Virus record (IMG/VR): IMGVR_UViG_3300044843_000483
Coordinates: 1 to 37,310 of that record
Length of the DNA stretch: 37,310 nucleotides
From: a virus
Strand: one strand, 5' to 3'
The translations under genes and the position numbers were made by a program. The notes beneath the pieces were generated by a model, which was not told the DNA's origin, searched no databases, and saw only the letters and a program-made list of their open reading frames with translations. Shown piece by piece: positions 1 to 37,310 of this stretch (position 1 is its first letter; each line of letters begins with the position of its first letter).

Positions 1-2
1 CC

Positions 3-404
3 ACCGAGTGGAAAGGCGAGGAAACCACTGGAAAGCATTCGCAAGGTGCCTTTCCCTTTCTGGCGGCTGTTCAGCCCGCCAAAGCCGCGCCAGTGGCCTT
101 CATCGCTGCCTGTGATGACGTTGGCGCGATGCGCTACGCCACACAGACCAGCGGCCTCGATGACTTCGAGGTTGCCGACGAGCTGGCTATCTCACACGGC
201 TACATGAGCAAGGTGCTGCACGGCACCGCTGGCCTGTACGGCAGGCGCCTTGTGCGGTTCATGCGCATCACCGGTTCCATTGCCCCGCTGCAGTGGCTGG
301 CTGAGCAAATGGGCTGCGAGGTCGTGGTGAAAGACGCCCGCGCCGCTGAAGTGGCTGCGCTGCAGTCGCGCCTGGCCGAGCTGACCAGTCGGAGGGCCGC
401 ATGA
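3..404 (+). CDS. Phage HTH-type regulatory protein, 5-prime truncated by window edge
   Basis: The frame is open to the left edge, so the gene probably begins outside the window. The first possible start inside is GTG at 93, giving 103 residues. The segment DELAISHGYMSKVLHGTAG resembles a helix-turn-helix, and the following region (residues about 45-75 from GTG 93) is the kind of conserved tail seen in short phage regulatory proteins of Burkholderiales. The C-terminus is an Ala/Glu/Leu helix. It overlaps the next gene by ATGA at 401-404, so the two are translationally coupled. The role as a DNA-binding regulator is inferred; the family is not named. Confidence 0.6.
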   Translation, partial: TEWKGEETTGKHSQGAFPFLAAVQPAKAAPVAFIAACDDVGAMRYATQTSGLDDFEVADELAISHGYMSKVLHGTAGLYGRRLVRFMRITGSIAPLQWLAEQMGCEVVVKDARAAEVAALQSRLAELTSRRAA

Positions 405-829
405 GCACCGCCCGCTTTTGCCTGGTCCTGAAGCTGGCCAGCGGCAAGTGGCTCACCCGCAAGGAACTGGCCGCAGCCGCCGGCACCCGTCGCAACAACA
501 TCGAGCAGCTAGTCGCCCAACTGGTCGAAGAAGGTTTGCTCGTTGAGCGGCCCCGCGCGAAGACGCCAAAAACCGTGGGCGGCTTTGCCCCTGCGGAGGT
601 CACTGTTTCCGCAGCCTGGGGGGAGGCACCGCCGATGTCTGACCGCATCCGCACAACCCCAGACGTGGCTTGGCGGGCCGCCGGCATTGGCATGAGCGCC
701 AGCAGGCTCTGCATGGGCTGCAACACCGCCAAGAGCCAGACCCGCAGCGCAGGGCAGGGCGTTCGCTGGCGCTGCGCCGCTTGTCTGGCCCAGCGTGAGC
801 AGCAGCGGAAGGCGGTGGCCCATGCGTGA
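401..829 (+). CDS. Winged-helix-like phage protein with C-terminal Cys pairs
   Basis: 142 residues. The N-terminal half (about 10-50) has a winged-helix pattern (KWLTRKELAAAAGTRRNNIEQLVAQL, shown in part) followed by LVEEGLLVERPRAK, typical of a recognition helix and wing. The C-terminal half contains CMGC and CAAC, a four-cysteine set that could bind zinc. Its ATG overlaps the stop of the preceding gene and its own stop lies inside the next gene's start region (822). It is probably a DNA-binding accessory protein of the early operon. I do not recognise a named family. Confidence 0.65.
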   Translation: MSTARFCLVLKLASGKWLTRKELAAAAGTRRNNIEQLVAQLVEEGLLVERPRAKTPKTVGGFAPAEVTVSAAWGEAPPMSDRIRTTPDVAWRAAGIGMSASRLCMGCNTAKSQTRSAGQGVRWRCAACLAQREQQRKAVAHA

Positions 830-1766
830 CTACGCCAAGCTGGCGCCCACCTTCTGGACCGGCACCACGGGCAAGGTGCTGCGCAAGAAGGGGCCCGAGG
901 CTGTCGTCGTCGCACTCTACCTGGTCAGCGCGCCGGGTTCAAACATGCTGGGCCTGTACTACCAGCCCCTTCTTTTCATGGCCCACGAGACCGGATTGGG
1001 CATCGAAGGGGCTTCGAAGGGCCTTCAAGGGTGCATCGAAGCTGGTTTCTGCAGCTACGACGAAGAGTCCGAGATGGTCTTCGTGCACGAGATGGCCGCG
1101 TGGCAGATCGCTGACGAGCTTTCCTCGAAAGACCTGCGCTGCAAGGGCATTCAACGCGACTACGACGCCCTGCCTGACTGCCCGTTTTTGGTGGCCTGGT
1201 ACGAGCGATACGCCCCTGTCTTTCACCTGACGCGCCGCCGCGAATCTGGCGCCAAGTCTTCGACCCCTGCACAAGCCCCTTCGAAGCCCCTTCGAAGCCA
1301 GGAACAGGAGCAGGAGCAGGAACAAGAGCAGGAAGAAATACCAAGCCTGCTAACGCAGGCTCCCGCTCTTCCGCCGGAAGACCGGCCCCAGCTCAGCCTG
1401 GTTGGTGAACCTTCGGCAAAGCCCAAGGGCCCGCCCGACTGCCCCCACCAGGCCGTGCTCGCCCTGTGGGCCGAAGTCCTGCCGGCCATGCCCCAGCACC
1501 TGCCCAGCCAGTGGCGCGGGACCAGGGCCGACCACCTCCGGGCCCGCTGGCGCGAGACCGCGACGGAGAAGGGTTGGCGAAGCGAAACCGAGGGCATCGA
1601 GTACCTGCGCCGGCTTTTCGCCTACGTCGGCAAGTCCGCGTTCCTGACCGGCCGCACCAAGACCGCAGACGGCCGGCGCCCCTTCACCGTCGAGCTGGAG
1701 TGGCTCGTCAACCCGACCAACTGGGCCAAGGTCCACGAGGGCAAGTACCACACGGAGGCCGCATGA
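822..1766 (+). CDS. Phage replication initiator (O-like) protein
   Basis: 314 residues starting MRDYAKLAPTFWTGTTG. ATG 822 is preferred over the upstream start at 795 because it has a purine-rich GGAAGG about 9 nt upstream and gives a sensible N-terminus. Residues 1-130 look like the DNA-binding part of phage replication proteins (fixed-length winged-helix with an ASKGL recognition stretch). A low-complexity Glu/Gln linker follows at about 165-180. The C-terminal region (about 215-314) resembles the DnaT/helicase-loader-interacting domain of such proteins, including WLVNPTNWAKVHEGKY at the end. The gene carries 11-bp repeats of candidate iteron type. It overlaps the next gene by ATGA. The role as replication initiator is inferred from architecture and position. 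Confidence 0.65.
   Translation: MRDYAKLAPTFWTGTTGKVLRKKGPEAVVVALYLVSAPGSNMLGLYYQPLLFMAHETGLGIEGASKGLQGCIEAGFCSYDEESEMVFVHEMAAWQIADELSSKDLRCKGIQRDYDALPDCPFLVAWYERYAPVFHLTRRRESGAKSSTPAQAPSKPLRSQEQEQEQEQEQEEIPSLLTQAPALPPEDRPQLSLVGEPSAKPKGPPDCPHQAVLALWAEVLPAMPQHLPSQWRGTRADHLRARWRETATEKGWRSETEGIEYLRRLFAYVGKSAFLTGRTKTADGRRPFTVELEWLVNPTNWAKVHEGKYHTEAA
1004..1047 (+). repeat. 11-bp candidate iterons inside the initiator gene
   Basis: Four consecutive 11-bp units start at 1004, 1015, 1026 and 1037: CGAAGGGGCTT, CGAAGGGCCTT, CAAGGGTGCAT and CGAAGCTGGTT. The period is not a multiple of three, so protein repetition does not explain it. Two exact units in the opposite orientation lie at 1273-1294. Initiator-binding iterons inside an O-type gene are known from lambdoid phages; function here is inferred. 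Confidence 0.5.
1273..1299 (-). repeat. Inverted-orientation copies of the 11-bp iteron, followed by a repetitive purine tract
   Basis: AAGCCCCTTCG occurs twice in tandem (1273-1283 and 1284-1294) with a partial third copy. It is the reverse complement of the unit at 1004. Immediately downstream, 1300-1338 is a purine-rich tract of GGAACA/GGAGCA repeats encoding alternating Glu and Gln. Together these could form an origin inside the gene. Confidence 0.45.
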
Positions 1767-2260
1767 AGCGCGCAGTTTTCGACCCGACCCAGGACATGGG
1801 CAAGGGCAACCAACCGGCCATCGCCTACGGCGACAAGTCCCGGTGCCACGCCGACAACTGCCCCTGCCGCGGCACGGTCAGCCTGGGCGGTGGGCCTTTC
1901 CTCTGCGCCTACCACGCATGGGCAGACGGCCGCGAGTGGGGGCGCATCACCGCGGCTCTGCATGAGCACGCCTGGTTCCTGGAGTTCATCGCCGAGGCCA
2001 CGCGGCTGCACCTGTACCCGGATCGCAAGGGGCGGTACTGGGAGGCCAGGGCCCGGGAGTTTTGGACCGAGCAGCCCGACATGCAGCCGACGCCGCGCGA
2101 GTGCGGCAAGTGGCCCGAGTACCTGACCCGCCTGCGCCAGGAACTGGCCTACAGGGTCGGCGCGCGCAAAGACCGACCAGTGCCGCTGGCCCCCGAGCCG
2201 GCAAAGCAAGCGCAAGCCAAGCGCGCAGTGGTTCGTGAAGTCGAGGAGGCGATGCAATGA
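1763..2260 (+). CDS. Cys-rich phage protein, early operon
   Basis: 165 residues. ATG 1763 overlaps the stop of the initiator gene (ATGA). Residues about 25-50 hold Cys and His residues (CHADNCPCRG then LCAYH), a possible zinc-binding knuckle. The middle is Trp- and Glu-rich and the C-terminus is a basic Ala/Gln/Lys helix. The position directly after the initiator would suit a helicase loader or a small replication accessory, but no Walker motif is visible, so an ATPase loader is unlikely. Function unknown. Confidence 0.6.
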   Translation: MKRAVFDPTQDMGKGNQPAIAYGDKSRCHADNCPCRGTVSLGGGPFLCAYHAWADGREWGRITAALHEHAWFLEFIAEATRLHLYPDRKGRYWEARAREFWTEQPDMQPTPRECGKWPEYLTRLRQELAYRVGARKDRPVPLAPEPAKQAQAKRAVVREVEEAMQ

Positions 2261-2952
2261 GCGGCGCCAACACCCAGGCCTGCATGGGCGGGTTCTGCAC
2301 CCAGCGCGGACAGTGCGCCGACTACCTGCAAGCCGACCGACTGGCCCAGGAGCCCAGCCAGCGGAAGTGCCCGCGCGGCCAAGAGGCGCCGGTTGCGCTG
2401 CACGGCACCGCACGCGACCGAATCCTGGCGGCCCTCACTGCCGCCGGTTCTGACGGCGTACGAAGGTCTGCGCTGTTGGGTCTAGCTCCCGCCCGCGGCA
2501 TGGAAAAGGCGCTGATCAAAGGCGTCAAAGCCGGTGCATGGTTCAGCAATGGCCGCGGCAACAACATGACGCGGTACTTCCTTCGCCACGCCGACATGCT
2601 GGTGGCGATGGCGGCAGAAGAACGGGCGATGGCCGAAGCCAAGCGGGCGCGGGACCGCAATCGAAAGCGGGTTCGTGTGCGCGCCAGCGGTAAGCCCGTC
2701 AAGCATCGCGCGAATGCGAAGGCCTCCGTCTGCAAAACAGCCCGCGAGTGGAGGCAGGAGCCGGAGAAGCCGAAGCCAGACACCAGGCCGGTTGTAGTGC
2801 CGGCCACTGTCAACGTGCATCGCATCCCGACGCCGCCGTCCCGCTACGCCTTGAGCAGGGTCGAGCCGATCTTCAGTGGCCTGCACTTTGGCATGTACTA
2901 CCCGGCAGAAACCGCGGTGACCAGGGCCTATGCCCAAGGGGGTGCGCTGTGA
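2257..2952 (+). CDS. Hypothetical phage protein with N-terminal Cys cluster and central HTH-like region
   Basis: 231 residues, coupled to the preceding gene by ATGA. The N-terminus has four cysteines in CMGGFC...GQC and a further CPRGQ, suggestive of a metal site. Residues about 48-105 (ARDRILAALTAAGSDGVRRS onward) resemble a winged helix. Residues about 120-165 are strongly basic (RARDRNRKRVRVRASGKPVK), consistent with nucleic-acid binding. The C-terminus is Pro-rich. It precedes the RusA gene with a short overlap. Not recognised as a named family. Confidence 0.55.
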   Translation: MSGANTQACMGGFCTQRGQCADYLQADRLAQEPSQRKCPRGQEAPVALHGTARDRILAALTAAGSDGVRRSALLGLAPARGMEKALIKGVKAGAWFSNGRGNNMTRYFLRHADMLVAMAAEERAMAEAKRARDRNRKRVRVRASGKPVKHRANAKASVCKTAREWRQEPEKPKPDTRPVVVPATVNVHRIPTPPSRYALSRVEPIFSGLHFGMYYPAETAVTRAYAQGGAL

Positions 2953-3407
2953 TCACCCTCACCCTGCCGTACCCCTTGAGCGCCAACCGCTACTGGCGCC
3001 CCGTGCCCATCGGGAAGCACATCACCATCGTGCCGACCAAGGAGGCGAAGCAGTACCGCAAGGACGTGGCCGCACTGTGCGCCGCCGCCGGCATCCGCGC
3101 GCCGCTGTCGGGCCGCGTGTCCGTGGCCGTCCAGCTCTACCCGCATCGGCCCCTGGACTGGCAGAAGCGCCAGCGCCAGCACGGCGCGGCCTGGGATGAC
3201 ACGGTGCAGTGCATCGACGTGGACAACGCCAACAAGGTGCTGCTGGACGCGCTCAAGGGCGTGGCCATCGACGACGACAAGTGGGTGCGCCGGCTGACCG
3301 CGGAGCGCATGGAGCCCGACGCCCAACCCGCCCGGGTGGTGGTGACCATCACGCCCCTGGCCAGCACCGCACCGCAGCAAGGCGACCTCCTGGCGGTGGC
3401 AGCGTGA
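2949..3407 (+). CDS. rusA: RusA-type Holliday junction resolvase
   Basis: 152 residues from GTG 2949, which overlaps the preceding stop. The RusA signature is clear: N-terminal PYPLSANRYWRP, and the acidic core CIDVDNANKVLLDALKG with Asp90, Asp92, Lys96 and Asp100, followed by IDDDKWV. Such enzymes are dimeric endonucleases that resolve four-way junctions during phage replication and recombination. Length is close to the family norm of about 120-150. Early-operon placement fits a role in processing replication intermediates before packaging. The next gene starts with a GTGA overlap. Confidence 0.9.
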   Translation: MITLTLPYPLSANRYWRPVPIGKHITIVPTKEAKQYRKDVAALCAAAGIRAPLSGRVSVAVQLYPHRPLDWQKRQRQHGAAWDDTVQCIDVDNANKVLLDALKGVAIDDDKWVRRLTAERMEPDAQPARVVVTITPLASTAPQQGDLLAVAA

Positions 3408-3562
3408 CCGTGATCCTCCGCCCGCCAGGCCGCGGCAACTGGAAGCCGGTGGTGATGACCATCGCGCAGAGCCGCAACAGCCCGCTTCCGCTGTGCGTGG
3501 AGGTCGGCCAGATCGTGCCCATCGGCGGCCAAAACCTGCGCGTGGTGGCGGTGCTGGCATGA
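3404..3562 (+). CDS. Small hypothetical phage protein
   Basis: 52 residues from GTG 3404, overlapping the rusA stop (GTGA). The sequence is beta-rich and ends in VGQIVPIGGQNLRVVAVLA, resembling a small barrel domain. It is retained because it is flanked on both sides by start-stop overlaps in a tight operon. No family recognised. Confidence 0.45.
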   Translation: MTVILRPPGRGNWKPVVMTIAQSRNSPLPLCVEVGQIVPIGGQNLRVVAVLA

Positions 3563-3648
3563 AGCGCGCCGCCCGCCTCGCCATCCTGACCGCGGCTGCG
3601 CTGTGGGGCCTCGCCCTGCTGTCGGCCCTGGCCCGCGGGAGCGCCTGA
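3559..3648 (+). CDS. 29-residue single-pass membrane peptide
   Basis: ATG 3559 overlaps the preceding stop (ATGA) and the frame ends at TGA 3646-3648, four bases before the next start. The peptide MKRAARLAILTAAALWGLAL continues with LSALARGSA: a basic N-terminus then one hydrophobic helix of about 18 residues, which predicts an inner-membrane peptide or an uncleaved signal. Tight packing between real genes supports translation; function unknown. Confidence 0.4.
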   Translation: MKRAARLAILTAAALWGLALLSALARGSA

Positions 3649-3652
3649 CCAC

Positions 3653-4156
3653 ATGCTGCAGCAGCTGCCCCTGTTCGACCTGCCAACCGCTGAGCCAGCG
3701 CAGCCGCGCCCGGCCCGGCCTGTCACGGTCCACAGGTCAGCAGCCACCAAGCGCCGGCCGCTGCAGCAGCTGGCCCTGCTGTTCCGGCCGCGGCATGAGG
3801 CCACCGACCCGGAAGACAGCGACTGGGATTACCCCGAGCACACGCGCATTCGCGCCACCGACGCGCCAGCGCCAAAGGTCCGCGCCCCGGCCAGCGTGTT
3901 CGACCTGGCCTTGTGCCCTGTCCGCGTGCGCATGGCGCAGACCAGCCCCGACACCGGAAGCAGCACCCGCATCGTGCGCGAGCCGAACGGCCTGGTGCGC
4001 GTCACCCGCGTGGCCATCCAAGAAACCGACGAGTGGCGCGAGCGCGAGCGCATCCGCCGGGCGAAACAGAAGCCGCCGAAGCCTGTGCGGGCGGCGAAGA
4101 CCAAAGGAGAAAAGTTGATGGCGATGATCGGGGGCGACGATGGCGCGACCTTCTAA
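3653..4156 (+). CDS. Hypothetical protein with N-terminal clamp-binding-like QLPLF motif
   Basis: 167 residues, mostly polar and proline-rich, with a basic C-terminal third (RERERIRRAKQKPPKPVRAA). The N-terminus MLQQLPLFDLP matches the QLxLF pentapeptide used by partners of the bacterial beta sliding clamp, and QLALLF near residue 40 is a weaker second copy. This suggests, without proving, recruitment to the replisome. The gene overlaps the terminase small subunit start at 4140. No family recognised. Confidence 0.5.
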   Translation: MLQQLPLFDLPTAEPAQPRPARPVTVHRSAATKRRPLQQLALLFRPRHEATDPEDSDWDYPEHTRIRATDAPAPKVRAPASVFDLALCPVRVRMAQTSPDTGSSTRIVREPNGLVRVTRVAIQETDEWRERERIRRAKQKPPKPVRAAKTKGEKLMAMIGGDDGATF

Positions 4157-4679
4157 GCTGACGCCGGCCCAGTGGGCGGAGGTGGAGCGCCGGATTGCCG
4201 AAGGCGAGGGTTTGAGCGCCATTGCCAGAGAGTTCGGCGTAAGCAAGTCGACCATTTCCGGCCGGGTTTCCGGTCAAACCGAACGCGTTCAAAAAGTCGC
4301 GCACCAGCTTGTGCAGGCACAGACGGCGCTGTCGACGCTACCCATGCGAGAGCAGCACCTCGCGGTCAACTTGGCTGAGAAGCTGCGCAACATGAGCGCC
4401 AGCTTGGCCAGCGCTGCAGAGATCGCAGCCGAGAACGCGCTGACCCTGCAGGGCATGGCCAGCAGAGACCTGGCCAAGGTCAACAAGAGTTCGCACGCTG
4501 CAGACCGAGACAAGCTGCAGGGCGTAGCCGCCTTGATCAAGATGGCGAACGAAGCGGCGGTAACGCCCATCGGCATCCTGGCCGCTCACAAAGAGCGGGT
4601 GAAGGCCTTGGACGAGCCGCAGGACGATCTGCCGACGACTGTGGAGCTGGTGGCGCCTGGTGACAACAGCACGGCTTGA
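4140..4679 (+). CDS. terS: Terminase small subunit
   Basis: 179 residues. The N-terminus (MARPSKLTPAQWAEVERRIA) leads into a classical helix-turn-helix, GLSAIAREFGVSKSTISGRV, expected for binding the pac or cos site. A long helical oligomerisation region follows (about 55-130), with a shorter C-terminal segment that contacts the large subunit. It starts 17 nt inside the preceding gene and overlaps the large subunit start by 20 nt. Position immediately before the large subunit and the HTH support the call; direct homology is moderate. Confidence 0.75.
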   Translation: MARPSKLTPAQWAEVERRIAEGEGLSAIAREFGVSKSTISGRVSGQTERVQKVAHQLVQAQTALSTLPMREQHLAVNLAEKLRNMSASLASAAEIAAENALTLQGMASRDLAKVNKSSHAADRDKLQGVAALIKMANEAAVTPIGILAAHKERVKALDEPQDDLPTTVELVAPGDNSTA

Positions 4680-5901
4680 TATCCCACCGAAGCTGATCCC
4701 GGTCTTCACCGGGCCGGCACGCTACCGCGGAGCCTGGGGGGGCCGGGGCAGCGCGAAGACCCGCACCTTTGCACTGATGACCGCCGTACGTGCGTTCATG
4801 TTTGCCCAGGCCGGCGTGAGCGGCGTGATCCTCTGCGGGCGCGAGTTCATGAACAGCCTGGAAGAGTCCTCAATGGAGGAGGTGAAGCAGGCCATCCGCT
4901 CTGTGCCCTGGCTGAACTCGTACTTCGAGATCGGCGAGAAGTTCATCCGCACCAAGAACCGGCGCGTGTCCTACGTCTTCGCCGGCTTGCGTCACAACCT
5001 CGACAGCATCAAGTCGAAGGCCCGCATCTTGATCGCCTGGATCGACGAGGCCGAGGGCGTCAGCAAAACGGCCTGGGTAAAGCTCTCGCCAACTGTGCGC
5101 GAGGACGGCTCCGAAATCTGGATCACATGGAACCCGGAGAACGAGGGTAGCCCTACCGACGAACGGTTCCGCCAGAACCCTCCTGCTGGCGCAAAGATCG
5201 TGGAGATGAACCACGGCGACAACCCGTGGTTTCCTGACGTGCTGGAACAAGAGCGCTTGCAAGACCGCGAGCGCATGGACGATCAAACGTACCGCTGGGT
5301 CTGGGAGGGTGCCTATCGCAAGGCCAGCGCCGCGCAGATCCTGGCGGGTAAGTACCGCATTGAGGAGTTCACGCCAGCAGCGGGCTGGGCTGGCCCTTAC
5401 TTTGGGCTTGACTGGGGCTTCTCCCAAGACCCGACCGCAGGTGTGAAGCTGTGGATCAACGACCACCGGCTGTACGTGGAATACGACGCCGGCAAAGTGG
5501 GGCTTGAGAACGACGACATCGCCGAGTACATGATCGAGAGGCTTCCAGGCGTTGAGCTGCACACGTCGCGCGCCGACAGCGCTAGGCCTGAGACGATCAG
5601 CCACGTTCGAAGCACCGGCGAAGGCCGTCGCAGGGCGCTACCCAAGATCGTGCCGGTCGAGAAGTGGCCGGGCAGCGTTGAAGACGGCATCGCCCACCTG
5701 CGGAGCTACAAAGAAATCATCATCCATCCGAGGTGCACAGGCTTTGCGCGTGAGGCGAGGCTCTACAGCTACAAGGTTGACCGCCTCACAGGCGACGTGC
5801 TGGCCGATGTCATCGACGCCAACAACCACTACATGGACGCCACCCGGTACGCCCTGGGGCCGCTGATCCGCAGGGCAAAGCAGGCCGGCATCTTCGTCTG
5901 A
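4660..5901 (+). CDS. terL: Terminase large subunit (PBSX/TIGR01547-like)
   Basis: 413 residues from GTG 4660. This is the ATPase-nuclease motor that packages DNA into the prohead. Walker A is GGRGSAKT (27-34) and Walker B is ILIAWIDEAE (123-132). The RNase H-like nuclease begins at GLDWGFSQD with Asp251, continues with an ADSARPE segment, and ends with DANNHYMDATRYA supplying the last acidic residue. Length matches the family. Its stop is 40 nt before the portal gene, the first place in the late block where genes do not overlap; that gap holds the first copy of the recurrent TTCCTAGCATGC motif. Confidence 0.93.
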   Translation: MTTARLDIPPKLIPVFTGPARYRGAWGGRGSAKTRTFALMTAVRAFMFAQAGVSGVILCGREFMNSLEESSMEEVKQAIRSVPWLNSYFEIGEKFIRTKNRRVSYVFAGLRHNLDSIKSKARILIAWIDEAEGVSKTAWVKLSPTVREDGSEIWITWNPENEGSPTDERFRQNPPAGAKIVEMNHGDNPWFPDVLEQERLQDRERMDDQTYRWVWEGAYRKASAAQILAGKYRIEEFTPAAGWAGPYFGLDWGFSQDPTAGVKLWINDHRLYVEYDAGKVGLENDDIAEYMIERLPGVELHTSRADSARPETISHVRSTGEGRRRALPKIVPVEKWPGSVEDGIAHLRSYKEIIIHPRCTGFAREARLYSYKVDRLTGDVLADVIDANNHYMDATRYALGPLIRRAKQAGIFV

Positions 5902-5925
5902 CGCCTTATCCCGCCCTGGGCCTGC

Positions 5926-5937
5926 TTCCTAGCATGC
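5926..5937 (+). promoter_or_regulatory. Recurrent late motif, copy 1 (before portal)
   Basis: TTCCTAGCATGC. If TAGCAT (5930-5935) acts as a -10 box, +1 falls at 5942, the A of the portal ATG. No Shine-Dalgarno sequence is visible, so a leaderless mRNA is plausible. No convincing -35 is seen. Confidence 0.55.
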
Positions 5938-5941
5938 GCCC

Positions 5942-7318
5942 ATGGCTGAAATGACCGTCAACGAATACGAGGTGCGCCGGGCGCGCGCTGCGCTCATGGG
6001 CGCGCTGGACGCCAAGCGGCCGACCGCGTGGGACCAGTACGGCTGGCCGGTGGAGGTCAGCTTCGAGCAGCTGTTCACCGCCTACATGCGCACCGGTGCC
6101 GGGCATGGTGCCGTGCACCACATCCTGCAGCGCTGCTGGCAGAAGGGCCCGCGCATCAAGCAGCCGGGGGCCGACAAGGAAACGCCTTGGGAACGGAAGA
6201 CGGCCCAGGCCCTGCGCGCGGTTCGCGCCATGCACAAGCTGCGCGACTTCGACCGCCGCAACCTGGTGGGCCGCTTCGCCGGCCTGATCTACCGCGTGGC
6301 CGACAACGCCGACCTGTCGAAGCCGCTGGGCACCGGCAAGCTGGTGGACCTGGTGCCGGTGTACGAGGGCCAGCTGCGCGTGACGCGCTGGGACAGCGAC
6401 CCGGCCAGCGCGACCTATGGCAAGCCGCTGATGTGGCAGTACCGCACCCGCGACCTGACAGCCACCGACACCCAGGGCAAGCCCGAGCAGTGGGCCGACG
6501 TTCACCCGAGCCGCATCCAGATCCTGGCCGAGGGCTCCGGCGGTGGCGACTTCTTCGACGGCGTGCCGCTGCTGCTGCCCGTGTTCAACGAGTTGGTCAA
6601 CTTGGAGAAGGTCAGCGGCGGCGCGGCCGAGAGCTACCTGAAGAACAGCGCGCGCACGCTGACCGTGAACTTCGCGCCCGACGCCAGCCCCCAGGTAATC
6701 ACACACAACCCGGACGGCAGCACCAGCACGAAGAGCGTGCACGAGGTGGTCGAGGACCAGACGCGGGCGCTGAACCGCAACCAAGACGCCAGCATGGTGA
6801 CCCAGGGCGCCACCGTGTCCACGCTGCAGACCGCCGTGAGCGACCCCACCGGCACCTGGACCGTGGCGGCCAACGCCTTCGCGGCCGGCGTGCGCATCCC
6901 GTTCACCATCCTCTTCGGCCAGCAGACCGGCCGCCTTGCCAGCGACGAGGACAAGCAGGCCGACGCCGCGCGCTGTGCCAGCCGGCAGGAAACCGAACTC
7001 ACGCCGATGCTGGAAGAGTTCGTGAAGCGGATGCAGGCCATCGGCGCCATCGAGGCGGGCGACTTCGAGATCGAGTGGCCGCCGGTGGACGCCCCGGGCG
7101 AGAAGGACAAGGCCGAGCTTCTGGCCACGTACACGGCGGCGATGCAGCAAGCATTTGCCGCGGGCCTGTCCGAGCCGCTGTTCGACGCGAACGAGCTGCG
7201 CCAGGTGGCCGGGTTCGAGGCGCGCAAAGACGACGGCATGCCGCAAGAAGGAACAGCGCCCTCCGACGACCCGGCCGCCGCTCCGGAATCCACTGGCGCG
7301 CCGATGCCGCCTCCCTAG
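5942..7318 (+). CDS. Phage portal protein (DUF1073-like)
   Basis: 458 residues. The N-terminus lacks a ribosome-binding site. The protein forms the dodecameric ring through which DNA enters the head. The pattern RRNLVGRFAGLIYRVADNAD and the later TGRLASDEDKQADAARCASR with QETELTPMLEEFV are characteristic of DUF1073-type portals. Context (directly after the large terminase and before a Mu F-like head protein) supports it. The C-terminal 40 residues are Pro/Ala rich. The TAG stop is itself part of the second copy of the late motif. Confidence 0.88.
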   Translation: MAEMTVNEYEVRRARAALMGALDAKRPTAWDQYGWPVEVSFEQLFTAYMRTGAGHGAVHHILQRCWQKGPRIKQPGADKETPWERKTAQALRAVRAMHKLRDFDRRNLVGRFAGLIYRVADNADLSKPLGTGKLVDLVPVYEGQLRVTRWDSDPASATYGKPLMWQYRTRDLTATDTQGKPEQWADVHPSRIQILAEGSGGGDFFDGVPLLLPVFNELVNLEKVSGGAAESYLKNSARTLTVNFAPDASPQVITHNPDGSTSTKSVHEVVEDQTRALNRNQDASMVTQGATVSTLQTAVSDPTGTWTVAANAFAAGVRIPFTILFGQQTGRLASDEDKQADAARCASRQETELTPMLEEFVKRMQAIGAIEAGDFEIEWPPVDAPGEKDKAELLATYTAAMQQAFAAGLSEPLFDANELRQVAGFEARKDDGMPQEGTAPSDDPAAAPESTGAPMPPP

Positions 7319-7323
7319 CATGC
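7312..7323 (+). promoter_or_regulatory. Recurrent late motif, copy 2 (after portal)
   Basis: TCCCTAGCATGC; its TAG is the portal stop codon. Downstream similarity to copy 3 continues for several bases (CATGCCYCAGGC). The predicted +1 is 7328, upstream of the HNH gene. It may originally have served the Mu F-like head gene before the HNH gene was inserted. Confidence 0.5.
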
Positions 7324-7378
7324 CTCAGGCGGATAGGGTCGCCCCCGAAGAGCCTTAAGCAAGCCTGCCGCCTTTGTC

Positions 7379-7906
7379 ATGCTGACCAAGGGGCTGACCT
7401 TGAAAACTGAACCGACCGCCGCGCGCCTGCGCGAGTTGCTTTCTTACGATCCTGCCACTGGCACATTCACCCGCAAGACAGCAAGTGGAACGGCTCAAGC
7501 CGGCGCTGTCGCGGGGTGGATTTGCAGTAACAGCGGGTACCGGATCATCACCATCGATGGCAGGAAGTGCCGCGCTCATCGCCTCGCTGTGCTGTACATG
7601 CATGGCAAGTTGCCAACCAAGGAGGTGGACCACCGAAACGGAATCCGGGCCGACAACCGCTGGGACAACCTGCGCGAGGCCAGCAGGCAAGAGAACTGCC
7701 AGAACCGCAGCGCCAGCAAAAAGAACACGAGCGGCTTCCCTGGCGTGACATGGGATGCGAGCCGAAGAAAGTGGGTTGCGCAGGTCAAAGCCGAACGCCG
7801 AAACCATTACCTCGGGAGATTCGACTGCCCAGCAAAGGCGCATGCTGCATATCTGGCCGCAAAATCGCGGCTGCATCCGTTCAATCCGGGTGTGCGCCAG
7901 CCGTGA
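7379..7906 (+). CDS. HNH homing endonuclease with AP2 DNA-binding domain
   Basis: 175 residues from ATG 7379. A TTG at 7400, in frame, has a better ribosome-binding site (AAGGGG six bases upstream) and may be the true start. The HNH core is AHRLAVLYMHGKLPTKEVDH, followed by NG and DNRWDNLREAS (His67, His85, Asn93/97). Residues 118-160 form an AP2-type beta-sheet domain (SGFPGVTWD...KWVAQV...YLGRF). Such free-standing enzymes cut intronless or intron-containing alleles and spread within phage genomes. It sits between portal and head protein, and its stop overlaps the head gene's start, so it has been absorbed into the operon. Composition is somewhat less GC-rich than its neighbours. Confidence 0.88.
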   Translation: MLTKGLTLKTEPTAARLRELLSYDPATGTFTRKTASGTAQAGAVAGWICSNSGYRIITIDGRKCRAHRLAVLYMHGKLPTKEVDHRNGIRADNRWDNLREASRQENCQNRSASKKNTSGFPGVTWDASRRKWVAQVKAERRNHYLGRFDCPAKAHAAYLAAKSRLHPFNPGVRQP

Positions 7907-8865
7907 GGACCAAGCCCCGCCCGGCCTCGCCGATCATCCCGGGCAACACCACAGACCGCACCGGCACGGCCGGCATCCTGCGGCGGGCCCGGGCCGAGAT
8001 CAACCGGCGCTTCGCTGGGCTGCAGGCTGAGGTGCTGGCGATCTTCGGCCGCATCCGCACGTATGAGCTGAACGAGGCGGCCATTGCAGCGCCGGCCCCG
8101 GCCCCGAAGCCCCCGCCCCGCATCGTCTACGCCCTGACGCCCGACGAGATGGCTCAGGTGGCGGCAGACCTGCAGGCCGCGCTCGACCGCTGGGTGCTGG
8201 CCGGGCGGGAAGCCCGCTACATCGCCTGGTGGGACAAGTACGCCGCCGAGGCGCAGCAGCTGGGCACCGCGCAGAGCGTGGCGAACCTGACACAGCTGTC
8301 GGCCAGCTACGCCGCCACGCGCACGCTGGAGCGGGTCATCTTCTCGGAGCCCTACGCCCTGCGGGCCGCCACGGCGCGGTTCAAGAGCTACGAGCACTGG
8401 ACTGGACTGGCCGCCGAAGCCCGGGCAGATCTGGCGCAGATCATCGGCCGCGCCGTGGTGGACGGCAAGAACCCGCGGGCCGTGCGCGCTGAGATCGCCG
8501 AGCGCCTGGGCGTGAGCAAGAGCCGGGCGCTGGGCTACGCGCAGACCGACATCACCGACACGCTGCGCCAGGCGCGCGCAGCCGAGGCCGACGCGGCCCA
8601 GGAGCAGTTCGGGTTTGCGGTGGGCCTGCTGTGGACTTCGGCGCTCCTGCCGACCACGCGGGCCACGCACGCGGCGCGCAATGGCAAGGTCTACACCACC
8701 AAGGAAGTGCGCGAGTTCTACGCGGTGAACGGGAACCGCTACCGCTGCCACTGTGGGCAGACCGAGTGCCTGTTCGACGAAGAGGGCGAGCCGATCATCA
8801 GCGACAGCGCGAAGGCCACGCTGGCGAAGGAGCTGAAGGCCTGGGAGAGGGCGGCCAAGCGGTGA
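7903..8865 (+). CDS. Phage head morphogenesis protein (Mu gpF-like)
   Basis: 320 residues from GTG 7903, which overlaps the HNH stop as GTGA. Longer upstream extensions in this frame run through the HNH gene and are rejected. The C-terminal half carries the Mu F-like pattern: a helical region (AEIAERLGVSKSRALGYAQT), TDTLRQAR, then a short segment with CHCGQTEC. Family members are minor capsid proteins that accompany the portal in the procapsid, and some are injected with the DNA. Position after the portal is the expected one. Confidence 0.82.
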   Translation: MRTKPRPASPIIPGNTTDRTGTAGILRRARAEINRRFAGLQAEVLAIFGRIRTYELNEAAIAAPAPAPKPPPRIVYALTPDEMAQVAADLQAALDRWVLAGREARYIAWWDKYAAEAQQLGTAQSVANLTQLSASYAATRTLERVIFSEPYALRAATARFKSYEHWTGLAAEARADLAQIIGRAVVDGKNPRAVRAEIAERLGVSKSRALGYAQTDITDTLRQARAAEADAAQEQFGFAVGLLWTSALLPTTRATHAARNGKVYTTKEVREFYAVNGNRYRCHCGQTECLFDEEGEPIISDSAKATLAKELKAWERAAKR

Positions 8866-8869
8866 CGTC

Positions 8870-8881
8870 TTCCTAGCATGC
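8870..8881 (+). promoter_or_regulatory. Recurrent late motif, copy 3 (before DUF2213 gene)
   Basis: TTCCTAGCATGC, 33 nt (A of TAG to A of ATG) before start 8908. Copy 5 has exactly the same distance. Here a Shine-Dalgarno (GAGG) lies in between. The predicted +1 is 8886, giving a 22-nt leader. Confidence 0.5.
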
Positions 8882-8907
8882 CCCAGGCATCTACCTGAGG
8901 GCATCGC

Positions 8908-10212
8908 ATGGCACGCAAGCGCGTACACATCCTGTCGGCGGTCAACGCCGCCAACGTCTCCAAGACCGGCAGCACCTACACGATCAAGGACGTGTGCGGG
9001 GCTGTCGACGGCATCGTCATGAACTCGATGCTGTACCCGGGCCAGCAGCTCGCCAGCGCTGCGACCAGCCTGGAGGGCAAGCCCGCACCGGCCGGGCACC
9101 CGAAGAACTCCGCGGGCCAGCACATCAGCGCCACCAACGGCGATGCACTGCTGACCGCCTACGTGGGCGCCATCTGCCGCAACGCGCGCCACCAAGGCGG
9201 CCGCACGCTTGTCGACGTGGTGGTCAACGAGGCCCAGGCCCGGGCCCACCCTGACGGCGTGCGCCTGGTCGAGCGCCTGGACGCCGCGATCACCGGCAAC
9301 AGCGCCGACCCGATCCACGTGAGCACTGGCCTGTTCTGCGAGGCCATCGAGGCCAACGGCGAGAGCGGCGGCAAGAGCTACAGCCGCATCGCCACGGCCA
9401 TCAAGTACGACCACTTGGCGATCCTGCTGAACGAGCAGGGCGCCGGCACGCCGGCCGATGGCGTGGGCATGTGGCTGAACGCCGAAGGCCAGCCCGAAGA
9501 GGTCGAGCAGGTGACCCTGCAGGCCAACGCCGAAGACAAGCGCAGCGCGGGCCTGAAAGCCTGGGTGCTGCGCCTGCTGGGCAACAGCGGCAGCGCCGAC
9601 ATGAGCTTCGACGCCATCCAGTCGGGCCTGCACGCGCTGCTGCCCGAGGGCGGCTGGCTGCGCGAAGTCTTCGACCGCTACGCCGTCTGGACCGACAAGG
9701 ACGGCCGCCTCTGGCGCCAGGACTACACGGTCGGCTCGGACGGCTCCCTAGCATTTGCCGGGCAAGTGCAAGAGGTCACCCGCAAGGTGACTTATGAACC
9801 GATCACCAACAGCAGCAAGGAAGACCCTGTGAAAGATCAGATCCTCGCCGCGCTCAATGCAGCCGGCATCAGCACGGCGGGACTGGACGATGCCCAGCTC
9901 CTCGCCGCCTACAACTCCATGGTGGCCAAGCCGCACAAGGACGCCCTGACCGCGGCCAACAGCAAGCTGGCCGAGTTCGAAGCGACCGCCCGCGCCGCCG
10001 AAGACGCCCAGGTCACCGAACTGGCGACCAAGCTGGCCACCAACAGCAGCACGCTGAGCCTCGACGACTTCAAGGCCCTGGGCCTGAAGCGCCTGCAAGA
10101 GCTGGCCGCCAAGGCTGCGCCCGTCATCACGGGCAACGCTGGCGCTGGCACCACCGGCGACGACGAGTTCGCCACCTACGACCCGAACCAGTTCCTGAAG
10201 GAGGGCAAGTAA
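8908..10212 (+). CDS. DUF2213 prohead protease/scaffold fusion
   Basis: 434 residues. The N-terminal ~230 residues match DUF2213 (VDGIVMNSMLYPG, PAPAGHPKNS, ISTGLFCEAIEANG-like block, ATAIKYDHLAILL), a family placed with viral prohead proteases. The C-terminal ~130 residues are helical and Ala/Leu/Lys rich (LTAANSKLAEFEATARAAED), as expected of a scaffold. ATG 8908 has GAGG eight bases upstream. It is followed without a gap by the decoration and major capsid genes. An in-frame GTG at 9829 with a strong ribosome-binding site could give the scaffold on its own. Confidence 0.8.
   Translation: MARKRVHILSAVNAANVSKTGSTYTIKDVCGAVDGIVMNSMLYPGQQLASAATSLEGKPAPAGHPKNSAGQHISATNGDALLTAYVGAICRNARHQGGRTLVDVVVNEAQARAHPDGVRLVERLDAAITGNSADPIHVSTGLFCEAIEANGESGGKSYSRIATAIKYDHLAILLNEQGAGTPADGVGMWLNAEGQPEEVEQVTLQANAEDKRSAGLKAWVLRLLGNSGSADMSFDAIQSGLHALLPEGGWLREVFDRYAVWTDKDGRLWRQDYTVGSDGSLAFAGQVQEVTRKVTYEPITNSSKEDPVKDQILAALNAAGISTAGLDDAQLLAAYNSMVAKPHKDALTAANSKLAEFEATARAAEDAQVTELATKLATNSSTLSLDDFKALGLKRLQELAAKAAPVITGNAGAGTTGDDEFATYDPNQFLKEGK
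9745..9756 (+). promoter_or_regulatory. Recurrent late motif, copy 4 (inside DUF2213 gene)
   Basis: TCCCTAGCATTT. It lies within coding sequence, about 75 nt before the in-frame internal start at 9829. It departs from consensus after CAT. The coincidence with the internal start is why it is listed. Confidence 0.35.
9829..10212 (+). CDS. Probable internal in-frame scaffold protein
   Basis: GTG 9829 is in frame with the DUF2213 gene and is preceded by AAGGAAG at a spacing of about six bases, better than most starts in the window. The product would be 127 residues (MKDQILAALNAAGIS...), a helical, charged polypeptide ending FLKEGK. This mirrors the lambda C/Nu3 arrangement, where the scaffold is the C-terminal part of the protease made from an internal start. 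The reading is inferred from sequence only. Confidence 0.4.
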   Translation: MKDQILAALNAAGISTAGLDDAQLLAAYNSMVAKPHKDALTAANSKLAEFEATARAAEDAQVTELATKLATNSSTLSLDDFKALGLKRLQELAAKAAPVITGNAGAGTTGDDEFATYDPNQFLKEGK

Positions 10213-10665
10213 ATGTCCGGCAATCGCATCTACCGCGGCCCCACCGACCGCCAGCCCGTTACGATCAGCGACAAGACCGTCGCCGCGGCCCTGCTGCCCG
10301 GCACCTTCGTCGTTGAAGGCGCCTCCAGCTTCAGCCAAGCCACCGCCCCGCAAGGCATGGTGCGCCTGCTGAGCAACCGCGACTTCTACAGCACCGGCCA
10401 ACTGGACGCCGTCGACCCGCTGCTGCAGGCCTACGCCAGCGGCGACACCGCGGTGGCCTACAAGGTCGAGCCCGGCCAGGAATACCAGGCCGCCGTGGCC
10501 GCTGCGACCTACACCTTCGGCCAAGAGCTGACCATCGCCGCCGCCGGTCGTTTGGCTGCTGCCGCCACGGGCAACCTGGTGGTGGCTTTCGCCCGCGAGG
10601 CCGGCGCCAAGTCGGCCGGTGCCCTGATCGACATCGAGATCGCCAACGCCTACGCCAAGGCGTAA
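10213..10665 (+). CDS. Structural cement/capsid decoration protein
   Basis: 150 residues with GGAGG ahead of ATG 10213. The block YTFGQELTIAAAGRLAAAAT followed by GNLVVAFAREAGAKSAGAL is typical of small beta-rich structural cement proteins encoded just before major capsid genes. It would bind the outside of the mature capsid and stabilise it. Position between protease/scaffold and major capsid protein supports this. The exact family is not certain. Confidence 0.65.
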   Translation: MSGNRIYRGPTDRQPVTISDKTVAAALLPGTFVVEGASSFSQATAPQGMVRLLSNRDFYSTGQLDAVDPLLQAYASGDTAVAYKVEPGQEYQAAVAAATYTFGQELTIAAAGRLAAAATGNLVVAFAREAGAKSAGALIDIEIANAYAKA

Positions 10666-10678
10666 GGAAGGACAAACA

Positions 10679-11680
10679 ATGCTCCGCTTCACCCCCGAAC
10701 AGGCCCTGGCCGTCAACTCGGTCCGCTCCAACTTCAACCGCCGTCAGACGGCCCTGGCCGCCACGTTGACCGCCAACGCGGCCATGCTGGAAGGCAACGC
10801 CGCACCGGTGCCCATCGACGCCTGGCGCCGCATCGACGACCGCTCCAGCGCCATCCAGCGCGACGTGCTGCAGGTGTTCAACACCCTGGCCGCCGCGAAC
10901 CAGACCCCGGTGGTGGTGGCCGACCTCGTCAGCTACTACGCCAAGATGGGCGACAGCGGCGAGGCCCACGTCAGCCTGGACGGTCGCAGCAAGGCGCGCG
11001 GCGACCAGGCCAACGTCAGCATGTCGGGCACCCCGGTGCCGGTCATCGACAGCGTGGCCTCGTTTGGCTGGCGCCAGATGGAGGTCATCCGCCGCGGTGG
11101 CGGCATGATCGACACCGACACCATCGCCAACCACCAGCGCAAGGTGGCCGAGAAGCTGGAAGACATGGCCATCAACGGCGCCCCGAGCGTCACGGTGGGC
11201 GGCTCGACCATCCACGGTCTGCGCACCTTCCCCGACCGCAGCACCGACACGCACGGCCTGACCCTGGCCACCGCGACCGGTGCGCAGTGGCTGACCGCCA
11301 TCCGCAAGGGCATCGTCAAGCTGGAGGCCGACAACGCCTACGCCCGCGTGACCGTGTTCGTGAACTGGGCCGACTACAGCTATGCCGCTGCAGCCGACTA
11401 CGCCACGAACTACGCGAAGACGATCCTGGAGCGTCTGCGCGAACTGGGCATCGACCTGGTGGCGGCTTCGCGTGTGCCGGCGAACGAGCTGCTGTTCGTG
11501 GCTGGCCTGGCCACCGGCGAGTGGGGCTCGATTCTGTCGGCCATGCCGCTGACGACCCGCCCGAAGGTGCGCCAGAACCCGGAAGACGACTACGTCTTCA
11601 CGGCGATGGCCATGGCCGCTCCGCAGTTCCGCAGCGATGCGAACGGGCAGAGCCGCATCGCCCACGTGACCCAGGCCTGA
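10679..11680 (+). CDS. Major capsid protein (HK97-fold, DUF6260/encapsulin-like)
   Basis: 333 residues, strong ribosome-binding site (AAGGAAGG). It follows the protease, scaffold and decoration genes and precedes the connector, which is the standard slot. Features include an N-terminal helical region (1-60), MIDTDTIANHQRKVAEKLED as a probable spine helix, and the C-terminal AMAMAAPQFRSDANGQSR with IAHVTQA, a typical ending in encapsulin-like capsid proteins of this size. There is no long N-terminal delta domain, which agrees with a separate scaffold. Confidence 0.78.
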   Translation: MLRFTPEQALAVNSVRSNFNRRQTALAATLTANAAMLEGNAAPVPIDAWRRIDDRSSAIQRDVLQVFNTLAAANQTPVVVADLVSYYAKMGDSGEAHVSLDGRSKARGDQANVSMSGTPVPVIDSVASFGWRQMEVIRRGGGMIDTDTIANHQRKVAEKLEDMAINGAPSVTVGGSTIHGLRTFPDRSTDTHGLTLATATGAQWLTAIRKGIVKLEADNAYARVTVFVNWADYSYAAAADYATNYAKTILERLRELGIDLVAASRVPANELLFVAGLATGEWGSILSAMPLTTRPKVRQNPEDDYVFTAMAMAAPQFRSDANGQSRIAHVTQA

Positions 11681-11693
11681 GCGAGGCGCCAGC

Positions 11694-12158
11694 ATGAAGG
11701 TGACCATCACCCACATGAAGGCGCCCTGGCCCGCAGGGGTCAAGGTCGGCGACTGCGTGGCTCTGGCCGCTGCGGTTCTGCCGGCCTGGGCCAAGGGCAA
11801 GTGCGTCGAGGCGGCAGCCGATGCCGAGCCCGTGGCCCTGTGGGAGCCGGCAGCGGCCCCCGCGGAGCCCGAGGCAAAGCCGGAGCCCACCGCAGCCGAG
11901 GTCGCGCAGCAGTTGCGCGAGCAGATGGAGCAGGCAATGCAGGAGGCTGAAGCCCGCCAACAGCAGGCGCTGGGAGACGCCCAGCAGCAACTGGCGGCCC
12001 AGGCTCAGCAACTGCAAGCGGCCTTGGCGCAGATCGAAGAGCTGAAGACGGCGAAGCCCGAAGCAGCCCCCGCTGCGCCACCGCCGGCCCAGGCCGAAGC
12101 CCCGGCCGAAGAAGCCCCCGCCCCGGCCCCCGCGCCCACCAAGGGCAAGAAGGCCTGA
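11694..12158 (+). CDS. Ala/Pro/Gln-rich coiled-coil protein, head region
   Basis: 154 residues. Residues 1-40 form a small globular start (VTITHMKAPWPAGVKVGDCV). About 65-115 is a Gln/Glu/Ala coiled coil (REQMEQAMQEAEARQQQALG), and the rest is a Pro/Ala linker ending in KGKKA. The location between capsid and connector genes points to a virion or assembly component. No family recognised. Confidence 0.55.
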   Translation: MKVTITHMKAPWPAGVKVGDCVALAAAVLPAWAKGKCVEAAADAEPVALWEPAAAPAEPEAKPEPTAAEVAQQLREQMEQAMQEAEARQQQALGDAQQQLAAQAQQLQAALAQIEELKTAKPEAAPAAPPPAQAEAPAEEAPAPAPAPTKGKKA

Positions 12159-12164
12159 CGCGCC

Positions 12165-12533
12165 ATGATCACGACGACCCAAGCCGCTGAGTACCTGGAC
12201 GCAGTGCTTGGCGTCGTCGTGCCCTCTTTCGTGCTGGACGCAGCTGTCGCGCGCGTGCAAGCCGCAGAGCCGGCCATGGTGGCCGCCGGCTACACCGACG
12301 CCACCCAGACCCTTGTGCAGTGCATGGCCGTCGCCCTGGTGGCTTGCACTGGCTCTCCGCGCCGTCTGGCATCGCGTGGCGCCCCCTCTGGCGCTTCGCA
12401 GAGCTTCACCAACGACCCCAAGGCCCTGACCCAGCTGCGCCGCTCCCTGGCCGCTCTGGATACCGCTGGAACCACTGCCGCCATCGTCGGGCCCGATCCC
12501 GCTGGCGGCACGCTGCTGTTCGCGGTCTGCTGA
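12165..12533 (+). CDS. Putative head-tail connector/adaptor
   Basis: 122 residues, predominantly helical (TQAAEYLDAVLGVVVPSFVL, then ALVACTGSPRRLASRGAPSG). Short helical adaptor proteins that dock under the portal occupy this slot in siphoviruses, directly after the capsid gene. Identification is by position and secondary-structure impression, not by a clear motif. The fibre gene follows after 48 bases containing a late motif. Confidence 0.5.
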   Translation: MITTTQAAEYLDAVLGVVVPSFVLDAAVARVQAAEPAMVAAGYTDATQTLVQCMAVALVACTGSPRRLASRGAPSGASQSFTNDPKALTQLRRSLAALDTAGTTAAIVGPDPAGGTLLFAVC

Positions 12534-12543
12534 CCGTAGCGCC

Positions 12544-12555
12544 TTCCTAGCATGC
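12544..12555 (+). promoter_or_regulatory. Recurrent late motif, copy 5 (before fibre gene)
   Basis: TTCCTAGCATGC, with the A of TAG 33 nt before the ATG at 12582 as in copy 3. AAGGAG lies between motif and start. The predicted +1 is 12560, giving a 22-nt leader. Confidence 0.55.
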
Positions 12556-12581
12556 GTGGGGTTCGATAAGGAGCCCCACAC

Positions 12582-13787
12582 ATGGCAGACCTCAGTTTCG
12601 GCGCAAGCGCCAATGTCTTCATCGACGCCGGCCAGGTGGTGCGAGTCAGCACCAGCGGCGTGGCCACGGTGCAGATGCAGTACGGCGGCCCCGGCGGCAC
12701 CGACACCATCACCGCCAACACCCGCGACTACGGCCCCTACGGCGTGCCGGCCAAGATCAGGATCACCGCGACCAGCGGGACCGTGACCTACCGGGAGCTG
12801 GACGAAGACCCCGGGTTTTCGCAGTCGGAGGCATCGACGCTGCGCGGCCTGGTGTCAGGGGCTGGGATGTCGGCCTGCGGCATCCCTCGCATCCTCCCGC
12901 CATCGGGCACGCTGGCTGACAACGGCGCGCTGACTCTGAGCGCCGCGCTGAACATCGCGGCTTTCCCATACGCCTGCTATGTGTTCTTTGCGGGCGCGGT
13001 CGTCACCGCATCCATCAGTGGCACGACATTGACGGTCACTGGCGTGGCGTCCGGTAACTTGGTGGTCGGTAGCGTCCTGTACTGTCCCGGCATTGTGGCT
13101 GGCACGCGTATTACCGCGCTGGGCACCGGCACCGGCGGGACTGGCACGTACACGGTCAACAATTCGCAGACGGTCGCATCGCAGTCCATTCGCGCAAGTG
13201 TTCTGGGCTATCGCCCGGGGGGTAATGTCCCCGATGACGGCCTCTACTACACCGTCATGTCGTCCACGACCGTGGGTGTCGTTTACGACAATGCCTATCT
13301 GCCCGCGTCTGGTGTCACGCCGAGCATCCCAGCCTCGCCAACGGCCTTTGCGCTGACTGCGGGGGGCGCGTACACCCAGGTCATCAGCACCTCGGTGAAC
13401 CCCAATATCGCCCTCGCAGGATTTTTGGTGCCAGGTGGGCGGATGGGTGCAAATGGCAGTGTGAGGTTTACGGCGCTGCGCAACTGGATTAGTAGCGCCA
13501 ACAACAAGGCCATTCGCGTCGTCTCCGGTACTCAAACACTGGCGTCGACAAACGACACGACCGGGGGCGCCATCACGTCAAACTGGACGCTCTGGAATCA
13601 GGCATCGCAAATCCGTAACACGATGGTCGGGGCGGGCTTGGGCGACGGCAACGGATCTTCAGCATTTAACCAAGTGGGGATTGATACCTCGCAGGATTTT
13701 GTGGTGACGCTGGCGGCGAGCCTTGCATCTGCAAGCGATTACACGTTGATCGGCGCCTCGAAAATGAGTATTGACCCTTTTATCTAG
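12582..13787 (+). CDS. Virion fibre-like protein with a conserved base and a swapped distal part
   Basis: 401 residues. About the first 120 residues are GC-rich like the neighbouring structural genes and have beta structure ([17 protein letters not shown]...). From about 12950 on, composition becomes clearly less GC-rich. The middle contains the phage structural module [20 protein letters not shown] then [18 protein letters not shown], common in tail and head fibres. The C-terminal part ([20 protein letters not shown]) is like fibre tips. The location among head and neck genes suggests a head or neck fibre. The base probably attaches to the virion and the distal part binds the host surface. 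The next gene encodes a glycosidase. Confidence 0.6.
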
Positions 13788-13807
13788 GGTCGGATAGCGG
13801 GGGGCAG

Positions 13808-14854
13808 TTGGTGCTGTCCTCCGCTACCGTAAATGTGCCCGCAGATTACGCAGCCATGACGATCTGGCAGGCCGGTACATCGGCCCCCGAGTTGACATAC
13901 AGCGCGATGCGCAACTGGGATTTTGGTTCTGGCGGATCAATCGGTGACCAGGCAATCGTCAAAAATATCGCAACCGGTCCGGGATCATACACATGGGCGC
14001 CGCTTGATGCGTTTGTCAACGCATCCGTTGGCAAGGGCATGATTTTTTGCCTTGGCCAGCCAGCGGACTGGATGATTCCTGGGCGGTCAGCGCTTGGCGG
14101 GGCGAGCAAAGGCGGCAAGGCCAATATGTGCCCGACAGGATCAACGGAGTTGTCAAACTACACGACGGCTATTGCCGCCATCGTCCAGCGCGTCAAAGAC
14201 GTTCACGGCCGCACTGGCGTGCGCTGGGAGCTTTGGAACGAATTCAACGACTCCAAGTATTACGCCGATGTTTACTCGTCTCTTGGGCCGTACACAAAGG
14301 CTGTTGTCGAGGCTATCAAAGCGGTTGATCCGACAGCGAAGATCATGACGCCATCGACCTCGTACAACCTTTTTTCAACGCAGGATATTCAGACCGGCTA
14401 TTTGGTGACGAGCGACGGCGCTGGCGGCAAAGCTGGGCAATATTGCAACGAGTTGTCGATCCACTATTACAACGACCCCCGCGATCTTTCGACCGACACG
14501 CCGTATCGAATGTTCAGCTATGTTCAAAGTGCCCGCAATTCGCTCGGCCTGGCGGGCATGTCAATGCCTGTTTACGTGACCGAGAGCGGCTGGCTGGCCG
14601 ACGATGACGTTGATACCTACAAAACAAAGTTGGCCCGCAGAATGATTGTTTTTGCAGCGCTTGGCTGCAAAGGCATCGTTGGCTACGCCGCGAACCTTAA
14701 TTTCGGCGGCGCAATCAGTCTTAACGATGCGCGGATTGCGCCGACCTGGAACGCGTGGGCTGCCAGGTTGGCCGGGTCAACGATAAGTCGGCTCGTGCGC
14801 AACCGCGACGGCGGCGTCGAGGTTGACATCAACGGTCAGACGTTCGTTGTATAG
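13808..14854 (+). CDS. Glycoside hydrolase, clan GH-A TIM barrel (GH39/GH5-like)
   Basis: 348 residues from TTG 13808, with GTG 13811 as an alternative. The fold is a TIM barrel. The acid/base Glu145 is in RWELWNEFND and the nucleophile Glu259 is in VYVTESGWLAD, the spacing and contexts of clan GH-A retaining enzymes. There is no signal peptide, so it is presumably carried on the particle or released at lysis and acts on surface or matrix polysaccharide. The gene has markedly lower GC than its flanks and starts 20 bases after the fibre gene, sharing its composition, so the two probably arrived together. The exact GH family cannot be set by eye. Confidence 0.75.
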   Translation: MVLSSATVNVPADYAAMTIWQAGTSAPELTYSAMRNWDFGSGGSIGDQAIVKNIATGPGSYTWAPLDAFVNASVGKGMIFCLGQPADWMIPGRSALGGASKGGKANMCPTGSTELSNYTTAIAAIVQRVKDVHGRTGVRWELWNEFNDSKYYADVYSSLGPYTKAVVEAIKAVDPTAKIMTPSTSYNLFSTQDIQTGYLVTSDGAGGKAGQYCNELSIHYYNDPRDLSTDTPYRMFSYVQSARNSLGLAGMSMPVYVTESGWLADDDVDTYKTKLARRMIVFAALGCKGIVGYAANLNFGGAISLNDARIAPTWNAWAARLAGSTISRLVRNRDGGVEVDINGQTFVV

Positions 14855-14916
14855 CCCTGATCCCATCCCCTGCTGGTGGTGACAGCGCCCACCTAGTGAG
14901 TCGCGGGCAGGGGCGC

Positions 14917-14928
14917 TCCCTAGCATGC
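14917..14928 (+). promoter_or_regulatory. Recurrent late motif, copy 6 (before head-closure gene)
   Basis: TCCCTAGCATGC. The predicted +1 from TAGCAT (14921-14926) is 14933, one base before ATG 14934. No Shine-Dalgarno sequence is visible. Confidence 0.55.
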
Positions 14929-14933
14929 CCCGC

Positions 14934-15281
14934 ATGTCCTCAACAGCCCGTTGGTCCTACACCGCAAAGGCCACCCTGTGGGCCAAGTCGAGCCGCGACG
15001 GCTGGACTGGCGCGCAGGGCTTCGCCGCGCCTGTGGCCATCGACTGCGACTACAGCACCAAGGCTGAGCAGCGCCGGGACAGCAAGGGCGTGGAGTTCAC
15101 CGCGACCCTGACGGTCTACACCGAGCGCCAGGGCATCAAGCTGGGCGACCGCATCCTGATCGGCACCAGCACGGCCAGCGACCCTATCGCAGCCGGCGCT
15201 CAAGAGGTCCGCAAGGTCAACCGCCAGGCCGACGTGTTCGACCGTTCGGCCGACGACTACGAGGTGAGCTGTGGCGAATAA
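14934..15281 (+). CDS. Putative head-closure/neck protein
   Basis: 115 residues. ATG 14934 is preferred over the in-frame ATG at 14925, which belongs to the late motif. The beta-rich sequence (ATLTVYTERQGIKLGDRILI, then RQADVFDRSADDYEV) and the place before a gp10-like tail completion protein match the small neck proteins that close the head. The stop overlaps the next gene's GTG start. The family is not firmly recognised. Confidence 0.5.
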   Translation: MSSTARWSYTAKATLWAKSSRDGWTGAQGFAAPVAIDCDYSTKAEQRRDSKGVEFTATLTVYTERQGIKLGDRILIGTSTASDPIAAGAQEVRKVNRQADVFDRSADDYEVSCGE

Positions 15282-15681
15282 GGCCCGGGGCACCAACCGC
15301 TTCCCGCAGTTCGTGGACAACGTCCAGAACCGCGCTGCGGGGGTAATGACGCAGGCGCTGATGCTTGGCGCAAGCGATGCGGTAAGCCTGACTCCGCGCG
15401 ACTCCAGCAACCTGATCAACGGCCAATACAAGGACGTGCAGCGCGACGGTACGCAGATCCGTGGCCGCGTGGGCTATGTCGCCGAGTACGCCGCAGCCGT
15501 GCACGCCGCCAAGGGCAAGCTGAAAGGCCAGAAGCGGCCGAAGCGTGAAGGCAAAGACCGCGGGGTGTTCTGGGGCCCAAGCGGTGAGCCTCACTTCCTG
15601 GCCAAGGGCTTCGAGCGCGCACACCCCAAGATCACCGCGCTGCTGCGCGGCGCCCTGGCAGTCGCCAAGGTCAAGCCATGA
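15271..15681 (+). CDS. Tail completion protein (HK97 gp10-like)
   Basis: 136 residues from GTG 15271. It resembles HK97 gp10-like proteins, which have a helix, a beta region (GRVGYVAEYAAAVH) and a conserved end where the protein refers to full-length or gapped particles (GEPHFLAKGFERAHPKI). These proteins sit at the head-tail interface. It overlaps the next start by four bases. Confidence 0.7.
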   Translation: MANKARGTNRFPQFVDNVQNRAAGVMTQALMLGASDAVSLTPRDSSNLINGQYKDVQRDGTQIRGRVGYVAEYAAAVHAAKGKLKGQKRPKREGKDRGVFWGPSGEPHFLAKGFERAHPKITALLRGALAVAKVKP

Positions 15682-16031
15682 GCGCCGCAGCCACCGCCCT
15701 GCGCGACTTCTGCGCCCCGCTGCTGCCCGGCTGGGTCTGGCAGTTCGGCCGCTGGGTTGACGACCAGGCCGCGGGCACGCGCTACGGCGTGATCAAGCCC
15801 GCCGGTGGCGCCCGTGCCGAGCTGGTGCGCCGGCCGCAGTTCACCCTGACGCTGATCGGCAGCGGCGAGGCCGACATCGGCCCGACCTCCGACGCAGCAG
15901 ACACCCTCATTGAAGCCATGCGCGCCGGCAGCGGCAGCTTGGTGTTCCTGCAACCGGCCGAGCCGGTCTACATGCCGACCAGCGATGGCCGGCCAGTCTT
16001 TGAAATCGCCGTCTCGGCAATCACCACCTGA
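15678..16031 (+). CDS. Tail terminator protein
   Basis: 117 residues. The order connector, closure, gp10-like, terminator, tube is standard. The protein has an N-terminal helix, a beta sheet (RRPQFTLTLIGSGEADIG) and an ending with PVFEIAVSAITT, like terminator proteins that cap the tail tube. Assigned by position and pattern. Confidence 0.6.
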   Translation: MSAAATALRDFCAPLLPGWVWQFGRWVDDQAAGTRYGVIKPAGGARAELVRRPQFTLTLIGSGEADIGPTSDAADTLIEAMRAGSGSLVFLQPAEPVYMPTSDGRPVFEIAVSAITT

Positions 16032-16040
16032 GGAAACAGC

Positions 16041-16496
16041 ATGTCCGAACAGTTCGTTGGCCGCGATGTCGTCGTCAACTTCGCCATCGCGCTCGAAAGC
16101 GCCAGCCCCGCAGGCCTGACCTGGAAGCGCCTGGGGATGATGCGCGGCAAATCCATGAAGACCAGCTGGGACACCGTGGACACCACGGCCGACCAGTCGC
16201 CGGCCTTCACCAAGACCAACCTGGTGACCTTCAAGAGCGTCGAGTTCTCCGGCGACGGCGTGACCTACGGCGAGACCGTGGCGAACCAGAAGGAGTTCAA
16301 GGCCCACGTCATCAGCCCCGGCAGCGCCACGGGCAACCAGCCCAAGGTGTGGCTGCAGATGATCGACCCGGACGGCGACGAGTACGAAGGCCCGTTCATC
16401 GTCTCGGAATGGAGCGACGACCGCCCGTACAGCGATACCGCCACCTGGTCCATGACCGCCATGAGCAATGGCGCCGTGAACTACACCCCCGCCTGA
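16041..16496 (+). CDS. Major tail tube protein
   Basis: 151 residues with AGGAAACAGC ahead of the ATG. Beta-rich with features of siphovirus tube subunits: KRLGMMRGKSMKTSWDTVDT near residue 30, a central EFKAHVISPGS strand and the ending SDTATWSMTAMSNGAV. It lies between terminator and chaperone genes. One long helix is expected in the C-terminal half. The product forms hexameric rings around the tape measure. Confidence 0.75.
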   Translation: MSEQFVGRDVVVNFAIALESASPAGLTWKRLGMMRGKSMKTSWDTVDTTADQSPAFTKTNLVTFKSVEFSGDGVTYGETVANQKEFKAHVISPGSATGNQPKVWLQMIDPDGDEYEGPFIVSEWSDDRPYSDTATWSMTAMSNGAVNYTPA

Positions 16497-16512
16497 TCGA
16501 GGAGCCTGAACC

Positions 16513-16857
16513 ATGGCCGCCATCGTCTCCATCAACGCCGCCCAGGTCGGCGCCTTCGCCGCTGCGATCACCACCCTGACCACCAGCGACACGATCACCT
16601 TCAACCCCGGCAAGAAGCAGATGATGGTGTTCCGCAACACCACCGGTGGCTCTCTGACCGTCACCATCGACGGCGCGGGCGGCACCACCGTGCAAGCCCC
16701 CGGCATCGGTTCGGTGAACGTCTCCGCCGGCCTGGCCATCCCGGTCGCCGCGGGTGCCAGCGTGGCCGTCGTGCTCAGCACCATCAGCGCCTACTGCCAG
16801 GGCGTGGTGACGCTGACCGGCGCGTCTGGCCTGACGGCGCAGCTGTTCGACCTTTGA
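16513..16857 (+). CDS. Small beta-rich structural protein (tail or decoration)
   Basis: 114 residues. Hydrophobic, Thr/Gly/Ala rich beta strands (TTGGSLTVTIDGAGGTTVQA) suggest an Ig-like or jelly-roll decoration domain. Many siphoviruses carry such a protein after the tube gene. Its stop overlaps the next start (TTGA). Function inferred from position. Confidence 0.5.
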   Translation: MAAIVSINAAQVGAFAAAITTLTTSDTITFNPGKKQMMVFRNTTGGSLTVTIDGAGGTTVQAPGIGSVNVSAGLAIPVAAGASVAVVLSTISAYCQGVVTLTGASGLTAQLFDL

Positions 16858-17432
16858 TCGTGCTGGTCGAGTGCGGCTTCGTCCGTGTGTGGGCAGGGGG
16901 CGGCGAGTGGTCATTCACGCCGTCCTTCGCCCGCATCGCTGGCCTGGGCCGCCCCGATGAAGTCGTCGCCCTGTACGCCGCCCTGCACGGGCCGGACGCC
17001 GCGGCGGAAGCCACCTATGTCCTGGCTGGTCTGTGCGATCAGGAAGACCCCACCCCGCTGATCGGCTGGCGGGATGCGGACCATCCGGCCGCCGATGTTG
17101 GCGGGGGCTGGCACCAGGGGCTCATGTCGGACATGGAAAAGATCGTCATTGCCCAGCACTTGCTGCAGCACGGCATGGTGGGCAAGGCCCGACCCGAGGG
17201 CGAAGCGCCGGCAGAGCAAGGCGCCTACAGCAAGACGTTCGACGCCGCCGAGTACGTGGCCGCGGCCCGCGTGCACCTGGGCCTGAGCACGGCCGACGCC
17301 GAGGCCCTGAGCATGAGCGAGTTCCAGCGCATGTTCGAGATGAAGTTCCCCGACGCCAACAAGAAGAAGCGCGACGTGCCCACCCGGGCTGAATACGAGG
17401 CGGCCATGGCTGCACTGAAGGGGCGCGCATGA
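16854..17432 (+). CDS. DUF6246-type tail assembly protein
   Basis: 192 residues from TTG 16854, or GTG 16860. It lies in the tail-chaperone slot between tube and tape measure. The sequence (FTPSFARIAGLGRPDEVVAL; CDQEDPTPLIGW; MSDMEKIVIAQHLLQHGMVG; LSMSEFQRMFEMKFP) resembles DUF6246 proteins. I do not see a programmed frameshift site producing a second longer chaperone, so this phage may use a single chaperone. It overlaps the tape measure start by four bases. Confidence 0.65.
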   Translation: MIVLVECGFVRVWAGGGEWSFTPSFARIAGLGRPDEVVALYAALHGPDAAAEATYVLAGLCDQEDPTPLIGWRDADHPAADVGGGWHQGLMSDMEKIVIAQHLLQHGMVGKARPEGEAPAEQGAYSKTFDAAEYVAAARVHLGLSTADAEALSMSEFQRMFEMKFPDANKKKRDVPTRAEYEAAMAALKGRA

Positions 17433-20077
17433 GCGAATCGGTTGGGTCAATTCACTACGAAATCACCGCAGATACGGCTGGCCTGATCGCAGCGCAGCGC
17501 ACCGCAGAACGGGCCACAAAGGGCATTGCTGACGGCATGGAATCCGCCGGAGCCGCAGCCGACAAGGCGTCCGGCCGATTCCGTGACGCATCCGGAAAAC
17601 TGCGGGAGGCAAACGGACGCTTTGTCTCGACTGGCGAGGCAGCTGCCTCTGCCGGCGCAAGCCTTGGGACCCTTGAAGGCAAGCTGAACGCTGTAACCCA
17701 AGCCATCAAGATTTACGCCGCGGCCCTGGCCCTGGTGAAGTCGGCGCAGATGGCCGACGACACGCGCCTTCTGGCCGCACGTGTGCAGGTGGCCGCCGGA
17801 AGCCTTGAGCAGGCCAGCGCCGCGATGGCGGAGCTGCAGCGCATCAGCACGCGCACGCAGACCAGCCTTGAGGCCAACGCCACGGTGTTCACCCGACTGA
17901 ACTCGTCCATCAAGCAGATGGGTGGCACGCAGTCGGACACGCTGCGCATCACCGAGCTGCTGGCCATGGCCGTGAAGGTCAGCGGCGCCAGCGCGGCAGA
18001 GAGCGCCAGCGCGATGACGCAGTTCGGCCAGGCTCTGGGCTCCGGCAAGCTGGCCGGCGACGAACTGCGCAGCCTGCTGGAAAACGCGCCCTACCTCATG
18101 CAGCAGCTGGCCAACGGCCTGGGCGTGCCGATCGGTGCGCTGAAGGGCCTGGGTGAGCAGGGCAAGCTGACGGCCGACGTGGTGGTCACGGCGCTGGGCA
18201 AGGCTGCAACCACCATCGAGGCCGACTTCAAGCGCATGCCTCAGACGCTGGCCGGCGCCTTCGCTGTGGCCACCGATGCGGCTGCGCGCGCCAATGAAGC
18301 GTTCGACACCATGACCGGCGGCAGCGCGGTGCTCACTGGCGTCACCAAGGGCCTGGGCGACGTGCTCGACATGCTGGCCAGCCAGTTCAAGGGCGCGACC
18401 ACCGAGGCCGACAAGCTGAGCCGCGGCGACACCATCACGACCTGGGCCAGCGCCACCACCTACGCGCTGTCGTTCGTGGCCGATGCCGCCGACTTCGTGG
18501 TGCGCGGCTTCCGCCAGACAGGGCTGACCATCTACGAGACCGCGATGGCGGCGAAGGCTGCGGCCGGCGGCGAGCTGAAGGAAGCCGGCGAGCGCATGGT
18601 GGACCTGAAGAACAAGCTACTGGACATCGGCGCCGCGGCCTACGCCGGCGCAAAGATGCGGCAGCAGCTGGCGGCCCTGGCCACGACGCCCGAGGCTGAT
18701 CCGATGGACCGCCGCGCCCGCGGTGGCGGCAGCGCCAGCACCCTCAAGGCGGTGCCCGGCAGCGGCGACAAGAAGCCCGGCGGCTCTTTCGACCCCCTGG
18801 CCTACCTGGCCGGCTTGCGTGCCAAGGTGGCAGACGCCTACGGTGAGATCGACGCCATCGAGGAGGAGGAGTTGCGCAAGAACGCTCAGCGCCTGCGGGC
18901 CCGGCAGCTGACCGTGGCCGAAGCCGCTGAGGCAGAGACTCTCATCCGCCAGAAGGCGGCGCAGCAGCGCCAGGACATTGGCTTCAAGGAGGCCACCGAC
19001 AACCTGTTGCGCATCGAGCGTGAGGGCGAGCAGGCCAAGGCCATGCGGCAGAAGCAAGCCGAGGACGCCAAGCGCATTGCCAAGGATGCGGCCGATTACG
19101 TCGCCAGGCTGAACCAGGTGGCGAACCCCTTGGACGCCCTGCGCCAGGAGTACGAGGCCAAGCTCGCGATGGTGCAGCGCTATGAGGAGCTGATGGCGCT
19201 GGCCGGCGTGTCCGCCACCGAGCAAGCGCAGATCGCCAAGACCTCCATCACGGCCGAATACGAGCGCCAGCGGCAGGCCATGGCAGAGCAGATTTATGCC
19301 TCACAGGGCGAGGGGCATGCCCTGCTGCTGGACTCGATCAACGCGCTCTCGAGCACCGCCACCGGGGCCATCATGGGCCTGCTGAATGGCACCACCACGG
19401 TCAGCGAGGCCATGCGGTCCCTGGGCCAGGTCATCCTCAATGAGGCGGTCAGCTCCCTGGTGCAAGTGGGCGTGCAGCAGCTCAAGAACGCCATGATCGG
19501 CCAGACCGTCGAGGCAGCTGAGAAGACGCGCAGGGCATCGAACGGCGCGGCCTACGCCGCAGCGGTCAGTGCCCAGGTGGTGGGCATGACCGCCCTGGCC
19601 GCACAGAATGCCTTTGCTGCTACGGCCGCCATCCCGGTGACCGGCCCCTCACTGGCACCCGCTGCGGCCGCCTCTGCGGCCTCCGTGGCTGGCGCCTTGG
19701 GCGCCCCAGCGGTGGCGACCGCTCCACTTGCTGGCGCGCGGCAGTACGGTGGACCCACGACGGCCGGCAACCTGTACCGGGTGAACGAGACCGGCCGGCC
19801 TGAGATGTTCACGGCCAGCAACGGAAACCAGTTTCTGCTGGGGACCACCGATGGCACGGTGACCGCAGCGGACAAGCTGGGTGGTGCTCAACCGTGGCGG
19901 GTCATCATCAACAACGCCCCGCCGGGGACCACCGCCAGCGTGAACAACGAGGCGCGCATCGTCGAGGTCGCCGTGGCGCGGGCTGAAGCGAACTTTGTGG
20001 GCCAGATGAGCGAGAACGCCGGCCCGATGTTCCGCGCGCTGACCTCAGCGACGAACGTGCGCGGCGGGCAGATCTAG
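17429..20077 (+). CDS. Tail tape measure protein
   Basis: 882 residues. The TIGR02675-like tape measure domain is at about 140-260 (LEANATVFTRLNSSIKQMGG; GQALGSGKLAGDELRSLLEN; APYLMQQLANGLGVPIGALK). A long Ala/Glu/Arg coiled coil follows (about 470-640) and there is a hydrophobic region near 690-780. By the usual rule of about 0.15 nm per residue the tail would be about 130 nm long, a siphovirus-type value. The C-terminus (GRPEMFTASNGNQFLLGTTD) is the common end block of such proteins. Confidence 0.9.
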   Translation: MSESVGSIHYEITADTAGLIAAQRTAERATKGIADGMESAGAAADKASGRFRDASGKLREANGRFVSTGEAAASAGASLGTLEGKLNAVTQAIKIYAAALALVKSAQMADDTRLLAARVQVAAGSLEQASAAMAELQRISTRTQTSLEANATVFTRLNSSIKQMGGTQSDTLRITELLAMAVKVSGASAAESASAMTQFGQALGSGKLAGDELRSLLENAPYLMQQLANGLGVPIGALKGLGEQGKLTADVVVTALGKAATTIEADFKRMPQTLAGAFAVATDAAARANEAFDTMTGGSAVLTGVTKGLGDVLDMLASQFKGATTEADKLSRGDTITTWASATTYALSFVADAADFVVRGFRQTGLTIYETAMAAKAAAGGELKEAGERMVDLKNKLLDIGAAAYAGAKMRQQLAALATTPEADPMDRRARGGGSASTLKAVPGSGDKKPGGSFDPLAYLAGLRAKVADAYGEIDAIEEEELRKNAQRLRARQLTVAEAAEAETLIRQKAAQQRQDIGFKEATDNLLRIEREGEQAKAMRQKQAEDAKRIAKDAADYVARLNQVANPLDALRQEYEAKLAMVQRYEELMALAGVSATEQAQIAKTSITAEYERQRQAMAEQIYASQGEGHALLLDSINALSSTATGAIMGLLNGTTTVSEAMRSLGQVILNEAVSSLVQVGVQQLKNAMIGQTVEAAEKTRRASNGAAYAAAVSAQVVGMTALAAQNAFAATAAIPVTGPSLAPAAAASAASVAGALGAPAVATAPLAGARQYGGPTTAGNLYRVNETGRPEMFTASNGNQFLLGTTDGTVTAADKLGGAQPWRVIINNAPPGTTASVNNEARIVEVAVARAEANFVGQMSENAGPMFRALTSATNVRGGQI

Positions 20078-20088
20078 CCCTGGGCGGC

Positions 20089-20100
20089 TTCCTAGCATGG
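20089..20100 (+). promoter_or_regulatory. Recurrent late motif, copy 7 (before distal tail gene)
   Basis: TTCCTAGCATGG. The predicted +1 from TAGCAT (20093-20098) is 20105, the A of the start codon. No Shine-Dalgarno sequence is visible. Confidence 0.55.
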
Positions 20101-20104
20101 CCGG

Positions 20105-21439
20105 ATGCCTGTCGCGTACCCGCTGAACCTCCGCACCATCATCCGCCAGGGCAAGAGCCGCAGCCAGCCCGCGGCCTTCCGCCTGTCTGAGCCGCGCCGG
20201 GGCTACGCCTACGTGCAAGCCACCGGCACCGACACGCCGGTCTTCTGGGACATCACCCTCAAGTTCACGCAGCCAGAAGCGGCCCTGTTCCAGCTTTGGT
20301 TCACCCAAGACCTGCAGCGCGGCGTGCTTGAGTTCACGATGCCGATCCGCACCGAGTTCGGCCTCGTCACGCACACCTGCCGGTTTCTCCCCGACAGCCT
20401 GCTGCCCGTGCAGGAAGACGGCGAGGTCTTCGTCTACACGGCGCAGATCATGGCCCGGGCGCAGATCATCCCGGCGGGGTTCCTGGCGGGCTACCCAGGT
20501 GGATTCGTCGGCCCAATCCCAACGCTGTATGCGCCTCTCGGCGGGGCTTTCGCCGCACCGCTGGCCGGCTACTGGACCGGTGGACTCGCGCCGTTCCGGT
20601 TCGATCTCACCGCCGGCACGTTGCCGCCCGGCATCGGCGCACCTGACGCCGCAGGCGTACTGCAGGGCGCTGCGCCCTTTGCGGGGACGCACAGCGGGCT
20701 GGTTGTCACGCGCACGGACGCGCTCGGGATCTCCTATGCGAGCAACGAATTCTCGGTGCAGGTCGAAGAGCCGGACCCCTACTTCAGCAACGTGGTCTTG
20801 CTGCTCAACTTCGAAGGCGCCGACGCATCAACCGCGGTGATCGACAGCAGCCAGTACGCTGATCACAAGGCCTGCAACACCAACCAGCAGATCAGCACGA
20901 ACCAGGCGTTCTACGGGGCCAGCTCCCTGCGCGTCAGCAGCGCAACGGTCAACCCCATCGCATGGAGCGGATCGCGGTTCGCGCGCACCGTCCGCGCCCT
21001 CACTGTCGAGGGCCGGCATAAGTCGGTGGCGTCCTACAACGGCACCGAGGCTCCGCCTGTGTTCAGGCTCTTCGACAACACGGGGGCGCAACTCATCCAC
21101 GTCGCCAAGTTCGGGCTCGGCAACACGCTCTCATTCCGGTTCGGCACTGGCACGACGGAAAATCTTGGATACACGCCTGATGCGAACGGGTGGGTGCATT
21201 GGGAGATCGGCATCGAAGAGGACGGCACGACGAGGGTGTTTTTCAACGGCGTCGTCGCGCACACGACCAGCTTCATGACTCTGGGTGCCGCCGGCACCGC
21301 CTGCGGTGTGTGGGTCGCTGGGACCGTCGCGGCCTCCTTCTACAGCGTCGACCAGTACATCGACGGCATTCGTGTGACGGCCGGCGTCTGCCGGCATACT
21401 GCCGCTTTCACGCCGCCGACGAGGCTTCCGACTTTCTGA
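20105..21439 (+). CDS. Minor tail protein with Ig-like and LamG-like domains
   Basis: 444 residues. Residues 1-125 look like the distal-tail base domain found directly after tape measures. Residues about 145-220 resemble a putative Ig domain (GGLAPFRFDLTAGTLPPGIG, then GVLQGAA, GISYASNEFSVQV). Residues 227-435 form a concanavalin A/LamG-like lectin (VVLLLNFEGAD...TSFMTLGAAGTACGV...YIDGIRVTAGVCRHTAAF). The lectin probably binds surface sugar. The start lies at the predicted transcription start of motif copy 7. Confidence 0.65.
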   Translation: MPVAYPLNLRTIIRQGKSRSQPAAFRLSEPRRGYAYVQATGTDTPVFWDITLKFTQPEAALFQLWFTQDLQRGVLEFTMPIRTEFGLVTHTCRFLPDSLLPVQEDGEVFVYTAQIMARAQIIPAGFLAGYPGGFVGPIPTLYAPLGGAFAAPLAGYWTGGLAPFRFDLTAGTLPPGIGAPDAAGVLQGAAPFAGTHSGLVVTRTDALGISYASNEFSVQVEEPDPYFSNVVLLLNFEGADASTAVIDSSQYADHKACNTNQQISTNQAFYGASSLRVSSATVNPIAWSGSRFARTVRALTVEGRHKSVASYNGTEAPPVFRLFDNTGAQLIHVAKFGLGNTLSFRFGTGTTENLGYTPDANGWVHWEIGIEEDGTTRVFFNGVVAHTTSFMTLGAAGTACGVWVAGTVAASFYSVDQYIDGIRVTAGVCRHTAAFTPPTRLPTF

Positions 21440-21442
21440 CCC

Positions 21443-21928
21443 ATGGACAAGGCTACGTTCTGGGCCACGAAAAGCCCGCTTGCTGAGTTCGAAGCCGTGG
21501 TCTTCGACCACCCGGCCTTCAGCGCACCGATCCGCCTGGTGGCCAACCAGTTCGCCGATGTCACGCTCGACGGCCAGGTGCACACGCCGGCCCCGATGAC
21601 GATCAAGCCTCCGACCCAGGGCGCTGGCGGCGGCAGCCCGAAGCTGACGATCACCTTCCCGCGCCAAGTGGTGGGCCGCGAGTTCAAGCAGCAGCTCGGG
21701 TTGATCGTCGAGGCCGGCGACCGCACGCCCATCACCGTGACGTACTCGCTCTACCTGGGCGTGACCAGCTCGCCCCAGGTGACGTGGACCCTCTACGCCT
21801 CCGACGCGGGCGGCGTGGCCTTCAGCCGGGACGCTGTGCAGGTGACGGCCACGCTGGACAACCCCATGCGGCGAGCCGTCGCGCCGGTGTACCTGCCCGA
21901 GGTTTTCACGGGCCTGCAGCAGGTCTAA
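21443..21928 (+). CDS. DUF1833-like tail protein
   Basis: 161 residues, starting three bases after the previous stop. The N-terminal part (EAVVFDHPAFSAPIRLVANQ), the mention of small changes from a target (PAPMTIKPP) and the C-terminal VQVTATLDNPMRRAVAPVYL match DUF1833. These proteins belong to the tail tip between distal tail and NlpC/P60 genes. Confidence 0.72.
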   Translation: MDKATFWATKSPLAEFEAVVFDHPAFSAPIRLVANQFADVTLDGQVHTPAPMTIKPPTQGAGGGSPKLTITFPRQVVGREFKQQLGLIVEAGDRTPITVTYSLYLGVTSSPQVTWTLYASDAGGVAFSRDAVQVTATLDNPMRRAVAPVYLPEVFTGLQQV

Positions 21929-21962
21929 GACCACCCCGAGCAAGCCCTCGAAATGGGGGCGC

Positions 21963-21974
21963 TTCCTAGCATCC
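21963..21974 (+). promoter_or_regulatory. Recurrent late motif, copy 8 (before NlpC/P60 gene)
   Basis: TTCCTAGCATCC. The predicted +1 from TAGCAT (21967-21972) is 21979, one base before ATG 21980. No Shine-Dalgarno sequence is visible. Confidence 0.55.
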
Positions 21975-21979
21975 GCGCG

Positions 21980-22399
21980 ATGCTGCAGCTGCTGATGACC
22001 CCCCAAGAATTCGCCCTCCGCGCCGTGGGCGTGCCCTGGGTGCGCTGGCGCTCGGACTGGCAGGCCTGTGACTGCTACGGCCTGGTTGTGCTGTACCACC
22101 GCGAGGTGCTGGGCATTGACCCCGGTCCCGTCCCACAGACCGACATCGCTTCTGGGTTTGACGCCATGCAGGGATGGGCCAGTGCTGGCTGGACCGAGTG
22201 CGGCCCTGAGCCCAACGCTACCGCATTCATGGCATGGCGCGACGGCAAGCCCACCCACTGCGGGATGCTGATCGACGGCGGCCAACTGCTGCACGCGCAG
22301 GAGGGCCCTGTAGGCACGGGCGCCGTGCGCATCACCCGGCTGCACGTGCTGGCCCGCCTGACGCCCGATCTGCGCTTCTACCGCTTCGCCCCATGTTGA
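21980..22399 (+). CDS. NlpC/P60-like tail tip peptidase
   Basis: 139 residues. ATG 21980 is chosen over the in-frame 21953 because the upstream start would translate the late motif. The catalytic Cys32 is in WQACDCYGLV. His93 in KPTHCGML, or less likely His105, supplies the His. The protein is half the length of lambda gpK and lacks the JAMM metalloprotease part. It probably cleaves peptidoglycan during DNA entry or acts in tail tip assembly. It overlaps the J-like gene by seven bases. Confidence 0.8.
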   Translation: MLQLLMTPQEFALRAVGVPWVRWRSDWQACDCYGLVVLYHREVLGIDPGPVPQTDIASGFDAMQGWASAGWTECGPEPNATAFMAWRDGKPTHCGMLIDGGQLLHAQEGPVGTGAVRITRLHVLARLTPDLRFYRFAPC

Positions 22400-24888
22400 C
22401 AGTTATGCGCGACCCCAGCGGCATCACCGGGTGCGAGGTGCACGCCTTCGACCGAGGCATCACGCTGCACGAGAACATCGCGCGGGCCATGCCAGAGGGC
22501 GGCGCCGACTGCGAGGTCTACATCAATGGCCAGCGCGTGGACCCGCTGACCGACGCGCGCCTGGACCTGCCGCCCGGTGCTGACGACCTGGTGACCGTGG
22601 CCCACCGGCCGCGCGGCTTCGACCCGGTGACCTGGGCCTACATCATCGCCGCCGTGCTGACGGTGGCGGCCTACGCCAGCGCGCCCAAGGTGCCCGGCGA
22701 GACGGTGCTCAACGAGAGCCCCAACAACAAGCTGACCGGGCAGACCAACATCGCCCGAACGTACCAAGGCATCCCCGACGTCTACGGCTACCGGCGCGTG
22801 TGGCCCGACCTGATCCAGCCATCGGTGGTCGAGTACATCGACAACGTCAAGTACGTGACGGAGTGGCTTTGCGTCAGCCGGGGCAAAGGGACCATCGAGG
22901 CCATCCAGTACGCCGACACCCCACTCACCGACGTGGACGGCGCCTCGAATGTGGCCTTTGAGCCAGCCAGCGGGCCCAGCCCTTACCCGGAGCTGAACAC
23001 CACCACGCTGACGAACGTGTTGGAGGCTTTCGCCACGCCCGACGTCAACGGCCAGGAACTGCCGTTCGCTGTGACCGCGGCCGGAGCGGTTGAACGGCCG
23101 GGGCGAATTGAACACTTGGGTGGCAGCAGCTACGCGCTTCGCTTCCCAGATGCCGCTGTGTGGGAGCCCATCAAAGCCCTGGCGCTGGGGTCGGCTCTGC
23201 GGGTCGAGTACATCGGCGGCTCTTCCGGCCCGGCAGGCTTCGACATCACCACCACGCTCACCAGCGTCACTGAGACGGCGGGCCCGTTCGTGACCTTCGG
23301 CTTGACCCTGACCAGCGGGGTCATCGATCTGACGGGCAACAACCCGTTTGAGGCTGCTTTCCGGGTCAGCCCGCCGCCGGGCTCTCTGCCCGCGACCGTA
23401 GTCCGCGGGCCTTTCACGCTGCCCGCAGAGTGCGACCGCATCCGGTTCAACTTGGCCTTCTTGCGCGGGCTGAAGGGGACCGCGGAGATCAAAGCCGAGT
23501 GGTGGAAGATCGACGGCTCTGGCGCAGAGGTTTCGGGCACGCGCGAGTCGCGCACCTATCTAGGCAGCGACCCGCCCATCGAGCGCATTGCGGCCGACAG
23601 CTTCGACCAGCAGTTCTTCACCCGCGACATCACGCCTGCCGCCGGCCTGGGCCGCTACCGCATCCAGTTCGAGCGGGTCAACGCCACCAGCACAGACGGC
23701 ACCGACGTGGCGAAGCTGGAAGGGGTGTTCGCGCTGCGCCGCTACGCCACCAAGGTCTTGCCCGGCGTCACCGTGGTGAAGGTCACCACCAAAGCCACAG
23801 CCCAGGCAACCGGCTTCAGCGAGCGCAAGTTCAACCTGCGCTGGACGCGCCACGTGCGCCAGATCGACAGCACGACCATGGGCCCCTCGCGGAACTTTGC
23901 GCGCGCGATGGTGCACCTGTGGTGCGTGGCCGGCGAGCCGCTGAGCCAGCTCGACACCACCACGCTGGCCGCGATCAACAGCGAAGGCGGCGAGGCCCTG
24001 CGCCGGTTCGACGGCACCTTCGACGATGCGCAAATGAGCCTGGGCGACCGCCTGCAGCGCATCGCCGACACCGCGCGCTGCACGCTGTGGCGCGACGGTG
24101 ACCAGTGGACCGTGACGCGCGACCAGGCGCGCACCGTGCCGGTTGCGCAGCTCGACTACCGCAACTTGGCCGGCGGCGGTGACTCGGTCATCACCTACGC
24201 GGCCCACCTGCCGGCCAGCTTCGATGGCGTCGAAGTCGAATACACCGACGAGACCACGATGGCCAGCAAGGCCTACGTGCGCTTGAGCATCGCCAGCGGC
24301 AGCGTGAGCACATCGACCACGCCGACGAACCCCAAGAAGATCAGCCTGCCGGGCTGCGTGACCCTGGCCCAGGCCAGCAACCGCGCCCACCTGGAAGCCC
24401 GGCGCCTGCTGTACCAGCGGACCACCGTGCGGGACACGGCACTGGCCGATGGCGGGCAGCTTGGCGTGGGCTCGCTGGTGCGCTGGATCGACCCCAACGA
24501 CTTCGCGGGCGACGACGGCCTGCAGGCTGGCGAGGTGCTGACCATCGCCGGGAGCCTGATCACCACCAGCGAGCCGCTGGACTGGAAGGGCCAGACGTCG
24601 GGCCGCATCCTGTTCACCGGCACCAACGGCCAGCACCTGGGGGCGCCTGTGGTGTGCACCCCGCACAGCAGCGGCGCGGTGCAGCTGTCCAGCGTGCCCG
24701 CGGGCCTGTTCGTCGCCGATGGCGTGACGCGCCAGCTCGGAAGCCGCTACGCCTTCGGCGTGGGCTTGTCAGAGGCCGAGATTCAGAGCGCCGGCCTGTA
24801 CCTCGTCCAGGAGGTTAGCCCCGCTTCAGACCGTACCGTCTCCATAGCATTGGCCGCCTATGACGCACGCATGTACGAGGCCGATTGA
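22393..24888 (+). CDS. Central tail tip/host specificity protein (J-like)
   Basis: 831 residues from ATG 22393, which overlaps the preceding stop; the longer upstream frame is a shadow of the NlpC gene. The N-terminus is a small ubiquitin-like fold (DRGITLHENIARAMPEGGA), followed by a hydrophobic segment at about 75-95 (VTWAYIIAAVLTVAAYAS). YGYRRVWPDLIQPS and a long C-terminal part of beta domains match TipJ-like proteins. This is usually the receptor-contact hub of siphovirus tails. The end of the gene contains motif copy 9. Confidence 0.82.
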   Translation: MLTVMRDPSGITGCEVHAFDRGITLHENIARAMPEGGADCEVYINGQRVDPLTDARLDLPPGADDLVTVAHRPRGFDPVTWAYIIAAVLTVAAYASAPKVPGETVLNESPNNKLTGQTNIARTYQGIPDVYGYRRVWPDLIQPSVVEYIDNVKYVTEWLCVSRGKGTIEAIQYADTPLTDVDGASNVAFEPASGPSPYPELNTTTLTNVLEAFATPDVNGQELPFAVTAAGAVERPGRIEHLGGSSYALRFPDAAVWEPIKALALGSALRVEYIGGSSGPAGFDITTTLTSVTETAGPFVTFGLTLTSGVIDLTGNNPFEAAFRVSPPPGSLPATVVRGPFTLPAECDRIRFNLAFLRGLKGTAEIKAEWWKIDGSGAEVSGTRESRTYLGSDPPIERIAADSFDQQFFTRDITPAAGLGRYRIQFERVNATSTDGTDVAKLEGVFALRRYATKVLPGVTVVKVTTKATAQATGFSERKFNLRWTRHVRQIDSTTMGPSRNFARAMVHLWCVAGEPLSQLDTTTLAAINSEGGEALRRFDGTFDDAQMSLGDRLQRIADTARCTLWRDGDQWTVTRDQARTVPVAQLDYRNLAGGGDSVITYAAHLPASFDGVEVEYTDETTMASKAYVRLSIASGSVSTSTTPTNPKKISLPGCVTLAQASNRAHLEARRLLYQRTTVRDTALADGGQLGVGSLVRWIDPNDFAGDDGLQAGEVLTIAGSLITTSEPLDWKGQTSGRILFTGTNGQHLGAPVVCTPHSSGAVQLSSVPAGLFVADGVTRQLGSRYAFGVGLSEAEIQSAGLYLVQEVSPASDRTVSIALAAYDARMYEAD
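24841..24850 (+). promoter_or_regulatory. Late motif, weak copy 9 (end of J-like gene)
   Basis: TCCATAGCAT, 8 of 10 positions matching. The predicted +1 is 24857, a 31-nt leader before ATG 24888. It lies in coding sequence and is less certain than the others. Confidence 0.3.
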
Positions 24889-25199
24889 TGCCAGACAGCC
24901 ACGCCCCGAACTACACCGGGCCTGAGCGCCGGCAGCCCAACATCGTGACCGCTCAGGCGATCCAGTCGGCTGTGGCTGATGGCATCCGCCAGGCGGTGAG
25001 CGATCCGGCCCTGTGGGATGCAGCAGGCAAGGCCATGCGCGAGCAGGCGAAGAGCGCGGCGGGCGGGTGGCTGATCGGCGGCGTGCGCGCGGTGCTGACC
25101 CGTGCGGCCTGGATCGTCGCCATCTTGGCCGGCGTCTATGCCCTGGGCGGCTGGGGCGCGGTGCTCGCGTTCGTCAAGAGCCAAGGGCCGACGCCGTGA
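24888..25199 (+). CDS. Small membrane protein with GPERR motif
   Basis: 103 residues; ATG 24888 overlaps the J-like stop (TGATG). The N-terminus NYTGPERRQP is a short motif known from several membrane-linked proteins. The C-terminal third holds a hydrophobic stretch (AAWIVAILAGVYALGGWGAV) that probably spans the membrane. A helical region lies between. Its position at the start of the lysis end suggests a membrane-associated phage protein; the role is unknown. Confidence 0.6.
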   Translation: MPDSHAPNYTGPERRQPNIVTAQAIQSAVADGIRQAVSDPALWDAAGKAMREQAKSAAGGWLIGGVRAVLTRAAWIVAILAGVYALGGWGAVLAFVKSQGPTP

Positions 25200-25289
25200 G
25201 TGCGCCGGCAGTGTTTGATCGCGGCCTCAGCAGCGGCCAAGACTGAAGGCGCGCAGCGGCCTTTCCGAGCAACCCGACGAGAGGACACG

Positions 25290-26375
25290 ATGCCACTTCC
25301 CACCCGCGACATCGGCCCAGGGCTCTACGAGCACTGCACGCCCAAGCAACTGCAGATCGTCAAGGCCGTGGTCAGCAACGGCAGCGCACGGGCAGCAGCG
25401 CGCGCCCTGGGCCTGCACAAGAATGTGGTGCAGGCGGCCCTGTCGGCTGTACGCCGCAAGGCCAGCGAAGCACCTGCCGCGCCGCGCCGGCTCGATGCTG
25501 AGGTGACCGTCGCCGAAGGTCCAGACGGCCAAGAGCCCATCGAGGCCCTGGTGGCACGCAAGCGCGACCGCTTCGCGCGGGCGTCGGCTGCTGAGGACTT
25601 CCACAAGCTGGTGCCTGTGCGCGTGCACCAGCGCGGCCCGGTGGCGATCTGCGCGGTGGGTGACCCCCACGTCGACGATGACGGCTGCGACATCGGCCGG
25701 CTTGAGCACGACATGCGGATCATCGGCCGCACCGAGGGCATGCACGCCCTGCACGTCGGAGACATCACCAACAACTGGGTGGGCCGCCTGGGGCGCCTGT
25801 ACGCCCACCAGAGCACGACCGCCAGCGACGGCATCCGGCTGGCCGAGTGGATGTTCAGCCTGGCGCCGCCCCTGGCGGTGATCGGCGGCAATCACGACCT
25901 GTGGAACGAGGGCATGAGCTGGCTGTCATTCGTGCTGCGGCAGTCTGGCACCAAGCTGGTCCAGGCCCACGGCGTGCGGCTCAATCTGATCTTCCCCAGC
26001 GGCCAGGCGGTGCGGATTCACGCGCGGCACAACTTCCCCGGCCACAGCCAGTTCAACCCGGTGCACGGCCTGCGCAAGGAGCATCTCTGGGGCTTCCGCG
26101 ACCACGTCAACATCGCCGGCCACCTGCACACCGACTCTTACTCCGTGGTGCCCAGCCCTGATGGGTTCATGCAGCACATGCTGCGCGTCAGCGGCTACAA
26201 GGTGCTGGACGACTACGCGAAGACGCTGAACCTGCCGGTGATGCGCATGGCGCCCACCTGCGCGCTGGTCATCGACCCCGACACCAAGCACCCCGCCGAA
26301 CTCATAAAGCCCTTCTGGGACTTGGACGAGGCGGCGGACTACCTGACCTTCAAACGGCGGAGGGCTGCAGCGTGA
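25290..26375 (+). CDS. HTH-metallophosphoesterase fusion
   Basis: 361 residues from ATG 25290 with GAGG ahead; the start at 25200 is weaker. Residues about 15-58 look like a helix-turn-helix (NGSARAAARALGLHKNVVQA). The rest is a calcineurin-like metallophosphoesterase with all blocks: GDPHVDD (Asp125, His127), GDITNNW (Asp158), GGNHDLW (Asn201, His202) and GHLHTDS (277 onward). The substrate is unknown; DNA or nucleotide ends are plausible because of the HTH. Placement between tail and lysis genes is seen in other phages with this fusion. Confidence 0.82.
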   Translation: MPLPTRDIGPGLYEHCTPKQLQIVKAVVSNGSARAAARALGLHKNVVQAALSAVRRKASEAPAAPRRLDAEVTVAEGPDGQEPIEALVARKRDRFARASAAEDFHKLVPVRVHQRGPVAICAVGDPHVDDDGCDIGRLEHDMRIIGRTEGMHALHVGDITNNWVGRLGRLYAHQSTTASDGIRLAEWMFSLAPPLAVIGGNHDLWNEGMSWLSFVLRQSGTKLVQAHGVRLNLIFPSGQAVRIHARHNFPGHSQFNPVHGLRKEHLWGFRDHVNIAGHLHTDSYSVVPSPDGFMQHMLRVSGYKVLDDYAKTLNLPVMRMAPTCALVIDPDTKHPAELIKPFWDLDEAADYLTFKRRRAAA

Positions 26376-26620
26376 TCGCTGAACTGTTCCCCACGCGCCT
26401 GTACTGGGCGCACTTCCGCGGCGTGGCCCGCCTGGACGGCCGCGAGGTCAAGCTCAGCGCGCCGCCCCACCTGCTGGGCCTGCACATCGACGCGATCGAC
26501 TACGTGCCGGGCGTGCTGGCCACGGTGCTGCCGTCGCGCGCCGGCTGGCGGGACATGACCGCCGACGAGCGGGCGCAGGCCGACCGGCTGCTGGTCGAGC
26601 TCACCAAGGAGGCCGCATGA
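26372..26620 (+). CDS. Small conserved phage protein
   Basis: 82 residues from GTG 26372, overlapping the previous stop (GTGA), and itself overlapping the next start (ATGA). The sequence MIAELFPTRLYWAHFRGVAR and WRDMTADERAQADRLLVELT suggest a small helical/beta protein. No family recognised. Confidence 0.5.
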   Translation: MIAELFPTRLYWAHFRGVARLDGREVKLSAPPHLLGLHIDAIDYVPGVLATVLPSRAGWRDMTADERAQADRLLVELTKEAA

Positions 26621-27087
26621 AGTGGCTCGAAGAAGCGCGCCGGGCCATCGGCCAGCGCGAGACCCTGGGCCCCAACGACAGCCCGTGGATCAGGCAGATG
26701 CTGCAGCGCCTGGGCGCCACCTGGCTGCTTGGCCAGCCCTGGTGCGGCGGGGCCGTGGCGCTGTGGATGCAGTCCGCGGGCCTGAGCATCCCGAAACACT
26801 GGTACCGGGCCCGGGCCTGGGCCGACTGGGGGCAGGCCCTGCAGTGGCCCGCCGAGGGCTGTGTGGCCGTGTTCGAACGCGCCGGTGGCGGGCATGTCGG
26901 CCTGGTCGTGGGCGAGGACGCCGCGGGCAACCTGCTGGTGCTGGGCGGCAACCAAGGCGATGCGGTCAACGTGCGCGCCTTCCCACGCGCTCGAGTGCTG
27001 GCCTACCGCTGGCCGGCCGGCGTTGATCTGCCGCGGCAACTGCAACTGGCGCGCGGCGAGGCTGCAGCCACAACCGGGGAGGCTTGA
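26617..27087 (+). CDS. Endolysin, TIGR02594-type CHAP-like hydrolase
   Basis: 156 residues. The fold resembles CHAP/TIGR02594 proteins: Cys43 in QPWCGGAVALW, His93 in GGGHVGLVVGE and the polar residue Asn112 in LGGNQGDAV form the active site. There is no signal sequence, so it needs the following holin to reach the peptidoglycan. It starts by overlapping the previous stop and is followed by the 3TM holin after three bases. Confidence 0.85.
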   Translation: MKWLEEARRAIGQRETLGPNDSPWIRQMLQRLGATWLLGQPWCGGAVALWMQSAGLSIPKHWYRARAWADWGQALQWPAEGCVAVFERAGGGHVGLVVGEDAAGNLLVLGGNQGDAVNVRAFPRARVLAYRWPAGVDLPRQLQLARGEAAATTGEA

Positions 27088-27090
27088 GCC

Positions 27091-27609
27091 GTGGACTGGA
27101 AGAAGATCGTCGGCGCCGTCGCGCCCACTCTTGCCACCGCCCTGGGCGGCCCGCTGGCCGGCATGGCCGCTGCGGCAGTGTCCGACGCCCTGCTGGGCAA
27201 GCCGAACGGCTCGGAAGCCGAGATCGCCACCGCGCTGCAGGCCGGCGGCCCCGACGCGCTGCTCAGGCTGAAGCAGGCCGATCAAGCTTTCGCCGTGCGG
27301 ATGCAGGAGCTGGGCATTGACCTGGAGCGCGTGCACGCCAACGACCGCGCAGACGCCCGGGGTCGTGAAGTCAAGACCGGCGACAAGGCCACGCCGCGGG
27401 TGCTGGCCGGGTTGATCGTCGGCGGCTTCCTGCTGATGGTCTGGTTCGTCCTGGCCGGCCACGTCGGCGGCCTGAAAGACCCGGTGGCCGCTGGTCTGAT
27501 CGGCACGCTGATCGGTTACGTCAGCGCCAAGGCCGACCAGGTTGTCAGCTACTACTTCGGCAGCAGCGCGGGGAGCGCCGAAAAGACGGCCTTGCTGGGC
27601 AAGCGCTGA
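27091..27609 (+). CDS. Holin, 3TM type (GTA_holin_3TM-like)
   Basis: 172 residues from GTG 27091. Two hydrophobic stretches at the C-terminus (LAGLIVGGFLLMVWFVLAG; VAAGLIGTLIGYVSA) plus a hydrophobic N-terminus make the three-segment profile. The ending DQVVSYYFGSSAGSAEKTAL is the hallmark of this family. It permeabilises the inner membrane so that the endolysin can act. It is the last gene of the + strand block. No spanin pair is recognisable nearby. Confidence 0.82.
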   Translation: MDWKKIVGAVAPTLATALGGPLAGMAAAAVSDALLGKPNGSEAEIATALQAGGPDALLRLKQADQAFAVRMQELGIDLERVHANDRADARGREVKTGDKATPRVLAGLIVGGFLLMVWFVLAGHVGGLKDPVAAGLIGTLIGYVSAKADQVVSYYFGSSAGSAEKTALLGKR

Positions 27610-27637
27610 CCATCACGAGCGCGGCCTCGAGATGGTC
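27608..27637 (+). other. Hairpin at the end of the late operon
   Basis: GACCATC at 27608-27614 pairs with GATGGTC at 27631-27637. After one A/A mismatch the stem continues as CGAG/CTCG around a CGCGGC loop. It overlaps the holin stop. It lacks a U-tract, so it may be a processing or Rho-related 3-prime end, not a classical terminator. Confidence 0.4.
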
Positions 27638-27639
27638 AA

Positions 27640-27886
27640 AACCTTCTAACGGCCGAAAAGCCTTCCCAGGCAAAACCGCGTGAAAATCGACGCGGGCCGT
27701 TAGAACAAACGGGCTGCAAACCCACGTAGATACTAGAAAATGAGCCTGTTGAACCCTCATATGTGCGCTGCGTGAATCTGCGGCGCAATATATCGTCTAA
27801 GGCTATGATTTGTTTGAGGTTTCAAGCCTCGCCGGGCCTGCCTCATTTTGTGGCGGTTTTCTAACCCGCCGAGATTCTTCTAACCA
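27640..27886. other. Candidate phage attachment site (attP) region
   Basis: This non-coding stretch lies next to the 3-prime end of the integrase, is visibly AT-richer than the rest of the window, and carries the heptamer TTCTAAC at 27644, 27859 and 27878, with an inverted copy GTTAGAA at 27699. Repeated heptamers of this kind beside int are typical of integrase arm-binding sites. The crossover core cannot be identified without attB. Confidence 0.45.
27644..27705. repeat. Inverted repeat enclosing two hairpins (cruciform-capable)
   Basis: TTCTAACGGCC at 27644-27654 is exactly inverted at 27695-27705. Between the arms lie GCCT-TCCC-AGGC (27660-27671) and CCGCGT/ACGCGG (27676-27681 and 27690-27695). 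This would form a three-way junction as RNA or a branched extrusion as DNA. Confidence 0.5.
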
Positions 27887-28972
27887 CTACTTCGTGGCGC
27901 CGGTCTTTTTGACCCCGCGCGAGCGCACGTAATCTGCTGTCTGCGCCTCTGTCGAGTGGGCGCCCATCGTCCGTGCAGCCGGCATCCCTTCGGCGGCTTC
28001 TTTGTCCGTCAAGGCCTTGGCGCGCAGGTCGTGGAAGTGCACGCCGACCACGCCGGACTTCTTCAGCGCACGCTTCCACATGCTGTGCGCGCCGTCGTAC
28101 GTCAGCGGGGTGCCATCCTGGCCTGTGATCAGGTAGCCGCTGACCACCCGCTGGCTGGCCTTGCGCTTGAGCAGGCGCTCGGCCTGCAGCCGTTTGATGC
28201 GGTCCACGGTGTCGCGCAGCTTCGGCGTCCACTCGATCACCACGCCCGCGCCGGTCTTCTTGCGGGTCTTGCTGGGTCGGAAGCGCAGGCCCTCGGGCGT
28301 CACATGCGGGGCGTCGATGTCGTCGGGGTCGCGCTGCCAGCGCAGCTCGAGCAGGTCGCCGATGCGCTGGCCGGTCAGGTAGGCCAGGTCGATCAGTGCC
28401 GCCAGCATGTGCCCGGAGCGGGCAAAGCCGCCGGCCTCGCTGCGGATGCCGGCCACCTTGATGCGGCGCAGCTCGCTGTCGGTGATGTACCGCGTGCGTG
28501 CCGGCGTGCTCATGGTCTTGATGTGGTCGACCGGGTTGTCGGTGCGGAACCCTCGCTCGACGCTGTACCGCATGATCTCGCGCAGCATCGAGCGGTGGCC
28601 GTTGTGGGTGCGCGGCTTGACCCGCAGCGGGGCCAGGTACTCGGCAACGTCTGGCGCCTGCACCTGGCCGGCGCGGAACTCGCTGAAGCTCTCGGAGAGC
28701 TGACGGCACATACTCCGCTCGTCGATCTGGGTCTTCGGCGCGTGCCTGGGCATCACGTCGCGCTGCCACGCTGCGATCACCGCGGGCATGCGGTCGTCGG
28801 CCAGGCCTTCGGCCAGCTTGGCCGCCAGCGCCTGGTACATGGCCGGCAGGCCGTCGTCGATCAGGCTCAGCTTCACCCAGACGCGCTTGGTGCCTTCTGC
28901 GCGCACCCGGTAGTACCAGCGGCCCTTCGGGAACACCCCGGTGGGCAGGGCGGTGCGTTTGGCTGCGTTCAT
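27887..28972 (-). CDS. int: Phage tyrosine integrase
   Basis: 361 residues from ATG 28972. Catalytic residues are visible: Arg203 in LTGQRIGDLLELR, His314/Arg317 in HFHDLRAKALTD, His339 in MGAHSTEAQTADY and nucleophile Tyr348. The N-terminal ~150 residues contain the arm-binding/core-binding domains. It is a phage-type enzyme; I see no integron-integrase-specific insertion between the catalytic boxes. It is coupled to the upstream gene by ATGA. The candidate attP lies next to its 3-prime end as in lambda. Confidence 0.92.
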   Translation of the reverse strand: MNAAKRTALPTGVFPKGRWYYRVRAEGTKRVWVKLSLIDDGLPAMYQALAAKLAEGLADDRMPAVIAAWQRDVMPRHAPKTQIDERSMCRQLSESFSEFRAGQVQAPDVAEYLAPLRVKPRTHNGHRSMLREIMRYSVERGFRTDNPVDHIKTMSTPARTRYITDSELRRIKVAGIRSEAGGFARSGHMLAALIDLAYLTGQRIGDLLELRWQRDPDDIDAPHVTPEGLRFRPSKTRKKTGAGVVIEWTPKLRDTVDRIKRLQAERLLKRKASQRVVSGYLITGQDGTPLTYDGAHSMWKRALKKSGVVGVHFHDLRAKALTDKEAAEGMPAARTMGAHSTEAQTADYVRSRGVKKTGATK

Positions 28973-29355
28973 GGGTAGCTTTCGGCGCTGTAGATCGCCC
29001 GATCCTGCGCCTGCAGCGCCACGCTGGGCCGCTTGTAGATCATGGCGGCCACGCGCCGGCCGACCTCGGTAGCGGTCAGCATCGAATCGCATCGCTGGCC
29101 GTCGATCTCGGCTGCGTGCTGGTCGCATCGCCCGTGCGTGGGCACGTACAGCGTGATGGTGTGCAGGACTTCGCCGGCACCGTCCAGCACCTGAACGCGC
29201 TGCCACACGCTCAGCGGCTCGGGCCTGTGGGCACTGGCGGCAGGGTGAGGGCCAGCGCCTCGCGGCGCGCGTCCTGCGTGGCCTTGCGGCGGCGCAGGGC
29301 GTCGGGGCTGTTGGCAGCGGCCCAACGGCCGCGGGGGGCGTCTGCGACTTTTCAT
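28969..29355 (-). CDS. Integrase-linked small protein with internally shifted frame
   Basis: 128 residues as an open frame from ATG 29355. The C-terminal 80 residues (LSVWQRVQVLDGAGEVLHTI onward) look like a real protein and end in ATGA overlap with int. Residues about 7-47 are an Arg/Pro-rich string, but the +1 frame over the same stretch reads RGRWAAANSPDALRRRK and continues as plausible protein to a TGA at 29211-29213. Removing one C in the six-C run near 29333-29338 would join MKSRRRP to that frame. The segment therefore looks frame-shifted twice, or mis-sequenced. A shorter start at GTG 29208 is possible. There is no ribosome-binding site before 29355. Confidence 0.5.
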   Translation of the reverse strand: MKSRRRPPRPLGRCQQPRRPAPPQGHAGRAPRGAGPHPAASAHRPEPLSVWQRVQVLDGAGEVLHTITLYVPTHGRCDQHAAEIDGQRCDSMLTATEVGRRVAAMIYKRPSVALQAQDRAIYSAESYP

Positions 29356-29373
29356 AGTTGGCGTATCGACTAG

Positions 29374-29658
29374 TTAGGCCCCGCAAGCCCTGCGAATTGC
29401 CATCACAGCATCAGCGGCGGCAGTCCGCTCGCGACCGCTGCGGCCCATCGCGTCCGCGTATGCCGCGCAGCAAGCCGTAACCCACCGCTCGCGCTCTGCG
29501 GCCACGGCGGCTAGTGCGGCGTCCAAGCGAACAACGTTCTCTGTGCCGCTCTGCAGCCGAGACAAAATCACGAACGCCTGCTGCCTCAGCGCCTCTTCTG
29601 GCAGCGGGCCTAACACCTCGCTCAAAGGGACCGCCAACGGCTTGTCACTGTTGCTCAT
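29374..29658 (-). CDS. Cassette ORF 5, start codon supplied by upstream attC
   Basis: 94 residues, helical, starting MSNSDKPLAVPLSEVLGPLP. ATG 29658 has AGGAAGGA upstream, and both lie in the terminal loop of the attC at 29608-29708. Codons 1-15 are therefore attC sequence and the recombination point falls in the GTTAGGC core, inside the gene. The TAA stop is embedded in GCCTAAC (29373-29379), the usual cassette arrangement. It overlaps the end of cassette ORF 4 by 14 nt. No family recognised. Confidence 0.6.
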   Translation of the reverse strand: MSNSDKPLAVPLSEVLGPLPEEALRQQAFVILSRLQSGTENVVRLDAALAAVAAERERWVTACCAAYADAMGRSGRERTAAADAVMAIRRACGA

Positions 29659-29708
29659 CTTCGTAATCCTTCCTGGCCGTTGCCGGCCCCTTAGCTCGAA
29701 CGTTAGAT
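29608..29708 (-). repeat. attC site A (101 bp)
   Basis: Minus-strand boxes are ATCTAAC (R'') and GTTAGGC (R'). Inner arms pair as TCGCTCAAAGGGACCGCCAA with the reverse complement of the distal arm, with a few mismatches. The loop of about 35-40 nt contains the ribosome-binding site and ATG of cassette ORF 5. Its outer arms are nearly the same as those of attC C. Confidence 0.82.
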
Positions 29709-30070
29709 GCCTTGCCAATGCTTGCCACCAGGGCGCGCATTGCGGCCACAAGCGGTGTCGGCCCAGTGCAGTCGGCGTGAGTCCGTCCCTCCCATGAAAG
29801 GCCAACGGCTCGCCACTCGCCGTAGTACACGCCCATGTCTACCTTGGGCTCAATCATCAGCTTCTCTCGCTCGATCAGCGGCCCCGCCTGCGCCCAGTTC
29901 AGGTCCGGCGCAAAGCCGTAGCGCGTCAGGCTGTACGGCAGGCCGGTCGGGTCTTCGCAGATCCATGCGCCCAGCTTCCCGCCGCCCATGTCCTCGCGGT
30001 ACACCTTCCAGCCAATCGCCTCGGCAACCGCTTTGCGGAGCTTTGCGCCCTTCAGTGTGTTTGCATCCAC
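29645..30070 (-). CDS. Cassette ORF 4, phage ABA-sandwich-like protein
   Basis: 141 residues from GTG 30070, which lies only three bases past the attC B core, so the leader is very short. The layout LRKAVAEAIGWKVYRED, PYSLTRYGFAPDLNWAQAGP, LIEREK, GEWRAVGLSWEG and TPLVAAMRALVASIG resembles the small phage ABA-sandwich (DUF2591/NinX-like) proteins. The last 20 or so residues are encoded by attC A. Phage-type cargo in a cassette is notable. Function unknown. Confidence 0.65.
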   Translation of the reverse strand: MDANTLKGAKLRKAVAEAIGWKVYREDMGGGKLGAWICEDPTGLPYSLTRYGFAPDLNWAQAGPLIEREKLMIEPKVDMGVYYGEWRAVGLSWEGRTHADCTGPTPLVAAMRALVASIGKASNVRAKGPATARKDYEDEQQ

Positions 30071-30073
30071 GGC

Positions 30074-30159
30074 ATCTAACCCTGCGTTGCAGCGGACGGC
30101 CCTCGGCCGCCCAGGTTCATCGACTGTCCAGCGGGCCGCCGCTGAACTCCACGTTAGGC
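30074..30159 (-). repeat. attC site B (86 bp)
   Basis: Minus-strand boxes are GCCTAAC and GTTAGAT. The inner arm TGCGTTGCAGCGG pairs with the complement of the opposite arm (reads TGGAGTTCAGCGG on the other strand). The stop of cassette ORF 3b is inside the first box. Confidence 0.82.
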
Positions 30160-30408
30160 GTGTTCAGGCGCTCCACCAGTTGCGTTCCGGCGAATCTCGC
30201 GACACTGCTCGCGGAACAGGCGCGCGTTTTGCAGCGCGGCAGCCGAGGTGCTGAAAGCTGTGCCGTTGTCGGTGGCAACCATGCAGCCGTAGATCGTGCC
30301 CACGAAGCCGCGCCACAGGACACTGTTTCGCACCTGATTGAACGGTTCCGCGGCAATGTCGGTGTCCAGCGCGTTCGCGTAAGCCGCCGCCTTGTCAAAG
30401 TCAATCAC
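30154..30408 (-). CDS. Cassette ORF 3b, unknown
   Basis: 84 residues from GTG 30408, overlapping the previous stop (GTGA). The sequence (DFDKAAAYANALDTDIAAEP; RNSVLWRGFVGTIYGCMVAT) is helical with a hydrophobic middle. TAA lies within the attC B core. Unrecognised; the tight pairing with ORF 3a inside one cassette suggests a two-component function. Confidence 0.55.
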   Translation of the reverse strand: MIDFDKAAAYANALDTDIAAEPFNQVRNSVLWRGFVGTIYGCMVATDNGTAFSTSAAALQNARLFREQCREIRRNATGGAPEHA

Positions 30409-30674
30409 AGCAATGCTCCTTGGTGGCGGGTCGGGGCCTGCGCACGGTCAATCGCGCCCAGCAAGCCGGCCAGCTTCTCGGCGTCGTCGCTGTCGTCGGG
30501 GTCAATCGTGCGCAGAATCGCCGCGCAGTCGGTCAGCAGCCCCAGCAGCACGGCGTTTTCGCCTTCAATTCGTCGTCCAATCTCGTCAACCTTGTCGCAC
30601 TCTGGGCCGCTCAGCTTGAAGCCAGCGTCCCACATTTCATCCAGTAGCCAGGTTGCAATCTTTTCTTGGCTCAT
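30405..30674 (-). CDS. Cassette ORF 3a, acidic small protein
   Basis: 89 residues with GGAAGGA seven bases before ATG 30674. Highly acidic and helical (CDKVDEIGRRIEGENAVLLG; LRTIDPDDSDDAEKLAGLLG). It forms the first gene of a two-gene cassette. No catalytic motif is visible. Acidic first and small second genes can be toxin-antitoxin or anti-defence pairs, but nothing here proves it. Confidence 0.6.
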   Translation of the reverse strand: MSQEKIATWLLDEMWDAGFKLSGPECDKVDEIGRRIEGENAVLLGLLTDCAAILRTIDPDDSDDAEKLAGLLGAIDRAQAPTRHQGALL

Positions 30675-30702
30675 CGTCTTTCCTTCCGGTTATCAACCAC
30701 AC

Positions 30703-30829
30703 GCCTAACACCTCGCTCAAAACGGACACGCAACAGCTTGCCGCCCTGGCCGCGAGGCCGTGTTGTTAATCTTCGGCTTCGCGGCCAGGTCGTCAACCTG
30801 CCGCGTGCCGCTTAGCTCGAACGTTAGGC
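30703..30829 (-). repeat. attC site C (127 bp)
   Basis: Minus-strand boxes are GCCTAAC and GTTAGGC. The left arm CCTCGCTCAAAACGG and right arm CGCTTAGCTCGAACG have the usual attC partial complementarity. A second stem CCTGGCCGCGA/TCGCGGCCAGG lies inside. Confidence 0.87.
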
Positions 30830-30837
30830 GTGTTGCT

Positions 30838-31275
30838 TCATGCCGCCGCTTTGGCCTTGGCCTTCTCGGCTGCTTCGCGCTCGCGCGCCCACTTCACGCC
30901 GCGCGCCACGGCCTCCGCCAGCGTGTCGCCGTACAGCCAGGCCGTGTTGTAGTAGCCCCAAGAGAAACTGGCGCCCTCGCCCTTCTTGTTCCACTCCATC
31001 ACCGGCCGCGCGAACTGCACCGCGAACCCCCACTTGTTGGTGCGGCACGCCCACTCGCAGAACGACTCGCGGAACAAGGCTTCGTCGTCAAGCTCGGCCA
31101 GCAGCGCAGCCGGTATGTCCGGGAAGCACCGTTGCAGCGTCTCTTCGTCCTCGCTCTCCAGCAGCTCGCGCAGCGGGTCAGCCATCGCCATGCCATCGTT
31201 CAGCATGCCGGCCAGCAGCACTACCTGCTCCATGCGCAAGGTCGCATCGTCCAGGCGCTCATACAGCTTCTTCAT
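30838..31275 (-). CDS. Cassette ORF 2, unknown
   Basis: 145 residues, ATG 31275 with AAGGA eight bases upstream. N-terminal helices are acidic (LYERLDDATLRMEQVVLLAG; LLESEDEETLQRCFPDIPAA), then an aromatic-rich segment (TNKWGFAVQFARPVMEWNKK; GASFSWGYYNTAWLYGDT) and a basic, Ala-rich C-terminal tail. The stop is nine bases before attC C. Not recognised. Confidence 0.65.
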   Translation of the reverse strand: MKKLYERLDDATLRMEQVVLLAGMLNDGMAMADPLRELLESEDEETLQRCFPDIPAALLAELDDEALFRESFCEWACRTNKWGFAVQFARPVMEWNKKGEGASFSWGYYNTAWLYGDTLAEAVARGVKWAREREAAEKAKAKAAA

Positions 31276-31304
31276 TCGGTTGTCCTTTCGCTTCGGATAC
31301 ACAC

Positions 31305-31364
31305 GCCTAACCCCCGGGTCGAGCTGACCCGCCGCTGGCGGGCAGCTCACCCGGACCGTTATGC
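31305..31364 (-). repeat. attC site D (60 bp)
   Basis: Boxes on the minus strand are GCATAAC and GTTAGGC. The inner arms CCGGGTCGAGCTGACCCGCC and the complement of the opposite side align with a single bulged base; a compact classical attC. The stop of cassette ORF 1 is inside the first box. Confidence 0.9.
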
Positions 31365-31697
31365 AGCGCCAACAGCCGGCGGGGCGGCCATCGCAGCGGC
31401 TGCGCGAACAATCAGCCGGCGAACTACTGCGGTTCGCTCCTCGTCGCTGCGCACAAATGCCGCATCGTCAATCTCGTCCTCGTCTGACACGCTGGCCGAG
31501 AAGTCGCCCTGTGCAATGTTCAGCTTGAGCTTGCAGGCCAGCCGCAGGGCATGGCCGTCATCCTCCAGCGGGTTCCACAGCCCATTGTCCGGGTCTCCCG
31601 TATTGATGCCGCTGTCGCCCCAGTAGCGCATGTAGTCGCCTTCGATGCCAGCGGCCTTGGCGGCCAGTTCCAACAGTTCACGGTCAGTCGTCATCAT
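31359..31697 (-). CDS. Cassette ORF 1, small phage-like protein
   Basis: 112 residues from ATG 31697 (MMTTDRELLELAAKAAGIEG); ATG 31694 has better spacing to AAAGGA. The opening and the later WNPLEDDGHALRLACKLKLN match a protein type common in phages (TDRELLELAAKAAG...NPL.DDGDALRLA). TAA is inside the attC D core. It is the first cassette after the DUF4224 gene. Function unknown. Confidence 0.7.
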   Translation of the reverse strand: MMTTDRELLELAAKAAGIEGDYMRYWGDSGINTGDPDNGLWNPLEDDGHALRLACKLKLNIAQGDFSASVSDEDEIDDAAFVRSDEERTAVVRRLIVRAAAAMAAPPAVGAA

Positions 31698-31727
31698 CTG
31701 TCCTTTGTTGTGCGCCACCAGGGCGCT

Positions 31728-31790
31728 GCATAACAAGCCGGTGTAGCGGATCGCCCCTGGCGGGGCTCCCGCTAACCGCCAGCGTTGAGC
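31728..31790 (-). repeat. attC site E (63 bp), bordering phage backbone
   Basis: Minus-strand boxes are GCTCAAC and GTTATGC. The inner arms GGCGGTTAGCGGGAGCCCC and GGGGCGATCCGCTACACCG pair with bulges, a typical short attC. The first box starts one base after the DUF4224 stop codon, so this is the upstream end of the array. Confidence 0.87.
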
Positions 31791-31791
31791 C

Positions 31792-32022
31792 TCAAGCTGC
31801 AGCCCTAACCCGCACCTGCGGAGGCCGCACCTTCGGCCGGGCCTCGCCCTTCTGCCCAGCGCACACGGCCTCGTAGTGGGCCCGCTCCAAGATAACGGCG
31901 CCATCGGTGGGCGACCGGCGGGCACGTGCGAAGCCCAGGCGGTGCAGCTCGTCCAGTTGCTCGCTGGACCTGCGGTAGCCGGTCAGGGCGACCAGCTCGG
32001 GCGGTGTGAGGGTGATGGTCAC
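31792..32022 (-). CDS. DUF4224 family phage protein
   Basis: 76 residues from GTG 32022, overlapping the upstream stop (GTGA). LTPPELVALTGYRRSSEQLD, then ELHRLGFARARRSPTDGAVI, is the DUF4224 pattern. Members usually lie just upstream of phage integrases. Here the integrase side is displaced by the cassette array. The stop is one base before an attC, so the gene might also be read as belonging to the array; family habit argues for phage backbone. Confidence 0.82.
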   Translation of the reverse strand: MTITLTPPELVALTGYRRSSEQLDELHRLGFARARRSPTDGAVILERAHYEAVCAGQKGEARPKVRPPQVRVRAAA

Positions 32023-32681
32023 AGCGACCCCCTCTGGTCAGCCCGCATGGCCGCAGCTGCTGCAGCCTCAAGCCCGGCGCGGCCGTTCTCGCCGTCCCAT
32101 CGGGCGTTGATCGCCTGCCAGCGCTCGCCTATGCGGTTGCCGTCAGAGGTCAGCCACTGCCAGATAGTGGCGTGCTGTGCCGCCGTGGCCGGCGCGGCGG
32201 GGGCTGCGGCGAGCATGGCGCGGTAGTCGCGCACGAACTGGTCGCAGTAGCGGTAGCAGCCGGCTTTTGCCATCGCCTGCGTCGGCATCACCGGCACCAG
32301 CGCGAAGCCCTGCGGCACGGCCACCGGCTGCGCAGCAGCCCACGCCGCCGCCAGTTCCAGCACCGCGCTGGCGCTGCACTCGGCACCGGCCGCGGCGCTG
32401 TCGTTGCCACGCTTGCGCTGTTCGTCGGCGTGGGCCAGCAGCATGTCGTGGGCTTGGTTCAGCAGCCCGGCCTGCTGCTCGGTCATGGCTTGGCGGGCCA
32501 CCATCTTCCCGGCGTCAGGAATATGGTCGGGCTGCGCATCTGCCGCCGCCAGGGCCTGATCGCGCATCTTCTTGACCTCTGCGATGCACTCGCTCTTGGT
32601 CAGGCTGTACGGGTTCTGGTTCAGGCGCTGGATCACCGTCAGCAGGACATCGGCCGGCGTCTGGATGCGGGGGGAATTCAT
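32019..32681 (-). CDS. Phage accessory protein, 220 residues
   Basis: Start ATG 32681 (MNSPRIQTPADVLLTVIQRL), coupled on both sides by four-base overlaps. The C-terminal part has FALVPVMPTQAMAKAG and YRAMLAAAPAA, a block that recurs in unrelated phage accessory proteins. The central part is helical. Its function is unknown. Confidence 0.6.
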   Translation of the reverse strand: MNSPRIQTPADVLLTVIQRLNQNPYSLTKSECIAEVKKMRDQALAAADAQPDHIPDAGKMVARQAMTEQQAGLLNQAHDMLLAHADEQRKRGNDSAAAGAECSASAVLELAAAWAAAQPVAVPQGFALVPVMPTQAMAKAGCYRYCDQFVRDYRAMLAAAPAAPATAAQHATIWQWLTSDGNRIGERWQAINARWDGENGRAGLEAAAAAAMRADQRGSL

Positions 32682-32911
32682 GCGAAAAGCTCCAACTGCG
32701 GCGCGGCGGCCGTGGCCGTGGGCGCCTGGTTGATCGGTGCGGTCTGCCGGGCCAGCCACTGCGCCTGGGTCTCGCGGACAACGCGGTTGTGGGCATCGCG
32801 CAGTGGCCGGCCGTCTGGGCCCGCGACGGCCAGCAGCCAGTTGCTGAACGGCTGGCCCATCGCGTCGGTGTGGCCCTCGGCGGCCCAGGTGACGAAGTCG
32901 GCGTGGTTCAT
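32678..32911 (-). CDS. Small protein ending in clamp-binding-like QLELF
   Basis: 77 residues, ATG 32911, four-base overlap with both neighbours. NHADFVTWAAEGHTDAMGQP and the following part are conserved-looking. The C-terminus reads PQLELFA, matching the QLxLF motif for the beta sliding clamp at a place where such motifs often sit. Unrecognised otherwise. Confidence 0.55.
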   Translation of the reverse strand: MNHADFVTWAAEGHTDAMGQPFSNWLLAVAGPDGRPLRDAHNRVVRETQAQWLARQTAPINQAPTATAAAPQLELFA

Positions 32912-33171
32912 GCGACCTCAACCGGCTGCAGTTCGTCCACCGTCTTGAACGTGGTCCAGCGCGGATGGCTCTCGCGCACCCGGCCGTTGCGGTCGGTGTG
33001 CTGCGTCACCGGGCCGGTGCTCTCGCAGCTGATCAGCTCGACGCCGGCCAGCTGGTCAACAGCGCGCACGACCATCGGGTGATCGTCGAATGCCGTCACG
33101 CCCACCCGGGCGCTGGGGCGCGTCTGCACCAGGTCGCCCACGGCGGGGGTCCAGAAGAGGTCGGGGGTCAT
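32908..33171 (-). CDS. Small phage protein, unknown
   Basis: 87 residues from ATG 33171 (MTPDLFWTPAVGDLVQTRPS), coupled to the methyltransferase stop. Beta-rich, with RAVDQLAGVELISCESTGPV and HTDRNGRVRESHPRW. Possibly a small RNA/DNA-binding barrel, but not recognised. The longer start at 33255 would run through the methyltransferase and is rejected. Confidence 0.55.
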   Translation of the reverse strand: MTPDLFWTPAVGDLVQTRPSARVGVTAFDDHPMVVRAVDQLAGVELISCESTGPVTQHTDRNGRVRESHPRWTTFKTVDELQPVEVA

Positions 33172-34730
33172 GCGGCCTCCCGCAGCGCCTGGCGCTCGCT
33201 GTAGTTCGCGGCCACCAGGGCGCAGGCCAGCGGCGGGCAAACGCTGTTGCCGCACATGCGCACCTGGGCGTCCTTGGGCAGCACGCGGCCGTCGTGGCCT
33301 CGGTCGATGATGTAGCTGGCCGGGAAGCCCTGGGCCGTGTACAGCTCGCGCGGCTGCAGCATCCGCATGCCGATGTCGGCGATGGCGTACTGCTGGCCGG
33401 CCACGGTCACCAGCGCGAAGCGGGGCTTCGTGGTGACGGTGTGCATGGGGTCGGGCAGCGGCGTGTCCTGGTCGCTGCCGTAGTAGGCGGTCAGGAAGGC
33501 GCTGACCAAGCCCATGACGTTGCCTGTCGATGGCCGGCTTGGCGTGCCACCGGCCGTAACGGTGTGCACGGGCTCGGCCAGGCCGCTGCCAACGCTACCT
33601 GTGCGGAACTTGGTGATGGTGCCGGCCACCAGGCTGTGGTGGTCCTGCGTGGTCACCGTGCCGATGGGCTGGCGCAGGTCGGTGCCGACCACGCCCGTGT
33701 AGTGCTTGGCCAGGAAAGCGGCCACCAGGGCATGCTTCGCAGCGCCGGCCACCACGGTGCCCAGCGGCTTGTCCAGGCCCGGCACGCGGGGCGCCTGGCC
33801 TTCGCGCTCGCCGTAGCCGGTCTGCACCAGCGTCGGGCTGCACAGCAGGTGCTCGGCCTTGGTGGTGATCGTGCTGACCGGCTCCGTGATCCCGCGCACC
33901 TTGCCGCCGTCACCGTGGCCGGTCTGGCCGATGCGCACCACGTAGGGCTGCGCGGCGTTGACCACGTACCGCATGACCCCATGGGCGATGCGGCGCAGCG
34001 TGGCCTCGGCCAGCGGGCGCTCGCGTTCGAAGATGCTGGGGCAGGGGATCGACCAGTCGATGCAGTCGGCCGCGGTGCGCCAGGGCATCAGGCCCTTGGC
34101 CTTCGCGTGCTTGGGGTCGGCGTGCGTCGGCTCAGGCCACACGATGGGCATGCCGTCGCGGCGGGCCACCAGAAACAGGCGCTTGCGGATGGTCGGCGCG
34201 CCGTAGTCGCAAGCGCGCAGCTCGCGCCACTCGACCATGTAGCCCAGGGCCTGCAGCTGTGCCACCCAACGCTGGAAGGTGCGGCCCTTGCGCTCGGGGC
34301 AGGGGCGGCCGTCTGCGGCCAGCGGGCCCCAGGTCTGGAACTCTTCGACGTTCTCCAGGCAGATGATGCGCGGGCGGGTCAGCTTGGCCCACTTCACCAC
34401 CACCCAGGCCAGGCCGCGCACGCGCTTGCTGACGGGCTTGCCGCCCTTGGCCTTGCTGAAGTGCTTGCAGTCGGGCGAAGCCCACAGCAGGCCCACCGGC
34501 CGGCCTTCGGTGACGGCCAGCGGATCGACCTCGAAGACGTCCGACACGAAGTGCTGGGTCTGCGGGTGGTTGGCCTGGTGCAGGCTCACCGCGGCCGGGT
34601 CGTGGTTGACCGCGATGTCCACGTGCCGGCCGATGGCCTGCTCAATGCCGGTGCTGGCGCCGCCACCACCTGCGAACAGATCCACCACCAGCTCGTCGGA
34701 CAGCGGCAGGATGAATTGAGGCTTCAGCAT
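33168..34730 (-). CDS. C5 cytosine DNA methyltransferase with internal PxxTVT repeats
   Basis: 520 residues from ATG 34730, which overlaps the upstream stop. Motif I is VVDLFAGGGGASTGIEQA (15-32) for AdoMet; the motif IV nucleophile is Cys88 in SPDC where most enzymes have PPC; ENV is at 126-128, IRKRLFLVAR at 181-190, RELYTAQGFP at 461-470 and GNSVCPP at 494-500. Residues 282-438 carry five degenerate copies of P-x-x-T-V/I-T in the target-recognition region. The enzyme probably masks the phage genome from host restriction. No partner endonuclease is visible. Confidence 0.9.
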   Translation of the reverse strand: MLKPQFILPLSDELVVDLFAGGGGASTGIEQAIGRHVDIAVNHDPAAVSLHQANHPQTQHFVSDVFEVDPLAVTEGRPVGLLWASPDCKHFSKAKGGKPVSKRVRGLAWVVVKWAKLTRPRIICLENVEEFQTWGPLAADGRPCPERKGRTFQRWVAQLQALGYMVEWRELRACDYGAPTIRKRLFLVARRDGMPIVWPEPTHADPKHAKAKGLMPWRTAADCIDWSIPCPSIFERERPLAEATLRRIAHGVMRYVVNAAQPYVVRIGQTGHGDGGKVRGITEPVSTITTKAEHLLCSPTLVQTGYGEREGQAPRVPGLDKPLGTVVAGAAKHALVAAFLAKHYTGVVGTDLRQPIGTVTTQDHHSLVAGTITKFRTGSVGSGLAEPVHTVTAGGTPSRPSTGNVMGLVSAFLTAYYGSDQDTPLPDPMHTVTTKPRFALVTVAGQQYAIADIGMRMLQPRELYTAQGFPASYIIDRGHDGRVLPKDAQVRMCGNSVCPPLACALVAANYSERQALREAA

Positions 34731-34969
34731 CAGATCGCTCCCACCCGCGCCCAGTGCGACACGCCATCCAGCGGGACACCCGAGTCGGCCGCGATCCACT
34801 GCGCGCCGTCCCAGTAGCCCGCGTACCACTCGCCGTCGCCCCACAGGAGCACGGTCTCCATCGCGTCAGGATGCGCCGACGCCACCGGCACCCACTCCAG
34901 CGTGGTGTGCACCACGCCAGCGGGTTCCAGCATCAGCACCGGGCCGGGGGTGCACACCACGGCGTTCAT
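34730..34969 (-). CDS. DUF551-like protein
   Basis: 79 residues from ATG 34969, overlapping the upstream stop and the methyltransferase start (TGATG). LEWVPVASAHPDAMETVLLW, then GEWYAGYWDGAQWIAADSG, GVSHWARV follows the DUF551 pattern found in phage accessory genes. Role unknown. Confidence 0.75.
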   Translation of the reverse strand: MNAVVCTPGPVLMLEPAGVVHTTLEWVPVASAHPDAMETVLLWGDGEWYAGYWDGAQWIAADSGVPLDGVSHWARVGAI

Positions 34970-35157
34970 TGCAGGACCGCCGGCTTCTTGGCCGTGCGCT
35001 TGGTGGGCTTCTCGGTCACGCCAGCGGCGGCCAGGGCCTGGCGCATGCCGGCCTCCAGCTCGGCCTGCTCGGCCGCGCCATCGTCGGCCAGGGTGCCGGC
35101 GTCGTCGTCGGCCTGGCCTTCGCCGGCCGCGGTCGGGGTCTTCAGTTCAAACGGCAT
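34966..35157 (-). CDS. Small acidic-basic tail protein, unknown
   Basis: 63 residues from ATG 35157 (MPFELKTPTAAGEGQADDDA), with GGAAGG upstream. The first two thirds are acidic and Ala-rich, and the end is basic (TKRTAKKPA), giving a bipolar small polypeptide. The start at 35229 would span the terminator and is not chosen. Confidence 0.5.
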   Translation of the reverse strand: MPFELKTPTAAGEGQADDDAGTLADDGAAEQAELEAGMRQALAAAGVTEKPTKRTAKKPAVLQ

Positions 35158-35282
35158 GGTCAGGTGCCTTCCAGTGGTGGCGGTGGGGAAGAAAAAGGGC
35201 CCCGCTTGCGCGGGCCGCGTGGCAGTCATGTGGCCCAGGGAGGTACAAAGCCGACGCCAGGCGGGCAGGCCCGGGAAAGGGT
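35158..35282. other. Intergenic region of 125 bp
   Basis: Apart from a terminator-like hairpin at 35190-35217 and the ribosome-binding site of the downstream minus-strand gene I see no gene. It separates the recombination block from the methyltransferase block, so a minus-strand promoter for the latter may lie here, but no convincing box pair is visible. Confidence 0.4.
35190..35217 (-). terminator. Intrinsic terminator, minus strand
   Basis: On the minus strand GGCCCGC and GCGGGGCC flank a GCAA loop with one bulged G, followed by CTTTTTCTTCC. It would end transcription from the exonuclease operon (35.3-37.3 kb). Confidence 0.6.
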
Positions 35283-35501
35283 TCAGCGCCGGCCGATGGA
35301 CCGGCCAAAGTCGATGGCCTCGCCGCGCAGGCGCTCGCGCGCCGGCTGGTCGGCCGCCAGAACCAGGGCCATCAAGGCCCCGGCGTAGAACGTGCGCTGC
35401 AGCAGGGCCGCGTGGTCCTGCATCGCAGGCGCCGGCAGCACGGCGGCCTGGTCTTCCCAGGCCTCGCTGAGGCAGGTGGGTTTTTTGGCGGTGGCTGCCA
35501 T
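35283..35501 (-). CDS. Small phage protein, unknown
   Basis: 72 residues from ATG 35501, separated by four bases from the exonuclease gene upstream. Helical, ending AIDFGRSIGRR. Last gene before the terminator. Position after the exonuclease might mark a recombination partner, but there is no motif to say so. Confidence 0.5.
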   Translation of the reverse strand: MAATAKKPTCLSEAWEDQAAVLPAPAMQDHAALLQRTFYAGALMALVLAADQPARERLRGEAIDFGRSIGRR

Positions 35502-35505
35502 GGCT

Positions 35506-37293
35506 TCAGGCCGACACGCCTTCCTCGATCAGATCGAGGTGGCGGTGCAGAGCGGTGCAGATGCGGCCGAAGTCGCTCTCGCGGTACAGCTTGGCGGCCT
35601 TGTCGGTGGCGGCCGGCGCGATGCCCAGCGTGTCGGCCACGAACGCGGCGGTGACGGTGAAGCCCAGGCGCTCGCAGATCGTGCCCAGCTTCAGCGTGGC
35701 GGGCTCGTTGGCCGGCTGGCGGATGGTGGCGGGGGCCGACGATGCCGACATCGTGGCGAACGGCATGGGGCGGTCCAGGGGCTCAGCGCGGGGCAGGATC
35801 GGCGCCGGGGCCGGGACAGGTGCAGGCACTGCAGCCGCGGCAAGCGCTGCCGCTTCGCGCTGCTGCTGCTCGGCCAGCCGGGCGGCTTCCTGCTCGCGGG
35901 CCCGCTGCTCGGCCGCGGCGATGCGTGCGGCCTCGTCGGCCTTGCGCTGCGCCTCGCGGGCCGCTTCCTGGGCCCGGTGCGTGGTCACCCGGGCCTGCAC
36001 CAGCGCCACGAAGTCGGCGTGCGGCTTGTGCACCAGGTCGCGCAGGTCGGCAAACAGGAACTCCAGCCCCTCGGCGTGGTCCCGGTACGCCGCGGCGTTG
36101 GCACGCACCAGGCGGGCCGCGCCATCGGCGGCAATCTTGGCTTGCGCCAGCGTGGTGTCCAGCGCGTCCTGCATGCTGGCAATGGACCGCTTGCCCTTGA
36201 TCGCGCCGGCGAAGTCGGCCACCTGCTGCTGGATGCGGTGCGGGTGCAGTTCGGCGTTCACCGCGGTGACGTGGGCGTCCAGCGCGCGGCGGGCGGCGGC
36301 GACGGCCTCTTCCTTGATCTCGACTTTGCGGCGCTCCACCAGCTTCTCGGCGGCCAAGCGCGTGTCGCGGGCCAGCTTGCGGCAGTCGGCCACGGCGCGG
36401 CGCATGGCTTCCACGTCGGTGATGCTGGCCAGGGCGCCGGCCTCGGCCTGGTCGAGCGCATCTTCGGCGCGCTTCAGCGCCTTGCACGCGGCGTCCACCG
36501 TGGCGAATTCGTTGTCCGTGGCCGGGGCCTTCGGCATCTTGCCGATGAAGGCCCGCAGGGCTTCGGCGAACGTCGGCAGGTTGCCAGCCACCGACAGCGC
36601 GCCATCCAGGCGCACGCTCACGGCCGGCAGGCTCTCCATGTGCTCGGCCTGGGCCGGCTCTGCGACAGCCGGGGGCGCGTAGGCCGCCAGGTCGGCTTCG
36701 AACTGCTGCCAGCCGGCCACGATCTGGGCGCGCAAGGCGTTGTCGGGCGTGTACCAGCAGTGGCGGGCCTCGACCAGTTCGCCGTCGTCGCTCCAACGGC
36801 TGGCCATGAACAGCACGCGCTGCGCGCCGCTCACCATGAGCTGCTGCTCCATCTGCACGCGGTAGTGCAGGGGCAGCTCACGGCCGCTTGCCACCTCGCG
36901 GAACTCGGGCGCGATGCTCTCGATCTGGTCGAAGGCGGCGCGCAGCTGGTCGTTCAGCGTCTTGTGTTCGAAGGCCACGTCTTCGCCGAACGTCAGGCCG
37001 TCGAAGCTGGCCGACAGCAGGCCATTGCTGGCCGTCACCGGGTACAGCGGCTCGCCGACGATCTCTTCGCCCAGCGGCCGGGCCAGGGCTTCGAAGCGGT
37101 GGCCGGCGTCAAACACGCGCTGGGTCGCGGTGTCCACGTCGGCCGTCAGGCCGGTGTGCACCTCGCGCAGGAGCTGGGCGCGGGTCTTGTACGGGCTGCA
37201 GCCCATCATGGCCGGCGCATCGCTGGCGTTGCGGTGCTTGGCGCGGTAGGCGTGCCACTCGGGGCTGCCCTGGGTCAGTTGGTGGATCTTCAT
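35506..37293 (-). CDS. YqaJ-type recombination exonuclease fused to coiled-coil region
   Basis: 595 residues from ATG 37293 with AGGAG upstream. The N-terminal ~210 residues are a YqaJ/lambda-exonuclease domain: GSPEWHAYRAKHRNASDAPA, FDAGHRFEALARP with the first acidic residue, LSASFDGLTFGEDVAFEHKT supplying Asp and the Glu-x-Lys, then HYRVQMEQQLMVSG. The middle (about 270-460) is a long DUF1351-like coiled coil of Ala/Arg/Glu. A Pro/Ala linker (about 475-505) joins a conserved C-terminal module with KLYRESDFGRICTALHRHLD. The enzyme resects double-strand DNA ends for annealing. No annealing protein is visible within the window; the gene may be at the start of a longer operon. Confidence 0.82.
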   Translation of the reverse strand: MKIHQLTQGSPEWHAYRAKHRNASDAPAMMGCSPYKTRAQLLREVHTGLTADVDTATQRVFDAGHRFEALARPLGEEIVGEPLYPVTASNGLLSASFDGLTFGEDVAFEHKTLNDQLRAAFDQIESIAPEFREVASGRELPLHYRVQMEQQLMVSGAQRVLFMASRWSDDGELVEARHCWYTPDNALRAQIVAGWQQFEADLAAYAPPAVAEPAQAEHMESLPAVSVRLDGALSVAGNLPTFAEALRAFIGKMPKAPATDNEFATVDAACKALKRAEDALDQAEAGALASITDVEAMRRAVADCRKLARDTRLAAEKLVERRKVEIKEEAVAAARRALDAHVTAVNAELHPHRIQQQVADFAGAIKGKRSIASMQDALDTTLAQAKIAADGAARLVRANAAAYRDHAEGLEFLFADLRDLVHKPHADFVALVQARVTTHRAQEAAREAQRKADEAARIAAAEQRAREQEAARLAEQQQREAAALAAAAVPAPVPAPAPILPRAEPLDRPMPFATMSASSAPATIRQPANEPATLKLGTICERLGFTVTAAFVADTLGIAPAATDKAAKLYRESDFGRICTALHRHLDLIEEGVSA

Positions 37294-37310
37294 TGCGCGG
37301 CTCCTTCGCT

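Follow-up and report, generated by a model that had tools for sequence, protein, structure and literature searches.

An integron cassette array with inverted genes in a temperate tailed phage, and its probable place in a wider class of phage integrons

The window analysed here, 37,310 nucleotides of viral DNA (IMG/VR record IMGVR_UViG_3300044843_000483, positions 1 to 37,310), was found to contain an array of integron gene cassettes within the genome of a temperate tailed phage. With a probability of about 0.88, this is a true cassette array which lacks an integron integrase (IntI), carries its genes inverted relative to its attC sites and is one of a wider class of phage integrons. It is also probable, though with less assurance, that phages possess specialised integrons, in which IntI lineages and IntI-less derivatives exchange inverted accessory cassettes, with attC upstream of the gene and often supplying its ribosome binding site (RBS) and start codon, and with expression from phage operons. 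Phage-borne clusters of attC sites are already known, having been published in 2023; the systematic inversion and the phage-specific integron lineage appear to be new.

attC sites of the array

On the minus strand, the region reads as short ORFs with quasi-palindromes between them, the ends of which are RYYYAAC and GTTRRRY. Covariance models placed five attC sites at 29608-29708, 30074-30159, 30703-30829, 31305-31364 and 31728-31790, the best match being on the plus strand in every case, with scores of 28-111 bits and best E-values of 1.5e-7 to 2e-26. These models (alignments A3 and A4) were made from chromosomal integron attC sites only, with none from the window or from any virus, and separate models were used for short and long sites, as one alignment of mixed length was poor. 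Model R1 matched four of the five sites (E 6.3e-14, 4.6e-8, 1.5e-7 and 1.7e-5), and model R2 gave E-values of 2.4e-26 at 30703-30829 and 6.2e-14 at 29608-29708. The same five sites were returned by a separate scan for arms and cores, which in the form used leaves the unpaired spacer free (a version penalising the spacer detected two of the five) and has a background of about 0.4 sites per strand at a score of at least 8, as estimated from ten dinucleotide shuffles. All five attC-like sites of the preliminary description were thus recovered by both methods and scored highly with the covariance models, and the complementary, foldable arms ascribed to them were borne out by the prediction of an attC hairpin at each one.

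Further support was seen in the pairing of the 5' core of each cassette with its own R'' end, over 9, 10, 11, 11 and 13 bp for cassettes A to E, respectively; complementarity of 9-13 bases is the signature of a circularisable cassette and is expected of excised circles. Over its full length, the site at 30703-30829 shares about 80% identity with attC sites of Rubrivivax albus, and the attC type suggests that the host is probably a Rubrivivax-like member of the Burkholderiales. The polarity motif does not fit in the short sites beginning at 31305 and 31728, the polarity of which was taken from the covariance model alone. Rfam, searched at gathering score, matched nothing anywhere in the window, and the attC models found no sites in five relatives of the phage (best E 0.16). 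A candidate sixth attC at 29320-29379, which folded poorly and gave minus-strand E-values of 0.08 and 2.4, was rejected and is now read as the attI-side core. Having five covariance-scoring sites, where an array or CALIN is defined by at least two, the array was confirmed, as far as its sequence can tell, as a genuine integron cassette array.

Cassettes and array boundaries

Five complete cassettes, all of plus polarity, lie between an attI-side core box at 29373 and a phage-side core at 31784. Cassette A (29374-29702) has its ORF at 29374-29658 on the minus strand and its attC at 29608-29708 (R2, 62.3 bits, E 6e-14); the body of this attC has a near-identical copy in contig L078, and the site contains both the RBS (AGGAAGGA) and the ATG (29658) of the cassette's own ORF. 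Cassette B (29703-30153; attC 30074-30159, R1, 59.1 bits, E 6e-14) carries a minus-strand ORF (29645-30070) of the NinX family (PF10765, E 1.7e-11; phrog_4389, E 1.3e-15), the stop of which falls inside the neighbouring attC. Two minus-strand ORFs (30405-30674 and 30154-30408) occupy cassette C (30154-30823; attC 30703-30829, R2, 111 bits, E 2.4e-26). The minus-strand ORF of cassette D (30824-31358; ORF 30838-31275) fell into no family, and its attC at 31305-31364 scored 37.6 bits with R1 on the plus strand (E 4.6e-8) versus 20.9 bits on the minus strand. In cassette E (31359-31784), the minus-strand ORF (31359-31694) belongs to phrog_5086 (E 5.9e-23), and the attC at 31728-31790 (R1, 35.7 bits, E 1.5e-7) gave nothing on the minus strand.

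The array is closed on the phage side by the plus-strand core G/TTGAGCC (31784-31791); 3' of the last attC there follow GTTGAGCC and then the 3' end of an excisionase-like gene. The other end, TTTTCATAGTTGGCGTATCGACTA-GTTAGGC (29349-29379, plus strand), holds a single core box at 29373-29379 and is either attI-like or a secondary site. Position 29373, the lower limit of the array in the preliminary description, does not mark a sixth attC, as only the single core box GTTAGGC of the attI-side end is present there. The context of this boundary is conserved in phage contig L077, and the sequence bears no resemblance to the attI of IntI-positive phages (..CGAATTGANGTTAGGC); the core box may be a secondary site.

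Phage context

The array is located in a leftward operon, between a DUF4224/excisionase-like gene (31792-32022, minus strand; PF13986, E 1.5e-4; phrog_1266, E 2.8e-4) and a phage tyrosine integrase (27887-28972, minus strand; PF00589, E 6e-13; phrog_1, E 1e-40), and it is this pair of flanking genes that identifies a temperate tailed phage. The window also encodes a C5-type DNA methyltransferase, assigned by sequence (33168-34730, minus strand), which is 73% identical to those of the IntI-positive phage contigs G018 and L286; the remaining phage genes of the window were read from their ORFs only. A small phage gene (28969-29208, minus strand, with an alternative start at 29346) stands between the array and the integrase. 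A scan for relatives of the gene in this position returned none, and a relative of 28969-29208 is found in L077 at the same place, adjoining an array.

In the five closest relatives by integrase (L003-L007, 52-69% identity over the full integrase), the excisionase-like gene abuts the integrase with no array between them. Contig L078 is nearly identical to the window at the end of the excisionase-like gene and departs from it exactly at the core CG/TTGAGCC, a different attC lying beyond this point in L078, and the opposite array junction is common to the window and L077, which has its own array there. From these two junctions it follows that the boundaries of the array are core boxes. The earlier proposal of an integron cassette array embedded in a temperate phage was therefore upheld by the covariance models, the core complementarity and the five array-less relatives, and the comparison of relatives agreed with an insertion bounded at GTT, L003-L007 being empty and L078 departing at the G/TT core. 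The integrase end (27887) is separated by only 277 bp from the nearest upstream gene (27609), so that the contig is probably not an integrated prophage with host flanks. Genome contigs searched for a phage integrase and plasmids searched for the cassette DNA gave no match, and the array with its flanks gave a single 49-bp match against phages.

Direction of cassette genes relative to attC

All attC sites of the window are on the plus strand and all six cassette ORFs on the minus strand, an antiparallel arrangement in which each attC sits 5' of its own cassette's gene and the genes run toward the attI end. The order of gene followed by attC, which is the usual arrangement of integrons rather than a formal requirement, is absent from the window, and the ORFs, previously taken for ordinary cassettes, proved to be inverted relative to attC polarity. 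The right end of a window-type attC (..GCTTAGCTCGAACGTTAGGC) has the layout of the downstream cassette end in class 1 cassettes, such as aadA1.

The arrangement was surveyed, with its controls, among Burkholderiales-type attC sites only. The viral sample comprised 69 loci obtained with a strand-neutral attC motif, with viral loci from other searches added to the counts, and the chromosomal sample comprised 72 loci obtained with a longer form of the motif used in the viral search. Polarity was taken from attC and gene direction from coding statistics; genes were called with a small home-made caller, and all viral contigs are metagenomic assemblies. Of the 144 informative viral cassettes, 142 had their gene against attC polarity, and the opposite direction was seen at every one of the 51 viral loci, the counts (142/2) being those from pooled codon training; training on each short locus separately gave 114/26, which is lower because short GC-rich loci were called on the wrong strand. 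Among chromosomal cassettes, 193 of 223 genes ran along attC polarity with the sample's own pooled codon usage (103 same and 23 opposite with phage codon usage), and by majority 54 loci were of the same direction and none opposite. As 30 of 223 chromosomal cassettes also have the opposite direction, phages are not alone in having inverted genes. Counted by cassette, the viral and chromosomal orientations differed with a Fisher p of about 1e-68, a value that is too small since related cassettes are counted as independent; the fairer contrast is by locus, 51 to 0 versus 0 to 54, with related contigs still present among the loci.

A check that made no use of the motif was provided by direction relative to IntI. 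In IntI-positive viral loci with at least two attC sites, 117 ORFs pointed toward IntI and 5 away, and in chromosomal loci 14 genes pointed toward IntI and 56 away, with 7 toward and 24 away in a second set. Covariance polarity was canonical relative to IntI for 77 of 79 attC matches in 15 IntI-positive viral loci. Taken together, the two results indicate that IntI, the attI side and the attC layout are as usual in these phages, and that only the genes are turned.

Integron integrases encoded by phages

The window record gave no match to the IntI model TIGR02249 at E <= 10, in agreement with the absence of IntI noted at the outset, and the intI gene of a complete integron is accordingly missing from it. 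Of 50 viral records with arrays, four (G018, G021, G050 and G011) had an IntI scoring above the curated cut-off of TIGR02249, and a search of IMG/VR for IntI yielded 117 viral stretches, of which 79 loci were kept. G018 (29.8 kb) has the order phage integrase, IntI, array and C5-type methyltransferase, with structural genes on the contig; L286 has the same gene order, and the array of both is in the same slot as that of the window. On IntI-positive contigs, phage integrase families are matched by six of the flanking proteins, and families of terminase, portal, head, tail and tape-measure proteins also occur.

A tree was made of IntI sequences, 32 viral and 45 chromosomal, the latter including the 30 closest from 300 genomes of the order; on it, the viral and chromosomal labels required 2 changes versus about 25 when shuffled. 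The trees were quick ones with SH-aLRT support only, low for the larger viral groups (31 and 63), and in the first of them a chromosomal IntI (L368) stood at the base of the viral rows. They suggest that the IntI carried by some phages is of a lineage distinct from chromosomal IntI. As phage-encoded IntI is common in contigs comparable to the window, a phage IntI is at least as good a candidate as a host integrase for the source of any activity on the window array.

Start codons within attC and expression of the cassettes

An RBS with ATG within attC, counted where the frame runs at least 50 codons past the site, was present in 63 of 299 viral sites and in 3 of 380 chromosomal sites. A start inside attC was found in one of the five window cassettes (cassette A; MSNSDKPLAVPLSEVLG..); in the fold predicted for the transcribed strand, the loop bearing AGGAAGGA and the ATG is left unpaired. 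Since the gene is turned round, attC comes to lie upstream of its own gene, and by sequence the attC loop supplies the RBS and start codon of the cassette A gene. A reading in which such start codons fuse one cassette to the next across the crossover rested on the wrong polarity and was discarded, the start being that of the same cassette. The inversion also makes the cassette genes co-directional with the excisionase-integrase operon, so that phage read-through could express them without an integron promoter; transcription reading through from the phage, rather than from the integron Pc promoter, is the presumed source of their expression.

Alternative explanations

If the top strand were the one to fold and the other core the one to be cut, the cassettes would be canonical and the sequence features of attC mirrored. 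Core complementarity reads alike both ways and would suit this, and the same leader attC does occur with different downstream ORFs, the switch lying at the other core. Read in that direction, however, attC 31728-31790 is left without a cassette and the 29373 end becomes a truncated attC, whereas the plus-strand reading is complete; furthermore, L078 and the window diverge at the plus-strand core, and in IntI-positive phages attC is canonical relative to both IntI and attI. The mirrored polarity is therefore considered very unlikely. A join made during assembly, with attC repeats linking a fragment of a host integron to a phage contig, has in its favour the metagenomic origin of the sequence and the ability of such repeats to mislead assemblers. 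It is nevertheless barely credible, given consecutive phage genes on both flanks, the recurrence of the phage junction in L078 beside a different array, the presence of the other junction in L077 and an orientation pattern that recurs in about 50 independent loci.

It was also considered that the array might be an ordinary CALIN, a piece of host chromosomal integron acquired by illegitimate recombination and free of any phage-specific adaptation. Captures have been published, as for Vibrio phage p16 (PMC9892861), and the attC with about 80% identity to Rubrivivax chromosomal sites would fit such an origin. Against it, inversion is found at all 51 viral loci and, by majority, at none of the 54 chromosomal loci, the window cassette proteins are unmatched in the 72 chromosomal loci, two of them belonging to phage families, and phage IntI stands apart from chromosomal IntI in the tree. 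A plain capture is accordingly judged very unlikely, and an inverted array of a phage integron class is preferred.

Relation to known systems

Qi et al. 2023 (PMC9892861) reported 17 CALINs, 3 complete integrons and one In0 element from 10,705 phage genomes, and IntI1 recombined five of six phage attC sites tested. As here, the attC arrays either have IntI or lack it, the phages there being temperate or virulent, and DNA methyltransferases are among the cassettes of both. The sections of that account considered here present host-integron capture or arrays of typical structure, and antiparallel genes, starts within attC and a phage IntI lineage are not mentioned in them. The sedentary chromosomal integrons of Burkholderiales (Rubrivivax and relatives) share the attC sequence type and the canonical polarity of attC and IntI, but differ in that their genes run along attC (193/223) and away from IntI, their attC sites seldom contain an RBS and ATG (3/380), and their cargo is rich in acetyltransferases. 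In the Treponema 'reverse integron' (PMC7691350, PMC4909258), IntI and cassette genes are likewise transcribed in the same direction; there, the flipped element is the integrase gene, and the cassettes retain the canonical order, with the gene stop placed in R'' of attC. IntI-positive phages, unlike Treponema, have canonical IntI and attC polarity and flipped genes. ORF-11 in attI1 of class 1 integrons (PMC8876359) is similar in that a translation start within a recombination site aids cassette expression, but it works by termination and reinitiation from attI, whereas the phage attC start shares the reading frame of the cassette gene. Neither systematically inverted cassettes nor in-frame starts in attC were found described in the literature searched, which excluded subscription papers and preprints.

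Integrons are known as gene-capture platforms of bacteria, and reports of them in phages have been read as accidental captures. Were the present reading true, site-specific exchange of cassettes would drive part of the mosaicism of phage accessory genes, such as anti-restriction methyltransferases and NinX-type genes, and a phage integron lineage would have cassettes built for phage transcription. The orientation of a cassette would then be an evolvable trait, and attC might have a second role as a translation start. Inverted cassettes would be mis-assigned by annotation tools that expect the gene to precede attC.

Cassette exchange and cargo

IntI would act in trans on the folded bottom strand of attC, as in any integron, with single cassettes being inserted and excised at G/TT; the enzyme might be that of the host, of a co-resident phage or of an IntI-encoding ancestor. 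The array would provide a site at which small accessory genes of phages (NinX, phrog_5086) are exchanged, and it would belong with other inverted-cassette phage integrons, some of them with a distinct IntI of their own, in which DNA methyltransferases, RNA ligase and MazG would make up comparable cargo. Two of the window cassette proteins are in phage families, namely the NinX relative (PF10765) and phrog_5086, and no match to the window cassette proteins was found in the 72 chromosomal integron loci. Relatives of phrog_5086 were located at 80 viral loci, with an attC near the match in three. PHROG matches among 110 viral cassette proteins included DNA methyltransferases, RNA ligase, a deoxynucleoside monophosphate phosphatase and a MazG-like protein, and chromosomal cassettes yielded mainly acetyltransferases. 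Different phage contigs had single cassettes in common at about 99% identity, the alignments beginning and ending at core boxes; L009 (2030-2423) shares one with L026 and L076, and L050 (1115-1495) shares one with L077. Overall, the fraction of alignment ends near core boxes was 0.19, versus 0.09 for random positions.

Leader-Gene Pairing and Cassette Organization

In some of the phage arrays, where each attC precedes its own gene, the point at which leaders and genes switch was found to be the R'' core, rather than the usual crossover position at the G|TT core, both where a leader is shared and where a gene start is shared. Three different genes are preceded by one identical attC leader (MTTESTPAVLGLSEGLG), and the gene start PLPxPAMLRGVDEDYYTAEQMRAY is found behind differing attC leaders. 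Such switching is located at positions 2032, 4796 and 339 of contigs L009, L064 and L073, respectively, and, as a second group, at 1598 of L060 and 11465 of L028. Cassette runs of high identity were also common to contigs L047, L042 and L071, and to L009, L020, L026, L064 and L076; both groups provide helpful material for tracing array evolution.

In contig L078 (3651-3762), a piece of the excisionase-like gene tail, together with the phage-side core (G|TTGAGCC), follows another cassette gene, suggesting that phage flank was brought into an array by recombination. Within the window, at 29645-29708, the minus-strand NinX ORF runs past the boundary of its own cassette without a stop codon there and terminates within the attC of the neighboring cassette, where its end overlaps the start of the next ORF. 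The C-terminal residues of NinX depend on the identity of the adjoining cassette.

At the base of the viral integron integrase (IntI) rows of a first, quick tree lies the chromosomal IntI of a Rubrivivax MAG (L368), possibly a prophage; no attC was detected adjoining this IntI. More distant IntI proteins (40-50%) occur in many viral contigs (L318-L353) with few or no Burkholderiales-type attC nearby, and these contigs may carry attC sites of other types or none at all. An IntI-like protein, annotated as integrase-like only, is encoded by virus Rctr41k (KX853513.1) from a DAMO/AAA enrichment. Three attC-like sites lie downstream of its gene (locus 4680-8813), an arrangement that appears unlike that of the phages surveyed here.
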